DNA from: an uncultured Anaerolineae bacterium
GTDB taxonomy: Bacteria; Chloroflexota; Anaerolineae; JACIWP01
Assembly (NCBI GenBank): GCA_938049385.1
Contig: CALIBQ010000046.1
Location: forward strand, 1 to 42,834
Length of the DNA stretch: 42,834 nt
Direction of reading: 5' to 3'
Below are positions 1 to 42,834 of the stretch, piece after piece. Numbering within the stretch: the stretch's first letter is position 1; every line of letters starts with the position of its first letter. A program made the translations under genes and the position numbers. The notes below the pieces were generated by a model. The model saw only the letters and a list, made by a program, of their open reading frames with translations, was not told the origin of the DNA and searched no databases.

Positions 1-2441
1 GGCGTGGGCGTAGGGGATGGCTGTCCCGTAGGCGTGGCTGTCCAAGTGCGCGTTGGGGTGGGTGTCAGTGTCGGTGTCGGGCTGGGCGTGCGGGTGAAGG
101 TCGGTGTCGGGCTGGGCTGAGGCGCGATGGTATAGCTGATAACCAGGTTGGGCCGCAGGGAGCTGTCATAGTACTCGCGCGAGGGGATGTGGTATTCCAC
201 GCCGGCGCCCCCGCCGCCCCGCACAACCAGGCCGTAGTTGCTGGCCGGGTCTGATGCCCACTGGCGCACCATTTCGGTGACGTCGAACTGGTACCAGGTC
301 CCCAGCGCTTGAAAGGCCCGGGAGTCCGAGGCCACCGGGTAGCGGTCCAGGTTGATGTCGTTGGCACCCTCGATGGCCCAGGGATCGCCAGTGTTCGCCA
401 GTTTCCAGGTCGCCGTCCCTTCGTCCCACGGCCGGCGCATCTGGAAGACGCGCGCCTCCATGGCGTTAGCATTGCTGGAACTCTGGACATAGAGGCGCAG
501 GGTGGCCTGCTGGACCTGGGCATTGGCCGGCAGCCAGCCGCGCAGGTCAAAGTACAACAGTGAGGCCATCCAGTCCCCGGAGCGCACAAAGAGGCGCGTG
601 TACGAGCCGTAACTGCTGTCCGGCGCCCAGCCGTTGATAAACGTATCGCGCGCCCCGGTATAGCCGGCGCGCCCTTCCTGCAGGGAGGTCACATAAAAGC
701 CGGGCCCCGGCGTGGGCGTCAGGGTGCGCGTCGGTGTGCGAGTCGGTGTCGGCGACGGCGGCAGGGTCGGTGGACTCCAGGTCGGCGTGGGCGTAGCGAA
801 CGGGTTCGGGGTAGGTGTGGGTTCGGAAGTGCCACCGCGCTTTTCGACCTGGATGAAGTGGATGATCTCGTCGCCGTCGCCGGCGCAGTCAATGCGGAAA
901 TCACTGCCGCCGGCCAGTCGGTTGGCGAAGGAGGCGTCGCCTATCATGAAAACGGCCTTCTTCCAGGTGAGCGTGTTGGTCTTGCGGACCTCGCGCCGGC
1001 CCGTCCCGCCCACCGCGTCATAATCCAGGAACCAGCGGTCGCTTCCCTGGTCGTAGTATATCACCGTCAGGGTGATGGCCTGCTGGCCGCCGTACATATA
1101 GCCGTCGTCCACGTTGAAGAACATGTAGGGGTTGCCGGTGGACTGGTCGGTGCGGCGGGTATAGCGGCCGTACTTGTGTGTGCCCACGTTCCAGAGCGGG
1201 ACGGTCTTTCCCCCAGGGATGTTATCCCGGCGGTACAGCCAGAACTGATAATCCCCCCACTGGGGCATCCAGCTCTGTTCCGTCTCGCGCAGGGCGATCC
1301 AGACGCTGGGGGTATTCTTCAGGGTGACGCCCAGATGTCGGTTGACGAAGCGCAGGAAGTTCGGGTCGGCCGTCGTAGTGATGAGGTCGCGCGCCACGTT
1401 GATATAATCAGGGTGCTTGTCCAGCCCGTTCAGGAAGCCCCAGTATTCCTTGGTCTCATCGGTCATGTAGGGACTGCGCACCGCTTCCCAGCCGGTGGGC
1501 ACGGAGGCGCCGTAATCCAGGAAGGGGTCGTAAAAGCCACAGCCGGCCAGCGGGTGCGGCTGGGGAATGATGGCCGGGTCGTCATCCCAGCGCAGGCCGT
1601 TGTGCTTGACGCCGACGCCCAGGCCGGCGGCATACGAGGTGGTCCACTTGCGCTCGCAGGGGTGGATGAAGGTCGGCGCGAACTGAAGCATCACCGGCTT
1701 GTTCTTGAACGCCTCGCCGTAAAAGCGGGTGATGTTGTTCACCACCCCAACCCACAGCCCGCCCGGGTCCACCCCGGGGAGATCAGCCTGCATGGCGGCC
1801 TTCACACAGGCGTCATCGGCGTCAATGGAAGGTTGGTTCTCACCGTAGATGCCGGTACCGATTTGAATCCATTCCACACGCGGGTCATTGTCATAGCGCT
1901 CGGCGATGGCCTTGATGAATTTCTCCAGCTTGGCGAGGAAGATAGGGTCCCAGTATTTGGGGATGGTCCAGGTGCAGGTGAACTTGCCGGCGCCGGCCTT
2001 AGTGAACACCCAGTCGGGGACAGTGCTCCCACCGCCTTCCATGAAATGAAAGGCCAGGCTCGCCCGCTTCCCCAGCGCGGCCTCATGCGCGATCCACTGG
2101 TCCACAATCTGCCAGTTATAATAGCCTTCCTCTGGCTCAATCTGGTTCCATTCGAAGAGGCCGTTGCCGCCGACGAAGATGCCGGGATACTGCGCCGGGT
2201 CCAAGTGCGCGCCGTCGTGCATCACGTAGATGCCGGGATATTTGACGCGGTCCTTGGTGTAGCGGACGCCGGCGTCGCTCACACTGCCGGCGCCGACGGC
2301 GTCATACATCAGAGGAGAAGGGGCGGTGTTTTCCGGAGGTTGTGCGTCAGCGGATAACCAGCTCAGTCCCAGGATGATCAGGGCCAGGGTCACCCAAATC
2401 CCGAGCCGGCCAAACCAGCGGTCGATCGCTCGTCTTCTCAT
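1..2441 (-). CDS. Secreted glycosidase-like protein with DNRLRE module (3' end missing)
   Basis: A minus-strand frame stays open from the ATG at 2441-2439 to the window edge (813 codons, C-terminus missing). The start follows AAAGGGG. Residues about 12-34 form an N-terminal hydrophobic segment, so the protein is probably exported. The first ~430 residues look like a TIM-barrel glycosidase related to GH42-like proteins: 'FEWNQIEPEEGYYNW' resembles a barrel strand of that group, and 'IQIGTGIYGE' could carry the acid/base Glu. After a Thr/Pro linker (about 'TPTPNPFATPTPT'), a beta-rich module with 'LLYFDLRGWLP' and 'FDVTEMVRQWA' matches the DNRLRE/CBM96-like type. A second Thr/Pro linker leads off the window, so at least one more module is likely. 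The substrate is unknown. The glycosidase assignment rests on pattern resemblance only; the DNRLRE and linker parts are firmer. Confidence 0.75.
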   Translation of the reverse strand, partial: MRRRAIDRWFGRLGIWVTLALIILGLSWLSADAQPPENTAPSPLMYDAVGAGSVSDAGVRYTKDRVKYPGIYVMHDGAHLDPAQYPGIFVGGNGLFEWNQIEPEEGYYNWQIVDQWIAHEAALGKRASLAFHFMEGGGSTVPDWVFTKAGAGKFTCTWTIPKYWDPIFLAKLEKFIKAIAERYDNDPRVEWIQIGTGIYGENQPSIDADDACVKAAMQADLPGVDPGGLWVGVVNNITRFYGEAFKNKPVMLQFAPTFIHPCERKWTTSYAAGLGVGVKHNGLRWDDDPAIIPQPHPLAGCGFYDPFLDYGASVPTGWEAVRSPYMTDETKEYWGFLNGLDKHPDYINVARDLITTTADPNFLRFVNRHLGVTLKNTPSVWIALRETEQSWMPQWGDYQFWLYRRDNIPGGKTVPLWNVGTHKYGRYTRRTDQSTGNPYMFFNVDDGYMYGGQQAITLTVIYYDQGSDRWFLDYDAVGGTGRREVRKTNTLTWKKAVFMIGDASFANRLAGGSDFRIDCAGDGDEIIHFIQVEKRGGTSEPTPTPNPFATPTPTWSPPTLPPSPTPTRTPTRTLTPTPGPGFYVTSLQEGRAGYTGARDTFINGWAPDSSYGSYTRLFVRSGDWMASLLYFDLRGWLPANAQVQQATLRLYVQSSSNANAMEARVFQMRRPWDEGTATWKLANTGDPWAIEGANDINLDRYPVASDSRAFQALGTWYQFDVTEMVRQWASDPASNYGLVVRGGGGAGVEYHIPSREYYDSSLRPNLVISYTIAPQPSPTPTFTRTPSPTPTLTPTPTRTWTATPTGQPSPTPT

Positions 2442-2481
2442 GGACCCCTTTGCCTCGCGGTGATGATATCGTGCCTACCGT

Positions 2482-2510
2482 ACTATACCGGAGAATGCCG
2501 CCGGCGTCAA
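2482..2510 (-). promoter_or_regulatory. Sigma70-type promoter of the secreted glycosidase-like gene
   Basis: On the minus strand the -35 TTGACG (2510-2505) and -10 TATAGT (2487-2482) are separated by 17 bases. They lie about 40 bases upstream of the ATG at 2441. Five of six bases match consensus in each box. Confidence 0.65.
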
Positions 2511-2669
2511 TCGGACTCCAGCGAGATAATCCCCTTATTATTATACGTATCACAGCTATACAAAATATGAAAATAGGTAAAGATAAGGTTAAAATTTGTT
2601 CATCTTTCCGCTAGCTTCCACGCGCATTTCATAAACAAACGGAATAATCATATAATTATTATGCATGAT

Positions 2670-2698
2670 TTGCGGCCGCCGTCCGGTGGTGCTATAAT
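2670..2698 (+). promoter_or_regulatory. Promoter of the selenium operon
   Basis: A -35-like TTGCGG (2670-2675) and a perfect TATAAT (2693-2698) have a 17-base spacer. The ATG of the cysteine desulfurase lies 20 bases beyond the -10, so the leader would be very short, with GGAGG close to its 5' end. The 276-base divergent spacer (2442-2717) is AT-rich around 2540-2665, unlike the surrounding DNA. I see no riboswitch in it. Confidence 0.6.
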
Positions 2699-2717
2699 TG
2701 CCGGCGGAGGGAGGCGC

Positions 2718-3953
2718 ATGGACAAGCCGTTGCCCAACATCATCTATCTCGATAACGCGGCCACCTCCTGGCCCAAGCCGGCCGGCGTGGCCCAGGCCGT
2801 TGCCGATTTCATCAACTACCTGGGCGCCAATCCCGGCCGCTCCGGCCACCGCCTCTCCACTGCCGCCGCCGAACTGGTGTATGATACCCGCTCCCTGCTG
2901 GCGGAGATGTTCGGCGCCGAGGACCCCCTGCGCGTGGTCTTCTGCAAGAACGTCACCGAGGCTCTGAACACGGTTCTGCGCGGGCTTCTGCGGCCCGGCG
3001 ACCATGTGGTCACGGGAAGCCTGGAACACAATTCTGTGATGCGGCCCTTGCGCGCCCTGGAGCGCCAGGGGGTGGAGCTGACAGCAGTGCCGGCCTCGCC
3101 GGCCGGCCTCTTCCGGCCGAGCGATTTCGAGCGGGCACTGCGCCCCAACACCCGGCTGATTGTGCTCAATCATGCCTCGAACGTGGTGGGCACGCTGGCC
3201 CCGGTGCGGGAGGTGGGTCAGATCGCCCGGGAGCACGGGGTTTGGCTGGCCGTGGACGCGGCGCAAACCGCCGGCGTGTATCCGATCCATATGCCGGCGG
3301 ACAACATCGACATCCTGTGCTTCACCGGCCATAAGGGACTGCTGGGACCGCAGGGCACTGGCGGCTTTATCCTGGGAGAACGGGTGCCGGACGATGCCAT
3401 TGAGCCGCTGACGCGAGGAGGGACGGGAAGCCGCTCCGAAGAAGAGCACCAGCCCGATTTTCTGCCCGATCGTTTCGAGAGCGGCACCTTGAACGCCGCC
3501 GGCATCGCCGGCCTGAAAGCCGGTCTGGAATTTCTGCGGCGGGAGGGCATCGCAAAGGTGCGCGCCCATGAGGTGGCGCTGACACGCCGCTTGCTCGACG
3601 GCCTGCGCGCCATCGCCGGCGTGCAGATATACGGCACGCGCGACCCAGCATACCAGGTTGCCGTGGTCTCATTCAACATCGCCGGCATGTACCCCTCGGA
3701 GGCGGCGCTGGCCCTGGATGAGGAGTTCGGCATCATGTGTCGGGTGGGACTGCACTGTGCGCCGGCGGCCCACCGGACTATCGGCACGTTCCCCCAGGGC
3801 ACTATCCGCTTCAGCCCCGGCTATTTCAACACGCCGGCGGAGATTGACCAAGCGTTGGAGGCCGTGGAAGCATTGGCCCGGCGCGCCCATACCCCTACAT
3901 ACCAGGTTGTGAATCGGGAAAGGAGCGTGTATGATGACAGAGAAAATCGTTGA
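2718..3953 (+). CDS. Cysteine desulfurase family protein (SufS-like, selenium-operon type)
   Basis: This 411-residue class V aminotransferase-fold protein is PLP dependent. 'FTGHKGLLG' carries the PLP lysine (K206), 'VDAAQTAG' (from 180) holds the cofactor-binding Asp and Gln, and 'RVGLHCAPA' holds the catalytic Cys (C347). Such enzymes pull sulfur from cysteine or selenium from selenocysteine. I chose ATG 2718 because GGAGGGAGG sits just upstream; an in-frame ATG at 2661 would add 19 residues with no ribosome site and overlaps the promoter. The 3' end overlaps yedF by 23 bases. Position ahead of yedF, DUF3343 and selD matches the subgroup typified by Enterococcus EF2568, so its inferred job is to deliver reduced selenium to SelD or to a labile-selenium cofactor. 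Sulfur-only activity cannot be excluded. Confidence 0.9.
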   Translation: MDKPLPNIIYLDNAATSWPKPAGVAQAVADFINYLGANPGRSGHRLSTAAAELVYDTRSLLAEMFGAEDPLRVVFCKNVTEALNTVLRGLLRPGDHVVTGSLEHNSVMRPLRALERQGVELTAVPASPAGLFRPSDFERALRPNTRLIVLNHASNVVGTLAPVREVGQIAREHGVWLAVDAAQTAGVYPIHMPADNIDILCFTGHKGLLGPQGTGGFILGERVPDDAIEPLTRGGTGSRSEEEHQPDFLPDRFESGTLNAAGIAGLKAGLEFLRREGIAKVRAHEVALTRRLLDGLRAIAGVQIYGTRDPAYQVAVVSFNIAGMYPSEAALALDEEFGIMCRVGLHCAPAAHRTIGTFPQGTIRFSPGYFNTPAEIDQALEAVEALARRAHTPTYQVVNRERSVYDDRENR

Positions 3954-4536
3954 TGCCCGTGGGCTGGCATGCCCCCAGCCGGTCATCATGGCACGCAACG
4001 CCATGCGGGAAGGTGCAGTACGCATCACCGTCATTGTGGACAGCGAGACGGCGGTGGCCAACGTGACGCGCATGGCCCAGAAAGCCGGCTGGCAGGTCGC
4101 CCAGGAACGCCGCGACAACGAGGTGCACCTGCGTTTGACCCCGCCGGCCGCGACTGCGGAACAGCCCCAGGAAGCCCCCGCGTCAGCGCCGGCGCCCGCC
4201 GGCCCCACCGTCCTGCTGGTGAAATCGAACCGTATGGGCCGTGGGGACGACCAGCTCGGCGAAATCCTTATCCGCGGTTTCTTCCACACCCTCACCGAGA
4301 TAGAGGATGCGCCGGCAGTTATGATCTTCCTTAACAGCGGCGTGAAGCTGACCACCGAAGGCTCACCTGTGCTGGACGACCTGCGCGCGTTGGAGGAACG
4401 CGGGGTGGAAATATATTCCTGCGGCACCTGCCTGAATTACTTCGGCCTGACGGAGTCGCTCAAAGTAGGTGCGGTGTCCAACATGTACTCCATCGCGGAG
4501 ACACTGCTTTCCGCCGGCAAGGTCATTTCGCCGTAA
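3931..4536 (+). CDS. yedF: Selenium metabolism protein YedF (TusA domain + DsrE-like domain)
   Basis: This 201-residue protein has two domains. Residues 1-70 are a TusA/SirA-like domain with the 'LACPQPV' signature (C14), which carries a persulfide or perselenide. A Pro/Ala linker (about 71-92) leads to a DsrE-like domain with 'SCGTCLNYFG' (C164, C167). This arrangement defines the selenium-metabolism YedF family. AGGAG at 3921-3925 precedes tandem ATGs at 3931 and 3934. The gene overlaps the desulfurase end and is followed 18 bases later by the DUF3343 gene. The likely role is selenium transfer between the desulfurase and SelD or the selenium-dependent hydroxylase pathway. That role is proposed from comparative genomics and is not shown by this sequence. 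Confidence 0.92.
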   Translation: MMTEKIVDARGLACPQPVIMARNAMREGAVRITVIVDSETAVANVTRMAQKAGWQVAQERRDNEVHLRLTPPAATAEQPQEAPASAPAPAGPTVLLVKSNRMGRGDDQLGEILIRGFFHTLTEIEDAPAVMIFLNSGVKLTTEGSPVLDDLRALEERGVEIYSCGTCLNYFGLTESLKVGAVSNMYSIAETLLSAGKVISP

Positions 4537-4554
4537 CGGCATGAAGGGATAGCC

Positions 4555-4779
4555 ATGTCAACGCAGTACGGCGTGGTGCTGTTCGATTCGACCCAGCGGG
4601 CCATCCAGGCGGAGCGAGCGCTCAAAGCCGCCGGCCTGCTGGTGAAGCTGATCCCGGTGCCCCGCCAGATCAGCTCGGACTGCGGGGTCTGCCTTCGCTT
4701 TCTCTGGCAGGACCACTCTCGGGTGGAGGAGGTTCTGCGCGATCACCGGGTAGCGTTCGCCGGCATCCGGCAGTTATAA
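4555..4779 (+). CDS. DUF3343 protein, putative Se/S carrier
   Basis: A 74-residue protein starts 'MSTQYGVVLFDST' and contains 'SSDCGVCLRF' (C43, C46), the Cys pattern of the DUF3343 family. In other genomes the family lies next to YedF and SelD and is thought to carry selenium or sulfur on its cysteines. The start at 4555 follows GAAGGGA. SelD begins 27 bases after the stop, so the four genes form one transcription unit. The biochemical role is inferred from neighbourhood. Confidence 0.88.
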   Translation: MSTQYGVVLFDSTQRAIQAERALKAAGLLVKLIPVPRQISSDCGVCLRFLWQDHSRVEEVLRDHRVAFAGIRQL

Positions 4780-4806
4780 TCGCTTGACAGGATATTGAGG
4801 AGAGAA

Positions 4807-5883
4807 ATGGGCGTTTCATCGTACACCATCCACAACCGCAACGGCCGGCCGGTGCGCCTGACCGAGCTGGCCAGTTGCGCTGGTTGAGCGGGCAAGACAG
4901 GTCCGGGGGACCTGGAGCGTCTTGTCCAGCCGCTGAAGCACCTTTTCCAGCCGGCCGACTTCCCTGACCTGCTGGTCGGGCTGGGATCGCCCGACGACGC
5001 GGCAGTCTACCGGCTGGACGAACAGCGCGCCCTGGTGCAGACGCTGGACTTCTTCCCACCAGTGGTGGATGACCCGTACACTTTCGGCGCCGTCGCCGCG
5101 GCCAACGCCATGAGCGACGTCTACGCCATGGGCGGTGAAGTGCTGTTCGCGCTCAACATCGCGGCGTTCCCCAGATGGCTGGATCGGGCCATCCTGGCGG
5201 AAATACTGCGCGGCGGGGCGGAAAAGGTGCGGGAGGCCGGCGCGGCCATCGCCGGTGGGCATACCATTGACGATGATGAACCGAAATACGGGCTGACCGT
5301 CACGGGCATCGTCCTCATCTCCGAACTGATGACCAAGGCCGGCGCGCGGGCCGGCGATCAGCTCTTCCTGACCAAGCCATTGGGCACCGGCCTGATCACC
5401 ACCGCCGCCAAGGGAGGCGCCGCTGAGCCAAAACACATGGAAGGCGCGGTGCAGTGCATGCTCCAGCTCAACCGCGCGGCGTCGCGCGCCGCGCGCTCGG
5501 CCGGCGTGCGCTCTGCCACGGACATTACCGGCTTCTCTCTGCTGGGACATGCCGCGGAGATGGCCGCCGCCTCGGGGGTACAGCTACGTATCTACCTGGA
5601 GCGACTTCCCATCTTGGAAGGGACGCGGCAGTATGCGGAAGAGTGGTTATTCCCTGGTGGGGCGCACAGCAATCGGGAGTTTTTCGCGCCGCGGGTGCAG
5701 TTCGCCGGCGGTATCAGCGAGGAAGAGCAAATGATGCTCTTCACCCCGGAGACCTCCGGCGGATTACTGCTGGCGGTACCGGCGGACAAAGTGGAGGTGT
5801 TTCTGCAGAACTGCCGCTCTCTCGAACAGCCGGCCTGGCACATCGGGGAGGTTGTGCCGGGATCAGGGATTGTGGTGGAATAA
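4807..5883 (+). CDS. selD: Selenide, water dikinase SelD, a selenocysteine-containing form
   Basis: SelD makes selenophosphate from selenide and ATP. The gene starts at ATG 4807 after GAGGAGAG and must read through an in-frame TGA at 4885-4887, giving 358 residues with Sec at position 27. The local sequence 'ASCAGUAGKTGP' aligns with the family's catalytic Cys/Sec and the essential Lys three residues later (K30), corresponding to Cys17 and Lys20 of E. coli SelD. Downstream, 'GSPDDAAVY', 'AANAMSDVYAMGG', 'GGHTIDDDEPKYG' and 'TDITGFSLLGHA' are standard SelD ATP- and metal-binding motifs in one unbroken frame. A standard gene caller would start at 5035 and lose the first 76 residues including the active site. 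A hairpin directly after the TGA supports recoding. A sequencing error is unlikely because the TGA sits exactly at the Sec position. Confidence 0.95.
4885..4927 (+). promoter_or_regulatory. Sec codon TGA and bacterial SECIS hairpin in selD
   Basis: TGA is at 4885-4887. The arm at 4890-4898 pairs with 4919-4927 over nine positions (one G-U), then AGGTCC (4899-4904) pairs perfectly with GGACCT (4908-4913). The apical loop GGG is at 4905-4907, and five bases (4914-4918) bulge on the 3' side. The loop starts 18 bases after the TGA and is G-rich, as expected for a SelB-binding bacterial SECIS. Pairing was done by hand. Confidence 0.85.
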
Positions 5884-5892
5884 CCTGACCGA

Positions 5893-6126
5893 TCACCTCA
5901 CCAAGGGGTTCTCATTATCCGCCGGCGGCTCCAGCTCCTGGACCAAGCGCGCCAGCTCCTCAATCCCCTTCAAAATTTTGGCCACATCGCGCTCCTGCTG
6001 GGGCGTCAGCGGGCCGTCCATGGAGAGCATCGAGGCATATCCCCGCATATACGTCAGCACCACTTTGATGCGGTGCGCCAAAGCGTCCTGGTCAGAGGCG
6101 GACATCATGCGCAGTTCTCCGTTCAT
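5893..6126 (-). CDS. Small alpha-helical protein, HisKA-like
   Basis: This 77-residue protein has no confident family. Its core 'ALAHRIKVVLTYMRGYASMLSM' followed by a helix rich in Glu and Leu looks like the helical hairpin of a histidine-kinase dimerisation domain, including a His followed by Arg, but there is no ATPase domain. Its ATG (6126-6124) directly abuts the TGA stop of nnr (6129-6127), so translation is probably coupled. It converges with selD, leaving nine bases between stops and no obvious terminator. It could be a small regulator or a remnant of a sensor kinase. Confidence 0.6.
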   Translation of the reverse strand: MNGELRMMSASDQDALAHRIKVVLTYMRGYASMLSMDGPLTPQQERDVAKILKGIEELARLVQELEPPADNENPLVR

Positions 6127-7824
6127 TCAGGTGCGGAGACGCTGAATCACTATCGGCAGGGCCGGCAGGAGGTCGCTGGCCACGACGCCGCAGGTAATCT
6201 GCCGGCTGAATTCCACCTCCTCCGCGGCCATACCGTGCAGGAAGCCGCCCACTATGGCGGCGTCCAGCGGCGAAAGCCCCTGTGCCATCAGCCCCACGAC
6301 AGCGCCGGCCAGCACATCGCCGGTGCCGGCGGTCGCCAGGACAGGGTTGGCGAAAGGCAGGATGTATGTCTCGCCGTCGGGGCTGGCGATCACTGTATGC
6401 GCCCCTTTCAACACCACAATCTGCCCCCACTGCTGTGCGGCCCGGCTGGCGACACCGATGCGGTCAGCCTGTACTTCTTGCGCCGTGCACCCCAACAGGC
6501 GCGCCATCTCGCCGGGATGGGGGGTGAGCACACAGCCGGCGGGGATGCGCTCCCACCACTTCTCCGCCTTTGCCAGGGCATTGAGCGCGTCGGCATCAAT
6601 GACCGTAGGCGGGAGCCGGCAGGCCGAGGATGACGTGTCGGCCGGCGCGCTGGCCTCCACGAAACCGATGCGCGGCCGGCGGCGCGGCAGACGCAGTTCC
6701 CCGCTCAGGAAGGTGTGCACAAAGCGCACCACCTCCTCTGCCTGACCCAGGCCCGGGCCGATGAGCACAGCGTCATATTCGGGCAGACGCTCACACAGGA
6801 CATCTACTGCCTCATCGCTGATGACCCCCATCGACTCCGGGAGCAGGATATAGGTCGGCTCGTACAGCTTGCCGGCCACGATGGGGAAGACACTGCGGGC
6901 CAGCGCCAACGTGACCAGGCCGGCACCCACGCGCGCGGCCGCCGCGGCGGCCAGGGCCGGCGCGCCGGTGTAGTTCACCGAGCCGGCGATGATGAGGGCA
7001 CGCCCAAAGGTCCCCTTGTGAGCGTCCAGCGGCCGCTGGGGCAGGCGTTCGGTGACCATCTTGGTGGTGACCAGGTGCAGGTGACAGTCCTTCACCAGAC
7101 GGGGCGAGATGCCGATCTCGGCGATCAGCAGTTTGCCGAGGACGCCGGCGGCAGGGAAGATAAACTGGCCGCGCTTCGGGAACCCGAAGGTGACGGTCAC
7201 ATCCGCCGGCACTGCCGCCGGGTCCAGCGCGCCAGTATCGCAGTTCACCCCGCTGGGGACATCCACCGCCACCACCAGAGGCGTCTCGGGGCGCTCCGGC
7301 ACCTTCAGCGTCGGGTCAATGACCTGCAGGGCCTCTTTCATCCACGGCAGGCGGGCGCGCCGGCGGCGCTCCACCGTCTCCCGAACCACCCCCAGCAGTT
7401 CCGCCAGGTCGCCGGTGATGGGGCGGTCGGCCCCCGTCCCCAGCAGGGCATCCAGCACTACGTCCGCCTGCTCACACTCTTGGCGCAGGGCCGTCCAGCC
7501 GGCATCCTCCCGCGCCCACAGGATGCGACAGCCGGCGTCGCGCGCCCGGGCGAAGTTGGCATCCCCTTCGACGTTGCGCTTCCAGATATAGCAGACAGCC
7601 AGCCCGCCCATCTGCTGGAGATGATAGGCCGCCACCAGACCATCCCCGCCGTTGTTGCCCGGCCCCACCAGCACCAAGATATGCAGGCCTTGGGGGTCGG
7701 TCAACTGGCGCACGGCCGTGGCGACGGCTTGGCCGGCGCTCTCCATCATCATGGCGTATGTCTGACCAATGGCGTCTGCGGCCGCTTCTGCCTGCCGCAT
7801 CTGTTCAACGCTGAGAATGTACAT
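6127..7824 (-). CDS. nnr: Bifunctional NAD(P)H-hydrate repair enzyme (epimerase + ADP/ATP-dependent dehydratase)
   Basis: A 565-residue fusion repairs hydrated NADH and NADPH. The N-terminal ~230 residues form the epimerase (YjeF_N), with 'GPGNNGGDGL' at 54-63 and 'VAVDVPSGVNCDTG'. The C-terminal ~320 residues form the dehydratase (YjeF_C), with 'GSVNYTGAPALAA', 'VLTPHPGEMARLLG' and 'ATAGTGDVLAGAVVG'. Length and domain order are normal for bacterial Nnr. A stretch near residues 150-190 ('ERRRRARLPWMKEALQ') looks like a linker insertion within the epimerase domain. AGGAT precedes the ATG at 7824. The gene lies 17 bases after the CcmC-like gene and abuts the small downstream gene, so the three probably form one operon. 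Confidence 0.95.
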   Translation of the reverse strand: MYILSVEQMRQAEAAADAIGQTYAMMMESAGQAVATAVRQLTDPQGLHILVLVGPGNNGGDGLVAAYHLQQMGGLAVCYIWKRNVEGDANFARARDAGCRILWAREDAGWTALRQECEQADVVLDALLGTGADRPITGDLAELLGVVRETVERRRRARLPWMKEALQVIDPTLKVPERPETPLVVAVDVPSGVNCDTGALDPAAVPADVTVTFGFPKRGQFIFPAAGVLGKLLIAEIGISPRLVKDCHLHLVTTKMVTERLPQRPLDAHKGTFGRALIIAGSVNYTGAPALAAAAAARVGAGLVTLALARSVFPIVAGKLYEPTYILLPESMGVISDEAVDVLCERLPEYDAVLIGPGLGQAEEVVRFVHTFLSGELRLPRRRPRIGFVEASAPADTSSSACRLPPTVIDADALNALAKAEKWWERIPAGCVLTPHPGEMARLLGCTAQEVQADRIGVASRAAQQWGQIVVLKGAHTVIASPDGETYILPFANPVLATAGTGDVLAGAVVGLMAQGLSPLDAAIVGGFLHGMAAEEVEFSRQITCGVVASDLLPALPIVIQRLRT

Positions 7825-7841
7825 ATCCTACATCTCCCGGT

Positions 7842-8495
7842 TCAAGATCGGCGAGGCGGCGGCGAATGGTACAGCAGGCCGGCGGCGAACGCATGACAGA
7901 GAACGGTGACCAGGACAATGCCGACGTAGGACAGCCGGATATCCGCAGATGGTGAGGTGCCGATAGGGTTCAGCGGATGGCGGATGACGCCGGTGGAACC
8001 AATCAAATACACCGCGCCGGCCGCTAGAACCAGATTGGCCAGCGCCCGCACGTCGGGCGCTGGCACGGACTCTGCAGTCACCAACGCCGCCGCCAGCAGG
8101 ATAGTCGCGTATATGGTGGACCGCACCCGCGGCTCGCCCCAAGCGATCAGCTCACCCCAGGCCAGATAGGTGACCGCCGTGCTGGAGAGCAGGTACAGGA
8201 GCCATATCAGAGCGGTCACCCGCTGAAGGGCCGTCAGCCAGCACATGAGCGCAGTTTGCCGGCGCACTAGCCAGGTCAGCGCCAGCAGGCCGGCGGCCAG
8301 AAACCCCAGCGTGCAGGAGCGTATCAGCGCGCCATGGAAAAAGACTAGCTTGACCACGTGTCCCAAGGTGCGCTCTGCCGGCGCCGTCCAGATCAACAGC
8401 GCGTCCAGCAGGACGCCGGCCGCCAGCAGGCCGGCTAGCCAGGAACGGTTGGGATGTGTGATGGGACGGCGCGCGGGCGAAGCAAGGGACCGCAT
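7842..8495 (-). CDS. CcmC/CcsA-like polytopic membrane protein
   Basis: A 217-residue protein with about six hydrophobic segments. Its layout resembles CcmC, the heme-handling protein of cytochrome c maturation: 'VVKLVFFHGALIRS' resembles the first CcmC signature, 'AWGELIAWGEPRVRSTIYA' sits where CcmC has its tryptophan-rich WGxxWxWD heme motif, and 'GVIRHPLNPI' resembles the segment near the last helix. The Asp of the heme motif is absent (GEPR), so heme transport is uncertain. No other ccm or ccs gene is nearby. The ATG (8495-8493) is transcribed away from the FGE-like gene; nnr starts 17 bases beyond its stop. An alternative is an uncharacterised membrane protein with only coincidental similarity. 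Confidence 0.6.
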   Translation of the reverse strand: MRSLASPARRPITHPNRSWLAGLLAAGVLLDALLIWTAPAERTLGHVVKLVFFHGALIRSCTLGFLAAGLLALTWLVRRQTALMCWLTALQRVTALIWLLYLLSSTAVTYLAWGELIAWGEPRVRSTIYATILLAAALVTAESVPAPDVRALANLVLAAGAVYLIGSTGVIRHPLNPIGTSPSADIRLSYVGIVLVTVLCHAFAAGLLYHSPPPRRS

Positions 8496-8524
8496 ACCGC
8501 CTCCCTGGTGCGAATCTCACAAAA

Positions 8525-8553
8525 AGTATACCACAGCCCGGGCCGGCCGGCAA
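8525..8553 (-). promoter_or_regulatory. Promoter of the CcmC-like/nnr operon
   Basis: Minus-strand -35 TTGCCG (8553-8548) and -10 TATACT (8530-8525) have a 17-base spacer. The -10 overlaps one arm of a 14-bp inverted repeat shared with the divergent promoter. Confidence 0.55.
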
Positions 8554-8587
8554 CCGATTTCGCTGACCGTCACCTCAACGCTTCTCT

Positions 8588-8615
8588 TTGTCATGCCGGC
8601 CGGCTGTGGTATACT
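8588..8615 (+). promoter_or_regulatory. Promoter of the FGE-like lipoprotein gene
   Basis: The -35 TTGTCA (8588-8593) and -10 TATACT (8610-8615) have a 16-base spacer. They lie 44 bases before the ATG at 8659. Confidence 0.55.
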
Positions 8616-8658
8616 TGCACTGGTCGGACAGGCAGTATCCTTTGCATCGGGAGGCCGT

Positions 8659-9516
8659 ATGGGGCCAGCAATTCGTCGGCGCATTCGTCAGCTCGTCCTG
8701 ATAGCCCTGCTCCTGCTGTGGGCTAGCGCGGCATGCGGGGGGCCGCCGGCCGAACGCGTCTCCCCGACCGATGGCAAGGCCATGGTGCGCGTCCCCGCCG
8801 GCGAGTTCGTCATGGGTTCTAAGCCCGACGAACGCGATGCCGCCGGCGATGAACAGCCTCAGCACAAGGTCTTCGTGGATGCTTTCTGGATCGACAAGAC
8901 GGAGACAACCAACGCCCAGTACCGCCGCTGTGTCGCGGCCGGCGCCTGCCGGCCGCCGGAATACTCCTTCTCTTACACCCGCGACCGCTACTTCAACGAC
9001 CCAGCTTTCGACAATTACCCCGTCATCTGGGTAAGCTGGGACGATGCCCGCGCCTACTGCGAATGGGCGGGGAAGCGTCTGCCCACAGAGGCGGAATGGG
9101 AGAAAGCGGCGCGCGGCACGCGGGCGCGCTCTTATCCCTGGGGGGAGGAGCCGCCGGATGGCCGGCTCGCTAACCTGTGCGACGCCAACTGCGCGTTCGA
9201 GTACCGCCAGCCCGACATTGACGACAAATACGCGGATACCGCGCCGGTCGGCAGTTATCCCGCCGGCGCCAGCCCTTACGGCCTGCTGGATATGGCCGGC
9301 AACGTCTGGGAGTGGGTGGCAGACTGGTATTCCGCTGACTATTACACCTGGACTGCCCAGCGCAACCCGACCGGGCCGGCGTATGGGACGGAGCGCGTCA
9401 TGCGCGGCGGTGCGTGGAACTCCTGGCGGAAGGATATCCGCACCGCGGCGCGGGAAAAAGGCGCTCCGAACCATATCTACGCCAATGTGGGCATCCGCTG
9501 TGCGCAGGATGATTGA
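8659..9516 (+). CDS. Exported formylglycine-generating-enzyme-fold protein lacking the catalytic Cys pair
   Basis: This 285-residue protein has a short basic N-terminus, a hydrophobic segment (residues ~11-25) and a Cys in 'WASAAC' that may be a lipidation site, although the lipobox is weak. The rest is an FGE-sulfatase domain: 'MVRVPAGEFVMGS', 'KTETTNAQYRRC', 'KRLPTEAEWEKAARG', 'GLLDMAGNVWEWVADWY', 'RVMRGGAWNSW' and 'GIRCAQ'. True formylglycine-generating enzymes have catalytic cysteines soon after the RGG motif; here the segment reads 'GGAWNSWRKDIRTAAR' with none, so sulfatase activation is unlikely. ATG 8659 is chosen because GGGAGG precedes it; the frame is open further upstream, but that part overlaps the divergent gene. 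It may be a surface binding or scaffold protein. Confidence 0.85.
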   Translation: MGPAIRRRIRQLVLIALLLLWASAACGGPPAERVSPTDGKAMVRVPAGEFVMGSKPDERDAAGDEQPQHKVFVDAFWIDKTETTNAQYRRCVAAGACRPPEYSFSYTRDRYFNDPAFDNYPVIWVSWDDARAYCEWAGKRLPTEAEWEKAARGTRARSYPWGEEPPDGRLANLCDANCAFEYRQPDIDDKYADTAPVGSYPAGASPYGLLDMAGNVWEWVADWYSADYYTWTAQRNPTGPAYGTERVMRGGAWNSWRKDIRTAAREKGAPNHIYANVGIRCAQDD

Positions 9517-9586
9517 CAGCGGCCGCAACCCTTTTCCCTTCGCGGCGTCTTTTCTATGGAAGCTGTGATCCCGGAAAGGAAGGGCT

Positions 9587-10897
9587 ATGCACAAGCGCAG
9601 TATGCTGATGATGGCCGTGCTGGCCGGCGCTCTGCTGTTGGGATGGCTGGCCTTCGCCCGTGCCGGCGAACTGCCCCCGCAGTCAACGCCGCTGGACGCC
9701 TCCGCCAAGCGAGCCTATCCCGCCGGCCCCTCGGAAGCGCCTTATTCCATCCTGCGCTATGAAATCCTGCTCGCCAACGCCGGCGAAGCCCTCTCCCACG
9801 TCAGCCTGGCGGACAAACTGCCAGACCAGGTAGAGCTGGTGCGCGGCAGTGCCGCCGGCGGGCTGATTTACCTCCCCAACCTGCGCACCCTGCGCTGGGA
9901 CGGCGCACTGCCGGCCAACAGCGCCATCACCCTAACATTTGAGGTGCAGTCCCTGGTCAGCCAGCCGATGACCATCACCAACGAGGCACTCATCTGCGAC
10001 GTGAACGCCGTTGTCTGCATCACCCGTTCGGTGACGAGCCGGCTGGAGCCCCGGCCGGGAGCACCGACACCGACCCCAGCCCCTACGCCAACGCCCGGGC
10101 TGGACTGTTCCCAAAGCCTGCCGATGCGCCTGAATACCCCGCTGTATCACGGCGATACTTCCGCCGGCCAGGCCGTCGTGCGGCGCTATGCCGGCGCCCC
10201 ATGGGATGAATCGGGGCCAGAAATCATTTACCGCTTGGAGCTGGAGGCCTCGACAGCGGTTACATTGACGCTGGAGGGGGCGCGTGCGGAGCTGGACCTT
10301 TTTGTGCTGGCCGGCTGTGACCCCATGAACTGCATCGCGTTCGGTGACCAATCGGCGGCTTTCACCGGGCCGGCCGGCACGTATTACGTGGTGGTGGACG
10401 GTCGGGACGGCGCGGCCGGCGCATATACCCTGCGCCTGCAGGCGGAACCGAAGGAACTTCCTACCCCCCCCGCCCCCGACGCCCACACCCGAAAGGCCGA
10501 CCATCGCCTATACCTTTTTGCCCCTGCTGTGGCGCCTGCACCCGTTGCCGCCGGCACCCACACCGACCCCGACGCCTTCCTGGCCGGTTTCCCTGGATGC
10601 GGTCTGGCTGGAAGGCCCGAAAGGCTATCCCAACTACTCCTTCCGCAACTGCGAGGTCGTGTATCAATGGGTTCGCATCACCAATCATGCCCCGACCCCG
10701 GTCCCCATTACCGTGGACTGGCTGGTGCAGGATTGGCTGGGCCGGCGGATGCCGGCGTTGAGCTACCACAACTGGCAGATCGCATGGCCCAGCGGGACAT
10801 ACGGTGCCAACCTGCCGCGGGCCGTGCCGCCGGACCTCCACCCCGGCTCCTATTTCGCGACGGTGCGCCTGCGCGGTCCCGACGGCCTCATCAGTGA
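9587..10897 (+). CDS. Secreted multidomain surface protein, 5' part of a frameshifted gene
   Basis: This frame encodes a signal peptide (residues 1-27), a DUF11-like beta domain (about 50-150; 'YEILLANAGEALSHVSLADKLPD'), a Pro/Thr linker ('TPTPAPTPTPG') and a pre-peptidase C-terminal (PPC) type domain (about 215-290; 'FTGPAGTYYVVVDGRDGAAGAYTLRL'). The meaningful reading ends in a C8 tract at 10464-10471. Beyond it this frame gives low-complexity Gly/Pro/Arg sequence, while the +1 frame continues with a Pro/Thr linker and another folded domain. Deleting one C from the tract would fuse both parts into one protein of about 598 residues (9587-11384). The break may be a sequencing error, a real mutation or phase variation. 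ATG 9587 follows GGAAAGGAAGG. Confidence 0.8.
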   Translation: MHKRSMLMMAVLAGALLLGWLAFARAGELPPQSTPLDASAKRAYPAGPSEAPYSILRYEILLANAGEALSHVSLADKLPDQVELVRGSAAGGLIYLPNLRTLRWDGALPANSAITLTFEVQSLVSQPMTITNEALICDVNAVVCITRSVTSRLEPRPGAPTPTPAPTPTPGLDCSQSLPMRLNTPLYHGDTSAGQAVVRRYAGAPWDESGPEIIYRLELEASTAVTLTLEGARAELDLFVLAGCDPMNCIAFGDQSAAFTGPAGTYYVVVDGRDGAAGAYTLRLQAEPKELPTPPAPDAHTRKADHRLYLFAPAVAPAPVAAGTHTDPDAFLAGFPGCGLAGRPERLSQLLLPQLRGRVSMGSHHQSCPDPGPHYRGLAGAGLAGPADAGVELPQLADRMAQRDIRCQPAAGRAAGPPPRLLFRDGAPARSRRPHQ

Positions 10898-11384
10898 GCG
10901 CATGGTGTATTTCTCCATCACCCGGGATGAGCCGCTGACCTCGCCGCTGGCGGAGTTCGTCACCAGCAAAGGGGTGAACGCCGGCGGCCTGCCCGAGGGG
11001 GTGACGGAGGTCTTCCGGCCAGACGATGAAGCGGTCTATGCCTGGGGATGGTGGCAGCGCGCCGGCGGGGTGCCCCATACCATCCGCTGGACCTGGTACA
11101 CGCCGGACGGCTCCCTGTACACTACCTATGAGCGGGAGTATACGGCCGAGTGCACATTCTATGCATGGTCCCGGCTGGAGATCGCCGGCTCTGAGGTGGC
11201 GGCCACACCCGGCACCTGGAACGTGGCGGTATGGTACGACGGGGCGTTTGTGGATCTGCGCTCGTTCGCCATCGGCGCCGGCGGGACTGCGAGCTTTCGG
11301 CCGGCCCACGCCGGCGGGGAGAGCCGGCCAGCGGTTTGCCTCTCACCCGACTGTCCCCCGCTGGTGGAATTCCAAATACCGTAA
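10344..11384 (+). CDS. Secreted surface protein, 3' part of the frameshifted gene
   Basis: The true coding content starts near 10465, just after the C8 tract, with 'PPTPTPERPTIAYTFLPLLW', a second Pro/Thr linker ('PPAPTPTPTPSWP') and then beta-rich sequence ('VVYQWVRITNHAPTPVPITVDWLV', 'PGTWNVAVWYDGAFVDLRSF') resembling Ig/CARDB-like adhesion domains. The first ~40 residues of the open frame (10344-10464) are out-of-frame translation of the preceding PPC domain and should be ignored. No ribosome site or signal peptide belongs to this part, which supports its being the tail of the upstream gene. It ends 33 bases before a terminator hairpin. Confidence 0.75.
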   Translation: MTNRRLSPGRPARITWWWTVGTARPAHIPCACRRNRRNFLPPPPPTPTPERPTIAYTFLPLLWRLHPLPPAPTPTPTPSWPVSLDAVWLEGPKGYPNYSFRNCEVVYQWVRITNHAPTPVPITVDWLVQDWLGRRMPALSYHNWQIAWPSGTYGANLPRAVPPDLHPGSYFATVRLRGPDGLISERMVYFSITRDEPLTSPLAEFVTSKGVNAGGLPEGVTEVFRPDDEAVYAWGWWQRAGGVPHTIRWTWYTPDGSLYTTYEREYTAECTFYAWSRLEIAGSEVAATPGTWNVAVWYDGAFVDLRSFAIGAGGTASFRPAHAGGESRPAVCLSPDCPPLVEFQIP

Positions 11385-11416
11385 GGACACGCTGTCCGGA
11401 TGGGATAGGCAACATG

Positions 11417-11443
11417 CGCCGGCACTTGCGGAAAGTGCCGGCG
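11417..11443. terminator. Bidirectional terminator between convergent genes
   Basis: CGCCGGCACTT (11417-11427) and AAGTGCCGGCG (11433-11443) form a perfect 11-bp stem with a 5-base loop. It lies between the stop of the surface-protein gene (11384) and the stop of the aminotransferase on the other strand (11448). A moderately T-rich stretch follows on the plus strand. Confidence 0.75.
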
Positions 11444-11447
11444 TGGT

Positions 11448-12320
11448 TCATTTCAGGCTCAACAGCGGGATGGCCGTGCGTCCGATGACCTGCGCGTAAT
11501 AGGACTCGAAATCACCCATCAGGGTGCGGGTGATAGGCCCGATGCGGCCGCCGTTAATCGGCGTATCATCCACCCGCACGATAGGCACCACATGCATGCT
11601 GGTGGAGGTGACGAACATCTCATCGAAACGCAGCAGGTCAGTTACATGAAGCGGGCGTTCAACAACAGGGATGCCCCGTTTCTCCGCCAGCTTCAGCACC
11701 AGGTCGCGGGTGATACCGGAAAGCACCTGGTGCGCCGGCGGCGTGGTCAGCACACCCTCTACCACGGCGAAGATGTTACTGCGGGAGCCTTCGGTCATCT
11801 GGCCGGCGTCGTTGACCAGGAAAGCTTCGTGCGCGCCGGCCTGACGCGCCTTGCGCAGTGCCAGGTAATTCACCAAGGTATTCAGCGTCTTGGCCTGGGG
11901 CAGGGACCGACAACCGGGATAGGTGATGGCCGCCGCCCCCAACGTGTAGAACGTGGTGGGATAATGGGGCAGGGCCATGGGCAGGATATATACCAGCGCT
12001 TCATCCTCGCCGTTGGGCCCAAAGGCCACGATGCGCAGAAGCGATTCGGTGATATGGTCGAGCCGGATGAGATGCTCCACCCAGGCGCGCAGTTGGGCAT
12101 GCTTGTAGGGAAGCGGCATCTCGATAATCTGGGCGGAATGGAACAGCCGGTCGAGGTGGTCATCCAGATGGAAGGGGACGCCGGCATCCACCTCGATGGA
12201 CTCATAGACGCCGAAGCTGTAGAACAGCGCGGAGTTCAGTACAGAAATAGTCGCTGACTCTTTGGGCAGAACCCTCCCGTTGAGGATAATGTGCTTCGAT
12301 ATGATGCTTTCACCCGCCAT
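11448..12320 (-). CDS. Class IV PLP-dependent aminotransferase (IlvE / D-amino acid transaminase type)
   Basis: This 290-residue protein has normal length for fold-type IV transaminases. 'AKTLNTLVNYLALRKA' holds the PLP lysine (K144), 'TEGSRSNIFAV' holds the glutamate that contacts the pyridine nitrogen (E177), and 'FVTSTSMHVVPIV' matches the phosphate-binding end of the fold. It moves amino groups between 2-oxoglutarate or pyruvate and either branched-chain or D-amino acids; the sequence alone does not decide which. The ATG is at 12320-12318 with AGGAAC about ten bases upstream. It stands alone between a terminator and its own promoter. Confidence 0.88.
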   Translation of the reverse strand: MAGESIISKHIILNGRVLPKESATISVLNSALFYSFGVYESIEVDAGVPFHLDDHLDRLFHSAQIIEMPLPYKHAQLRAWVEHLIRLDHITESLLRIVAFGPNGEDEALVYILPMALPHYPTTFYTLGAAAITYPGCRSLPQAKTLNTLVNYLALRKARQAGAHEAFLVNDAGQMTEGSRSNIFAVVEGVLTTPPAHQVLSGITRDLVLKLAEKRGIPVVERPLHVTDLLRFDEMFVTSTSMHVVPIVRVDDTPINGGRIGPITRTLMGDFESYYAQVIGRTAIPLLSLK

Positions 12321-12386
12321 TTGCTCGGGTTCCTCGACGATTCTTCAGGATGCGCGCCGGGGCGCAGGCCGCCGGCCGTATAAGCT

Positions 12387-12414
12387 ATTATATCACGGCA
12401 CCGCCGGCCGGCAA
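12387..12414 (-). promoter_or_regulatory. Promoter of the class IV aminotransferase
   Basis: On the minus strand a perfect TATAAT (12392-12387) is preceded by TTGCCG (12414-12409) with a 16-base spacer. The start codon lies about 65 bases downstream. Confidence 0.6.
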
Positions 12415-12589
12415 AGAAATGGCCCCGAAGGGCGCGGGGAAACTGCCTGGCAGTTAATTCAGCTTCAAATTTTACTTCGGCAACAAGCCTGTTGTCTCAA
12501 GTGCTCATCAAGGCTGACCAGTGCCAACGCTCCTCGTTTGCATTGACCCACGCGCCATAGCCCAGGTTCTCCGCCGGCTGGAAGCCGCC

Positions 12590-12632
12590 GGCTCACGAGG
12601 CAAAGCCCCTGCGGGGCTTGGCACCGTGAGCC
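12590..12632. repeat. Nested hairpin in the spacer
   Basis: GGCTCACG (12590-12597) pairs with CGTGAGCC (12625-12632). Inside, AAGCCCC (12603-12609) pairs with GGGGCTT (12613-12619) around a TGC loop. Two perfect stems separated by small internal loops suggest a folded RNA or a repeat element. Confidence 0.55.
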
Positions 12633-12753
12633 TGGTGCTTCAGTGCCAGGCGGGGTACGGGATGGAGCCCAACATCCTTCACTCATCATGCGGTACCACC
12701 CAACCTCAAGACGGCTACGGAAGTAAAAATGAAACTCCATAAACCACGTGTCT

Positions 12754-12808
12754 GCGAAGCCCGCGCAGGCTGGCTTCGATGTTGCCAAGGCTTCCAGTCG
12801 GCGGGCGG
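12754..12808 (+). repeat. Dispersed repeat, copy A (GCGCAGGC-core hairpin)
   Basis: CGAAGCC and GGCTTCG flank a core with GCGCAGGC. The first 25 bases match the copy at 34942-34966 at 21 positions, and the similarity continues through GTTG, GGCTTC and a CGGC-rich tail. This is a degenerate member of an interspersed family. Confidence 0.6.
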
Positions 12809-12970
12809 TTCCTTTGCCGAGGTATTTGCGGACCTTTTCACCGTCCTCTGCCCGTAGGAAAATTGGACAGTGCTGTGCAGGTATGGTAAATTATTGACCA
12901 TGTATCGGCTCGGCATTGAGGCTTCACTGGCACGGACGCCGGCAGTATCAGCACACAAAGGAGTGCCGCC

Positions 12971-14035
12971 ATGTTCCGCATCCTGGCCATTAACCCTGGT
13001 TCCACCTCCACCAAGATCGCCGTTTATGAGGACGAGACACCGCTTTTCACCGAAGTCATCCACCACGACGCGCAGGAACTGGCAAAGTATACCCGCATCT
13101 TTGACCAATATCTCTTGCGCAGGGACGCGGTCCTGAACGCTCTCCAGCGCCACAACATCCCCATCACTTCCCTGCATGCGGTCGTCGGGCGGGGCGGTCT
13201 CCTGCGGCCGATTGAGAGCGGCACCTACCTGGTCAATGAGCGCATGCTGGCTGACCTGCAGGCCCCTAAGGAGCGCGAGCATGCCTCGAACCTGGGAGCG
13301 GTCATCGCCCACGAGATTGCCGTACAAGCCGGCGTCTCCGCGTACATCGTCGACCCGGTCTGCGTAGACGAGTTCGACGATATCGCCCGCATCTCCGGCT
13401 TGCCGGAGATCGAGCGCAAGTCCCTTTCCCACGCGCTGAACATGAAGGCTATGGGCCGGCGCGCCGGCAAAGACCTGGGCAAACCGTATCATGAGCTGAA
13501 CCTGGTCATCGCCCATATGGGCGGCGGCATCTCGGTCAGCGCCCACCGCAAAGGCCGGATGGTGGACGTGAACCAGGCGCTGGATGGGACCGGGCCGTTC
13601 AGCCCGGAGCGTGCCGGCGGCCTGCCTGTCGGCGACCTGGTGCGTATGTGCTACTCCGGCAAGTACACCTACGAGCAGATGATGCGCAAAATCGTGGGTC
13701 AGGGCGGGCTGGTGGCCCACCTGGGCACCAACAACGCCGCCGAGGTGGAACGCCGCATCCTGGCCGGCGACGACCATGCCCGGCTTATCTATGAGGCGAT
13801 GGCCTATCAAATCGCTAAGGAAATCGGCCTGGCCGCCACCGTGCTGTACGGCCAGGTGGATGCCATTGTGCTCACCGGCGGCCTGGCGCATTCGGACATG
13901 CTCATCAACTGGATCCGGCCCAGGGTGGAATGGATCGCGCCGGTGCTCATATATCCGGGCGAGGACGAACTGCTGGCCATGACCCAGGGCGTCCTGCGCG
14001 TCCTGCGGGGCGAGGAGCCGGCGAAAGAATATTGA
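12971..14035 (+). CDS. buk: Butyrate kinase
   Basis: This 354-residue acetokinase-family enzyme makes butyrate and ATP from butyryl phosphate. 'LAINPGSTSTKIAVYED' is the N-terminal phosphate loop, 'AVVGRGGLLRPIESGTY' and 'VIAHMGGGISVSAHRKG' are Buk signatures, and 'DAIVLTGGLAHSD' is the second nucleotide-binding loop. Length and motifs fit Buk better than acetate kinase, which is near 400 residues. AGGAG precedes ATG 12971. No phosphotransbutyrylase (ptb) is adjacent; that gene is expected elsewhere. Branched-chain acyl phosphates are possible alternative substrates. It indicates fermentative or acyl-CoA-degrading metabolism. Confidence 0.93.
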   Translation: MFRILAINPGSTSTKIAVYEDETPLFTEVIHHDAQELAKYTRIFDQYLLRRDAVLNALQRHNIPITSLHAVVGRGGLLRPIESGTYLVNERMLADLQAPKEREHASNLGAVIAHEIAVQAGVSAYIVDPVCVDEFDDIARISGLPEIERKSLSHALNMKAMGRRAGKDLGKPYHELNLVIAHMGGGISVSAHRKGRMVDVNQALDGTGPFSPERAGGLPVGDLVRMCYSGKYTYEQMMRKIVGQGGLVAHLGTNNAAEVERRILAGDDHARLIYEAMAYQIAKEIGLAATVLYGQVDAIVLTGGLAHSDMLINWIRPRVEWIAPVLIYPGEDELLAMTQGVLRVLRGEEPAKEY

Positions 14036-14045
14036 GAACTGCCCA

Positions 14046-14074
14046 TTGACCAAATTTGCAAATTGATATAAGAT
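14046..14074 (+). promoter_or_regulatory. Promoter of the response-regulator gene
   Basis: TTGACC (14046-14051) and TAAGAT (14069-14074) have a 17-base spacer in an AT-rich gap containing the repeated sequence CAAATTTGCAAATTG. The start codon is 51 bases downstream. Confidence 0.55.
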
Positions 14075-14124
14075 TGTAATAAGCCGATACGTACGATGCG
14101 CTGTCCGGGTGAGGAAAAATCACC

Positions 14125-14538
14125 ATGACCCAGGAAGCAGAGCCAAAGGCCGCACGACAGCCCGTCATCCTCTGCATCGAGGACGAGCCGGAGATGATCG
14201 ATTTGATCCGGCTGATACTGGAACGCCGGGGCTATAAGGTCCTGGGAGCGATCGGAGGTGAAGAGGGCATCAAAGCCCTGGAAGGCCAGGTGCCAGACCT
14301 CATCCTGCTGGACCTGATGATGCCCGATATTGACGGGTGGGAGGTGTTCCGGCAGGTGCGGGCCAACCCGCGCCTTCAGCATGTCCCGGTGGTGGTGGTC
14401 ACTGCCAAGGCGCAGTCCATTGATAAGGTGCTGGGTCTGCACATCGCCAAGGTAGATGATTACATCACGAAACCCTTTGGGCCTCAGGAACTGATCGAGG
14501 CGGTGGAGCGGGTGTTGAGCCGGCAGGCCGCTTCCTGA
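14125..14538 (+). CDS. Single-domain response regulator (CheY-like receiver)
   Basis: A 137-residue protein consists only of a receiver domain. The acidic pair is E19/D20, the phosphoacceptor is D63 in 'LILLDLMMPDIDG', the switch Thr is T93 ('VVVTAKA') and the conserved Lys is K116 ('YITKPFGP'). There is no output domain, so it acts by protein contact or in a phosphorelay. GAGGAAA precedes ATG 14125. No histidine kinase is adjacent. It converges on the osmC gene with 15 bases between stop codons. Confidence 0.93.
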   Translation: MTQEAEPKAARQPVILCIEDEPEMIDLIRLILERRGYKVLGAIGGEEGIKALEGQVPDLILLDLMMPDIDGWEVFRQVRANPRLQHVPVVVVTAKAQSIDKVLGLHIAKVDDYITKPFGPQELIEAVERVLSRQAAS

Positions 14539-14553
14539 ACCGCACCGCACGCA

Positions 14554-14991
14554 TCAGGAGGTCATGCCGGCGTCTTCCCCTTCATCCACACAAAGCTCCT
14601 CGCGGAAGGAGACCGGCCCGCGCAGGATATGGTGCACCTCACAGGTACGGGCAGAGTTGTAGAGAATGCGCTGTTCGCGCGGGCTGAAGCTCGATGACAG
14701 GTGAATCGTATTTTCAAATGTAACGCCGCCCCGGCCATCCGGGGCGGTTTGCATGCGCACAACCACGGAGAAGCCGCCGGCCGGCATCCCCTTCGCGGCG
14801 GCGACCGCCGCCATGGTCAGCACCATTCAGGAGGCCAGCGCCACACCGATCAGCTCCACCGGGCATAAGCCGGCGCCGTGTTCCGCCACCTCGGTTTTGC
14901 GCCGCACCAGCAACTGCCGGCCGGCAAGCTCCACCAGGGCCTCGCCGGCCGGCGTAAGAGTCGCCCGTACCTCTCGCCTTTCCCACTCCAT
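14554..14991 (-). CDS. OsmC-family peroxidase, selenoprotein (Sec at the peroxidatic position)
   Basis: OsmC/Ohr proteins reduce organic hydroperoxides with a reactive Cys and a second resolving Cys. Starting at ATG 14991-14989, the frame reads 'CPVELIGVALAS', then TGA at 14829-14827, then 'MVLTMAAVAAAKG'. The TGA falls exactly where the family has its peroxidatic Cys ('ALAxC'), so it encodes Sec55; the second Cys is C117 in 'NSARTCEVHHIL'. Read through, the protein is 145 residues, normal for OsmC. A caller that stops at TGA would report only 90 residues from 14826. A GC hairpin with a GGTC loop follows the TGA. The gene begins 31 bases after gcvH; I see no clear ribosome site, so coupling is likely. 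Sec incorporation is inference from alignment and hairpin, but the position match is compelling. Confidence 0.9.
14797..14829 (-). promoter_or_regulatory. Sec codon TGA and candidate SECIS hairpin in osmC
   Basis: On the minus strand TGA (14829-14827) is followed 14 bases later by GGCGGC (14812-14807), loop GGTC (14806-14803) and GCCGCC (14802-14797). The loop begins 21 bases after the TGA and has the GGU motif seen in SelB-bound loops. The six-bp stem is strong, but this region is GC-rich, so the match is less specific than in selD. Confidence 0.65.
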
Positions 14992-15022
14992 GAAGCCGCT
15001 GTCGCCGCAGATGAGATTACTG

Positions 15023-15445
15023 TTACTTGCCGTATTTCGCCCGTTCCGCGGCGATGAATTCCGCGAAGGCCGGGTCTCCCGGCTTCATCAGCTTGTCCAG
15101 CTCCGCAGGGTCCGAGACCTCGATTTTCACCAGCCAGCCGGCGCCGTACGGGTCATGGTTGATCTGCGTGCTCTCCCATTCCAGCTCTTCATTGGCGGCC
15201 ACAATCTTGCCGCTGACCACCGCTTTGATGCGGCCAACCCACTTGCCTGATTCCATGGACATGAAAGGCTCGCCCTGCTTGACCTCACGCCCCTTGCGCG
15301 GGACTTCCACGTAGACGATCTCGCCGGCCAAGCTCTGACCGAAATCGGTCAATCCCTGCGTCACTACCGAGCCCTCCACGCGCGCCCAATTATGCTCGCG
15401 GTCATACAGCAGGTCGTCGGGGAATTTGTACTGGTCAATGTTCAT
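15023..15445 (-). CDS. GcvH-like lipoyl carrier protein
   Basis: This 140-residue protein belongs to the glycine-cleavage H-protein family. 'MSMESGKWVGRIKA' carries the predicted lipoylated lysine (K68), 'REHNWARVEGSVVTQGLTDFGQ' matches the N-terminal part and 'DPYGAGWLVKIEVSD' the C-terminal part. Around the lysine it has ESGKWVG rather than the ESVKAVS common in true GcvH, and no gcvT or gcvP is near. Its partner is OsmC, 31 bases downstream. The inferred job is to carry dihydrolipoyl reducing power to that peroxidase rather than to serve glycine cleavage, although a dual role is possible. AAGGAG precedes ATG 15445-15443. MerR lies 112 bases upstream on the same strand. Confidence 0.85.
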   Translation of the reverse strand: MNIDQYKFPDDLLYDREHNWARVEGSVVTQGLTDFGQSLAGEIVYVEVPRKGREVKQGEPFMSMESGKWVGRIKAVVSGKIVAANEELEWESTQINHDPYGAGWLVKIEVSDPAELDKLMKPGDPAFAEFIAAERAKYGK

Positions 15446-15557
15446 GGCGTGCTCCTTTTCCAGGGTACTGTAATGTGGAGAAAACGAACGCCTTTGTGGT
15501 CAGGGAGACCGAACCGCGCGCTCAGATGCCAGCACAGGAGGCGGCACAAAAGCCCTG

Positions 15558-16004
15558 TCACGGCAGATCAGCACTCTGCTCATCCATGCGGCGCAGTTCC
15601 TGCTCATCCAGCAAGCGCTCACGCGCTTGCTGGTAGACACTGCAGGTGTGGCACTTCTGTTCCTGCCGGCAGGTCATCGAAGCGATGGCCCAGCACGGCG
15701 TGGTGCGATCCCGGCGCGCTTCACAATTCTGATACTGCTCGGGAGGACAGCCGCGGATCTCCCAGCAGGGCATCAGTGCCAACAGCCGGCGGATGCCCTC
15801 CTGATTGAGCCCCTGTTCATGAATAAGGTAGCGAATACAGCGGATCCAGCGCAAATCGTTGTTGGAGTAAATGCGACGATTGTTGCGGCGCGCAGGTTTG
15901 ATCAAGCCGGCGGCCTCATAGAGACGCAGTGTCCGCGGATGGACGCCCAACAGCTCTGCCGCGGTGGCGATGGTGTAAACCGGGCGGTTATCCTTACTGC
16001 TCAT
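15558..16004 (-). CDS. MerR-family regulator with Cys-rich (two-CW type) tail
   Basis: A 148-residue regulator starts at ATG 16004-16002 after GGGGGAAG; the open frame reaches upstream to 16100 but that part includes the promoter. Residues ~8-75 form a MerR DNA-binding domain ('IATAAELLGVHPRTLRLYEAAGLIKP', 'RIYSNNDLRWIRCIRYL'), close to the HspR-like branch. The C-terminal half holds 'PCWEIRGCPP', 'QNCEA', 'PCWAIASMTC' and 'CHTCSVY', the repeated CW/C pattern of the two-CW type, which probably binds a metal or Fe-S cluster or forms disulfides. It is the first gene of the gcvH-osmC unit, so redox- or peroxide-responsive control of that module is a reasonable inference. Confidence 0.85.
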   Translation of the reverse strand: MSSKDNRPVYTIATAAELLGVHPRTLRLYEAAGLIKPARRNNRRIYSNNDLRWIRCIRYLIHEQGLNQEGIRRLLALMPCWEIRGCPPEQYQNCEARRDRTTPCWAIASMTCRQEQKCHTCSVYQQARERLLDEQELRRMDEQSADLP

Positions 16005-16058
16005 AGCAATCTTCCCCCTCCGATTATCCCCCACCAGGTCAGACCGATACACAAAATT

Positions 16059-16087
16059 ATTATAGCACTGAGTGTCAATATTGTCAA
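16059..16087 (-). promoter_or_regulatory. Consensus promoter and possible MerR operator upstream of merR-gcvH-osmC
   Basis: On the minus strand a perfect -35 TTGACA (16087-16082) and a perfect -10 TATAAT (16064-16059) have a 17-base spacer. The spacer holds a second TTGACA and the dyad CACTCAGTG. Such a dyad between -35 and -10 is where MerR proteins bind, although they usually prefer 19-20-base spacers. The start codon is about 55 bases downstream. Confidence 0.75.
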
Positions 16088-16120
16088 AGATAATGTGCAT
16101 ATTTTAGGGTTACAAATTTA

Positions 16121-18673
16121 TTACTCTTTGACGACAATTTCCACCTCTGGGCTTTCCAGCCATTCGCCGGCCTCCGTGCGGCCGCGCGCCCGAAAGCGGT
16201 GCCGGCCGGCCTCCAGCTCCCAGCGAGCGGTATAGGGCGAGGACTCCAGGCGCGCCAGCAGGACATCGTCCGCATACAGCTCCACCAGCGTGAGGCGCAG
16301 GCCGGGCCTTATCTCTGCCGTCACCTCCAGGCGCTGGGTCTGGCGCGGCAGGGCCGGGTTCAGGCGGTAGACATCGCCGGCGGCAGGGCTGGTCAGCCAA
16401 ATCGGGAACTCGCCGGCCGCTCGGCCGACGGCATAGGCGGGCGGCTGAGCGGTTGGCGGCTGGGGCAGGTGTTCCTGCCGCGCCCATTCCTGGGCCTCCG
16501 CCGGCAGGATCAGGTACACCCGCTCCACCACTTCTTCCGCCGGCGTGGTCGCGTCCGCCAACCCGCCGGTGCGGCGGTCTATGCGGAAGCGCTGGTGCAG
16601 GGGACAGGTTTCCGTCGGCTGTGTGCCCTCGATAAACCATTCCAGCCGGCGGTGCGGGCAGTCCGGGTTCGGCAGGAGGCCGGAAACCGCGCATACTTCC
16701 ACCTGCACCAGCCCGTCGGGTCGGACAAATCCCCGCCGCGGCCGGCCTTGATGGATGCGCAGCATGATATCGTGCCAGATGGGGCCGGCGCCGCTGACCC
16801 CCGAGACGCCGTACATGGGGGAGTTGTCGGCATTGCCCACCCATACACCGGTCACATAGTCCGGCGTATAGCCGATGGTCCAGTTGTCCCGCCAGTCAGT
16901 GGTGGTGCCGGTCTTGACCGCCGCCGGCCGGTCCAGCCTCAGCCATGGGGTCGCGCCGAAGCCCAGCCGGCGGGCCTGCGCGTCCGACAGGATATCCGTG
17001 ATCAGGTAGGCCGCCTGCGGGGAGATGACCTGGGCGGACGGGCCGGCCTGCCAGCGGCGCAGGACACTGCCCGACGAGTCTTCGACGCGCTCGATGGCGC
17101 GAATCTCCACCCGCCGGCCGCCGGCCGCCAGGCTGGCATAGGCCCGTGTCAGCTCCAGCAGGGATACCTCTCCGCCGCCCAGGGTCAGCGAAAGGCCGTA
17201 GCGCTCGGCAGACTGCAAGGAGGTGATGCCCAAGCGCGCACACAGGTCAATCACTGGCTGTACGCCGACGTCGTTCAGCACCTTGACTGCCGGCAGGTTC
17301 AGGGACGAGGCCAACGCTGTGCGCGCCGAAACCGGCCCATGAAAGCGCAGGTCGTAGTTCTGCGGCGTATAGGTCTTGCCCTCGGCGGTGAGGAATGTGG
17401 TGGGGACATCGAGAATCATGGCGGCCGACGTATAGGTCCCCTGCATGAAGGCGGTCGCGTAGGTAAAAGGCTTCAGCGCCGAGCCGGGCTGGCGCAGGGC
17501 CAGCGCGGCGTTCATGGCGCCGCTGATGCGGGCATCTGTGTAGTCCGGACTGCCCACCATAGCCAGGATATCGCCGGTGTTCGGGTCCAAGATGACCACA
17601 GCGGCGTTGTCCACGCGCCGGCGCACCCCCTGCTCGTCCGGCCGGTTCAGCTCTTCCAGGCGCCGGCGCACCACGTCCAGCGCGATGCGCTGGAAATCCA
17701 GATCGAGGGTGGTGTAGACGCGCAGGCCGCCCTGGCGCAGGCGTTCGGTCCCCAGCGCGCGCTCCAGGATGCCGGCCACATAGGCCGAGAAATGGGGCGC
17801 CTCCAGCAGATACGGGAATGGGGACGAGGAGAAGTACAGCGGCTCCCGTTCGGCTTGCTCTGCTTCCCCTTGTGTGATGTAGCCCTGCTGGACCATACGC
17901 CGCAGTACCACACGCTGGCGCGCCGCCGCGGCCTCGGGATGCTCCAGCGGGTTGTAGGCCGCCGGCGATTGGATCAGGCCGGCCAACAGGGCCGCCTGGG
18001 CCAGGTCCAGCTCCGCGGCCGGCACGCCGAAATAGGCGCGGGCGGCGGCTTCGGCCCCAAAGGCGAAGTTGCCGAAATAGGTCTGGTTGAGGTACAGCGC
18101 CAGAATCTCGTCCTTAGAGTAGCGGCGGGTCAGGCGGTAGGCCAGGGTGGCCTCGCGGATTTTGCGGCGCAGGGAGGTTTCATAGCGCTCCTCGGGAGCC
18201 AGCAGAAGATTGCGCACCACCTGCTGGGTGATGGTGCTTCCGCCGGCCACCACCCGGCCGGCGCGCAGGTTCAGCCAGAGGGAGCGTAGGATGCCGCGCG
18301 GCGAGAAGCCCGGGTTCTGGTAAAAGGTCGCGTCCTCCGTGGCAATGACGGCCTGCCGCAGATGTAGCGGGATGTCATCCAGCGTCAGCGGTACATTCTT
18401 GCCGGCCTCGGGGTGGATGACCTCATGGATGACGCGCCCATGCCGGTCGTAAATGAAGGTGCTGGGCACGGAAAGGCGCGCCGGCAGACCCTCCACCGGC
18501 GGCAGATCGCGCACCAGGAGGGCGTAATAGAGGCCGGCTCCCCCCAGCAGGAGGGTCTCCAGCACCAGGGCCAGGAGCACGACGACCCGCAAGGTTCGGC
18601 GCGCGCGGGAAAGCCGGCGGCCGGCGGCCGCATGCGTTGTTTCCATCATAGTATTACTCGGTTTCAGCGTCAT
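16121..18673 (-). CDS. pbpC: Penicillin-binding protein 1C-like bifunctional glycosyltransferase/transpeptidase
   Basis: This 850-residue class A PBP builds and crosslinks peptidoglycan on the outer face of the membrane. A signal anchor lies at ~28-52. The GT51 domain (~75-250) has the catalytic Glu in 'VIATEDATFYQNPG' (E113) and 'GGSTITQQVVRNLLL'. The transpeptidase domain has SxxK at S398-K401 ('PGSALKPF'), SxN at S457-N459 and KTGT at 587-590. A C-terminal ~150-residue beta domain ('LTSPAAGDVYRLNPALPRQTQ') is typical of the PBP1C type. ATG 18673 has a weak ribosome site; ATGs at 18649 and 18646 are alternatives. It follows the MetH-reactivation-like gene by 62 bases on the same strand. It implies a peptidoglycan-containing cell. 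Confidence 0.92.
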   Translation of the reverse strand: MTLKPSNTMMETTHAAAGRRLSRARRTLRVVVLLALVLETLLLGGAGLYYALLVRDLPPVEGLPARLSVPSTFIYDRHGRVIHEVIHPEAGKNVPLTLDDIPLHLRQAVIATEDATFYQNPGFSPRGILRSLWLNLRAGRVVAGGSTITQQVVRNLLLAPEERYETSLRRKIREATLAYRLTRRYSKDEILALYLNQTYFGNFAFGAEAAARAYFGVPAAELDLAQAALLAGLIQSPAAYNPLEHPEAAAARQRVVLRRMVQQGYITQGEAEQAEREPLYFSSSPFPYLLEAPHFSAYVAGILERALGTERLRQGGLRVYTTLDLDFQRIALDVVRRRLEELNRPDEQGVRRRVDNAAVVILDPNTGDILAMVGSPDYTDARISGAMNAALALRQPGSALKPFTYATAFMQGTYTSAAMILDVPTTFLTAEGKTYTPQNYDLRFHGPVSARTALASSLNLPAVKVLNDVGVQPVIDLCARLGITSLQSAERYGLSLTLGGGEVSLLELTRAYASLAAGGRRVEIRAIERVEDSSGSVLRRWQAGPSAQVISPQAAYLITDILSDAQARRLGFGATPWLRLDRPAAVKTGTTTDWRDNWTIGYTPDYVTGVWVGNADNSPMYGVSGVSGAGPIWHDIMLRIHQGRPRRGFVRPDGLVQVEVCAVSGLLPNPDCPHRRLEWFIEGTQPTETCPLHQRFRIDRRTGGLADATTPAEEVVERVYLILPAEAQEWARQEHLPQPPTAQPPAYAVGRAAGEFPIWLTSPAAGDVYRLNPALPRQTQRLEVTAEIRPGLRLTLVELYADDVLLARLESSPYTARWELEAGRHRFRARGRTEAGEWLESPEVEIVVKE

Positions 18674-18735
18674 AAAGAGGCTTCACTGCCAGGACGCTGA
18701 AAGGGGGAGCAAAGTTCCCGCCGGCGGCCTGGCGC

Positions 18736-19422
18736 TCAGGAATAGACGCGCTCGCGCCGGCGCCAGCAGGAATCCTTCAGGGCACACAGGTGGCAAAGGG
18801 TGCCGACGGTCTTCGCGCTGTAGTCCGGGCTTAATGGGATCAGCACGGAGGAGGATTTCTGCGGCACCAACATGGCGCTGGAGGTAATGGTGACGCCGAT
18901 CTCGTCCGCCGGCACCAGCTTGATGAGATCGCGCTGACCCTGCACCGGCCATCCCATGGGCGAGCCAGGATACAGGCCGGGGCCGACGCCCCAACCCAGC
19001 TCGTCGGCCATCTGCTGGGCCATCTCGCGGGCGTGCATCTGCACCTGCCCGACGGCGACCACGCCGGCGCAGTCGAGCATGTAGCCCTTGAGCGAATCGC
19101 CGGCGGACATCAGGTCATGTACTTCTTTCTCCAGATGAGAGCCGATGGTGGCCACCGCCACCAGCACGCGGCGCGCCGGCGCGGCATAATCCGCTCGCTT
19201 GCCCAACCGGAGGCGGATACCTCCTTCCAGCACCAGCTCCTCGCCCTCGACCCCTTTGCTTTCCAGGACGTTATAGGCCAGGGCCGGCTGGATAAGTTCA
19301 TAAGCACGCGCCACGGCCCACTGGGTAGCTTCCAGGACGGCCGGCGGCGGGTTCTCCCTGGCCTGCCGGCGCAGGACATCCTTCGGGCTAATGCGGACCT
19401 TGATGTCACGAACCACGGGCAT
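18736..19422 (-). CDS. Vitamin B12-dependent methionine synthase activation-domain-like protein
   Basis: The 228-residue protein resembles the reactivation domain of MetH standing alone: 'GLYPGSPMGWPVQGQRDLIKLV' and 'IGVTITSSAMLVPQKSSSVLIPL' are the hallmark strands. The C-terminus ends in 'CHLCALKDSCWRRR', a Cys cluster that might hold an Fe-S centre. Stand-alone versions occur in anaerobes with corrinoid methyltransferases and may reactivate oxidised cobalamin. The non-Pyl MttB at 33.4 kb could be functionally linked, but no corrinoid protein is in this window. ATG 19422 follows GAGGGGAGGAA; a longer open frame to 19578 overlaps the divergent promoter and is rejected. Confidence 0.85.
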   Translation of the reverse strand: MPVVRDIKVRISPKDVLRRQARENPPPAVLEATQWAVARAYELIQPALAYNVLESKGVEGEELVLEGGIRLRLGKRADYAAPARRVLVAVATIGSHLEKEVHDLMSAGDSLKGYMLDCAGVVAVGQVQMHAREMAQQMADELGWGVGPGLYPGSPMGWPVQGQRDLIKLVPADEIGVTITSSAMLVPQKSSSVLIPLSPDYSAKTVGTLCHLCALKDSCWRRRERVYS

Positions 19423-19542
19423 GATGTACGTTCCTCCCCTCGTAAAATGCCGGCAATCGGAGATAATTGTATAGCATTTTTGCAAATTTGGGAAACGGCC
19501 CCGCCTGCAATACAGCCATCCCTGGCTTATGCCCCTTTTTCT

Positions 19543-19571
19543 TTGCCTTAGCTCCCATCTTAGGGTATAAT
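19543..19571 (+). promoter_or_regulatory. Promoter of the rhamnose/exopolysaccharide gene run
   Basis: TTGCCT (19543-19548) and a perfect TATAAT (19566-19571) have a 17-base spacer, with the rmd start about 50 bases downstream. No other clear promoter or terminator appears on the plus strand until after 33.2 kb, so it may drive a very long operon. Confidence 0.65.
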
Positions 19572-19623
19572 GCGGCATGGTATCAGATAGTTGCCAGCCG
19601 ACTGCTGGCGGCAGGGGGCTGTT

Positions 19624-20592
19624 TTGAAGGCGCTCATCACCGGCATCTCAGGCTTTGTGGGAAGCCACCTGGCGGAGTACCTGCTGGATGTGCCGGCCTG
19701 GGAAGTGGCAGGCACATTCTATCATCAGCCAGAGCACATCGAACATCTGCGCGCGCGGGTGCGCCTGTTCCGCGCCGATTTGTCGCGCCCCGAAGAGGCG
19801 CAGGCGGTGCTGGGGGAATACCGCCCGGACGTCATCTTCCACCTGGCCGCCCAATCCCTCACCGCCCGCTCCCACCAGGAACCCTGGCAGACGTTGGAAG
19901 CGAATATCCGCATGCAGTTGAACGTGCTGGAGGGCGTGCGCCGGCTGAACCTGCCAGCGCGCCTGCTGGTGGTGGGCTCCGGCGAGGAGTACGGCCTGGT
20001 GCACCCACACGAACTGCCCATCCGCGAGGAACAGCCCTTTCGCCCGCTGAACCCCTATGCCGTCAGTAAAATCGCCCAGGACATGCTGGGCCTGCAGTAT
20101 CACCTGAGCCACGGCCTGGATGTGGTGCGGGTGCGGCCCTTCAACCATATCGGCCCGCGCCAGCGTCTGGGGTTCGTGGCGCCCGATTTCGCCTATCAGA
20201 TTGCGGAGGCGGAGGCCGGCCGGCGCGAGCCGGTCATCCACGTCGGCAACCTGGACGTGAGCCGCGATTTCAGCGACGTGCGCGATGTGGTGCGCGCCTA
20301 TTACCTGGCGGTCCTGCACGGCGAGGCCGGCGAGGTCTACAATATCGGCTCCGGCCAGGCACGCACCATCCGCGAACTGCTGGACGCCCTCTTGCGGCTG
20401 AGCACTATCCCTCTGCGCTGTGAGGAATCCCCCGCCCAGGCCCGCCGGGTGGATATCCCTTGCATCCGCGCCGATTTCAGCAAGTTTCACGCCCGGACGG
20501 GCTGGAAACCAGAAATACCCTTTGAACAAAGCCTGAAGGATATCCTGGACTACTGGAGAGCAGAAGTCCGTACATCCCCAGAGAGGCAGTGA
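19624..20592 (+). CDS. rmd: GDP-6-deoxy-D-mannose reductase-like NAD(P)-dependent epimerase
   Basis: A 322-residue short-chain dehydrogenase of the extended type has the Rossmann motif 'LITGISGFVGSHLAEYL', 'FHLAAQS' and the catalytic 'NPYAVSKIAQD' (YxxxK). The 'VGSGEEYG' and 'VRPFNHIGPRQ' motifs match GDP-4-keto-6-deoxymannose reductases. It would reduce the product of the next gene (gmd) to GDP-D-rhamnose. There is no ATG; TTG 19624 preceded by AGGGGG is the best start, while an in-frame TTG at 19591 would add 11 unlike residues. The stop is four bases before the gmd ATG. Another NDP-sugar epimerase role is possible, but pairing with gmd supports this one. Confidence 0.85.
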   Translation: MKALITGISGFVGSHLAEYLLDVPAWEVAGTFYHQPEHIEHLRARVRLFRADLSRPEEAQAVLGEYRPDVIFHLAAQSLTARSHQEPWQTLEANIRMQLNVLEGVRRLNLPARLLVVGSGEEYGLVHPHELPIREEQPFRPLNPYAVSKIAQDMLGLQYHLSHGLDVVRVRPFNHIGPRQRLGFVAPDFAYQIAEAEAGRREPVIHVGNLDVSRDFSDVRDVVRAYYLAVLHGEAGEVYNIGSGQARTIRELLDALLRLSTIPLRCEESPAQARRVDIPCIRADFSKFHARTGWKPEIPFEQSLKDILDYWRAEVRTSPERQ

Positions 20593-21573
<981 letters not shown>

Positions 21574-21593
21574 CACCAGCGGAGGAATATCTC

Positions 21594-23039
21594 ATGACCA
21601 CTCGCATCAAATTCGGCACGGACGGCTGGCGGGGCATCATCGCCGAGGATTATACGTTTGAGAACGTGCGCATCTGCGCCAAGGCGACGGCGCGCTACCT
21701 GCATGATACCGGCATGGCCGGCCGCGGGCTGGTGATCGGCTATGATACCCGCTTCCAGTCAGAGCGCTTCGCCGAGGCGGTGGCCACCGTCGCCGCCGTT
21801 GAAGGGATCAAGGCCTACTTGTGCGACCGGCCGGCGCCCACCCCGACGGTTTCGTTCGCCATCCTGGACCGCCAGGCCGCCGGCGCGGTGGTCATCACCG
21901 CCAGCCACAACCCGGGCATCTGGAACGGCTACAAGTACAAGCCAGAATATGCCGGCTCCGCTTCGCCGGAGGTCATTGCCGCGCTGGAGGAGCGCATCGC
22001 CGCCATCCAGGCCGAGGGCAAGCCGGTGACCGCCATGCCGCTCCAGGAGGCGCTGGACAAAGGGTTGGTGGAGCTGTTCGACCCGGAGCCGGCCTACATG
22101 GCCCAGATTCATAAGCTGGTGGACGTCCAGGCCATCAAGGACGCCGGCCTGAAGATCGTGGTGGACCCGATGTTCGGGGCCGGCATTGATTACTTTCCTA
22201 AACTGCTGGCCGGCGGCAAAACCCAGGTCATCCAGGTCAACGGCTACCGCAACCCCATTTTCCCCGGCATGCACAACCCGGAGCCCATTGACCACAACCT
22301 GAACGCCCTGCGGGCCGGCATCCTGGAACATAAAGCGGACGTGGGATTGGCCAACGACGGCGACGCCGACCGCATCGGGGTCATGGACGAGCGGGGCGTC
22401 TTCATCAACCAGCTTCAGGTGTACGGCCTGCTCCTGCTCTACCTGCTGGAAGTGCGCGGCATGCGCGGCCCCATTGTCAAGACCCTGACCACCACAGTCA
22501 TGGCCTATAAGCTGGCCGAGAAGTACGGCCTGCCGGTGTACGAGACGCCGGTGGGCTTCAAGTACGTGGGGCCCAAGATGCTGGAGACGGGCGCCATCAT
22601 GGGCGGCGAGGAGAGCGGCGGGTTTGGCTTCAAGGGGCACATTCCGGAGCGTGACGGCATCCTGGCCGGCCTGTTCATCCTGGACCTCATGGTCAAGCTG
22701 GGCAAAAAGCCCTCGGAGCTGATTGACTATCTGTACGCCCAGGTAGGGCCGCATTACTACGACCGCATCGACGTGCCCTTCCCGCCGGAGCGGCGCGACG
22801 AGGTGGTGGCGCGCGTGCGCCAGGCTCGTCCGACCCAGGTCGCCGGCCTGACTGTCCACAATCTTGATACCACCGACGGCTTCCGCTTCCACCTGGAGGA
22901 CGGCGGATGGTTGCTCATCCGCTTCTCCGGCACGGAGCCTATCATCCGGGTGTACACGGAAACCACGCGCCAGGATAAGGTACAGCAAATCCTGGAAGAG
23001 GGTCTGGCCCTGGCCGGCCTGCGGGCCCCCGGGAAATAG
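21594..23039 (+). CDS. Phosphoglucomutase/phosphomannomutase family protein
   Basis: A 481-residue alpha-D-phosphohexomutase interconverts hexose 6- and 1-phosphates. 'VVITASHNPGIWNGYK' carries the phosphoserine, 'ANDGDADRIGVMDE' the metal-binding Asp residues, 'GGEESGGFGFKGHIPERDG' the sugar-binding loop and 'RFSGTEPIIRVYTE' the phosphate-binding loop. GGAGGAATATCTC before ATG 21594 fixes the start; the frame is open further upstream only as a shadow of gmd. In this context it could supply mannose 1-phosphate for GDP-mannose or glucose 1-phosphate. The sequence does not settle the sugar. Confidence 0.93.
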   Translation: MTTRIKFGTDGWRGIIAEDYTFENVRICAKATARYLHDTGMAGRGLVIGYDTRFQSERFAEAVATVAAVEGIKAYLCDRPAPTPTVSFAILDRQAAGAVVITASHNPGIWNGYKYKPEYAGSASPEVIAALEERIAAIQAEGKPVTAMPLQEALDKGLVELFDPEPAYMAQIHKLVDVQAIKDAGLKIVVDPMFGAGIDYFPKLLAGGKTQVIQVNGYRNPIFPGMHNPEPIDHNLNALRAGILEHKADVGLANDGDADRIGVMDERGVFINQLQVYGLLLLYLLEVRGMRGPIVKTLTTTVMAYKLAEKYGLPVYETPVGFKYVGPKMLETGAIMGGEESGGFGFKGHIPERDGILAGLFILDLMVKLGKKPSELIDYLYAQVGPHYYDRIDVPFPPERRDEVVARVRQARPTQVAGLTVHNLDTTDGFRFHLEDGGWLLIRFSGTEPIIRVYTETTRQDKVQQILEEGLALAGLRAPGK

Positions 23040-23047
23040 AAACAGCT

Positions 23048-23824
23048 ATGCTGGTGGATACCCATGCCCATCTCGACTTCGACGATTTCGACGCCGATCG
23101 CGAGGAGGTGATCCGGCGGGCCCGGGAGGCCGGCGTTAGGTACATCATCAACCCCGGCGCGGACCTGGAATCCAGCCGGCGAGCCATCGCCCTGGCGGAA
23201 ACACAGCCGGACATCTTCGCCGCCGTGGGGGTGCACCCCCACGAAGCCAGCAGTCTGACGGATGATGTCTGGCAGGAACTGCGCCGGCTGGCCCAGCACC
23301 CGCGCGTGGTCGCCATCGGCGAGATCGGGCTAGATTACTATCGCGACCTTTCACCGCGGCCCGTCCAGCAGGCGGCGTTCCGCCGGCAGTTGGTGCTGGC
23401 CGCCGAATTGGGACTGCCGGTCATCATCCATGACCGCGACGCCCATGAGGATGTGTTGGCCATACTGGAAGACTGGCGCGCAGAGGGAAACAGCTTTCCG
23501 ATTCTCTTTCACGCTTTCTCGGGCGACCTGGGCATCGCGCGGTGCGTGTTGAAATTGGGCGGCTATATCGCTATCGGCGGGCCGGTGACCTTCACCAATG
23601 CCCGACGTCTGCCGGCCATGCTTCCGCAACTCCCGCTGGAGCGGCTGGTGGTGGAGACCGACTGCCCCTACCTGGCGCCGCACCCGTATCGCGGGCAGAG
23701 GAACGAGCCGGCCTACCTGCCGCTGGTCGTCGCAAAGATGGCAGAACTCTGCCAGCGGCCGGCGGAGGAAATCGCCCGGCTGACGACGGAGAACGCCTGC
23801 CGGCTGTTCCACCTGCCGGCGTGA
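23048..23824 (+). CDS. tatD: TatD-family metal-dependent hydrolase (DNase-like)
   Basis: This 258-residue TIM-barrel hydrolase has all TatD landmarks: 'LVDTHAHLDF' (metal ligands), 'AVGVHPHEAS', 'AIGEIGLDYYRD', 'VIIHDRDAHED', 'LFHAFSGD' and 'VETDCPYLAPHPYRG'. Family members are metal-dependent nucleases or peptidyl/nucleotidyl hydrolases in the cytoplasm. It starts nine bases after the phosphohexomutase stop without a strong ribosome site. Its presence in the sugar operon probably reflects co-transcription rather than a shared pathway. Confidence 0.94.
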   Translation: MLVDTHAHLDFDDFDADREEVIRRAREAGVRYIINPGADLESSRRAIALAETQPDIFAAVGVHPHEASSLTDDVWQELRRLAQHPRVVAIGEIGLDYYRDLSPRPVQQAAFRRQLVLAAELGLPVIIHDRDAHEDVLAILEDWRAEGNSFPILFHAFSGDLGIARCVLKLGGYIAIGGPVTFTNARRLPAMLPQLPLERLVVETDCPYLAPHPYRGQRNEPAYLPLVVAKMAELCQRPAEEIARLTTENACRLFHLPA

Positions 23825-23869
23825 TGCCGTTCGGATTGTAGGATACTTTGGCAATATGAAGGAGTGCCT

Positions 23870-24853
23870 GTGGAGCTGGCGGTAAAAGACATTCTGGCGA
23901 CCATCCAACCGACGTTGCTTCTGGTGGAGGACAAACTGCGCGAGGGGGTGGACGAGATGTTCCTGCCCCTGGGGCAGGGCCTCCTCAATCTGCTGGACAG
24001 CGGCGGCAAGCGCCTGCGGCCGGCGCTGGTCATCTTTGCCTCGCGCTTTCACCCCGGCGCGCCGCTGGACCGGGTCATCTCCCTGGCCGCCTCGGTGGAG
24101 ACCCTACATACGGCCACGCTGGTGCACGATGACCTGATTGACGGGGCGACCCTGCGGCGCGGCCGGCGCACGCTGAACGCCGCTTGGCCAGCCGCCGCCA
24201 CGGTGCTGGCCGGCGATTACCTCTTCGCTCGCGCCGCCAAATTCGCCGCTGAAACCGAGAACACCCGCGTCGTCACCATCTTCGCCGAGACGCTGATGAC
24301 GATCTGCGAGGGAGAGCTGTATCAGCTCTTCGGCGCCTATCACCTGGACCAGGACCTGGAGAGCTACTACCGGCGCATTTTCAGCAAGACCGCCTCGCTG
24401 TTCGCCGCTTCCACCGAGGCCGGTGCTACCCTCAGCGGCGCCGACGCCGCCACCATCCAGGCACTGCGGGAATACGGTAAGAACCTGGGCATGTCCTTCC
24501 AGATTCAGGACGACCTGCTGGACATCGTCGGGGATGAGCGCCGGCTGGGCAAACCCACCGGCAGTGACCTGCGTCAGGGCATCGTCACCCTGCCGGTATA
24601 TTACTTCCTGCACCATTACCCGCAGGAGCGGGAGCGGCTGGAGCAGGCACTGCAGGCGGAGCCGGCGGAGCGCGATCGGGTCATCGCGAAAATCGTCGAG
24701 GACATCCGCTCCTCGCCGGCGGTAGAAGACTGCCGGCGCGAGGCCGGCCAGTTCGCCGAGCGCGCCCGTCAGGCCCTGGCGCCCCTACCTGACATCGAGG
24801 AAAAACGCTACCTGCTGGCGCTGGTCACCGCCTTGCTTGACCGCGACGTATGA
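23870..24853 (+). CDS. Polyprenyl diphosphate synthase (trans-isoprenyl transferase)
   Basis: A 327-residue enzyme elongates isoprenyl diphosphates. The first Asp-rich motif is in 'ATLVHDDLIDGATLRRG', the second in 'FQIQDDLLDIVGD', and 'SGGKRLRPALVI' binds IPP. I prefer the GTG at 23870 because AAGGAG ends just before it with a 5-base gap; the GTG at 23864 lies inside that ribosome site. The product is likely a long-chain lipid carrier (e.g. undecaprenyl/octaprenyl) or a quinone side chain. Placement between tatD and glycosyltransferases fits a role in making the glycan carrier lipid. The last codons overlap the next gene by ATGA. Confidence 0.93.
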   Translation: MELAVKDILATIQPTLLLVEDKLREGVDEMFLPLGQGLLNLLDSGGKRLRPALVIFASRFHPGAPLDRVISLAASVETLHTATLVHDDLIDGATLRRGRRTLNAAWPAAATVLAGDYLFARAAKFAAETENTRVVTIFAETLMTICEGELYQLFGAYHLDQDLESYYRRIFSKTASLFAASTEAGATLSGADAATIQALREYGKNLGMSFQIQDDLLDIVGDERRLGKPTGSDLRQGIVTLPVYYFLHHYPQERERLEQALQAEPAERDRVIAKIVEDIRSSPAVEDCRREAGQFAERARQALAPLPDIEEKRYLLALVTALLDRDV

Positions 24854-25890
24854 ATGAACCTACTGCATCCGCACATGCCTCATCCACCAGCATAGACCTT
24901 TCCATTATCATCGTAAGCTGGAACGTTCGGGAGCTTCTGCGGCGCTGTCTGCAGTCCATCGCCGCCGGCATGGGCGGCCCGCCGGCCGACAGCCCCCGCT
25001 CATATGAAGTCATCGTGGTGGACAACGCCTCGCAGGACACCAGCGCGGAGATGGTGCGGATGGAATTCCCCTGGGTGCGGTTGGTTGTCAACACCGAGAA
25101 CGCCGGCTTCACCCGCGCCAACAATCAAGGCCTGCGCCTCGCCCGCGGCCGCTATATATTGTTACTGAACCCCGATACGGAAATCGTCGGGGACGCCCTG
25201 CCGGCCATGCTGACATATATGGACGCCCATCCGAACGTCGGAGGGTTGGGGCCGCAACTGCGCTTCCCTGACGGCCGGCCGCAGTCCTCGCGCCGGCGCT
25301 TCCCCACCTACGCCACCGCCTTCATCGAGAGCACTCCACTCCAGCGCTGGTTCCCGCGCGCCCGGCTCCTTCAGCGCTACTACATGGCCGACGTGCCTGA
25401 CGACCAGCCGCATCCGGTGGACTGGTTGGTGGGCGCCTGCCTGCTCCTGCGGCGGGAAGCAGTGGAGAGCGCCGGCCTGCTGGACGAACGTTTCTTCATG
25501 TACTCCGAAGAGCTGGACTATGCCTGGCGCATGCGGCGGGCCGGCTGGCCCCTGGTCTATTTTCCGGACGCGGTCGTCATCCATCATGAGGCGCAGTCCA
25601 GCGGGCAGATAGCGGCGGAGCGGCTGATACTCTTCCATACCAGCAAGGTGGAGTTTTTCCGCAAATGGTTCGGCCGGCGCCGCGGCGAGCTTCTGCGCTG
25701 GTTCCTGTTGGTCTGCTTCGCCTGGGAATGGTGCGTGGAGGGGTTGAAAGCCCTGCTGGGGCATAAGCGCCCTATGCGGCTGGCGCGCATGCGCGCCTAC
25801 GCCAGGGTCCTGCGCTCCGGCCTGCGGCCGGCATCCCTGCCGGCGCCGGCGGCCGGCCAGCCCGATGCACGTCTCGACGAAACTCGATAA
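24850..25890 (+). CDS. Family 2 glycosyltransferase (rhamnosyltransferase-like)
   Basis: This 346-residue GT-A fold enzyme has 'SIIIVSWNVRELLRRCLQSI', 'VIVVDNASQDTSAEMV', 'NAGFTRANNQGL', 'LLLNPDTEI' (DxD-like), 'DWLVGACLLLRREA' and 'FFMYSEELDYAWRMRRAGW'. These are typical of the WbbL/rhamnosyltransferase branch of GT2. GDP-rhamnose from rmd/gmd may be the donor. It overlaps the polyprenyl synthase stop by four bases (ATGA). A hydrophobic C-terminal stretch ('WFLLVCFAWEW') may dock it on the membrane. Confidence 0.9.
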   Translation: MNEPTASAHASSTSIDLSIIIVSWNVRELLRRCLQSIAAGMGGPPADSPRSYEVIVVDNASQDTSAEMVRMEFPWVRLVVNTENAGFTRANNQGLRLARGRYILLLNPDTEIVGDALPAMLTYMDAHPNVGGLGPQLRFPDGRPQSSRRRFPTYATAFIESTPLQRWFPRARLLQRYYMADVPDDQPHPVDWLVGACLLLRREAVESAGLLDERFFMYSEELDYAWRMRRAGWPLVYFPDAVVIHHEAQSSGQIAAERLILFHTSKVEFFRKWFGRRRGELLRWFLLVCFAWEWCVEGLKALLGHKRPMRLARMRAYARVLRSGLRPASLPAPAAGQPDARLDETR

Positions 25891-25902
25891 GGGAGGAAAA
25901 CG

Positions 25903-27078
25903 GTGCGCATCTGCCTCATCAGCGGTGAGTTTCCCCCCATGCAGGGTGGGGTCGGCGACTTCACCTGGCGGTTGGGGGAAGCGATGGCTGTGAAAGGCCA
26001 CCAAGTGATGATCCTGACGTCGCGCCAAGCCGCCGGCGCGGCCTGCCAGGGCTGTTCCGTGCGGGGAGAGGTGTCCCGCTGGAATTGGGGCTTCTGGGGA
26101 ACGGCACGCCGGCTCTTCGAGGAAACCCGGCCAGACGTGGTGAACATCCAGTACCAGACCGCCGCCTACGGCATGCACCCGGCGGTGAATCTGTTCCCCT
26201 GGTGGCTGAGGCGCCGGCGGGAACGGCCGGCGGTGGTGGTCACCTTCCACGACCTGCTGGTGCCCTTCCTGTTCCGCGGCGCCGGCCCCCTGCGCCGGCG
26301 CGCCAACGACTTCCTGGCCGCACAGGCCGACGGCGTCATCGCCACCAACGAGGAAGATTTCACCCAGTTGACCCTCCGGGCGCCGGCAGTGCCGCGCCGG
26401 CTCATCCCTATCGGCTCGAATATCCTGCCGCCGGCCAGCCCCGATTACTCGCGCGACGCCTGGCGGGCGCGCTGGGGCATCCGTCCCCATGAGTTCGCCC
26501 TGGCCTATTTCGGCTTCCTCAACGTAACCAAGGGGGGCGAGGACCTCATCGGCGCTCTGGAACTGCTGGTGCGGGAGGGCCGGCCGGTCAAGCTCATCAT
26601 GGTAGGTGGCAAGGTAGGCTCCAGCGACCCCACCAACCTGCTCTACCTGAACCGCGTCGAACAGCGCATACGGCAAAGCCGGCTGGAACCTTATGTGGTC
26701 TGGACCGATTACCTGCCCAACGAGGAGGTCAGCGCCACCCTCTGGGCGGCGGACGCGGTGGTACTGCCCTATCGCGATGGGGTCTCCACGCGGCGGGGGA
26801 CGCTGATGGCCGCCCTGGCGCACGGCCGGCCCATCGTGACCACTATCCCCCGCCTGCCTGTACACTACTTCCAGGATGGGGAAAACCTCCTGCTGGTGCC
26901 GCCGGCCTCCCCGGAAGAGATTGCGAGGGCGGTACAGCGCTTGATGGAGGACGCCGGCCTCCGGGAACGGCTGGGCAAAGGTGCCTTGGCGCTCTCGGAA
27001 CGCTTCACCTGGCCGGCCATCGCCGAAGATACCCTGCAGTTCTATACCGAACTGCTCTCACAAAAGCGCGGTCCATGA
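25903..27078 (+). CDS. Family 4 glycosyltransferase
   Basis: A 391-residue GT-B enzyme begins with GTG 25903 after GGGAGG. 'CLISGEFPPMQGGVGDFTWRLGEAM' is the GT4 acceptor-side signature, and 'VVLPYRDGVSTRRGTLMAALAHGRPIV' is the donor-binding segment with the ExxxxxxxE-like region altered. The sugar donor is not predictable. It ends in ATGA overlap with the membrane glycosyltransferase, so the cluster is tightly coupled. It acts at the cytoplasmic face. Confidence 0.9.
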   Translation: MRICLISGEFPPMQGGVGDFTWRLGEAMAVKGHQVMILTSRQAAGAACQGCSVRGEVSRWNWGFWGTARRLFEETRPDVVNIQYQTAAYGMHPAVNLFPWWLRRRRERPAVVVTFHDLLVPFLFRGAGPLRRRANDFLAAQADGVIATNEEDFTQLTLRAPAVPRRLIPIGSNILPPASPDYSRDAWRARWGIRPHEFALAYFGFLNVTKGGEDLIGALELLVREGRPVKLIMVGGKVGSSDPTNLLYLNRVEQRIRQSRLEPYVVWTDYLPNEEVSATLWAADAVVLPYRDGVSTRRGTLMAALAHGRPIVTTIPRLPVHYFQDGENLLLVPPASPEEIARAVQRLMEDAGLRERLGKGALALSERFTWPAIAEDTLQFYTELLSQKRGP

Positions 27079-29363
27079 TGTTAGGCACTGTACCTTCCCT
27101 GGCGTCGTCTGACACGCTCCGCCGGCGCTTCTCCGAACGATGGCACCCCTGGCTGGTGGCGTCTGTCGCCGCGCTCTTTCTGGCGCTGGGGGTCCTCTAC
27201 AACGTCACAGTGCCTATCTTCGAGGCACCGGACGAGATTCAGCATTTCTACTACATCAAGCACCTGGCGGATGGGAAAGGCCTGCCGGTGCAGGGGTCGG
27301 CCGAAGGCCGGCAGACCTGGGCGCAGGAGGGAAGCCAGCCCCCGCTCTACTACCTGCTGGGGGCGCTGGTCATTCAGGGCATAGACACGAGCGATGCCGG
27401 CGAGGTTATTTGGCTCAACCCACAGGCGAACATTGGTGTCCCGCGCTACCCCGGCAACAAAAACCACATCATCCATACAGAGCGGGAACAGTTCCCCTAC
27501 CAAGGGACGGTTCAGGCGGTGCATGTCCTGCGGCTGTATTCCCTGCTGTGGGGATGTGGCACGGTCGTGCTGACCTATTTCCTGGCGCGGGAAGTCCTGC
27601 GCCGGCGCGACCTGGCCCTGCTGGCGGCGGCGTGTGCCGCCTTCACCCCTCAGTTCATCTTCATCCACAGCGCCGTATCCAATGACAGCCTGATCACTTT
27701 CCTGAGCACCCTGGGGGTTTGGCTTATGGCGCGCATGTTGGGCGGCGAGCGGCCGGCGCGCTGTGCGTTCCCCTTGGGCGTGACGTTGGGGCTGGCCGCG
27801 CTGACCAAGCTCAGCGGACTGGCGCTGTGGGCGCTGGCCGGCCTGCTCCTGGCCTACCTGCTCTGGCGCCGGCGGCTTTCCTGGCGGCAGACGCTTACGG
27901 CCGGCCTCCTGATGGGCATCCCGGCCCTGCTCATCGCCGGCCCCTGGTTCGCCCGCAACCTGGCGCTCTACGGCGACCTGACCGGCCTCCAGCCGATGCT
28001 GGAAATCGTCGGCCGGCGCACTGGCCGGCCGACCTTGGCGGACATCTGGGGCGAATTCCGCGGCCTGCGCATCTCTTTTTGGGCGCTGTTCGGCTGGTTC
28101 AACATCCTTCTGCCGGAAGCTGTGTACAAGGTCCTGGACGCCCTCACCCTGCTGGCGGGCCTGGGGCTGATTGTGGGCGCGCTGGGACGAAGGGGCGCGC
28201 CGCTGGCGCGCCGGCCGGCCGCCGCCTTGATGGGCGCTTGGCTGACGCTGACGTTCCTCTCCCTGGTGCGCTGGACCACCATCACCATGGGCACACAGGG
28301 GCGCCTGCTCTTCCCCGCCATGGCCGCGTTCATGATCCTGCTGGTGATGGGGCTGGCGCAGTGGTGGCCGGAAGAATGGCGGTTCCAGGGGCTTCTGCCC
28401 CTGCCGGCCGGCCTGCTGGCCCTGGCCATCCTCAGCCCCTTCCTGGTGATCGGGCCGGCCTACGCCCACCCGCCCATCCTGGCCGCCAGAGATGTGCCGG
28501 CCGCGGCGCGCACTGCGCCGATCAGCTTTGGCGAGGGCATCCGGCTGATCGGCATGGAGACCTCCGAGATAGATGCCCAGCCGGGGGAAAGCCTGCACAT
28601 CACGCTGTACTGGGAGTGCCTGGCCTCCATGAAGGAGGATTACAACATCACCGTCAAGCTGTGGGGGCGGGGGATGCAGATCGTGGGTTCGGTAGACACC
28701 TATCCCGGCTGGGGCACATACCCGACCAGCTTATGGATCCCCGGCCAGGTGATTCTTGACCGCTATGAGATTGCTATTGACCCAGAGGCGCCGGCCCCCT
28801 CGCTCCTGCGCATAGATGTCGGGGTTTATCCGCTGGAAACCATGGAACGCCTGCCGGCCTACACCACAGCGGGCAAGATACTGCCTCCGCCCATCACCGT
28901 CGGCCTCCTGCGATTGGCGCCAAAAGGGCCGGCGTCGTATACTATTCCTTACCCAACCAGGTTCCGCTGGGAAAACGGGATGGTGCTGGCAGGATATGCC
29001 CTGGAAGGGACCACGCTCAATGCCGGCGGCAGTCTGACGCTTCAGCTCTTCTGGCAGACGGAGCGTTCCCTCGACCAGGAGTACACTATTTTCGTCCACC
29101 TGGTGGACCGAGATGGACGGATATGGAGCCAGCATGACAAGCCGCCCCTCGATGGGGATTATCCGACTCCATTCTGGCGCGCCGGCGAGATGGTCATGGA
29201 CACCTATTATCTGGGCCTGGCCGGCGTGCCGGCCGGCACCTATTGGCTGGAAGTGGGGTTATATCCTTCGGCCAGCGACCCGCACCCTCTATCCCTGGTG
29301 GACGATGATGGGGAATCTCTCGGAAGTCGGCTCTGGCTGACGCCCGTGCGGATACAGCCTTGA
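27075..29363 (+). CDS. Membrane GT39/ArnT-like glycosyltransferase with two C-terminal beta-sandwich domains
   Basis: This 762-residue protein has ~10 membrane segments in residues 25-470. The first outer loop has 'FEAPDEIQHFYYIKHLADG', the acidic motif of GT-C enzymes that use lipid-linked sugars (compare GT39/DUF2142). Further motifs are 'SQPPLYYLLGALV' and 'GPWFARNLALYGD'. Residues ~480-760 form two similar extracytoplasmic domains: 'IRLIGMETSEIDAQPGESLHITLYW' and 'MVLAGYALEGTTLNAGGSLTLQLFW' are matching openings, so the domain is duplicated. Such domains recur in Chloroflexota GT-C proteins. It probably glycosylates a surface glycan or protein. The start overlaps the GT4 stop (ATGA). Confidence 0.85.
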   Translation: MMLGTVPSLASSDTLRRRFSERWHPWLVASVAALFLALGVLYNVTVPIFEAPDEIQHFYYIKHLADGKGLPVQGSAEGRQTWAQEGSQPPLYYLLGALVIQGIDTSDAGEVIWLNPQANIGVPRYPGNKNHIIHTEREQFPYQGTVQAVHVLRLYSLLWGCGTVVLTYFLAREVLRRRDLALLAAACAAFTPQFIFIHSAVSNDSLITFLSTLGVWLMARMLGGERPARCAFPLGVTLGLAALTKLSGLALWALAGLLLAYLLWRRRLSWRQTLTAGLLMGIPALLIAGPWFARNLALYGDLTGLQPMLEIVGRRTGRPTLADIWGEFRGLRISFWALFGWFNILLPEAVYKVLDALTLLAGLGLIVGALGRRGAPLARRPAAALMGAWLTLTFLSLVRWTTITMGTQGRLLFPAMAAFMILLVMGLAQWWPEEWRFQGLLPLPAGLLALAILSPFLVIGPAYAHPPILAARDVPAAARTAPISFGEGIRLIGMETSEIDAQPGESLHITLYWECLASMKEDYNITVKLWGRGMQIVGSVDTYPGWGTYPTSLWIPGQVILDRYEIAIDPEAPAPSLLRIDVGVYPLETMERLPAYTTAGKILPPPITVGLLRLAPKGPASYTIPYPTRFRWENGMVLAGYALEGTTLNAGGSLTLQLFWQTERSLDQEYTIFVHLVDRDGRIWSQHDKPPLDGDYPTPFWRAGEMVMDTYYLGLAGVPAGTYWLEVGLYPSASDPHPLSLVDDDGESLGSRLWLTPVRIQP

Positions 29364-29381
29364 GGACGGACAGGACGCGGC

Positions 29382-30878
29382 ATGCGAGCGAACCGGGCAG
29401 TTGACAGACTGCAGGGGATATTCTTCGGGCGGGACCGCCGGCTGGCCCTGGCGGCGCTGGCGCTGACCATCATCGGCGCCGGCCTGCTGGTGGGCGCCTA
29501 CGTGGCCGCGCTGGGACCGCTCCTGGCGGTAGCATTTTCCATCGCCTTGGTGGCCGGCCTGCTGATGTTGCGCAGTACGCAGTGGGGTTTCTTCGCCGTG
29601 GTGACGGTTGCCTGTCTCCTGCCCTTCGGCGCCCTGCCGGTGGATATCGGTTTCCGGCCGACCTTCCTTGACCTGGCGCTGGTGGTGCTGTACTTTGTGT
29701 GGGTCAGCGCCTACGTTACCGGCCGGCGCAAGGAGTTCACCGCCACGCCGCTGGGATGGACGGTTTTCCTCTTCCTGGCGCTGGCCTGCGCCTCGTTCAT
29801 CGCCGGCCTGACGCATACGCGGCTCACCATGTACGTCCTGCGGCACTTCGCCGAAATCCTCATCGCCATCGGGCTGTTCTTCGTGGTGCTGAACACCATC
29901 CGCACGCCGGCGCAGTTGCGCCAGGTCCTGCAGGTTACCGCGCTGGCCGGCACGGCCGAAGCGGCCATCGGCATTTTCCTGTACCTCATCCCGCCGGAAT
30001 GGTCCATCCGCCTGCTTTCCGCCCTGGGTCGCTTCAACTACCCCACCGGTGCCGGCGTCCTGCGGTATATCGAAGATAATCCTGAACTGCCCATGCGCGC
30101 CATCGGCACCTCTGTGGACCCCAACGTCCTGGGTGGGCTGATGGTGCTTATTGGGGGACTGCTGGTTCCCCAGCTCTTCGCCCGCCGGCCGCTGTTTCCC
30201 CGCTGGATGAGCGCCGGCATGCTGTTCCTGGTGGTCACCTGCCTTTACCTGACCTATTCCCGTGCCGCCCTGCTGGGCTTTGTGGCCGGCGCATTCCTGG
30301 TGGCACTGCTCCGCTACCGTAAACTGCTCATCCTGCTGGTCATCGCCGGCCTGCTCTTCCTCCTGCTCCCGCAGACCCAAGCATACGTGGTGCGGCTCAT
30401 CGAAGGTCTGCAGGCACAGGATCGCGCCACCCAGATGCGCCTGGGAGAGTACAAGGACGCCTTCATCCTGATCTCCCGCTATCCCTGGTTCGGCGTGGGG
30501 TTCGCCGGCACCCCCGATATTGACACCTACCTGGGTGTCTCCAGCGCCTATCTGCTGATGGCCGAACAAATGGGCCTGGTCGGGGTGGGCGTTTTCCTGC
30601 TGTTCCTGGTGCGGCTGTACCTGGCGGTTTGGCGGGGATGGCGCCGCCTGCGCGCCCAGGACAACGAGGAGCTGGAGCCGTTGATGCTGGGTGTCTGGGC
30701 CGGCCTCTCCGGCGCGCTGGTGGCCGGCGTCCTGGACCACTACTTTTTCAATTTCGACTTTCCGCACTCGGTAACCCTCTTTTGGCTGTTCATCGGCTGT
30801 TGCGCCGCGGCGGCGTACATGGCCCTGCGGGCGCCGGCCCCATCCTCACATAGTGGAGGTCCTCATGTCGCTGTTTGA
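29382..30878 (+). CDS. O-antigen ligase/polymerase family membrane protein (WaaL/Wzy type)
   Basis: A 498-residue protein with about 11-12 hydrophobic segments and the long periplasmic loop typical of O-antigen ligases. 'TYSRAALLGFVAGAFLVALL' matches the family SRxxxLG motif, and 'YPWFGVGFAGTPDIDTYLG' holds the loop motif with 'HYFFNFDFPHS' near the end. It should polymerise or transfer the exopolysaccharide built by the upstream enzymes. ATG 29382 lies 18 bases after the previous stop. Its end overlaps the Fe-S protein gene by 14 bases, although that gene seems functionally unrelated. Confidence 0.88.
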   Translation: MRANRAVDRLQGIFFGRDRRLALAALALTIIGAGLLVGAYVAALGPLLAVAFSIALVAGLLMLRSTQWGFFAVVTVACLLPFGALPVDIGFRPTFLDLALVVLYFVWVSAYVTGRRKEFTATPLGWTVFLFLALACASFIAGLTHTRLTMYVLRHFAEILIAIGLFFVVLNTIRTPAQLRQVLQVTALAGTAEAAIGIFLYLIPPEWSIRLLSALGRFNYPTGAGVLRYIEDNPELPMRAIGTSVDPNVLGGLMVLIGGLLVPQLFARRPLFPRWMSAGMLFLVVTCLYLTYSRAALLGFVAGAFLVALLRYRKLLILLVIAGLLFLLLPQTQAYVVRLIEGLQAQDRATQMRLGEYKDAFILISRYPWFGVGFAGTPDIDTYLGVSSAYLLMAEQMGLVGVGVFLLFLVRLYLAVWRGWRRLRAQDNEELEPLMLGVWAGLSGALVAGVLDHYFFNFDFPHSVTLFWLFIGCCAAAAYMALRAPAPSSHSGGPHVAV

Positions 30879-31878
30879 GGAATTCGTGGAAGCTTTCGGC
30901 GTCTGGGACGTTGCTCGGCCCTATGTCGAGCGCATCGTGGAGGAGCCGGAAATGCGGCTCATCGTGGCCATGCGGGGAGAGGCACTGACGGCCGGCCAGG
31001 TAGCGGAGCGTCTGGGAATGGCGCCGGCGGAGGCCGCAGAGTTTCTCGAACGCTGTTTCCAGCGCGGTATTGTGCATAAGCAGGAAGGCGAGGGCGACAT
31101 CCGCTACGCGCCGGCCGATTTCTACACGCGCCTCGACTACTTCATCCGCTTCGGCGAGTGGAAGCAACTGCCGGCGGAGGCCCGCCGCGCCCTGGACGAG
31201 CGCTATGTCCGCGAATATGCCGCCCGGGTGCGCCCGACGGTGGAGGCACGCATGCGCGGCGAGGAGACCGAAAAGCATCTCCACAACGACGCGGTGATGC
31301 TCCTGCCGGAAGTCGAAGAGATGGTCGAAGCGGCGCAGGAGATCATCGTCCTGCCGTGCGACTGCCGGCTGGCCGGCGAGCACTGCGAGCGCCCAATCGA
31401 GGTCTGCATCTGGATGGATGACCTGGCGCGCGGCATGCTGGCTCGAGGACACGGCCGGCGCATCACCTCTGAGGAAGCGCGCCAACTGCTGCGCTGGGCC
31501 GATAAAAAGGGCCTGATGCACACTGCCGATCCGAACTGGCGCGAGCACGGCTTGACAGCCATCTGCAACTGCTGTGCCTGCGACTGCTACCCCTTCCGTG
31601 CCGCGGCCATGCTGGAGAGCAAAGGGACCTGGCCGCGCTCGCGCTACGTCGCTGTATATGACCGGGATGTCTGCAACCTGTGCGGCGCCTGCGTGCGCCG
31701 CTGTCATTTCGGCGCCTTTTCTTTCGACGGCACGACCGTGATGGTGGAAGGGAAGGAGCGCCGCAACGTGGTGTATGAGCCGGCGCTCTGCTGGGGCTGT
31801 GGGCTGTGCGCCAATACCTGCCCGACCCAGGCCATCCGCATGGAGCCGCTGTCCTCCGGAGGGGCCTCGTCCTCATGA
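30865..31878 (+). CDS. 4Fe-4S ferredoxin-type protein with winged-helix-like N-terminus
   Basis: This 337-residue protein starts at ATG 30865, set by GGAGG at 30855-30859; a GTG at 30853 overlaps that site. Residues ~25-75 look like a winged-helix segment ('LTAGQVAERLGMAPAEAAEFLERCFQRGIV'). The middle holds unusual Cys groups ('PCDCRLAGEHCERPIEVC', 'CNCCACDCYPF'), and the C-terminus has two [4Fe-4S] motifs ('CNLCGACVRRCHFGAF', 'CWGCGLCANTCPTQAI'). Related proteins occur in anaerobes near redox enzymes, with unknown role. The stop overlaps the ATG of the ammonia-lyase (ATGA), so the two are translated together. An electron-transfer or sensing role is inference. Confidence 0.8.
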   Translation: MSLFEEFVEAFGVWDVARPYVERIVEEPEMRLIVAMRGEALTAGQVAERLGMAPAEAAEFLERCFQRGIVHKQEGEGDIRYAPADFYTRLDYFIRFGEWKQLPAEARRALDERYVREYAARVRPTVEARMRGEETEKHLHNDAVMLLPEVEEMVEAAQEIIVLPCDCRLAGEHCERPIEVCIWMDDLARGMLARGHGRRITSEEARQLLRWADKKGLMHTADPNWREHGLTAICNCCACDCYPFRAAAMLESKGTWPRSRYVAVYDRDVCNLCGACVRRCHFGAFSFDGTTVMVEGKERRNVVYEPALCWGCGLCANTCPTQAIRMEPLSSGGASSS

Positions 31879-33248
31879 CGCGCATCGTGCGGGTGCTGGC
31901 CGTGCCGGCCGTCAGCGGCTACTACTACGAGGACCTGACTGCCTTGCAGGAGCGCCATATCCCCGTCGAGGAGCGCTACACCACGCCGGCGGTTACCCCC
32001 GGCTTTCGGTACGTGCGCGAGCCGGCCGAGGCGGTCTCGGTAGGTCTGATGCTGGATGACGGCCAGGTGGCCTGGGGTGACTGCGTCGGCGTGGCCTACA
32101 GCGGCAAGGCCGGCCGCTTTCCGCCCTTTCGTGCCGCCGAGGGGCTTGCCGTTATCCAGCAGGTGGTGGCACCGTTTCTGGAAGGCCGGCCGATAACGAG
32201 CTTCCGCGAGCTGGCCGGCGGGTTGGATGCCCTGCGCCAGGTCGTGGAGGAGCGCAAACCCCTGCCTCGCCCGCCCCACGCCGGGCGACTTTCGCGGCGG
32301 GAGTTCCTGACCGCGCCGGCGCGCCTGCTGGCGCCGGAGGGAGAGCCGCCGGCGGAGATTGTGCGGCAGGAGCGCCCCCTGCACCCGGCCGTGCATTACG
32401 GCGTCAGCCAGGCGCTCCTGCGGGCGGTGGCCATGGCGCGCCGGCAGACCATGGCCGAGGTGATTGCGGAAGAATGGGTACTGCCGGCACCCGAATCCCC
32501 GGTGCCCATTCACGCGCAGTGCGGCGCTGACCGCTATCACGGTGCGGACAAGATGATGGCGCGCCGGCTGGCCTCCCTGCCGCACGCCTTGGTGGATGAT
32601 ATTGATGAGCAATTGGGGCGGGACGGAACACGCCTGATACAGTATGCCCGCTGGCTGCGCGCCCGCGTCGAAGCCATCGGCGGGCCGGAGTACCGCCCAA
32701 CCATTCATTTGGACGTGCACGGCGCGTTGGGTAAAATCTACAACAACATGCTGGGCAAAGTGCTGGGCGACCTATACGCGCTGGAACTGGCCGTGGAGCC
32801 TCTGCCCCTGCGCGTGGAAAGCCCCGTGATTATGGACAGCCTGCCGGCGCAGTTGGAGGCGCTCCGCTCCCTGCGCGATTATATCCGCATCCGTAAGATG
32901 CGGGTGCAGATCGCAGCCGACGAGTGGGCCAACACGCTGGAGGATATCCGCCAGTTCATCGCCACGCGCGCCGCGGATATGATCCAGATAAAAATGCCCG
33001 ACATGGGTGGGATTCATCATACGGTGGAAGCGGTGCTGGCCTGTAAGGCCGCCGGCATTGGTGCTTTCCTGGGCGGTAGCTGTGTGGAGACCGATATCTC
33101 CGCCCGAACGGCGGTGCATGTCGCCCTGGCGACCCAGCCGGCGATGATGCTGGCGCGGCCCGGCATGGGCGTGGACGAGGCTGTCATGATCGTGCAGAAT
33201 GAGATGGCGCGTGCGCTGGCCTGCATCCGCGGCCGGCGGAGAGCATAG
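31875..33248 (+). CDS. Methylaspartate ammonia-lyase-like enolase-superfamily enzyme with an insertion
   Basis: MAL reversibly converts 3-methylaspartate to mesaconate and ammonia. The 457-residue protein aligns along the whole family: 'GDCVGVAYSGKAGR', 'HYGVSQALLRAV', 'GADRYHGADKMM', 'LPHALV' (H237), metal ligands D280, E315 and D349 and the catalytic Lys in 'IQIKMPD' (K373). 'GGSCVET' (C403) has Ser where clostridial MAL has Thr. A ~40-residue Pro/Arg-rich insertion (about 125-168) is absent from the 413-residue Clostridium enzyme. No glutamate mutase (glmES) is adjacent, so the substrate could differ. ATG 31875 overlaps the Fe-S gene stop. The class is firm; exact activity is less sure. 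Confidence 0.85.
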   Translation: MTRIVRVLAVPAVSGYYYEDLTALQERHIPVEERYTTPAVTPGFRYVREPAEAVSVGLMLDDGQVAWGDCVGVAYSGKAGRFPPFRAAEGLAVIQQVVAPFLEGRPITSFRELAGGLDALRQVVEERKPLPRPPHAGRLSRREFLTAPARLLAPEGEPPAEIVRQERPLHPAVHYGVSQALLRAVAMARRQTMAEVIAEEWVLPAPESPVPIHAQCGADRYHGADKMMARRLASLPHALVDDIDEQLGRDGTRLIQYARWLRARVEAIGGPEYRPTIHLDVHGALGKIYNNMLGKVLGDLYALELAVEPLPLRVESPVIMDSLPAQLEALRSLRDYIRIRKMRVQIAADEWANTLEDIRQFIATRAADMIQIKMPDMGGIHHTVEAVLACKAAGIGAFLGGSCVETDISARTAVHVALATQPAMMLARPGMGVDEAVMIVQNEMARALACIRGRRRA

Positions 33249-33252
33249 CCTC

Positions 33253-33274
33253 GCCAGACGCTTCAGCGTCTGGC
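33253..33274. terminator. Hairpin after the ammonia-lyase gene
   Basis: GCCAGACGC (33253-33261), loop TTCA and GCGTCTGGC (33266-33274) form a perfect 9-bp stem five bases after the stop codon. There is no U-tract, so it may be a weak terminator, an mRNA-stabilising stem or part of a repeat. Confidence 0.5.
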
Positions 33275-33319
33275 TCAGGGCACCAAGCCCACCAGAGGCT
33301 CACGCCTGCGCCATCAGCA

Positions 33320-33357
33320 CCCCTTCCCTGCGTGCGGGGAAGGGGCCGGGGGATGGG
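33320..33357. repeat. REP-like palindromic repeat (CCCCTTCCC...GGGAAGGGG)
   Basis: CCCCTTCCC (33320-33328) pairs with GGGAAGGGG (33337-33345) and is followed by CCGGGGGATGGGG. This layout resembles the short interspersed palindromes common between genes in many bacteria. It lies between the ammonia-lyase and mttB genes. Confidence 0.55.
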
Positions 33358-33425
33358 GTAAAACTCGTATCAACACCGACTTTGTACGCTCAACTTCTGA
33401 TGAATATTGACCGAAGGAGACGACC

Positions 33426-34862
33426 ATGGCCCTGCAGAGCAATTACGTGATGTACCTGACCCCCCAGTTCCGCAAGCTGTCCGACGACCAGTTGGCGCAG
33501 ATTCACAACGCCAGCCTGGAAATCCTGGACCGCACCGGCGTGTGCCTGTACGAGGAGGAGGCGCTGAACCTGCTGAAAAAGGCCGGCGTCAAGGTCGAGG
33601 ACGGCAACCGCGTGCGCATCCCACCCGGATTGGTCGAATGGGCCCTTTCCATCGCTCCCAAGCGCGTTGTGCTGTGCGACCGCAGCGGCCGGCGCGTCAT
33701 GCCGCTGGAGCGCAACAACGTGTTCTTCGGGCCAGGTTCCGACTGCCCTAACATTTTGGACCACCGCACCGGGGAACGCCGGCGCGGCACCCTGCGCGAT
33801 ATCGAAGAAGGCATCCGCCTCTGCGATGCCCTGCCCAACATTGATTTTCTCATGTCCATCTGCATCGCTTCCGACATTGACCAGCAGGTGGCCGACCGCT
33901 ACCAGATGCGCGCCATGCTGATGAACAGCACCAAGCCCATCCTCTTCGTCACCACCGAGTTTGAGGGCACGGTGGATGCCATCAAGATGGCCGAGGCAGT
34001 CGCCGGCGGCGAGGAGGAACTGCGCCGCAACCCCATCTGCGCCCTGTACATCAACGTCACCTCGCCGCTCCGCCATAACACCGAGGCCCTGCAGAAACTG
34101 CTCTTTATGGCCGGCAAAGGCCTGCCCACGACCTATACCCCGGTCGTCCTGCGCGGCATCAACGGGCCGGTGACGCCTGCCGGCGCGCTGGCCCTGGCCA
34201 ACGCCGGCGAGCTGGCCGGCCTGGTCATCGCCCAGCTCAAACGGGAGGGCGCGCCCATCATCCTCAGCGGCGGCACCAACGATATGCTCGACATGCGCAC
34301 CCTCGGCGACGTGTACGCCGCGCCGGAAAACCGCGTCATGTTCGTCGAGATGGCCCATTATTACGGCCTGCCGGTCTTCGGCCTGGGCGGCGCCAGCGAT
34401 TCCAAGCTCCCCGATGAGCAGGCGGCGGCCGAGGCGGCCTTCTCGCTCATCCTGGAGACACTGGCCGGCACCCACCTGGTGCACGATGTGGGCTACCTGG
34501 AATCGGGCATGACCAACTCCTTCGAGCAAATCGTTATCTGCGACGAGCTGATCAACTACGTCAAACGCTTTATGCAGGGCCTGGTGGTGAACGAGGAAAC
34601 CCTGGCGCTGGACCTGATCGACCAGGTAGGGCCGCACGGCGAATTCCTGGGCACGGAGCACACCGCCCGGCATTATAAAGAGGACTGGTACCCGCGCCTA
34701 CTGGACCGCAGTGATTTCGATACCTGGAAGGCCACCGGCGGCAAGACCCTGCGCCAGCGCGCCCGCGAGCGGGTAGAAGAAATCCTCTCCAGCCACCGGC
34801 CGGAACCCCTGCCGAAGGACGTGCAGGCCAAGATTGATGCCATCGTGGAAGGAGCGCGTTGA
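33426..34862 (+). CDS. Non-pyrrolysine MttB-family corrinoid methyltransferase
   Basis: This 478-residue protein belongs to the trimethylamine methyltransferase (MttB/COG5598) superfamily, which moves methyl groups from quaternary amines to a corrinoid protein. Markers include 'LEILDRTGVCLYEEEAL', 'GPGSDCPNILDHRTGERR', 'PVFGLGGASDSKLPDEQAA' and 'HDVGYLESGMTNSFEQIVICDE'. No stop of any kind interrupts the frame, so there is no pyrrolysine; members without it, such as MtgB, act on glycine betaine, carnitine or proline betaine rather than trimethylamine. The substrate is not predictable. GAAGGAGACGACC precedes ATG 33426. No corrinoid protein (MttC) or MtrH-like partner is adjacent. Confidence 0.9.
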   Translation: MALQSNYVMYLTPQFRKLSDDQLAQIHNASLEILDRTGVCLYEEEALNLLKKAGVKVEDGNRVRIPPGLVEWALSIAPKRVVLCDRSGRRVMPLERNNVFFGPGSDCPNILDHRTGERRRGTLRDIEEGIRLCDALPNIDFLMSICIASDIDQQVADRYQMRAMLMNSTKPILFVTTEFEGTVDAIKMAEAVAGGEEELRRNPICALYINVTSPLRHNTEALQKLLFMAGKGLPTTYTPVVLRGINGPVTPAGALALANAGELAGLVIAQLKREGAPIILSGGTNDMLDMRTLGDVYAAPENRVMFVEMAHYYGLPVFGLGGASDSKLPDEQAAAEAAFSLILETLAGTHLVHDVGYLESGMTNSFEQIVICDELINYVKRFMQGLVVNEETLALDLIDQVGPHGEFLGTEHTARHYKEDWYPRLLDRSDFDTWKATGGKTLRQRARERVEEILSSHRPEPLPKDVQAKIDAIVEGAR

Positions 34863-34870
34863 TAAGGGCG

Positions 34871-35036
34871 GATGTTGAAAAAGCTCATCGCCTGTTAGTT
34901 GAAACTGCGGCTACGCCCCGAAGTCGGCGCAGGCCGACTTCGCAAAGCCTGCGCAGGCAGGCTTTGCAGTTGTTGCTATGGCTTCAGCCGCCAGGCCGCT
35001 CTTCCACAGATTGTATGTGTGGACTTTTTCAACATC
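34871..35036. mobile_element. MITE-like element (13-bp terminal inverted repeats, no transposase)
   Basis: GATGTTGAAAAAG (34871-34883) and CTTTTTCAACATC (35024-35036) are perfect inverted ends of a 166-bp non-coding element. The inside holds two tandem hairpins: CGAAGTCGG/CCGACTTCG (34919-34942) and CAAAGCCTGC/GCAGGCTTTG (34943-34966), both with a GCGCAGG-type centre. I could not see a clear target-site duplication. It separates mttB from the hydroxylase gene and may affect expression of the latter. Confidence 0.6.
34941..34997 (+). repeat. Dispersed repeat, copy B (GCGCAGGC-core hairpin)
   Basis: This matches copy A at 12754-12808: 21 of the first 25 bases, then GTTG, GGCTTC and a CCGCCAGGC-like tail. 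Here it lies inside the MITE-like element. Confidence 0.6.
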
Positions 35037-35120
35037 TTCATAGGGGATGCTTCACCGGCCAAGTGCCTGGAGCTGATAGAACCGCGTGAATCTGACGAAC
35101 GAGGTGCACGACAAGCACAT

Positions 35121-37892
35121 ATGGCAGAGATTCGGTTCCTCCTGAACGGACAGGAAGTGACGTATACGGGCGACCCGGGGCGCAGTCTGCTGTACGTCCT
35201 GCGCGAGGATTTCGATGTTACCGGCCCCAAGCAGGCCTGTGACGGCGAGGGGGAGTGCGGCGCCTGCGCAGTCCTGCTGGATGGGGAAGCGGTGCGCTCC
35301 TGCCTGATACCGATGGGAAAGGTCGCCGGCCGGCGGGTCATCACCATCGAAGGCCTGGGCAGTGATGACCGTCTGCACCCGCTTCAGCAGGCCTTTATCG
35401 AGTACGGCGCGGTCCAGTGCGGCTACTGCACCCCGGGCATGATCATCTCCGCCGCGGCGCTCTTACTGCGCGACCCGCGCCCCAGCCGACAGCGCATCCT
35501 GGAAGAGCTAGGCGGAAACCTCTGCCGCTGTACCGGCTACAATACCATTATCGCGGCGGTGGAAGCGGCCGCCGCCATGATGCGGGGCGAGACGCCACCA
35601 CCGCCGGCCCTGCCCTATCACGCCGACGGCCGGCCGTACAGCGCGCCCATTATCGGCAAACGCCTGACCCGCGTCGACGCCGTCGAAAAGGTCACCGGCA
35701 AAGCCCGTTACGCCGAGGACATCAAAATGCCCGGCATGCTCTACGCCGCTATTACCCGCAGTCCCCATCCGCATGCGAAGGTCCGGCGGATTGACACGAC
35801 GCCGGCGGAGCGCATGCCCGGCGTGGTCAAAGTGCTGACCGCACAGGATATCCCCGGCCACAACGACCTGGACGACTACAGCCTGGACGAACATGTCCTG
35901 GCCGCCCCCGGCGATTCGGTGCGCATGATCGGCGATGCGGTGGCCGTTGTGGTGGCCGAGACGATGGAACGAGCGCGCGCTGCCGCGGACGCGGTGCAAG
36001 TAGAATATGAGCCTTTGCGCCATACGTTCGACCAGGAGGAGGCGCTGTCGCCCGATTTCCCGCCCATCCACGCCGGCGGCAACATCCTGGATACCTACGA
36101 GATTCACTTCGGAGAGCTGGAGCCGGCCATGGCTCGGGCCGACTTGCATCTCGAGACGCAGTACGAGACCGTCTTCCTGGAACATTCGGCGCTGGAACGG
36201 GAAACGGTGGTGGGCTATTGGGATGAGAACGGGGTGCTGACGCTCATCGCCGGCACGCAGGAGCCGCATTGGGTGCGCGATTACACCGCTTGGGCCATGG
36301 GCCTGCCGCCGGAGAAAGTGCGCGTGATCACGCCGCCCATGGGTGGGGCCTTCGGCGGAAAGCAGGACCCCTGGCCGGTCATCGCCGGCGCGCTGGCGGC
36401 CTACTATGTGCGCCGGCCAGTGCGGCTGGCCTACACCCGCCACGAGTCCTTCAACGCCTCCCCAAAGCGGCACCCGTACCGCATGCGCTATCGGGTTGGC
36501 GCCCGCCGGGACGGCAGTCTGACCGGCCTGCACCTGCGCATCCTGGCCAACACCGGCGCCTATGACTCCGCCGGCCGCTGGATCCCGCAGTACGCCCTGG
36601 TCGCCGGCGGCGGCCCGTACCGTTGGGAGGCCGTGGACGCCGTGTGCCATGCCATCTACACCAACGGGCCAAAGGCCGGCCAGATGCGCGGCTACGGCAC
36701 CCCGCAGTCCATGTTCGCCCTGGAGTGCACCCTGGACGAGCTGGCAGAGCGGCTGGGCATAGACCCTCTGGAACTGCGCCTGCGCAACGCCCTGGACGGC
36801 CAGACAACCACGTTCCTGGGCTATCCGCCGGCGGAGACCTTCGCCTACCGCGAGTGTTTGGAGTCCATCCGCCCGCATTACCAGGCCGCGCTGGCCGCGG
36901 CAGAGGAATACAACCGCCGGCATGCCGGCACCCCCTGGCGGCGCGGGGTGGGCCTGGCCGGCATGTGGTACCGCTTCGGCAAATCGGGCGACCCCCGCTG
37001 TCCGGCCGAAGCGGAACTGCGGGAGGACGGCACCTTGGCCTTCTACTTCTCCGCGCCGGATTACGGCCAGGGCACCAGTACTGTGATGTTGCAACTGGCG
37101 GCCGAGACGCTGGGCATCCCGGCAGATTACCTGGAATTCGTCAATGCCGACACCGGCTTGACCCCCGACAGCGGCATTCAGGGCGCCTCGCGCAGTACCT
37201 ACTGGGTAGGCGGCGCGGTGCATCAGGCGGCCAAGACACTGAGGGAGCAGATTTTCGCCATGGCCGCCGAGATGCTGGAGGCGCCGCCGGATCAGCTCAC
37301 CCTCACGCCGGCGAGCGTGAAGGGTCCGAACGGCCAAGAGGTTGCCCTGGCAGAAATCGCCCGGCAGATGAAGCGCGCCGGCTGGCCTCTGCGCGTGCGC
37401 GGTGTCTTTGTCCCCAATCCCACGCTCCCCAAAGAGCGCCCGGAGTACCTGCCCTTCTTTGCCACCGGCGTGCAGTTCGCCGAGGTGGACGTGAACATCG
37501 AGACCGGCGAGGTGAAGGTAGCGCGCATGGTGGCGGTGCACGACGTGGGACGCGCCATCAATCCCCAGAGCGTGCTGGGCCAGATTGAAGGCGCCATCGT
37601 CATGGGAATGGGGGCCGCACTGGAGGAGGAATTCATCCCCGGCGTCAGCACGGGCTTCAGTAATTACAACCTGCCGGTGGCAGTCGAGGTCCCCAAAATC
37701 GAGGTGTACCTGGTGGAAGTGGCCAGCAACTGGGGGCCGATGGGTGCCAAAGGGCTGGGCGAGATGGCCATCCTGGCCTCGACGCCGGCCATCATCAACG
37801 GCATCTACCGTGCCTGCGGCGGGCGGGTGCGCAGACTGCCGGCCACCCCCGAACGCGTGCGCCAGGCCATCCGGGAGGCGCACAAGCGATAA
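35121..37892 (+). CDS. Mop-type molybdenum hydroxylase (fused 2x[2Fe-2S] and Moco domains)
   Basis: This 923-residue enzyme has the layout of Desulfovibrio aldehyde oxidoreductase Mop. Residues 1-75 are a plant-type [2Fe-2S] domain (C40, C46, C49, C61). Residues ~80-160 are the helical [2Fe-2S] domain (C100, C103, C135, C137). The Moco domain follows ('GGAFGGKQDPW', 'GQMRGYGTPQSMFALE'), with the catalytic Glu in 'AKGLGEMAIL'. There is no FAD domain, so electrons leave via the Fe-S centres. Selenium-dependent molybdenum hydroxylases share this architecture, and the Se genes at 2.7-5.9 kb make that subtype plausible. The substrate (aldehyde, purine or N-heterocycle) is unknown. I start at ATG 35121; the longer open frame from 34899 runs through the MITE. 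Confidence 0.9.
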   Translation: MAEIRFLLNGQEVTYTGDPGRSLLYVLREDFDVTGPKQACDGEGECGACAVLLDGEAVRSCLIPMGKVAGRRVITIEGLGSDDRLHPLQQAFIEYGAVQCGYCTPGMIISAAALLLRDPRPSRQRILEELGGNLCRCTGYNTIIAAVEAAAAMMRGETPPPPALPYHADGRPYSAPIIGKRLTRVDAVEKVTGKARYAEDIKMPGMLYAAITRSPHPHAKVRRIDTTPAERMPGVVKVLTAQDIPGHNDLDDYSLDEHVLAAPGDSVRMIGDAVAVVVAETMERARAAADAVQVEYEPLRHTFDQEEALSPDFPPIHAGGNILDTYEIHFGELEPAMARADLHLETQYETVFLEHSALERETVVGYWDENGVLTLIAGTQEPHWVRDYTAWAMGLPPEKVRVITPPMGGAFGGKQDPWPVIAGALAAYYVRRPVRLAYTRHESFNASPKRHPYRMRYRVGARRDGSLTGLHLRILANTGAYDSAGRWIPQYALVAGGGPYRWEAVDAVCHAIYTNGPKAGQMRGYGTPQSMFALECTLDELAERLGIDPLELRLRNALDGQTTTFLGYPPAETFAYRECLESIRPHYQAALAAAEEYNRRHAGTPWRRGVGLAGMWYRFGKSGDPRCPAEAELREDGTLAFYFSAPDYGQGTSTVMLQLAAETLGIPADYLEFVNADTGLTPDSGIQGASRSTYWVGGAVHQAAKTLREQIFAMAAEMLEAPPDQLTLTPASVKGPNGQEVALAEIARQMKRAGWPLRVRGVFVPNPTLPKERPEYLPFFATGVQFAEVDVNIETGEVKVARMVAVHDVGRAINPQSVLGQIEGAIVMGMGAALEEEFIPGVSTGFSNYNLPVAVEVPKIEVYLVEVASNWGPMGAKGLGEMAILASTPAIINGIYRACGGRVRRLPATPERVRQAIREAHKR

Positions 37893-37899
37893 GGTGCAA

Positions 37900-37931
37900 A
37901 AAGGCCGGCGCTGTCTCTGGCGCCGGCCTTT
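37900..37931. terminator. Strong bidirectional terminator
   Basis: AAAGGCCGGCGC (37900-37911) and GCGCCGGCCTTT (37920-37931) form a perfect 12-bp stem with an 8-base loop. A-rich and T-rich flanks give a U-tract in both directions. It serves the convergent hydroxylase (stop 37892) and nadB (stop 37946) genes. Confidence 0.9.
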
Positions 37932-37945
37932 CCTGTTCCTCCTAG

Positions 37946-39523
37946 TCAGTCCTCCCGGTAATGACAGCCGTGGCTCTCCTTGGCCTCCCAGGCCGCCCAG
38001 GCCACGATGAGCGCCGCCTCGACGCTGTTGCGCAGACCAATCAGCCCGTCCGTCAGCCAGGTGGTGCGGTAGAAGCGGTCAATCTCGCGCTGGAGGTGCA
38101 GGAGGTCGTCAATGGCGCGCTCCAGCCGGCGCGTGCTCCGCACCAGCCCCACATAGTTCCACATGATATGCTGGATGGTGACCATATCTTGGTGGATAAG
38201 CGCCGGGTCAGCGGTGTAGATCAGTCCCTCCTCGCTCCAGGGTGGGATGTCATCCGGGGTAGCCTGATAATCGCCCATGGTATCCACCGCGTCGATGCCG
38301 GCGCGGTATCCCCAGGTCAAGCCTTCGAGCAGGGAGGCACTGCCCAACCGGTTGGCGCCGTGCACGCCGGTGCAGGATACCTCCCCCACCGCATAAAGGT
38401 CGCGGATGCTGGAGCGTCCCTTGTCGTCCACCCAGACGCCGCCGCAGAAGTAGTGGGCCGCCGGCACCACCGGGATAAGGTCGCGGGTAATATCCACGCC
38501 GTTCTCCAGGCAGTTCTGATAAATGGTGGGGAAGCGCTGGCGGATGGCCTCCGGCGACATGACGGAGCGCAGGTCCAGATACACATGGTCGGCGCCGGTC
38601 GCCAGCATTTCACGATGAATGGCGCGCGCCACCTCATCGCGCGGGGCGAGTTCCTTCCACTGGGGGGCATACTTGTGCATGAACGGCTCGCCGTAGATAT
38701 TGAGCAGGCGGGCGCCGGCCCCCCGCACGGCCTCCGAAATCAGGAACAGTGAGGCGCCGCGCTTGTAAAAGGCGGTGGGATGGAACTGCACGTATTGGGC
38801 GTTGATGATGCGGGCGCCGGCGCGGTGGGCCATCGCCAGCCCATCGCCGCGGGCGCTGGGCGGGTTGGTGGTGTGCAGGAAAATGCGCCCTAACCCGCCG
38901 GTCGCCAGGATGGTCTTGCGCGCCAAAACCGGCTCCACATGGCCGGTGCTCTGGTTAAAGACGTAGGCGCCCACGCATGTCAGGGGCGCGTAGACGGCCT
39001 GTGGGTTGCGGGAGTGGTGCGCCGGCGTGATGAGGTCCACCGCCGTGTGGCCGGCCAGCAGTGTGATGTTGGGGCAGGCATTCAGCGCCTCGATGGCCCG
39101 CTCTTCAATCGCTTTTCCTGTCGCATCCGCCACGTGCAGGATGCGCTCGGTGGAATGGGCCGCCTCGCGGATATATTCCAGCTCGTCATCCGGCCGCTCG
39201 GAGAAGGAGACGCCCAGACGATCTATCAGGAATTCCCGCACCAGGCGCGGCCCTTCATGCGCCAATAGGGCGACTGCTTTCGGGTCGTTGCAGTAGTCGC
39301 CGGCGCGCATCAGGTCTTCCATCAACAGCTCCGGCGAATCCTTCGGCCCCAGGCCGATAATGCCTCCCTGCGCGTAATAGGTGCTGGACTCGCGCGGGTC
39401 CGTCGGGTTGGTGATCACCAGAACATGCCGGTCCGGGGCGCGCTCCGCCGCCGTCAGCGCCGCCACGCACCCGCTGATGCCGCTCCCAATCACCAGGATG
39501 TCGGTCAGGATGTGTTCGCCCAT
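37946..39523 (-). CDS. nadB: L-aspartate oxidase
   Basis: This 525-residue FAD enzyme oxidises aspartate to iminoaspartate, the first step to NAD. 'DILVIGSGISGCVAALTAAE' binds FAD, 'SSTYYAQGGIIGL' and 'HPTAFYKRG' are active-site segments, and 'AAHYFCGGVWVDD' with 'GANRLGSASLLEGLTWG' are family signatures. ATG 39523-39521 is chosen because AAGGAGGGGGGAG stands directly before it; the open frame upstream to 39574 has no such site. It is the last gene of nadC-nadA-nadB, 22 bases after nadA. In anaerobes fumarate can replace oxygen as electron acceptor. Confidence 0.95.
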   Translation of the reverse strand: MGEHILTDILVIGSGISGCVAALTAAERAPDRHVLVITNPTDPRESSTYYAQGGIIGLGPKDSPELLMEDLMRAGDYCNDPKAVALLAHEGPRLVREFLIDRLGVSFSERPDDELEYIREAAHSTERILHVADATGKAIEERAIEALNACPNITLLAGHTAVDLITPAHHSRNPQAVYAPLTCVGAYVFNQSTGHVEPVLARKTILATGGLGRIFLHTTNPPSARGDGLAMAHRAGARIINAQYVQFHPTAFYKRGASLFLISEAVRGAGARLLNIYGEPFMHKYAPQWKELAPRDEVARAIHREMLATGADHVYLDLRSVMSPEAIRQRFPTIYQNCLENGVDITRDLIPVVPAAHYFCGGVWVDDKGRSSIRDLYAVGEVSCTGVHGANRLGSASLLEGLTWGYRAGIDAVDTMGDYQATPDDIPPWSEEGLIYTADPALIHQDMVTIQHIMWNYVGLVRSTRRLERAIDDLLHLQREIDRFYRTTWLTDGLIGLRNSVEAALIVAWAAWEAKESHGCHYRED

Positions 39524-39545
39524 CTCCCCCCTCCTTCTCCGTCCT

Positions 39546-40610
39546 TCAGATGGAAAGCATGCGCTCGAGGGCAATGTTGGCCCAGCGCGTGGTTTCCGGG
39601 TCCACGGTGATGTGGCCCACCAGCCGGCCCTCCAGCAGGCTCTCCAAGGTGTACAGCAGATGGGCGATGGTGGTGCGGGCCATCGTGCCGCAGAAGGATT
39701 TGGTCAGGGGCACCACGGTCTTATCCGGCTGTTCGCGATCCAGCCGGTAGACCATGTTGCATTCGGTGCCGACGACGAAGGTACTGCCGGCCGGCGCCGC
39801 CTGCACCTGTTTGATGATGTAGGAGGTGGAGCCGTTCAGGTCCGCCGCCTGCACCACCGGCACCGGGCATTCGGGATGGACGATGACGGTACAGCCCGGG
39901 TAGCGCCGGCGGGCCTCCTCCACATGCGCCACCGTGAAATGGGTGTGCACATGGCAGTACCCCTTCCAGACCACGATTTGCGCGCTGTCCAGGTCGGGGT
40001 CGCCCCCAAAGGGTGCGCCCGGGTCCCAAACGGCAACCTGCTCCAAGGAATAGCCCAAGGCCAGGGCAGTGTTCTTGCCCAGCCATTCATCCGGGAAAAA
40101 GAGGATGCGCTTGCCCTGGTCAATGGCCCAGCGGAAGACGGCGCGGGCGTTGGCCGAGGTGCAGACCGCGCCGCCGTGCCGGCCGCAGAAAGCCTTCAAC
40201 TCGGCACTCGAGTTCTGATAGGTAATGGGGATCACGTTCTCCTCACCCCAGGCGCCGGCCACATGCCGCCAGGCCACCTCGGCGTCGGCGACCGATGCCA
40301 TCATCGCCATGGGGCAGGGAGCCTCCATCGCCGGCATCAGCACCGCCTGGTGCGATGCGCAGAGCATGGCGGCGGTCTCCGCCATGAAGCTCACGCCGCA
40401 GAAGACAATGTATCGGGCGTCCTTCTGGCCGGCGGCGGTGCGCGACAGCTCCAGCGAATCGCCGCGGAAATCGGCGAAGCGGATGATATCATCGCTCTGG
40501 TAATGATGGCCGAGGATCACCACGTCCTTGCCCAGTTTCTGGCGGGCAGCCGCGGTTCTCTCCAGCGCTTCTTCTCGCGGCAGTCCTATATATTCAGCCG
40601 GCAGTCTCAT
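39546..40610 (-). CDS. nadA: Quinolinate synthase
   Basis: This 354-residue [4Fe-4S] enzyme condenses iminoaspartate with dihydroxyacetone phosphate to quinolinate. The three cluster cysteines lie in 'IVFCGVSFMAETAAML', 'VIVHPECPVPV' and 'TKSFCGTMART'. 'VILGHHYQSDDI' and 'YQNSSAELKAFCGRHGG' bind substrate. ATG 40610-40608 follows GAGGAGGGAG; a GTG at 40625 lies in that ribosome site. It is located 36 bases after nadC and 22 before nadB. Confidence 0.96.
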   Translation of the reverse strand: MRLPAEYIGLPREEALERTAAARQKLGKDVVILGHHYQSDDIIRFADFRGDSLELSRTAAGQKDARYIVFCGVSFMAETAAMLCASHQAVLMPAMEAPCPMAMMASVADAEVAWRHVAGAWGEENVIPITYQNSSAELKAFCGRHGGAVCTSANARAVFRWAIDQGKRILFFPDEWLGKNTALALGYSLEQVAVWDPGAPFGGDPDLDSAQIVVWKGYCHVHTHFTVAHVEEARRRYPGCTVIVHPECPVPVVQAADLNGSTSYIIKQVQAAPAGSTFVVGTECNMVYRLDREQPDKTVVPLTKSFCGTMARTTIAHLLYTLESLLEGRLVGHITVDPETTRWANIALERMLSI

Positions 40611-40646
40611 ACACTCCCTCCTCACAGCCCGGCATGCCTCTTGGTG

Positions 40647-41501
40647 CTACAGGGGCTCGACCTCCAGGCTGATATCCAGCGCTTTGACAGAATGGGTCAG
40701 CGCCCCCACGGAGATGTAGTCCACGCCGGTCTCGGCGATGGCGCGCACCCACTCCAGGGATACGCCGCCCGAGGCCTCCAGGGGGACGCGGCCGGCGGTC
40801 ATCTCCACCGCACGCCGCATAGTCTCGAGGTCCATGTTGTCCAGCATAATGCGGTCCAGCGGCGGCTGGATGGACAGCGCCTCCTCCAGCTCCGCCAGCG
40901 ATTTCACTTCCACCTCGATGGGCAGGCCGGCCTGATTGTGGGCCCGCACGCGCGCCACGGCGCGGGTGATGCCGCCGGCGGCCGCGATATGGTTGTCCTT
41001 GATAAGCACCATGTCGAACAGGCCGAAGCGGTGGTTCTGCCCCCCTCCCAGGCGCACCGCCCATTTATCCAGCACCCGCAGGCCGGGCGCCGTTTTGCGC
41101 GTGTCCAGGATGATGGCGCGGGTGCCGGCCACCGAATCCACATATCGGCGCGCCGCGGTGGCAATGCCTGACATGCGCTGAAGGAAGTTGAGCGCTGTCC
41201 GCTCCGCGCTCAGGATGGCTCGCGCCGGCCCCTGGATGACCGCCAGGATGTCGCCGGCGCGCACCCTCTGCCCATCTTCGCATAGGGGCGTGAAGCGCAC
41301 CCGCTCGTCCACCATATGGAAGGCGGCGGCCGCCACCGCCAGGCCGGCGACCACCCCATCCGCCTTGGCCAGCAGTTTTCCTTCCAGCTCCAGCTCCGCC
41401 GGCAGGGTCCACTGGCTGGTGACATCACCTGGGCCAATATCCTCATCCAGCGCCCGTCGGATAATCTGCAGGATTTCCGCCGTCATTTCCGGCGCGACCA
41501 T
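40647..41501 (-). CDS. nadC: Nicotinate-nucleotide pyrophosphorylase (quinolinate phosphoribosyltransferase)
   Basis: A 284-residue enzyme converts quinolinate and PRPP to nicotinate mononucleotide. Motifs are 'ALDEDIGPGDVTSQW', 'RTALNFLQRMSGIAT', 'LDTRKTAPGLRVLDKWAV', 'GGGQNHRFGLFDMVLIKDNH', 'EVEVKSL', 'DRIMLDNMD' and 'LEASGGV'. ATG 41501-41499 preceded by GGAGGG is chosen over the open frame to 41663, which would cross the divergent promoter region. It leads the nad operon. Confidence 0.96.
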   Translation of the reverse strand: MVAPEMTAEILQIIRRALDEDIGPGDVTSQWTLPAELELEGKLLAKADGVVAGLAVAAAAFHMVDERVRFTPLCEDGQRVRAGDILAVIQGPARAILSAERTALNFLQRMSGIATAARRYVDSVAGTRAIILDTRKTAPGLRVLDKWAVRLGGGQNHRFGLFDMVLIKDNHIAAAGGITRAVARVRAHNQAGLPIEVEVKSLAELEEALSIQPPLDRIMLDNMDLETMRRAVEMTAGRVPLEASGGVSLEWVRAIAETGVDYISVGALTHSVKALDISLEVEPL

Positions 41502-41532
41502 TCGACATTCCCTCCGTCCATATGTACGGGCA

Positions 41533-41561
41533 AGTGTACTACAAAGGCCCCCGGCGTGCAA
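41533..41561 (-). promoter_or_regulatory. Possible promoter of nadC-nadA-nadB
   Basis: Minus-strand TTGCAC (41561-41556) and TACACT (41538-41533) have a 17-base spacer about 32 bases before the start codon. The boxes are only moderate matches, and I recognise no NAD-regulator operator. Confidence 0.35.
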
Positions 41562-41590
41562 ACGTATCGTCGCTCTACGGCTATGAGTGT

Positions 41591-41618
41591 TTGACGCCGC
41601 CAGCCGATGCGTTACAAT
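41591..41618 (+). promoter_or_regulatory. Promoter of the LVIVD-repeat gene
   Basis: TTGACG (41591-41596) and TACAAT (41613-41618) have a 16-base spacer. The ATG follows 19 bases after the -10, with GGAGGGAGC between, so the leader would be very short. Confidence 0.55.
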
Positions 41619-41637
41619 TCTGCCTGGAGGGAGCACG

Positions 41638-42834
41638 ATGCGCCGTCTGATTACAGCCATCACTATTCTCCTGGCCGGCCTGCTGGCGCCGCCGGCGCGG
41701 GCCGCCGGACCGGTTACCTACAACGTCGAATGGACCGCCGCGTGGGGCGGGGCGACCTATGCTGTTGCCGTGCAGGGGTCCAGGGCCGCCGTCGGCATGG
41801 GCACCGCGCTGGCGCTGATAGATGTGTCCGAGGCCGGCCAGCCCCTTTGGTCCGGGCAGACACTGCCGCTGGCAGATTTCCCTCAGCGCATCGTTTTCAG
41901 CGGGGAGTACCTGTATGCCGCCGCTGACCGTGCCGGCCTGCGCATCGTCCGCGTTTTCGACGATGGACACATGGAAGAGGTCGGCGCCTATCAGATTCCT
42001 GGCCATGCCTATGGGGTGGCACTGGCCGGGAATTACGCCTTCGTGGCCTACGGCGACGCCGGCCTGCGGGTGCTGGACATCGCAAACCCCAGCGCGCCGG
42101 CGCTGGTCGGATATTTCGATACACCGGGCACGGCGCGCGATGTGGCCATCGCCGGCGCGTACGCCTACGTGGCGGATTGGGACAAGGGTCTGCGCATCCT
42201 CGATATCTCTAACCCGGCCGCGCCGGCCCCCGTGGGCGCCATCACGCTGGCCGGCCAGTGCTACCGCGTGGATGTTGCCGGCCCATATGCCTATGCCGCG
42301 TGCGGCTGGGCCGGCCTGCGGGTGGTGGATGTATCTCAGCCGGCCGCGCCGCGCGAGATCGGCTACTACGATTCCCCCGGCACAGCGCTGGATGTGTTGG
42401 TCAGTGGGCCATATGCCTATCTGGCCGACGGGAGCCGCGGCCTGCGGGTGATAGATATTTCCACGCCGGCCGCCCCGCGTTCCATAGGGCTGTATGACAC
42501 CCCGGGCACGGCCGCCGGCCTGGCCGCCGACACCCATATGTACCTCGCCGATGGTGCGCGCGGCCTGTGCATCGTGGACATTTCCTCGCCCACGACACCG
42601 CTGGAACTGGGACGCTGGAACCCGCTGGGGAGCGCCTCCGCGGTGGCGCTGGCCGGCACGCGCGCCTATGTCGCCGACGCCAACCGCAGCCTGGTGATCC
42701 TGGACATTGCTGTACCGACAGCACCCATGCCGATCGGTTTCTACCCGGGGATCGGTGATGGGGAGGACATCGTGGTATCGGGGGGCCTGGCGTACATCGC
42801 CGACGGGTGGGCCGGCCTGCGCATCGTGGACGTC
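41638..42834 (+). CDS. Secreted LVIVD-repeat beta-propeller protein (3' end missing)
   Basis: The frame is open from ATG 41638 (after GGAGGGAGC) to the window edge, 399 residues without a stop. Residues 1-22 are a signal peptide ending 'PPARAAG'. The rest is a run of ~42-residue repeats, each with a 'YAYVADWDKGLRILDISNPAAP'-like core: YxxvAd, GLRvvD and IS-PAxP. At least seven are visible. These LVIVD repeats fold as a bladed propeller on the cell surface or outside the cell and usually bind ligands or partners. Repeats are similar at the DNA level too. Function is unknown. It is transcribed away from the nad operon. Confidence 0.88.
   Translation, partial: MRRLITAITILLAGLLAPPARAAGPVTYNVEWTAAWGGATYAVAVQGSRAAVGMGTALALIDVSEAGQPLWSGQTLPLADFPQRIVFSGEYLYAAADRAGLRIVRVFDDGHMEEVGAYQIPGHAYGVALAGNYAFVAYGDAGLRVLDIANPSAPALVGYFDTPGTARDVAIAGAYAYVADWDKGLRILDISNPAAPAPVGAITLAGQCYRVDVAGPYAYAACGWAGLRVVDVSQPAAPREIGYYDSPGTALDVLVSGPYAYLADGSRGLRVIDISTPAAPRSIGLYDTPGTAAGLAADTHMYLADGARGLCIVDISSPTTPLELGRWNPLGSASAVALAGTRAYVADANRSLVILDIAVPTAPMPIGFYPGIGDGEDIVVSGGLAYIADGWAGLRIVDV

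Follow-up and report, generated by a model that had tools for sequence, protein, structure and literature searches.

Predicted selenocysteine in SelD of an uncultured Anaerolineae bacterium and the likely position of its SECIS hairpin

The selD locus and its in-frame UGA codon

The window, as the whole stretch of DNA that was analysed is called here, comprises 42,834 nucleotides from an uncultured Anaerolineae bacterium and belongs to an assembly of 3.37 Mb that is 98% complete. Table 1 lists its features. The gene at 2718 is the apparent first gene of a selenium operon, and its product also resembles the selenocysteine lyase SclA (409 bits, below the model cut-off of 525). YedF and DUF3343 proteins have been tied to selenium metabolism in the relevant part of PMC9312934. 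Eighty relative loci were searched for the same context and 57 had at least 3 kb upstream of selD; within 4 kb upstream of the gene, yedF was present at 16 of these loci, the carrier at 14 and the desulfurase at 12.

Table 1. Features of the selD locus and of the other genes with a UGA at a Cys or Sec site
Feature	Position	Strand	Remarks
Class-V aminotransferase / cysteine desulfurase family	2718..3953	+	NCBIfam TIGR01977, 479 bits over cut-off; ATG at 2718
yedF, sulfurtransferase-like selenium metabolism protein	3931..4536	+	TIGR03527, 221.9 bits, cut-off 110
Putative Se/S carrier protein (DUF3343)	4555..4779	+	PF11823, 78.4 bits, cut-off 25
selD, selenide water dikinase, predicted Sec at residue 27	4807..5883	+	TIGR00476, 369.2 bits, cut-off 125
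In-frame UGA, predicted to be read as Sec	4885..4887	+	Alignment partner: first Cys in the GAGCGCK loop of PDB chain 3u0o_A
Lower stem, 5' strand	4890..4898	+	Helix not conserved
Likely SECIS core, 7-bp hairpin CAGGUCC-GGG-GGACCUG	4898..4914	+	Loop 17 nt past the UGA; within bSECIS limits
Place of the distal SECIS hairpin of most relatives	4914..4930	+	Does not form in the window
Lower stem, 3' strand	4919..4927	+	Not conserved
osmC, UGA (14829-14827) at LASUM site	14554..14991	-	Hairpin UGGCGGC-GGUC-GCCGCCG, loop 20 nt past the UGA
FdhA-like molybdopterin protein (L169), UGA in LEHQARIUHSST	G000:C23:3060-4709		Hairpin GGCCG-GUCU-CGGCC

When TGA is taken as Sec, translation from the ATG at 4807 begins with MGVSSYTIHNRNGRPVRLTELASCAGUAGKTGPGDL and continues to the stop at 5883, TGA 4885-4887 being the sole odd codon of the frame. 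The product belongs to the SelD family by its score above the curated cut-off of TIGR00476. Its N-terminal loop, CAGUAGK, carries Sec followed by the conserved Lys and corresponds to GAGCGCK of 3u0o_A; the UGA position is occupied by Cys in homologues (rows L081, L108, L110 and others), as in selenoproteins generally. The sequence-only reading had proposed that SelD is itself a selenoprotein in which TGA 4885 replaces the catalytic Cys. This was borne out, with one in-frame TGA at that SelD site and the described hairpin following it. At the level of sequence, the gene is confirmed as that of a predicted Sec-containing selenide water dikinase of a known kind, and the protein itself has no visible peculiarity. 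The gene, the machinery of the genome and the conservation of the site all point to Sec incorporation at residue 27. The standard code yields a 282-aa ORF from GTG 5035, where an automatic gene caller probably starts selD, dropping the Sec loop. The gene can thus be flagged as prone to shortening by automatic annotation.

The stem-loop downstream of the UGA codon

A 15-bp two-part stem with a GGG loop, which had been described from the sequence as a well-formed SECIS, is present in the window. In its outer part, GGGCAAGAC (4890-4898) pairs with GUCUUGUCC (4919-4927) over 9 bp, the first pair being 2 nt past the UGA, and in its inner part AGGUCC (4899-4904) pairs with GGACCU (4908-4913) over 6 bp around the loop GGG (4905-4907). 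The stem is more stable than dinucleotide shuffles (z = -2.87; 2 of 200 as stable) and synonymous-codon shuffles (z = -4.06; 0 of 200). This excess stability is not common to the genus, the congener L019 having z = -0.41, a stability that 70 of its 200 shuffles equalled. When the whole length was folded, the lower stem was kept and the upper stem slid to the register UCCGGG-GGA-CCUGGA (pair probabilities 0.95-1.0). The register with the GGG loop was the optimum only without the 5' strand of the lower stem, as under a ribosome on the UGA. Rfam gave no SECIS match, either for the window at the gathering score or for 4780-5000 with E values up to 5.

It is unlikely that the full 15-bp stem, or its shifted-register optimum, is the SECIS and that the lower stem matters in the window species. 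In favour of this reading, no other fold of the window sequence is as stable, and no synonymous shuffle equalled it. However, the lower stem was found only in the window species, the two congeners being devoid of it, and the 15-bp stem is complete in only 1 of 87 Sec rows. Covariation, the check suggested by the sequence-only reading, gave the lower stem no support across 91 distinct Sec-selD sequences. Its strands paired in 43.1% of cells and those of the shuffles in 42.4%, and of the six slid controls three paired better, up to 54.1%, so that the helix is neither conserved nor covarying. In addition, a ribosome at the UGA would probably occupy the 5' strand of this stem. The earlier description of the stem stands, while the idea that the whole of it acts as SECIS is not supported, its 9-bp lower half being unconserved.

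The functional SECIS is most likely the upper hairpin, 4898-4914, rather than the full stem, and it would be the target of SelB. As in other selenoprotein genes, it lies downstream of the UGA within published bSECIS limits, which were taken from section 5 of PMC13188914. The window and the two congeners keep the pattern CAGGUC(C)-loop-(G)GACCUG, with -11.6 kcal/mol in the window and -8.8 kcal/mol in the congeners. Of the ten codons spanning the UGA and the hairpin, nine are identical in the congeners, while the five codons before and the five after all differ. This block of codon identity is modest evidence for a constraint on the hairpin, given that longer identical runs occur elsewhere in selD. 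The genus provides two distinct hairpin sequences only (L019 and L022 are the same there), too few for covariation.

Selenocysteine and its machinery in the genome and the class

One TGA was found at the Sec site in 51 of the 53 SelD rows that cover it among 60 relative genomes; the remaining two read N and Cys, respectively. In a class sample of 396 genomes SelD was detected at E up to 1e-30 in 327, and five rows among the matches listed had no stop. SelB scored above its curated cut-off in all 16 Sec-SelD genomes tested vs 4 of the 12 Cys-SelD genomes tested (Fisher 1.6e-4, a value that ignores relatedness and refers to hand-chosen genomes). The latter group took 12 of the 14 distinct Cys rows, L093 and G050 being left out. 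A tree of 114 SelD proteins requires at least five Sec/Cys changes. The first tree had placed the window genus beside L038 and L115 (91/90), a grouping that was lost when rows were added and L115 and L108 were removed.

A reading of the UGA as a genuine stop, in which selD would be a pseudogene or would encode a shortened protein from GTG 5035, is very improbable. The ORF obtained with the standard code would be in agreement with such a protein; however, the frame is intact on both sides of the UGA, which falls in the catalytic loop and, along with SelB, is conserved class-wide.

Some individual loci deserve mention. Two Sec-SelD copies per genome were observed in L042 (positions 1534 and 2767, in tandem) and in G032. 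L155 (G050:C515) is a divergent Cys-SelD that may be a fusion, its open frame being 770 aa long, and the same genome also has a Sec-SelD. L154 (G306) appeared to have two TGA codons, the second of which precedes the start codon.

The genome that includes the window has a tRNA-Sec at C25:114160-114255 (69.2 bits; ARAGORN also calls SeC, anticodon tca), SelB at C66:8669-10564 (372.9 bits) and SelA at C57:59039-60373 (595 bits). SelA, SelB and tRNA-Sec in one genome are the mark of a selenoprotein-making bacterium. The sequence-only reading had made its claim that this organism decodes TGA as Sec depend on these genes, and none of the three was absent. The claim is supported by a complete bacterial Sec machinery and by TGA in place of Cys in SelD, OsmC and an FdhA-like gene, and the genes for Sec decoding are confirmed in the lineage of the window organism.

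The UGA of osmC sits at the peroxidatic Cys site and is followed by its own G-first-loop hairpin. OsmC looks like a selenoprotein, in agreement with its earlier naming as a further Sec gene, and is the likely second one of the window. In the FdhA-like gene, the UGA within LEHQARIUHSST is at what we take to be the usual FdhA Sec site. The hairpins of both genes have G-first loops 19-20 nt past their UGAs. A general reassignment of TGA to a sense codon (Trp or Gly), which in-frame TGAs in both SelD and OsmC might suggest, is hardly credible, as SelA, SelB and tRNA-Sec are present and the remaining PF02566 and PF00384 matches in the genome are free of stops, the sole exception being the FdhA-like gene at its Sec site.

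Hairpin positions in relatives and comparison with known systems

Most relatives carry a covarying distal hairpin, GGCGCAG-GUN-CUGCGCC, located 16 nt beyond the proximal one. It was called when at least 6 of 7 pairs formed between nt 29-35 and 39-45 (U of the UGA = 0), and rows that shared the same first 60 nt entered the counts a single time. The row L153 (G031) was dropped for an N at the Sec codon, and the pattern matches L155 (+) and L161 (-) were dropped as spurious. In the final set, the distal hairpin was found in 85 of 104 Sec rows vs 1 of 14 Cys rows (Fisher 5.8e-8, again for hand-chosen genomes and ignoring relatedness). Support for the helices was judged by pair counts with shuffled and slid controls. 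In all 7 pairs of the distal helix, changes were seen in both strands, and 87.3% of cells were paired, a level reached in 0 of 500 shuffles and in none of the slid controls. The class-wide signal of the proximal helix was weaker, with both-side changes in 4 of 6 pairs and 68.9% of cells paired, and the hairpin was complete in 16 of 104 Sec rows. RNAalifold predicted zero pairs on the 92-sequence alignment. Hairpins of at least 6 bp at spacing 33 were present in 58 of 92 Sec rows vs a mean of 7.6 and a maximum of 15 in synonymous-codon shuffles, and a further 15 sequences had a hairpin at 32 nt with a 5-nt loop. At spacing 17 the count was 15 of 92 vs 2.2 in the null, maximum 6. The 11 Cys sequences showed no enrichment at 33 or 17 nt and included a single hairpin at 32 nt with a 5-nt loop.

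The distal hairpin is absent from the window and its two congeners (the window and L019 are among the 19 of 104 Sec rows that do not have it). Since the genus lacks the distal hairpin, its SECIS is probably at the proximal position, about 16 bases nearer the UGA. Both hairpins are complete in L038 and L156, and the proximal one is the only one in the further lineages L097/L125 and L113. The evidence is about evenly poised for and against a joint reading of these patterns, in which the Anaerolineae selD SECIS has two adjacent sites (loop at +17 and +33), relocation went through an intermediate with both hairpins, and in a few lineages including the window genus the distal site was lost and the proximal one, with a G-first loop, took over; within this reading, and with the same even weight, some Sec genes would carry both hairpins and most would depend on the distal site. 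The change is given a direction by parsimony only, and no particular sister lineage is claimed. Genes with both hairpins, with only the distal or only the proximal one, and Cys genes with neither form a natural series that could be used to test how much variation in distance SelB tolerates and how SECIS position evolves.

Two Cys rows are of interest in this regard. L079 (Armatimonadota), position 3260, has TGT for TGA, SelB in its genome, and the distal hairpin, being the sole Cys row with it. It has the appearance of a gene recently converted from Sec to Cys in which the SECIS persists as a remnant; such cases have been described in part of PMC1794560. L108, position 1110, is a Cys-SelD with the LAQVLRP peptide as in Sec forms, encoded by codons that do not form the distal hairpin, which makes it a natural control.

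Taken as a whole, the locus is very probably explained by a Sec-containing SelD made through the ordinary bacterial route with the upper hairpin as SECIS. The stem-loop just past UGA 4885 would recruit SelB-GTP-Sec-tRNA(Sec) and Sec would be inserted at residue 27. The selenol of SelD would then lead to selenophosphate, with which SelA would make more Sec-tRNA(Sec). In most relatives the distal hairpin, whose loop lies 33 nt past the UGA, would act as the SECIS, and the window genus, which is without this hairpin, would rely on the proximal one. A second close SelD was not found in the window genome. Because of this and of the chemistry, an autocatalytic selenium loop can be proposed, in which SelD would feed back on its own synthesis. 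Selenophosphate synthesis appears wholly selenoprotein-dependent, a situation that brings up the old question of restart after selenium starvation. The idea of autoregulation is not new, as Guimaraes et al. 1996 already raise it as a question in their title.

The SECIS of E. coli fdhF has the loop GGUC at a spacing of about 18 nt, and the hairpin of the window selD shares with it a small G-first apical loop and a similar distance from the UGA. The loop GGUC itself is found in the window OsmC, whereas SelD has GGG. The selD hairpin also fits the bSECIS consensus as given in section 5 of PMC13188914 (3-nt loop, 7-bp stem, first loop G, spacing 17 nt, -11.6 kcal/mol), although the full optimum takes a shifted register once the lower stem is included. 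Sec-containing SelD, or SPS2, is recorded as a selenoprotein in many species in the pertinent parts of PMC4561486 and PMC13188914, and the 2015 survey gives Sec in 19% of the prokaryotic SelD genes detected in its reference set (PMC4561486). As in these known proteins (TIGR00476), a single UGA replaces the catalytic Cys codon in the N-terminal loop, a bSECIS follows it, and SelA, SelB and tRNA-Sec are in the genome. No report of two alternating SECIS positions in selD was found in the literature covered, mostly open papers. Apart from the SECIS position, which differs across the class and has some novelty, this is an ordinary Sec-SelD: the loop is 17 nt from the UGA in the window selD vs 33 nt in most sampled relatives.

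What the first reader, a model, noticed from the sequence alone, without database searches (positions are those of the whole stretch)
14554..16087. Candidate selenium-dependent, lipoyl-driven peroxidase module: MerR(two-CW) - GcvH-like carrier - Sec-OsmC
Seen: one minus-strand unit with a perfect TTGACA-N17-TATAAT promoter encodes a MerR protein with a Cys-rich tail, an H-protein homologue with a lipoylation-type Lys (K68) and no glycine-cleavage partners, and an OsmC protein whose frame is broken by TGA exactly at the peroxidatic Cys. A GGTC-loop hairpin follows the TGA. Known: OsmC/Ohr peroxidases can take electrons from lipoylated proteins, and Sec-containing OsmC-like proteins exist. Inference: the H-protein homologue is the dedicated electron donor, Sec speeds peroxide reduction, and the MerR protein senses the stress through its cysteines. 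I do not know of this three-gene arrangement being described as a system.
Basis: partly seen in the sequence, partly recalled or inferred. Interest (0 to 1): 0.9.

Follow-up and report, generated by a model that had tools for sequence, protein, structure and literature searches.

The report
Selenium OsmC tied to lipoyl carrier
A bacterial gene pair encodes a selenium-containing relative of peroxide-destroying enzymes next to a small lipoic-acid-carrying protein; related bacteria from two phyla keep these genes together with a lipoic-acid-attaching enzyme and a membrane redox complex, which points to an undescribed lipoate-driven selenium redox system.

Summary
Window 14554-14991(-) is an OsmC-family gene with TGA at the peroxidatic Cys. 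In a 60-genome sample ten of eleven orthologues carry TGA at that column and one carries Cys; all fifteen loci of a second scan carry TGA. A GGTC-loop hairpin lies 13 nt after the TGA; its synonymous-site pair stays paired in 21/21 sequences with four pair types. The genome has SelA, SelB, tRNA-Sec and an in-window Sec-SelD cluster. The "H protein" is not glycine-cleavage GcvH, which sits in its own operon. It belongs to a separate clade (signature ESGKW, support 100/100) found with a lipoate-protein ligase and HdrD/DsrK-like plus NarI/DsrM-like genes in Chloroflexota and Desulfobacterota. In this genome that other half is one operon on another contig. Elsewhere Sec-OsmC often directly follows lplA, and in one genome all five genes are contiguous. 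So lipoyl-to-Sec-OsmC coupling is strongly supported by context. Peroxide as substrate, and the direction of electron flow through the Hdr-like complex, are inferred. The carrier is not dedicated to OsmC (7 of 17 carrier genomes lack it), and the MerR link is genus-specific. I found no description of this module in the open-access library.

The parts
16059..16087 (-). sigma-70-type promoter TTGACA-N17-TATAAT (extended -10)
   Evidence: 12/12 match; hexamers conserved in G002
16066..16074 (-). CACTCAGTG inverted repeat inside the promoter spacer; candidate operator
   Evidence: conserved between G000 and G002; function is a guess
15558..16004 (-). MerR-family regulator with HspR-like HTH and Cys-rich two-CW tail
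   Evidence: Pfam MerR_1 4.6e-18; HspR-like below cut-off; 58-93% identical full-length relatives in six other sampled genomes plus a 75% identical fragment in G049
15023..15445 (-). GcvH2: GcvH-like lipoyl carrier of the ESGKW clade
   Evidence: PF01597 1.9e-35; separate clade 100/100; ESGKW[VL]G in 27/27 against ESVK in 19/19 canonical
15242..15244 (-). codon of Lys68, predicted lipoylation site
   Evidence: aligned with the ES-x-K site of solved H proteins
14554..14991 (-). Sec-OsmC, 145 aa, TGA at codon 55
   Evidence: PF02566; A1/A4 alignments; AF2 model pLDDT 86.6, best PDB hits Ohr/OsmC
14827..14829 (-). in-frame TGA = Sec55 at the peroxidatic Cys
   Evidence: same column TGA in 21 genomes, Cys in G045
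14796..14813 (-). SECIS-like hairpin, 7-bp stem with GGTC loop
   Evidence: covariation
14641..14643 (-). Cys117, invariant; candidate resolving Cys
   Evidence: invariant in A1 and A4
14863..14865 (-). Cys43 of the CPxEL motif, 15 of 16 sequences
   Evidence: A4
4807..5883 (+). selD, itself with in-frame TGA (4885-4887) at the GUxxK motif
   Evidence: TIGR00476 369 bits over cut-off 125
2718..4779 (+). cysteine desulfurase family protein, YedF and Se/S-carrier (PF11823) genes upstream of selD
   Evidence: TIGR01977, TIGR03527 over cut-off; PF11823 2.7e-22

Best explanation
The window carries half of a conserved lipoyl-selenium redox module. GcvH2 is a small protein lipoylated on Lys68 by a co-inherited lipoate-protein ligase. 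Its dihydrolipoyl arm reduces the OsmC-family selenoenzyme: Sec55 attacks an oxidant, most likely an organic hydroperoxide; Cys117 (or Cys43) resolves it as a selenenylsulfide; dihydrolipoyl-GcvH2 restores the enzyme. The lipoyl arm also exchanges electrons with an HdrD/TfrB/DsrK-like CCG iron-sulfur protein and a NarI/DsrM-like cytochrome b, coupling it to the quinone pool; in some relatives HdrAB-type proteins take part. Shown: Sec coding, the carrier clade, co-inheritance and gene linkage, and the presence of the other half in this genome. Inferred: lipoylation, the electron path, and peroxide as substrate. Unknown: the direction of flow through the Hdr-like complex. The MerR protein probably controls this locus, with an unknown signal.
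For: Sec: TGA at one column in 21 genomes of two phyla; synonymous-site covariation; SelB 373 bits, SelA 595 bits, tRNA-Sec 69 bits, Sec-SelD in window. Linkage: L117 has NarI-like, HdrD-like, gcvH2, lplA, Sec-OsmC in one run; L119 and L123 gcvH2-lplA-OsmC; L124, L125, L126 and L160 the same set in Desulfobacterota. In G000: NarI-like, HdrD-like and LplA with overlapping genes on C36. Co-occurrence in 60 genomes: OsmC-GcvH2 10/11, p 2.5e-6; GcvH2-LplA 17/17, p 4e-13; by family 7/7 against 11/42, p 1.2e-5. True GcvH sits elsewhere with SHMT-GcvT and GcvPA/PB. Fold: best PDB matches include Ohr crystallised with dihydrolipoamide (6ebd, 6ebg). Ohr is reduced by lipoylated proteins, and OsmC is cited as using the same donors (PMC4486171).
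Against: No biochemistry. Seven of 17 carrier genomes lack a detected Sec-OsmC, so the carrier and Hdr-like core have another job; G014, G015, G050 and the Cys form in G045 show the OsmC without adjacent partners. From general knowledge, dihydrolipoyl (about -290 mV) is more reducing than menaquinol (about -75 mV), so flow from quinol to lipoyl is uphill unless pulled by peroxide; the Hdr-like complex may instead oxidise dihydrolipoyl. The Ohr catalytic Arg/Glu pair is not strictly matched (Glu46 mostly kept; no invariant Arg before Sec). A 400-genome phylum sample found only the own copy, so the gene is patchy or was lost by that search's filter.
Confidence: 0.6

Rival explanations
1. Dihydrolipoyl-oxidising or sulfur module: GcvH2 carries electrons or sulfane sulfur from a metabolic source to the HdrD/NarI-like complex and the quinone, as LbpA does for sHdr; Sec-OsmC handles a persulfide, sulfenate or mixed disulfide of the lipoyl arm rather than a free hydroperoxide.
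For: The carrier-ligase set, usually with HdrD-like genes, exists without OsmC in 7 of 17 carrier genomes; HdrD-like protein closest to TfrB, LdhH and DsrK models; potentials favour dihydrolipoyl to menaquinone; E1-type and FAD-oxidase genes upstream in L125 and L124; LbpA precedent (PMC6067878).
Against: 20 Chloroflexota GcvH2 have no Cys at all, unlike LbpA; the architecture is DsrMK/HdrDE-like, not sHdr; the OsmC/Ohr proteins of known chemistry read here are peroxidases.
Confidence: 0.27
2. Plain seleno-peroxidase reduced by thioredoxin or other thiols; neighbourhood with lipoyl genes reflects a general redox or lipoate-protection regulon, not direct electron transfer.
For: G014, G015, G050 have unlinked copies; Sec-thioredoxins are encoded by several of these genomes.
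Against: Same linkage in 18 of 21 Sec-OsmC genomes over two phyla; lplA ends tens of bases before OsmC in several.
Confidence: 0.1
3. TGA is a true stop: a pseudogene or a split OsmC with restart at the ATG next to the TGA.
For: An ATG follows the TGA directly in many copies, and automatic calling gives two ORFs.
Against: Conserved over two phyla, purifying selection after the TGA, synonymous covariation, Cys version in G045, complete Sec machinery; several copies have no ATG after the TGA.
Confidence: 0.02

Closest known systems
Sec-containing OsmC-like protein (Sargasso Sea, GOS; PMC1088965, PMC2398784; listed in the 2026 review PMC13188914)
   Same: OsmC family PF02566 with Sec encoded by TGA and a hairpin downstream
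   Different: there a family entry with motif UxxT; here the motif is UxxxT with a CPxEL Cys, in a lipoyl module of Chloroflexota and Desulfobacterota. Whether it is the same clade was not tested
Ohr/OsmC lipoyl-dependent peroxidases (PMC4486171, PMC5962072)
   Same: fold, position of peroxidatic and resolving residues, lipoyl reductant for Ohr
   Different: those take electrons from E2/Lpd of 2-oxoacid dehydrogenases and use Cys; here Sec and a separate GcvH-like carrier with its own ligase
sHdr-LbpA-sLpl sulfur-oxidation system (PMC6067878, PMC10332631)
   Same: GcvH-like non-glycine carrier, co-inherited lipoate ligase, CCG-type Hdr partner
   Different: no LbpA cysteines in Chloroflexota GcvH2; NarI/DsrM-like plus HdrD/DsrK-like partner in place of sHdr; Sec-OsmC present
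HdrDE, DsrMK, TfrAB-type quinone or thiol/disulfide complexes
   Same: NarI-like cytochrome b with CCG/4Fe-4S thiol-disulfide protein
   Different: scores are far below the equivalog cut-offs (DsrK 104 of 400, TfrB 171 of 385); proposed substrate is protein-bound lipoate
Glycine cleavage H protein GcvH
   Same: fold and lipoyl Lys
   Different: separate clade, no gcv neighbours, ESGKW site; true GcvH present elsewhere in the genome

Membership tests
OsmC/Ohr family (PF02566) | profile match over the gathering score | tested here: met
   41.6 bits, cut-off 27.5
OsmC/Ohr family (PF02566) | OsmC fold | tested here: met
   AF2 pLDDT 86.6; top 50 PDB matches nearly all Ohr/OsmC (TM about 0.5 for a monomer of a swapped dimer)
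OsmC/Ohr family (PF02566) | peroxidatic and resolving Cys positions occupied | tested here: met
   Sec/Cys55 and Cys117 invariant
Lipoyl-dependent peroxidase | catalytic Arg and Glu of Ohr (Arg19, Glu51 in XfOhr) | tested here: inconclusive
   Glu46 in most rows; no strictly invariant Arg before Sec
Lipoyl-dependent peroxidase | hydroperoxide reduction with lipoylated donor | not testable with these tools
   needs enzyme assay
Bacterial selenoprotein | in-frame TGA at a functional Cys with Cys homologues | tested here: met
   21 TGA copies, one Cys copy
Bacterial selenoprotein | SECIS-type hairpin shortly after TGA | tested here: met
   the Cys copy in L012 carries a T-T mismatch at the covarying pair
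Bacterial selenoprotein | SelA, SelB, SelC, SelD in the genome | tested here: met
Glycine cleavage H protein | encoded with or needed by GcvT/GcvP | tested here: not met
   GcvPA/PB and SHMT-GcvT sit with the other GcvH at C45
LbpA of the sHdr system | two conserved Cys near N- and C-terminus | tested here: not met
   no Cys in 20 Chloroflexota GcvH2; one in the six Desulfobacterota copies and in the outlying G032 copy
LbpA of the sHdr system | strictly conserved lipoyl Lys | tested here: met
   27/27
LbpA of the sHdr system | LipS1/LipS2 and sLpl linked | not tested
   LplA-type ligase with C-terminal domain found; lipoyl synthases not searched
two-CW domain | NF045718 score over 35 bits | tested here: not met
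   15.6 bits; CW motifs visible by eye

The most novel reading that the evidence does not exclude
A quinone-linked peroxide reductase of anaerobic bacteria: menaquinol, cytochrome b, CCG iron-sulfur protein, lipoyl-GcvH2, then a selenocysteine OsmC peroxidase. It would be a further physiological role of protein-bound lipoate, with its own ligase, connecting the respiratory chain to hydroperoxide removal.
Probability: 0.3. Interest if true: 0.88.

Novelty: new variant of a known kind. Interest (0 to 1): 0.74.

Why it matters
Protein-bound lipoate is known mainly from 2-oxoacid dehydrogenases, glycine cleavage and sHdr sulfur oxidation. This would be a further lipoyl system, with its own carrier clade, ligase and Hdr-like partner, spread over two phyla. 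It gives a functional setting to the Sec-OsmC family, which the passages read here list without a role, and suggests how anaerobes could use lipoate and selenium together against hydroperoxides or other oxidants.

Tried and rejected
GcvH2 as the true glycine-cleavage protein: rejected. Pseudogene or frameshift: rejected. LbpA/sHdr membership: defining Cys absent. Single-sequence folding of the SECIS region gave no signal (z -0.57), so I relied on covariation. Rfam gathering scan of the window: no hit. OsmC was first missed through an off-frame reference; corrected. The first neighbour maps used longest ORFs and were replaced by a composition-based caller; it still splits Sec genes and misses some. 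In one search the MerR query was off frame; corrected. The phylum search of 400 genomes found only the own copy, at odds with 11 of 60; sampling and the first-look filter make it a weak negative. Papers joining lipoate with DsrK, or GcvH with HdrD and OsmC: none relevant.

Full report
What is there. On the minus strand a perfect sigma-70-type promoter (16087-16059) precedes a MerR gene, a GcvH-like gene and an OsmC-family gene, all in one direction. The OsmC frame is interrupted by TGA at codon 55. Read through, it matches PF02566 at 1.7e-10, and the TGA falls on the peroxidatic Cys. Promoter hexamers and gene order are kept in the sister species G002, but a third genome of the genus, G001, shows neither GcvH2 nor Sec-OsmC.

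Is the TGA selenocysteine? Yes, with high confidence. In 60 genomes of the class, 11 carry an orthologue: ten with TGA at that column and one (G045) with Cys. A scan of named genomes found 15 loci from Chloroflexota and Desulfobacterota, all TGA; several are the same records as the first set. In total there are 21 genomes with TGA. The hairpin after the TGA (GGTC loop) was tested on 21 sequences, 20 distinct: 85.7% of cells paired against 72.9% shuffled, covariation 0.317 against 0.114, 0 of 500 shuffles. The key pair joins two third codon positions (columns 21 and 30) and is standard in every sequence as U-A, G-C, A-U or U-G. Shuffling ignores relatedness, but both G-C and U-A occur within Chloroflexota. 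In the Cys form this pair is a T-T mismatch. dN/dS after the TGA is 0.05 against G002. The genome encodes SelB, SelA, tRNA-Sec, and in the window cysteine desulfurase, YedF, Se/S carrier and SelD, which itself has TGA at 4885-4887.

What is the H protein? Not glycine-cleavage GcvH. That protein is on contig C45 beside an SHMT-GcvT fusion and both GcvP subunits. The window protein belongs to a clade supported 100/100 with lipoyl-site signature ESGKW[VL]G in 27 of 27 members against ESVK in 19 of 19 canonical proteins. The clade spans Chloroflexota and Desulfobacterota.

What does it travel with? Neighbourhoods of the clade hold a lipoate-protein ligase, an HdrD/TfrB/DsrK-like CCG iron-sulfur protein, a NarI/DsrM-like cytochrome b and sometimes HdrA and HdrB. 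Carrier and ligase co-occur 17 of 17 (p 4e-13). In G000 the cytochrome b, the iron-sulfur protein and the ligase form an overlapping operon at C36. Sec-OsmC follows lplA closely in G003, G004, G009, G044, G447, G448, G450 and, after about 240 bp, G049. L117 (G446) holds cytochrome b, HdrD-like, GcvH2, LplA and Sec-OsmC in one run, and Desulfobacterota loci L124, L125, L126 and L160 hold the same set in another order. OsmC and GcvH2 co-occur in 10 of 11 OsmC genomes (p 2.5e-6) and at family level 7 of 7 (p 1.2e-5); these tests treat genomes or families as independent. Counting adjacency, 18 of 21 Sec-OsmC genomes have gcvH2, lplA, the HdrD-like gene or the cytochrome b gene next to it; G014 (short contig), G015 and G050 do not.

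How it most likely works. OsmC-fold enzymes reduce hydroperoxides with a Cys pair, and Ohr takes electrons from lipoylated proteins (PMC4486171, PMC5962072). The model of the window protein matches Ohr best, including crystals with dihydrolipoamide (TM about 0.5, a monomer model of a swapped dimer). I therefore propose: LplA lipoylates GcvH2 at Lys68; dihydrolipoyl-GcvH2 reduces the selenenylsulfide of Sec-OsmC formed after oxidant reduction; the Hdr-like complex exchanges electrons between the lipoyl arm and quinone. The gene linkage is shown. Lipoylation, substrate and electron direction are inferred. From standard potentials (my own knowledge) the quinol-to-lipoyl direction is uphill, so the Hdr-like complex may normally oxidise dihydrolipoyl, with Sec-OsmC as a second outlet. 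Seven carrier genomes lack a detected Sec-OsmC, which argues that the carrier also has another role.

The MerR. Full-length relatives (58-93%) occur in G002, G003, G015, G027, G041 and G050, with a 75% identical fragment in G049. In G003, G041, G050 and G049 the locus also holds a thioredoxin with SN[TG]USAC, a predicted Sec-thioredoxin. So this regulator lies near redox selenoprotein genes in six of eight genomes. The CACTCAGTG repeat within the promoter spacer is conserved in G002 and may be its operator. What it senses is unknown.

Known or new. Sec-OsmC was listed from ocean metagenomes in 2005 and 2008 and in a 2026 review; the passages read give no function. Lipoyl-dependent Ohr and the sHdr-LbpA system are known. 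I found no paper describing their combination; the library holds open-access papers only. I rate it a new variant of known kinds; a more novel reading (a quinone-linked lipoyl selenoperoxidase) is not excluded.

Noticed in passing
window 2718-5883 (+): Selenium-use cluster: cysteine desulfurase family protein, YedF, Se/S carrier PF11823, and SelD with its own in-frame TGA at 4885-4887 (GUxxK).
   Followed up: yes
L185:4761-5201, L186 about 4776, L187:4602-5033, L190 (reverse strand): Predicted membrane-anchored Sec-thioredoxins (SN[TG]USAC) in the same loci as the two-CW MerR relatives of G003, G041, G050 and G049.
   Followed up: partly
L187:5604-5804: Small predicted ORF with in-frame TGA (VSTUMGEACNAG), no Pfam match, next to a CsoR-like gene and the Sec-thioredoxin.
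   Followed up: no
L190:1-739 (-): Formate-dehydrogenase-like Sec site (RIUHSSTVAALAESFGRGAMTN) near the MerR fragment of G049; named from its sequence only.
   Followed up: no
L125:26-2709 and L124:3-578: E1 dehydrogenase-type transketolase genes and a FAD-oxidase C-terminal domain upstream of the module in Desulfobacterota; possible electron source of the lipoyl carrier.
   Followed up: partly
window 33426-37892 (+): Probable trimethylamine-methyltransferase-like (MttB family) gene and an iron-sulfur activation-type gene, judged from sequence starts only.
   Followed up: no
window 12971-14035 and 14125-14538 (+): Butyrate-kinase-like gene and response-regulator receiver convergent with the OsmC operon; the same order is kept in G002.
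   Followed up: no
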